This document shows, in pieces, positions 1-7,647 of a stretch of DNA of 7,647 nucleotides (position 1 is the first letter of the stretch; every line of letters begins with the position of its first letter). The notes under the pieces are model-generated. The model had not been told where the DNA came from and made no database searches. It saw only the letters and a program-made list of their open reading frames with translations. The position numbers were made by a program, and so were the translations under genes. The DNA is from an uncultured Verrucomicrobiota bacterium (lineage in GTDB: Bacteria; Verrucomicrobiota; Verrucomicrobiae; Opitutales; Opitutaceae), in contig CAMLQS010000244.1 of the NCBI GenBank assembly GCA_946482165.1, positions 1 to 7,647 of the forward strand. Reading direction: 5' to 3'.

Positions 1-1
1 G

Positions 2-808
2 GCGGTTAATGATGGCGGCAGATTACCTGAGCGATTCCCAATCAAGTTCCTCACAGATTTTGGCAAGATCTGGAAGAATCTGAAATGTAGCGAAAATATA
101 AACTTTGGCTACGGGGAAGCGAGGGCCGCAAATTTCACCGACAAAGTCCGAACGACATTGGTTCTATGGGCCTCCAATGAAATAGAGAAGAATATAGAAA
201 TTGTAGGCAAGGTCGTCGGCCTTAGTAACGACCAAGAAAGCAAAATCGACCTAAAGCTTTCCTCCGGTCAAGTCATCACAGGCCCCTATCACGAGTCCGA
301 TGAAGATGATTTCATTAAGGCCTTCAGACACAAGGAAGAGTATTCAATAAAGATCAAAGGCACTGGAGTATTTAATAAACAGGGAACTCTGAAGCGAATA
401 TCCGACATTATCGACGCGGAGCTTCTCGATGCAGAGGACCTTAAACTCTTGGCAGCGATCAGTCGGGTTGAAGCAATGAAAGCGCTACCTGTAGGTTGGT
501 GCGGAGGAAAAGGAACGCCATTGAGCGAAGGATTCGCCGAATGGGCTGTAGATATCCTAAAGCGCCTTGTAGAGGAGCACGGTATGGATGTCCCGTATGT
601 GTTTCCCACGCCCGAAGGAGATATCCAGTTTGAGTGGAAAGCCGAAGGCAGTGCTGTTGACGCGCGCCTTAATCCTGTAACGCTGAATGCGGAGATAATT
701 GGCTACTCCGCCGATAGTGAAGTCGATGAAGTGATTTCACTGGTGCAGAAAGAAGGTCTTGCCCACTTGAAGGGTATTATAGCAAACTTGTTCAAGAATC
801 ATGAGTAG
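2..808 (+). CDS. Conserved hypothetical protein, 3' part only (5' end outside window)
   Basis: The frame is open from the first complete codon at base 2 to the TAG at 806-808 (268 codons), so the gene starts upstream. The TTG at 158 is only an internal start candidate. No signal peptide or membrane segment is visible. Codons about 60-145 look like a small beta-rich domain: alternating hydrophobic strands, a segment like 'KIDLKLSSGQVITGPY', then 'YSIKIKGTGVF' followed by 'GTLKRISDI'. A C-terminal domain from about codon 165 holds 'GWCGGKGTPLS', a helix, and 'VPYVFPTPEGDIQFEWKAEG'. I remember this 'P-x-V-x-PTP-(E/D)-G-x-(I/V)-Q-x-EW' motif from uncharacterised proteins encoded next to a small partner like the gene at 801. 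The stop overlaps that partner's start by 8 nt, so translational coupling is likely. No function can be assigned. Codon use is mixed, unlike the G+C-rich glycosidase genes downstream. Confidence 0.85.
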   Translation, partial: AVNDGGRLPERFPIKFLTDFGKIWKNLKCSENINFGYGEARAANFTDKVRTTLVLWASNEIEKNIEIVGKVVGLSNDQESKIDLKLSSGQVITGPYHESDEDDFIKAFRHKEEYSIKIKGTGVFNKQGTLKRISDIIDAELLDAEDLKLLAAISRVEAMKALPVGWCGGKGTPLSEGFAEWAVDILKRLVEEHGMDVPYVFPTPEGDIQFEWKAEGSAVDARLNPVTLNAEIIGYSADSEVDEVISLVQKEGLAHLKGIIANLFKNHE

Positions 809-1265
809 TGATCAACCGGCTGAGCAGGCTAACGCTAGTCCTGTCGAGGCTCCCTCTGCCTTAGAGGCAATTATTCCGGAGCTTGGACCGCCTTTATCAG
901 TAGGGGATGAACTCCTGTTCAGGAACGCGCGAACTCAGTTTGTGGTGGATGGGCACGTTTCGAGCCAAGTGTTCGAGCCCTCTTCAGACGATCACGGATT
1001 ACTCTCGATGGATCGATCAACTAAAGCCACGCCAAGAGAGTCGTTCGAGCTCTTTTTAAAACGCCCCAATACCATATCGTCAGGGGTGCTCGGCGTAACT
1101 GCCGACGAATGCATAGCACAGCAGGTTCCCGCCCTTGAGAACCCGCTAAGCGATAATCCGGCACATGTCGTGGCAGACTTCCGGGCTCATAACAGAAGCC
1201 AAGGTAAGAGGCGGGCAGGGAAACTACGTGACATCGCATTGGTTCGCGGATGGTTTCATCGATAA
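801..1265 (+). CDS. Small conserved hypothetical protein, partner of the preceding gene
   Basis: This 154-residue soluble protein starts at ATG 801, inside the last codons of the upstream gene, in a different frame; the overlap is ATGAGTAG. Residues 1-33 are a low-complexity Ala/Pro/Glu-rich leader. The conserved-looking body follows: 'DELLFRNARTQFVVDGHVSS' (36-55), 'VFEPSSDDHGLLSMDRS' (57-73), 'GVLGVTADEC' (95-104), 'HVVADF' (122-127), and a basic C-terminal helix 'KRRAGKLRDIALVRGWFHR' (136-154). This matches a widespread uncharacterised family I remember, with a '(L/V)(Y/F)RxxxxxFVxDGxVxSQxFxP' block, a 'GVxxxEC' block and a 'KLRDxAxxRGWxx' tail. The intact family-like C-terminus argues that the stop at 1263-1265 is genuine. 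The overlap with its neighbour suggests the two products work together. The function is unknown; a toxin-antitoxin or defence-accessory role is possible but nothing in the sequence shows it. Confidence 0.85.
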   Translation: MSSDQPAEQANASPVEAPSALEAIIPELGPPLSVGDELLFRNARTQFVVDGHVSSQVFEPSSDDHGLLSMDRSTKATPRESFELFLKRPNTISSGVLGVTADECIAQQVPALENPLSDNPAHVVADFRAHNRSQGKRRAGKLRDIALVRGWFHR

Positions 1266-1398
1266 CGGCGAAGCGAATGGGATTGTGCCGTTGTTGATTG
1301 TTTGGAGGCGTCCTTTCTCTGATCTGGCGGAGGCGAAAAAAACGGGCCGAGCAAAAGACGTCAAAGCGTGAGGAGTTGTTGCAGCTCGTATCTTTATT

Positions 1399-1410
1399 GC
1401 AGGCGCCTGC
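1399..1410. repeat. Perfect 12-bp palindrome
   Basis: GCAGGCGCCTGC is its own reverse complement and lies in the gap between two gene groups. It has no following T-tract, so it is not a typical intrinsic terminator. It could be a protein-binding site or chance. Confidence 0.4.
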
Positions 1411-1576
1411 CGATTTCTGGTTTCGGATGCCTTGGTTGCTTTTAACGATTTTCGCGGTCGGACCGAAGAGGTTGGGTCGATTTTGTTAGTTGTTCTTCCG
1501 CTGTGCCGGACGCAACAAATTAACTTAACAAAAACCAAAGAGAATCGGCACGAAGCTATCTCGTAAGCCGCACGCA

Positions 1577-1605
1577 TGGACAGTAGTCAGCAAGACGATG
1601 TTAAT
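1577..1605 (+). promoter_or_regulatory. Weak sigma70-like promoter candidate for the YaaC-like gene
   Basis: TGGACA (1577-1582) matches the -35 consensus TTGACA at 5 of 6 positions. GTTAAT (1600-1605) matches TATAAT at 4 of 6. The spacer is 17 nt. Transcription would start near 1612, leaving a leader of only about 12 nt before ATG 1624, with no purine-rich ribosome-binding site. It lies in the right place, but such matches occur often by chance. Confidence 0.25.
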
Positions 1606-1623
1606 TTCAGCGCATAAATCCGA

Positions 1624-2661
1624 ATGAACAGTAGCGAAATATGGCGGCAGTTGGTTTCTTTCGAAAGTCGTGACGTGGTGACAAGGTGGTTTCGAGACCT
1701 TCACGGTCGCGAATTGAATGGACGTCGGGCGAAAGAGATAGTGGCTGCGGCCAAGCAGGGAAGGGAATATTTTCGTAACGCAGCCGATTCCGCCTATTCG
1801 GTGAGGCCTTTGCTCACATTTTATGGTGTCGCCTGCCTTAGTCGCTCGCTCGTTTTATTACTCAAAAAAAGTGGCGGAGAGGAGACTCTGACAGCGGGCC
1901 ACGGATTAGAGACTGTAAACTGGTCTTCTACTATGTCGGGGGAGGTAAGTGAAGCAATTCAGTCTTTGCCGCGGTTACGAATACGCACTACAGCGGGACT
2001 TTTCTCTGAGCTCGTTCAGCAAACGAACAACCGCGTGCCCATTCATGTAAGGTCGGAAGCGGTTGATTGGAGCATTTCCTACGACGTGCCCCCGCTCGGC
2101 TTTGAAGTTAGCTTTGATGAGCTTTGTGCACGAATTCCCGACCTGAAGATCGACTACGAATCCGCCGGGGGGAGCCCTTTTTACGCAGCGGTTAACGAAA
2201 TTTCGTTTAGCAACGCGCAGGGATTTCGGGCAACATTGAACGGTGCTATCCCGGAACCCCTGCGGGAGTTTCTTCTATCGAACGGCTATAGCGGTCTGGC
2301 TACGGCCGACGCCAAGACGTTTTCCGAGAACACACCACTCTTCATCCATGCTTATATCAGGAAGCTGTTCGGGAAGATCCCAATGCTGCATCTTGCGCGG
2401 CCATTTGGGTCGCGCACGTGCTACTCACAGCTGGCAATCACCTATAAAATCGCTTTCATCTTAGGAATGCTTGTGCGTTACTTTCCGACCCAGTGGATCA
2501 GTCTCTCACAAGGCGAAAAAGGCGATACTTGGTGGCCGACGATCAGCCGGGCTCAGCACTTGGTCGAAACGACCTATCCGGAACTGATCGTCGAATTGTT
2601 GCACGATATCCTGAACGAGGCAAAATTAGGGCAAGGCCTAACCAACGACGGAACTATTTGA
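1624..2661 (+). CDS. YaaC-like protein
   Basis: This 345-residue soluble protein resembles the YaaC-like family. Visible features are an N-terminal 'W-x-x-L-x-x-F-x-S' segment (residues 7-15), a helical 'AKQGREYFRNAA' stretch (43-54), 'RPLLTFYGVACLSRSLVLLL' (61-80), an 'HGL' turn (93-95), a 'G-L-F-x-x-L' segment (125-130), 'IPDL' (171-174), and a C-terminal 'LGMLVRYFPTQW' (280-291) followed by helices. In the family as I know it, the 'RPLLxYYG' and 'SMLxRYxPxxW' blocks are the most conserved, and both are recognisable here. The biochemical role of YaaC proteins is not established. The helical N-terminus is HEPN-like in style, but I see no clear R-x4-6-H catalytic motif. ATG 1624 is the first in-frame start and has no Shine-Dalgarno sequence. 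The gene lies 98 nt before the nuclease fusion gene on the same strand, suggesting a two-gene unit. Confidence 0.75.
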   Translation: MNSSEIWRQLVSFESRDVVTRWFRDLHGRELNGRRAKEIVAAAKQGREYFRNAADSAYSVRPLLTFYGVACLSRSLVLLLKKSGGEETLTAGHGLETVNWSSTMSGEVSEAIQSLPRLRIRTTAGLFSELVQQTNNRVPIHVRSEAVDWSISYDVPPLGFEVSFDELCARIPDLKIDYESAGGSPFYAAVNEISFSNAQGFRATLNGAIPEPLREFLLSNGYSGLATADAKTFSENTPLFIHAYIRKLFGKIPMLHLARPFGSRTCYSQLAITYKIAFILGMLVRYFPTQWISLSQGEKGDTWWPTISRAQHLVETTYPELIVELLHDILNEAKLGQGLTNDGTI

Positions 2662-2691
2662 TGCAGAGACGACTGCCAAGGATATCACGCC

Positions 2692-2707
2692 CCGTCTGTC
2701 GGGACGG
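2692..2707 (+). terminator. Weak hairpin after the YaaC-like gene
   Basis: CCGTC (2692-2696) and GACGG (2703-2707) form a 5-bp stem with a 6-nt loop, 31 nt after the stop at 2661. No T-run follows (the next bases are CTTAAACCC), so efficient termination is doubtful and read-through into the gene at 2760 is likely. Confidence 0.2.
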
Positions 2708-2715
2708 CTTAAACC

Positions 2716-2802
2716 CTTAGCTGCCACTCACGCTACCTGACCCCTTTCGTCTCCCCTTTATGTATTCACCCGACTCCTCTCCCACTCTTCCTCTTAGCTG
2801 CC
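2716..2802 (+). repeat. 10-nt direct repeat spanning the start of the fusion gene
   Basis: CTTAGCTGCC occurs at 2716-2725 and again at 2793-2802, 77 nt apart, the second copy inside the coding region. Between them lie CTGACCCC (2737-2744), the reverse complement of the GGGGTCAG core found at 4416-4423 and 7598-7605, and a doubled CCCCTTT (2741-2747 and 2753-2759) directly before the ATG. The stretch looks repeat-derived, possibly a small duplication or an old insertion scar. Confidence 0.35.
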
Positions 2803-4400
2803 GGGGGCTCTTGGTCGAAGGAGGTGCGTTTAATCTCATTACATCTCCGGATTTAGTCACGGACGGAGTGAAAGTCACTGACGCCTCCTCTTGGGTATTA
2901 TACGATAGTGGCGAGTTGGGCCGTGTGCCAACTTGGCGGGCCGCTCTCGGTCCAGGCGGAGTAATTGAAATTTCTATACCAGTGTCGTTCTCCGGGGATG
3001 ATCTAAACCTGACGGCGAGCTGTTATTGTTGGTCAATGCCTAGGCGGGCATCGTCAATTCTTGTGGAAATAGAAACTTCCGGCAACTCCATTCGACATAC
3101 ATTTCGCACTGACGAACCAGCACAGCGCTTTCATGTATCTTTACCCACCCCTGAGGGTTCATGCCATGCGCTTGTGCGCTACGTAATACGAAATACAGAG
3201 AGCGTAGATTGCATAGCCAATCTCGCATTTCCCAGCGTAGAACGTAGTGCATTCGCATCAAGCCCAGTTCATCCGGGGGAACAGCGAAGTCCGGAGCTGA
3301 TGGACATCAACGATGGCAGTATATTTGGGGGAGCGGCGTCTGGTGCGATGTTTCTCACGTTTTTCCCATTACTCGATTCCCATAAGTGGAACACTAAAAA
3401 AGATGGATGCGTGATCGGCGGACTCTCGAATGATTCATCGTTTGGTATCGAAGTATTTATCTCGGGCTCGACCGGCAAGCTTGGCCTCTCAATAGCAGAT
3501 GGGGACGTTCGTCGGCGGATTGAATTGGACAACCGGCCAATGGCTGATTGCATCTGCGGGATCGCCTTACTGTGGAACGGCCCCCAGCTCGAATTAATGG
3601 TGGACGGCAATCCAACTGCCAAGATTGACGATTTAAGACGAGATCTAAGGGATCTCGCCAAGGTTAGGATTGGAAATCACCCGGCCGACTGCATGAAGCC
3701 GGCCCATATCGTGGTGCGGAGAATTCAGAGCTTTCGCGTAAGGCTGGAACAATGGGAAGCGCAGGCCGTTTTCGCGGAGCTCGAACCCGAACGATACCGC
3801 CATTATACCCCGATATTAAATCGATTATTAGAAGCTAATATCAAGCGGTGGCCAAGCGATCTGCTTGGTCTATTAATGAAGATTCCGACGCGATGGCAAT
3901 CGCTGCCCCCGCTTTGGGCATCAAATCCATCGGACGAAGGCGTTTTCCGGGATGACGTCGCAAACATGATCGGACTACTGAGTTGGACAGCCTCCCCTGA
4001 ATCAAAATGCATCGACGGGCGAACTGATCTCTTGGCAGTGGACAACCAGGGCAGACGCATACGGCTGGAATTTAAAATCTGGGGTCGAAATGATTATGCT
4101 GACGTTCCATTGAAACCAATGAAGTATATGACCGAGGATGAGGACGTTTGTGTGGTGATAATGCTAAATAAAAATAAATCAACAATCGACCGGGAATATG
4201 TTCGAAATGTCATAGCGGGCCCCACCAACTGCCAGCGGCATATTGAAGTCCCTTTTGGCGATTCCGCCGGGCCATTTCATTTTATTTCAGAACATGAAGT
4301 GAGCGGACGGCGTATTCATGTGTTTCACATTGTTTTCAATCTGCATAAGCCAGTAAACCGCTCGACTATAATCCAAACCTTAGGCGGAGATGCGAATTAA
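2760..4400 (+). CDS. Beta-sandwich/ConA-like protein fused to a PD-(D/E)XK nuclease-like domain
   Basis: This 546-residue protein has no signal peptide or membrane segment, so it is probably cytoplasmic. Residues about 65-160 look like a beta-sandwich. Residues about 185-330 resemble a LamG/concanavalin-A-like fold: alternating strands, 'GIALLWNGPQLELMVDGNPT' (267-286) and a closing 'VVRRIQSFRVRLEQWE' strand and helix (318-333). After a helical linker, residues 390-480 match a restriction-endonuclease-like domain: helix 'EGVFRDDVANMIGLL' (393-407), 'GRTDLLAV' with candidate metal ligand D423, 'RLEFKIW' giving E437-x-K439, then 'VCVVIMLNKNKS' (463-474). I remember a related arrangement, 'GKTDILI...ECKFWKG...LIIFNRNK', in uncharacterised prokaryotic nuclease-like proteins. 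ATG 2760 is the first start after an in-frame TAG at 2718, but it is preceded by pyrimidines, not a ribosome-binding site. With the YaaC-like neighbour it may form a defence-type module in which the lectin-like part senses and the nuclease acts; that is inference. Confidence 0.75.
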   Translation: MYSPDSSPTLPLSCRGLLVEGGAFNLITSPDLVTDGVKVTDASSWVLYDSGELGRVPTWRAALGPGGVIEISIPVSFSGDDLNLTASCYCWSMPRRASSILVEIETSGNSIRHTFRTDEPAQRFHVSLPTPEGSCHALVRYVIRNTESVDCIANLAFPSVERSAFASSPVHPGEQRSPELMDINDGSIFGGAASGAMFLTFFPLLDSHKWNTKKDGCVIGGLSNDSSFGIEVFISGSTGKLGLSIADGDVRRRIELDNRPMADCICGIALLWNGPQLELMVDGNPTAKIDDLRRDLRDLAKVRIGNHPADCMKPAHIVVRRIQSFRVRLEQWEAQAVFAELEPERYRHYTPILNRLLEANIKRWPSDLLGLLMKIPTRWQSLPPLWASNPSDEGVFRDDVANMIGLLSWTASPESKCIDGRTDLLAVDNQGRRIRLEFKIWGRNDYADVPLKPMKYMTEDEDVCVVIMLNKNKSTIDREYVRNVIAGPTNCQRHIEVPFGDSAGPFHFISEHEVSGRRIHVFHIVFNLHKPVNRSTIIQTLGGDAN

Positions 4401-4413
4401 CCAGGACACAGAA

Positions 4414-4423
4414 ACGGGGTCAG
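4414..4423 (+). repeat. Junction motif ACGGGGTCAG
   Basis: This 10-mer occurs again at 7596-7605, where foreign sequence breaks the GH59 gene. Its core GGGGTCAG is present in reverse at 2737-2744. All three copies lie at gene-free junctions. I associate GGGGTCAG-type sequences with repeats around IS200-like/REP-associated tyrosine transposase genes in other bacteria, but no such gene is in this window. Confidence 0.45.
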
Positions 4424-4450
4424 AGACGAATGGCGCTAACGAGGGACAAA

Positions 4451-4523
4451 AGGAGTCAGGCCGTTGTTTGCTGTTTTCCGCAGTCTCATTGGCGCAAAAT
4501 CAACAAACAACCGGCCAGGTCCT
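4451..4523. repeat. 73-nt imperfect inverted repeat (REP/MITE-like hairpin)
   Basis: The left arm 4451-4481 and right arm 4492-4523 are reverse complements over most of their length. AGGA pairs with TCCT at the outer ends, the GTTGTTTG block (4463-4470) pairs with CAAACAAC (4505-4512), and the TTTT / AAAA and CGC / GCG blocks close toward a 10-nt loop (4482-4491). A few mismatches and one-base bulges interrupt a stem of about 30 bp. The right arm ends on the base before the GH35 ATG at 4524. There is no T-run after it. The left arm shares GTCAGGCCG with 7601-7609. It may be a REP-like element, a small non-autonomous insertion, or a terminator or attenuator-like structure; the mosaic setting favours a repeat element. 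Confidence 0.7.
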
Positions 4524-7304
4524 ATGCCTCGAAAAATGAACCTTATGCCGGTCGCCCGGGCCTGGCGGACCCGCTCTCGCCGAATCGCCCGTCACTTGTC
4601 CCTCACGGTCCTCGTTTTCGCCGCACTTGCCGCGACGCCGCTGACAACCGTCGAGGCCGCGACCACCCCGAGGATGTTCACCCACCCCGAACGGATTCGC
4701 TACGACAGCCACTGCTTCACCATCGATGGCAAGGATGTGTTCCTCTACGGCGGAGCCTTCCATTACTTCCGCTGTCCGAAAGCGCTTTGGCGCGATCGCT
4801 TCGAGACGATCAAGAAAGCAGGGTTCAACTGCGTCGATACCTACGTTCCGTGGAATCTTCACGAGCCGAAAATGCCGTCCGGTCTCGACGATTATTCCCA
4901 CGTGGACCTGACCGACCTGAAGGACTGGCTGAAGATGGCGGAGGAGTTCGGCTTCTACATCATCATCCGCCCCGGCCCCTATATTTGCGCCGAGTGGGAC
5001 ACGGGCGGATTTCCGCAATGGTTGCTCACTAAGAAACCCGCCGACTGGAAGGGCCTCTGGCTGCGCAGCGACGAGCCGACCTTCATCGCGTGGAGCCAAC
5101 ACTGGATCAAGGCCGTCTGCCCGGTCATCGCGCCGCATCAGATCACCCGCAAGAAACCCGGCGAGCCGGGCATCATCCTGTTTCAGGTCGAAAACGAGTA
5201 TGACTTCATGGGCAATGCGGGAAACGCCTTTTCCGACAAACAGAAGGTCAACCACCTCAAGGCACTCGCCCAGACGGCGACGCAGGGAGGCATCGATGTG
5301 CCCTTGTTTACCTGCTGGACCCGCCAGGTGCGCGGCTCCTCCGATCCGGTGCTGCGGCAGATCTTCGATACCGCCAACTTCTATCCCCGCTGGAAGGTCG
5401 AGAGCGAACTGGGCCAAAAGTTGCCCAAGCTCCGCAAAGAACAGCCCGACGCGCCGCTGATGGTCGCGGAAATGCAGGGCGGATGGTTTTCGGGTGTCGG
5501 CGGCAAACTCAGCGAAGCCAACGACGGAGTGGACGCCAAGCAGATCAACAACCTCGTGCTCTATGGACTCCAGCAGGGGCTGACCGCGATCAACTATTAC
5601 ATGCTCTTCGGCGGCACCAACCTGAACAACATGGGTGGCCGCGACCTGACCACGAGCTACGACTACAACGCCCCTATCCGCGAATGGGGCGGAGTGGGCG
5701 ACCGCTACCAGGAAGTCCGCGCCATCGGATTGATGCTCCTGGAGCATGGCGCCCGGCTCGCTCGCGCCGAGGGGATCCGCTGCGAGGCCAGGACATCGCA
5801 AGCCGACGTTCAGATCGCGGCCCGCCGCGCGCAGGACGGCTCGCTCTATCTGTTTGTTCGCACCGCGCAGCACACCCAGCCCCGCCAAGGCAAAGTTTCG
5901 GTGAAAGTCGGCGATGCCCAGATCACCTTCGATTACGAACTCGGCCCGTTCGGTTCCAAGATCCTCTATCTGCCGAAAGACGTCACCGACCCGGCCCTCG
6001 GCGAATGGCTGCCCCGGCCCGCGCCGATGATCGAGCGGCCCACAAAGCTGCCCCCCGCGGTGGAAATCAAAACCGCACGCCGGCGCGACGACCCCGGCCC
6101 GTCGAATCTAACCCAGGTGCCGCCCGGAGCCACCCTCGCGGACGTGGGCGTTTACGACAGCGATTTCGTTTTCTACCGGACTCAAAACACCGGTGACCGG
6201 GAGCACCCCAACCTGTTGCTTGAATTCAACAGCCATGACGCCGTCGTGGCTCAAACCGGACAAACCCTGGCCATCCGGGTGTCCGGAGCGGACGGAAGCC
6301 CGGCCTTCGCCATCGGCGAATCCGGCCCCGCGCTGCTGCTCTACGAGAACCGCGGCCACGCCCACTTCGCCCGTGATTTCGAGTTTCACAACGGAATCAC
6401 CGGCGCCGGTTTCATCCGTGGCGGCACGCGTGAAGACAAAGCCATCGACGGCTGGGAAATGATCGGGATCGACGGCGCGGAAGACCGGGTCGAAGTGATC
6501 CCGGGCCATGAAGTCGTCACCACAAAGGTGCGGCCCGAAGTGCAGCCGGACTTCACCGGCGTAAACTGGAAACCCGTGCAGGTGGACAAGACTGAAACCA
6601 CCCAACTCAAGCCAAACACCACGGCGGTCTTCCGTGCGAAACTCAGCCTCGGCAAAAGCGACCTCGAGCAAGGCGGCTTGGAGCTGCGTCTCGGCCGCGT
6701 CGATGATCGCGGCTGGGTTTACGTGAACGGCAAGCTGGCCGGTGAAGCGAACGACTGGTCGAAGGAGCACGTGTTCGACGTGACGAAACAGGCGCAAGCA
6801 GGCGAAAACCTCATCGCCGTGGTCGTCCGAAACGACGCCGGATACGGAGGTTTGGGCAAACCCTCCTTTGCGGTCGGCGCACAGATCCCGGCCAAGTTGG
6901 CCCTCGGCCGCCCGGCTGGCGTCGAGCAACAATGGTGGAAGCCCGGCCTCGACGACACCGCTTGGGAAACCACACCCACCGGCGAAAAAGCAACTCCCGC
7001 ACACGCGGCGCTGACCTGGTATCGCATGGAGTTCAGCCTCCCCAAACCCGTGAAAGGCGAATGGGTGCCGTGGCACGTGCGCCTTCACGCCACCGGCAAC
7101 GGGTTCCTCTATCTGAACGGCCACCTGCTGGGCCGTTACTGGCAGGTGGGACCGCAACGCGACTTCTTCCTGCCCGAATGCTGGCTCAAGTTCGGCAAGG
7201 GCCAGACCAACCAGCTCACCCTCAGCCTGCGTCCGCTCGACAAGGGCGCGGAGATCCAGTCCGCCGTCGTCAAACCTTACGCGGAATTCGCCGAGAAACG
7301 CTGA
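4524..7304 (+). CDS. Secreted GH35 beta-galactosidase
   Basis: The enzyme hydrolyses terminal non-reducing beta-D-galactose from oligo- or polysaccharides. From ATG 4524 it has 926 residues. The signal peptide has a basic n-region ('RTRSRR'), a hydrophobic core ('LSLTVLVFAALAATPL') and likely cleavage after 'VEA', so it acts in the periplasm or outside the cell. GH35 landmarks are 'YGGAFHYFR' (75-83), 'RPGPYICAEWDTGGFPQW' (149-166), 'FQVENEY' with the expected acid/base E225, and 'VAEMQGGW' with the expected nucleophile E316. Two jelly-roll domains follow, around 695-780 ('GWVYVNGKLAGE', from 730) and 840-920 ('LNGHLLGRYWQVGPQ', from about 864). Alternative starts are ATG 4536, ATG 4545 and TTG 4464. 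The last follows AAGGAG (4449-4454) but would be translated from the hairpin repeat. No Shine-Dalgarno sequence precedes 4524. The downstream GH59 start is 4 nt after the stop, so the two formed an operon. Both catalytic residues are present, so activity is expected if the gene is still expressed behind the hairpin. Confidence 0.93.
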   Translation: MPRKMNLMPVARAWRTRSRRIARHLSLTVLVFAALAATPLTTVEAATTPRMFTHPERIRYDSHCFTIDGKDVFLYGGAFHYFRCPKALWRDRFETIKKAGFNCVDTYVPWNLHEPKMPSGLDDYSHVDLTDLKDWLKMAEEFGFYIIIRPGPYICAEWDTGGFPQWLLTKKPADWKGLWLRSDEPTFIAWSQHWIKAVCPVIAPHQITRKKPGEPGIILFQVENEYDFMGNAGNAFSDKQKVNHLKALAQTATQGGIDVPLFTCWTRQVRGSSDPVLRQIFDTANFYPRWKVESELGQKLPKLRKEQPDAPLMVAEMQGGWFSGVGGKLSEANDGVDAKQINNLVLYGLQQGLTAINYYMLFGGTNLNNMGGRDLTTSYDYNAPIREWGGVGDRYQEVRAIGLMLLEHGARLARAEGIRCEARTSQADVQIAARRAQDGSLYLFVRTAQHTQPRQGKVSVKVGDAQITFDYELGPFGSKILYLPKDVTDPALGEWLPRPAPMIERPTKLPPAVEIKTARRRDDPGPSNLTQVPPGATLADVGVYDSDFVFYRTQNTGDREHPNLLLEFNSHDAVVAQTGQTLAIRVSGADGSPAFAIGESGPALLLYENRGHAHFARDFEFHNGITGAGFIRGGTREDKAIDGWEMIGIDGAEDRVEVIPGHEVVTTKVRPEVQPDFTGVNWKPVQVDKTETTQLKPNTTAVFRAKLSLGKSDLEQGGLELRLGRVDDRGWVYVNGKLAGEANDWSKEHVFDVTKQAQAGENLIAVVVRNDAGYGGLGKPSFAVGAQIPAKLALGRPAGVEQQWWKPGLDDTAWETTPTGEKATPAHAALTWYRMEFSLPKPVKGEWVPWHVRLHATGNGFLYLNGHLLGRYWQVGPQRDFFLPECWLKFGKGQTNQLTLSLRPLDKGAEIQSAVVKPYAEFAEKR

Positions 7305-7308
7305 CCTC

Positions 7309-7620
7309 ATGAAAAGCCCCCATCATTCACCTCGCTCCGTTTTCCGCGCCGCAGCCCTGTTCATCCCCCTTCTCGCCGCGTCACAGTCGCTTCATGCGGC
7401 CGCCCCGGCCACGGTCGTCAACATCGACGGCAAGGGCCCGTCCCGCCCCTACTACGGCATCGGCCTGGTCAACTCCAGCGGCAGCTCGAAGCTGTTGCAG
7501 GATTATCCGGCCGCCCAGCGGCGCGAGATCCTCGACCTGCTGTTCAAGCCCAAGTTCGGGGCCGGCCTTCAACTGGTGAAGAACAGACCCAACCGACGGG
7601 GTCAGGCCGATTGTTGTTAG
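7309..7620 (+). pseudogene. GH59 galactosylceramidase-like gene, cut after codon 91 by inserted sequence
   Basis: ATG 7309 opens a signal peptide: 'AAALFIPLLAASQSLHA', with probable cleavage after residue 30. Residues 48-91 follow the start of the GH59 barrel: 'YYGIGLVNSSGSSKLLQDYP', then 'REILDLLFKPKFGAGLQLVK'. This lines up with my memory of human GALC ('DGIGAVSGGGATSRLL...[25 protein letters not shown]'). After K91 (AAG, 7579-7581) the expected 'VEIGGDG' is absent; 12 unrelated codons and a TAG (7618-7620) follow. GH59 enzymes are normally several hundred residues long, and both catalytic glutamates lie far beyond this point, so no active enzyme can be made. At most a short secreted peptide results. 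The rest of the gene may lie beyond the inserted sequence outside the window. The intact enzyme would act on beta-galactosides alongside the adjacent GH35. Confidence 0.85.
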
Positions 7621-7637
7621 GTCTTGAGCCCTGTTCT
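7580..7637. repeat. Stem-loop at the GH59 breakpoint
   Basis: The inner arms AGACCCAAC (7585-7593) and GTTAGGTCT (7616-7624) pair at 8 of 9 positions. An outer AGAAC (7580-7584) pairs with GTTCT (7633-7637) across an 8-nt bulge. A short CGG/CCG (7597-7599 with 7607-7609) can close the tip. The structure begins almost exactly where GH59 homology ends. Recognition hairpins at element ends are typical of IS200/IS605 and REP-type elements, which fits but does not prove the type. Confidence 0.5.
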
Positions 7638-7647
7638 GGACATAACA
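7582..7647. mobile_element. Left end of an inserted sequence interrupting GH59 (type unknown)
   Basis: GH59 coding homology stops at 7581 and the following 66 nt continue neither the protein nor the coding pattern of the gene. This stretch carries ACGGGGTCAG (7596-7605) and GTCAGGCCG (7601-7609), both also present in the junction at 4414-4463, and forms the hairpin described separately. No transposase or integrase is visible before the window ends, so it could be the edge of an IS200/REP-type element, a MITE, or a larger island. The exact boundary is uncertain by a few bases because no uninterrupted copy is available. Confidence 0.6.

What the first reader, a model, noticed from the sequence alone, without database searches (positions are those of the whole stretch)
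1624..4400. Possible undescribed two-gene module: YaaC-like protein plus lectin-fold/PD-(D/E)XK nuclease fusion
The gene at 2760 joins one or two beta-sandwich/ConA-like regions to a C-terminal D423...E437-x-K439 nuclease-like domain. It lies 98 nt after a YaaC-like gene on the same strand. A carbohydrate-binding-type fold on a cytoplasmic nuclease is unusual and suggests a sensor-effector design. YaaC has no settled function. The G+C-poorer composition and the adjacent hypothetical gene pair resemble a defence island. The domain calls come from visible motifs and memory; the pairing as a system is inference.
Basis: partly seen in the sequence, partly recalled or inferred. Interest (0 to 1): 0.72.

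Follow-up and report, generated by a model that had tools for sequence, protein, structure and literature searches.

The report
Nuclease carrying a phage-tail-like lectin
A bacterium carries a rare gene, in a stretch that looks like an antiviral island, whose protein joins a sugar-binding-type module related to phage tail proteins to a DNA-cutting-type enzyme domain, which suggests, but does not show, a new kind of virus sensor.

The parts
2..808 (+). PDC-M32A, candidate defence gene, 5' end cut by the window edge
   Evidence: PADLOC E 7.3e-43, profile positions 112-373 of 375
801..1265 (+). PDC-M32B, candidate defence gene, overlaps PDC-M32A
   Evidence: PADLOC E 4.7e-30
1624..2661 (+). YaaC family gene, 345 aa, predicted fold without a PDB match
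   Evidence: Pfam PF14175 E 2.4e-27; model pLDDT 90.7; best PDB Foldseek E 0.52
2662..2759 (+). 98-nt gap with a GGGGTCAG-type repeat copy (2737-2746, minus strand); no terminator-like or promoter-like site listed in it
2760..4400 (+). lectin-nuclease fusion gene, 546 aa
   Evidence: open frame; homologues at 56, 52 and 43% identity
2787..3275 (+). residues 10-172: start motif and first beta-sandwich of the phage-tail-type lectin module
   Evidence: hhalign to the phage jelly roll E 3.1e-4 local (probability 39.5%), 7.6e-5 global (34%); model
3282..3797 (+). residues 175-346: ConA-like / laminin-G domain
3927..4349 (+). residues 390-530: PD-(D/E)XK nuclease-type domain; E393 codon 3936-3938, D423 4026-4028, E437 4068-4070, K439 4074-4076
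   Evidence: kept in 4 of 4, and matching residues in 8 of 8 AAA-fused relatives; hhalign E 9.1e-12 over 137 columns

Best explanation
The gene at 2760-4400 encodes a single-protein sensor-effector. The N-terminal two-thirds is a lectin module taken from, or sharing ancestry with, a phage tail protein; the C-terminal third is a PD-(D/E)XK nuclease of a type that elsewhere sits behind an AAA ATPase. In the cell the lectin part would recognise something that a phage brings or makes (its own tail or adhesin parts, or a sugar on phage DNA or on the envelope), and the nuclease would then cut nucleic acid and stop the infection. It lies in an acquired, defence-type island with PDC-M32A/B and yaaC, but works without needing yaaC, which is an independent accessory gene. 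Shown: the architecture, both homologies, the residues, the neighbours, the compositional border. Inferred: nuclease activity, what is sensed, activation, independence from yaaC in action, and any anti-phage effect.
For: Lectin module: hhalign of 4 family members against 12 phage modules, local E 2.9e-7 (columns 130-341, which leave out the motif used to pick the phage set), global E 2.8e-10 over 310 columns; best of 100 column shuffles scores 23.1 against 57.9; reversed, C-terminal, YaaC and AAA controls all at probability 0.3% or less. Fold searches agree: best BFVD match a hypothetical Synechococcus phage protein E 9.8e-12, named phage ConA-like lectins from E 7.3e-11; laminin-G/neurexin chains in the PDB E 2.3e-8. 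Phage set: 4 of 4 module proteins tested match PHROG 5939 'tail protein' best, and 6 of 6 other genes tested on these or sister contigs are head-tail adaptor, tail, minor tail or tape-measure genes. Nuclease: E393, D423, E437 and K439 in 4 of 4 fusions and matching residues in 8 of 8 AAA-fused relatives; E 9.1e-12. The same nuclease domain behind two unrelated N-terminal parts fits an effector with exchangeable sensors. Identity to the window protein is higher in the nuclease (67, 64, 51%) than in the two lectin domains (50, 44, 40 and 52, 48, 37%). Island: PDC-M32A/B, GC3 0.50-0.57 against 0.80.
Against: No functional data. PADLOC has no model that hits any of the four fusions. Only four members are known, and the family was not found in 387 genomes of the phylum of G002, 396 of the phylum of G004 or 196 of the order of G953 (the one weak hit in the last is an unrelated laminin-G protein), so recurrence in defence islands cannot be tested. 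The nuclease part of the model has middling confidence. The two-domain structural superpositions are poor (TM-scores of 0.3 or less on the query in the listed rows, large rmsd). A plain HMM of the phage module does not find the window protein itself significantly (E 5.8; P0006 1.9e-5, P0005 0.016, P0007 0.19), a direct PHROG scan found no tail family, and the first beta-sandwich alone reaches a probability of only 34-40%. PDC-M32 is itself only a candidate system.
Confidence: 0.5

Rival explanations
1. First reader's module: YaaC and the lectin-nuclease form a two-gene system, one sensing or restraining the other.
For: Same strand, 98 nt apart, no terminator-like site listed between them; the fusion is so rare that yaaC homologues elsewhere could be a different subset.
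Against: 0 of 15 informative yaaC loci carry it; yaaC has different neighbours from locus to locus. Weak: none of the 120 listed YaaC rows has the longest-contig length of P0005, P0006 or P0007, while the window's own pair shows 9355 for both; the P0007 contig is too short to hold both genes. 184 of the 304 YaaC matches were not listed.
Confidence: 0.15
2. The gene is phage-derived and works for a phage or satellite: a tail-type adhesin with a nuclease domain, or a gene carried by a prophage remnant.
For: The lectin module is of phage tail type.
Against: No phage gene was recognised in the window (four proteins scanned in Pfam, NCBIfam and PADLOC; only the fusion was scanned against PHROGs); tblastn of the window protein finds no match at E 0.01 in the plasmid or phage records, nor did a pattern scan of viral contigs.
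Confidence: 0.15
3. A released toxin of bacteriocin type: the lectin binds the target cell and the nuclease kills it.
For: Lectin followed by C-terminal nuclease is the general order of receptor-binding toxins (recalled).
Against: No signal peptide or clear membrane helix in the window protein by hydropathy (peak 1.54; two homologues peak at 1.82 and 1.85, inside the lectin part); no immunity-like gene follows, the next gene being a GH35-type enzyme; relatives of the nuclease domain sit behind an AAA ATPase, which argues for the cytoplasm.
Confidence: 0.1

Closest known systems
Phage tail lectin proteins of PHROG 5939 / 1419
   Same: Start motif, jelly roll, connecting motif and laminin-G domain in the same order; profile homology over 310 columns.
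   Different: Those are encoded beside head-tail adaptor or tape-measure genes; here the module is on a nuclease-type domain in a bacterial island. No direct PHROG match.
AAA_22 ATPase + PD-(D/E)XK proteins (P0008-P0015), near Pfam PDDEXK_9
   Same: C-terminal domain, catalytic residues and the stretch after the last lysine.
   Different: N-terminal part is an ATPase, not a lectin; Pfam PDDEXK_9 is below its cutoff, in 2 of the 4 AAA proteins scanned.
TRIM-type antiviral proteins with a SPRY (concanavalin-fold) domain
   Same: A ConA-type fold used for viral recognition, as stated in PMC7824862 (three passages seen).
   Different: Analogy only; no homology tested; the effector differs (recalled).
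YaaC family, Pfam PF14175
   Same: Nearly full-length match, residues 32-325.
   Different: Window copy has Q where 99 of 119 other listed homologues have H in an R-x4-H stretch.
PDC-M32 (PADLOC candidate defence system)
   Same: Both genes present directly upstream.
   Different: Separate genes; the one paper found names it as a candidate in Sinorhizobium prophages (PMC12429752, two passages seen).

Membership tests
PD-(D/E)XK nuclease superfamily | Catalytic residues E, D, E-x-K in the right order | tested here: met
   E393, D423, E437, K439 in 4 of 4; matching residues in 8 of 8 AAA-fused relatives
PD-(D/E)XK nuclease superfamily | alpha-beta-beta-beta-alpha-beta core | tested here: inconclusive
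   Order present in the model but at middling confidence; blocks 391-500 have mean pLDDT 40-74; PDB matches were filled by the lectin part
PD-(D/E)XK nuclease superfamily | Passes a curated family model (a tool-based criterion, not the biology of the superfamily) | tested here: not met
   PDDEXK_9 E 0.0027 and 0.0047 for two homologues, under its cutoff; none for P0007 or the window protein
PD-(D/E)XK nuclease superfamily | Cuts DNA or RNA | not testable with these tools
   needs an enzyme assay
ConA-like / laminin-G lectins | ConA-type jelly roll | tested here: met
ConA-like / laminin-G lectins | Binds a sugar | not testable with these tools
   no assay; binding residues not assigned
Phage tail lectin module (PHROG 5939 type) | Profile homology over both domains | tested here: met
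   with shuffled, reversed and cross-domain controls; first sandwich alone is weak (probability 34-40%)
Phage tail lectin module (PHROG 5939 type) | Direct hit to the PHROG model | tested here: not met
   no tail PHROG at E 1 or better for 4 of 4 members
YaaC (PF14175) | Gathering score | tested here: met
   96.6 bits against 27
HEPN ribonucleases (considered for YaaC) | HEPN fold | tested here: inconclusive
   no convincing PDB fold match of any kind
HEPN ribonucleases (considered for YaaC) | R-x4-6-H motif (recalled) | tested here: not met
   R-x4-H in 99 of 119 other listed homologues but R-x4-Q in the window copy
PDC-M32 candidate defence system | Genes A and B side by side | tested here: met
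   A (5' end cut by window) and B match their models
Two-gene YaaC + nuclease module | Conserved adjacency | tested here: not met
   0 of 18 yaaC loci, 15 informative; adjacency at the three other fusion homologues not testable

The most novel reading that the evidence does not exclude
A bacterium has turned a phage tail lectin into an intracellular sensor on a nuclease, a bacterial counterpart of ConA-fold antiviral recognition: the captured module detects its own kind (new tail parts or their assembly partners) or reads sugars on modified phage DNA, and unleashes the nuclease. If it reads DNA sugars it would be a lectin-guided restriction enzyme.
Probability: 0.25. Interest if true: 0.87.

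Novelty: new variant of a known kind. Interest (0 to 1): 0.6.

Why it matters
Many bacterial immune proteins join a sensor to a nuclease, but what most of them sense is unknown. A sensor that is visibly a relative of a phage tail protein hands over a ready hypothesis about the trigger, testable with phage escape mutants. It also points to yaaC, a gene without a function known to me, as patchy, found on phage contigs and a plasmid and in some cases near defence genes, with a predicted fold that has no solved counterpart found here.

Tried and rejected
The two-gene module was tested on yaaC homologues and not supported. HEPN membership of YaaC could not be shown: fold searches with a confident model gave nothing convincing. 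Integron cassette: in the two integron papers opened, the letters 'yaac' were the core-site consensus, not the gene. Scans for the fusion in genome contigs, viral contigs, plasmids and phages found none; the genome and viral scans use exact short patterns and can miss distant relatives, the protein searches scored only the 7992 candidates sharing most words, and the empty whole-genome searches had no positive control. The one weak genome hit is an unrelated laminin-G protein. Ten phage records at E 5-7 are chance-level. A whole-genome view of the host was not possible. No Rfam family in the window. Chance-level family hits passed over: thiazolyl_GetA for YaaC, Adeno_PVIII for PDC-M32B, PD-Lambda-5_A at E 0.014 for 1 of 30 YaaC members, toluene monooxygenase chains in the PDB at E about 1. 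The PADLOC tally around yaaC has no background control, so enrichment is not claimed; of its 123 families 25 were shown, and PDC-S15 and mREase_IV among these were not traced to a locus. PDB fold lists for the fusion were filled by the lectin domain, so the nuclease fold was not independently matched. Literature: searches cover open PubMed Central texts only; searches listed nothing; of the papers listed by 80, 106 and 107 I saw passages of all four and none describes such a fusion; of the 20 listed I opened two.

Full report
Observation. The window holds, on one strand, two overlapping genes (2-808, cut at its 5' end, and 801-1265), a 345-codon gene (1624-2661), a 98-nt gap and a 546-codon gene (2760-4400), followed by a GC-rich gene resembling GH35 enzymes. 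Third-position GC is 0.50-0.57 in the first four genes and 0.80 in the two frames that follow, so a compositional border lies between 4400 and the GH35 gene. G001 is the genome of L001, titled a Verrucomicrobia bacterium, and it was among the genomes drawn from the order of the best match. The host is therefore probably a verrucomicrobium.

Neighbours. The first two genes match the PADLOC models PDC-M32A (E 7.3e-43) and PDC-M32B (E 4.7e-30). PDC-M32 is a candidate, not a proven, defence system; the one paper found names it in Sinorhizobium prophages (PMC12429752, two passages seen).

Is the pair a module? Eighteen yaaC loci were fetched, 15 from genomes and 3 from viral contigs. An HMM of the fusion matches none of the 18 at E 1. 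Fifteen of the 18 have at least 1.7 kb after yaaC, so 0 of 15 is the fair count. The next genes differ from locus to locus. The converse test, what precedes the three other fusion homologues, could not be run. As a weak hint, none of the 120 listed YaaC rows has the longest-contig length of P0005, P0006 or P0007 (3384, 3545, 1937), whereas the window's own two proteins share 9355; 184 matches were not listed. The two-gene reading is therefore not supported, but not excluded for this small family.

Where yaaC lives. Three of the 18 loci are viral contigs, and one more, L015, looks like a prophage by eye. Of 154 neighbours of 120 aa or more within 6 kb, 150 were scanned against PADLOC; ten were scanned again to place hits: Gabija GajA and GajB in L012, PDC-M68A/B in L016, a type II methyltransferase with a weak restriction-enzyme match in L009, and a 2TM effector 67 nt before yaaC in L003. 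That is at least 4 of 18 loci with a located hit, without a background control. In L003 the 2TM effector is a Cap15-type receptor overlapping a DAC-domain cyclase. The only plasmid match is a more distant YaaC (29% identity) on a mobilizable plasmid beside recombinases, a SymE toxin and DUF4231. None was found in the phage records at E 1e-5.

The fusion protein. Three full-length homologues were found, at 56, 52 and 43% identity; a profile search brought eight AAA_22 ATPase proteins that share only the C-terminal part. hhalign confirms that sharing: E 9.1e-12 over 137 columns. E393, D423, E437 and K439 are kept in the four fusions, and the matching residues in 8 of 8 AAA proteins. Two of three fusion homologues, and two of four AAA proteins scanned, touch PDDEXK_9 below its cutoff. 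The model shows a PD-(D/E)XK order of elements at middling confidence. I take the nuclease assignment as probable at about 0.9; activity is untested.

Are the phage modules really tail proteins? Four module proteins were scanned and 4 of 4 match PHROG 5939 'tail protein' best; 6 of 6 other genes on those or sister contigs match head-tail adaptor, tail, minor tail or tape-measure families. A review of jumbo phages says that laminin-G3 and SPRY lectin domains occur on tail fibres and other virion parts, and that SPRY serves viral recognition in TRIM proteins (PMC7824862, three passages seen).

How it most likely works. Shown: a phage-tail-type lectin module joined to a domain with PD-(D/E)XK residues, no signal or clear membrane segment in the window protein by hydropathy, in an acquired island with a candidate defence system. 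Inferred: the lectin part senses a phage component or a sugar, and the nuclease then acts. The nuclease domain occurs behind two unrelated N-terminal parts, and it is better conserved than the lectin (67, 64, 51% against 50, 44, 40 and 52, 48, 37% identity), which is what a fast-changing sensor on a steady effector would look like; four sequences cannot prove it.

Novelty. No Pfam or PADLOC model describes the fusion in any of the four members at a curated or useful level, no PHROG does, and NCBIfam, where only the window protein was scanned, does not. The paper searches named in Tried and rejected found no description of such a fusion, within open texts. Sensor-nuclease proteins are a known kind (recalled); the use of a phage tail lectin as the sensor part would be a new variant. 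Interest is held at 0.6 because the family is tiny and nothing about function is tested.

Noticed in passing
L003:69-2207: A DAC-domain (DisA-type) cyclase gene overlaps a Cap15-type 2TM effector gene, followed 67 nt later by yaaC: a signalling defence cassette with yaaC as a possible third gene.
   Followed up: partly
1624-2661: The YaaC family gives a confident model (pLDDT 90.7) with no convincing counterpart found in the PDB.
   Followed up: partly
2737-2746, 4414-4423, 4450-4459, 7596-7605: Copies of a GGGGTCAG-type repeat sit at or near gene borders, on both sides of the fusion gene; the pattern has seven near matches in the window (three others at 2878, 4024 and 7301), a number reached in 1 of 200 shuffles. 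Possibly a small mobile repeat; few were seen in nine fetched loci checked.
   Followed up: partly
7309-7620: A secreted-looking reading frame (GH59-like from memory, not tested) ends early just after one of these repeats.
   Followed up: no
L028 (plasmid of Eleftheria terrae): A YaaC gene follows DUF4231 and a 'GTP cyclohydrolase II' gene on a mobilizable plasmid with SymE and recombinases nearby.
   Followed up: no
P0008-P0015: A family of AAA_22 ATPases ends in the same PD-(D/E)XK domain as the fusion; its role is unknown to me.
   Followed up: partly
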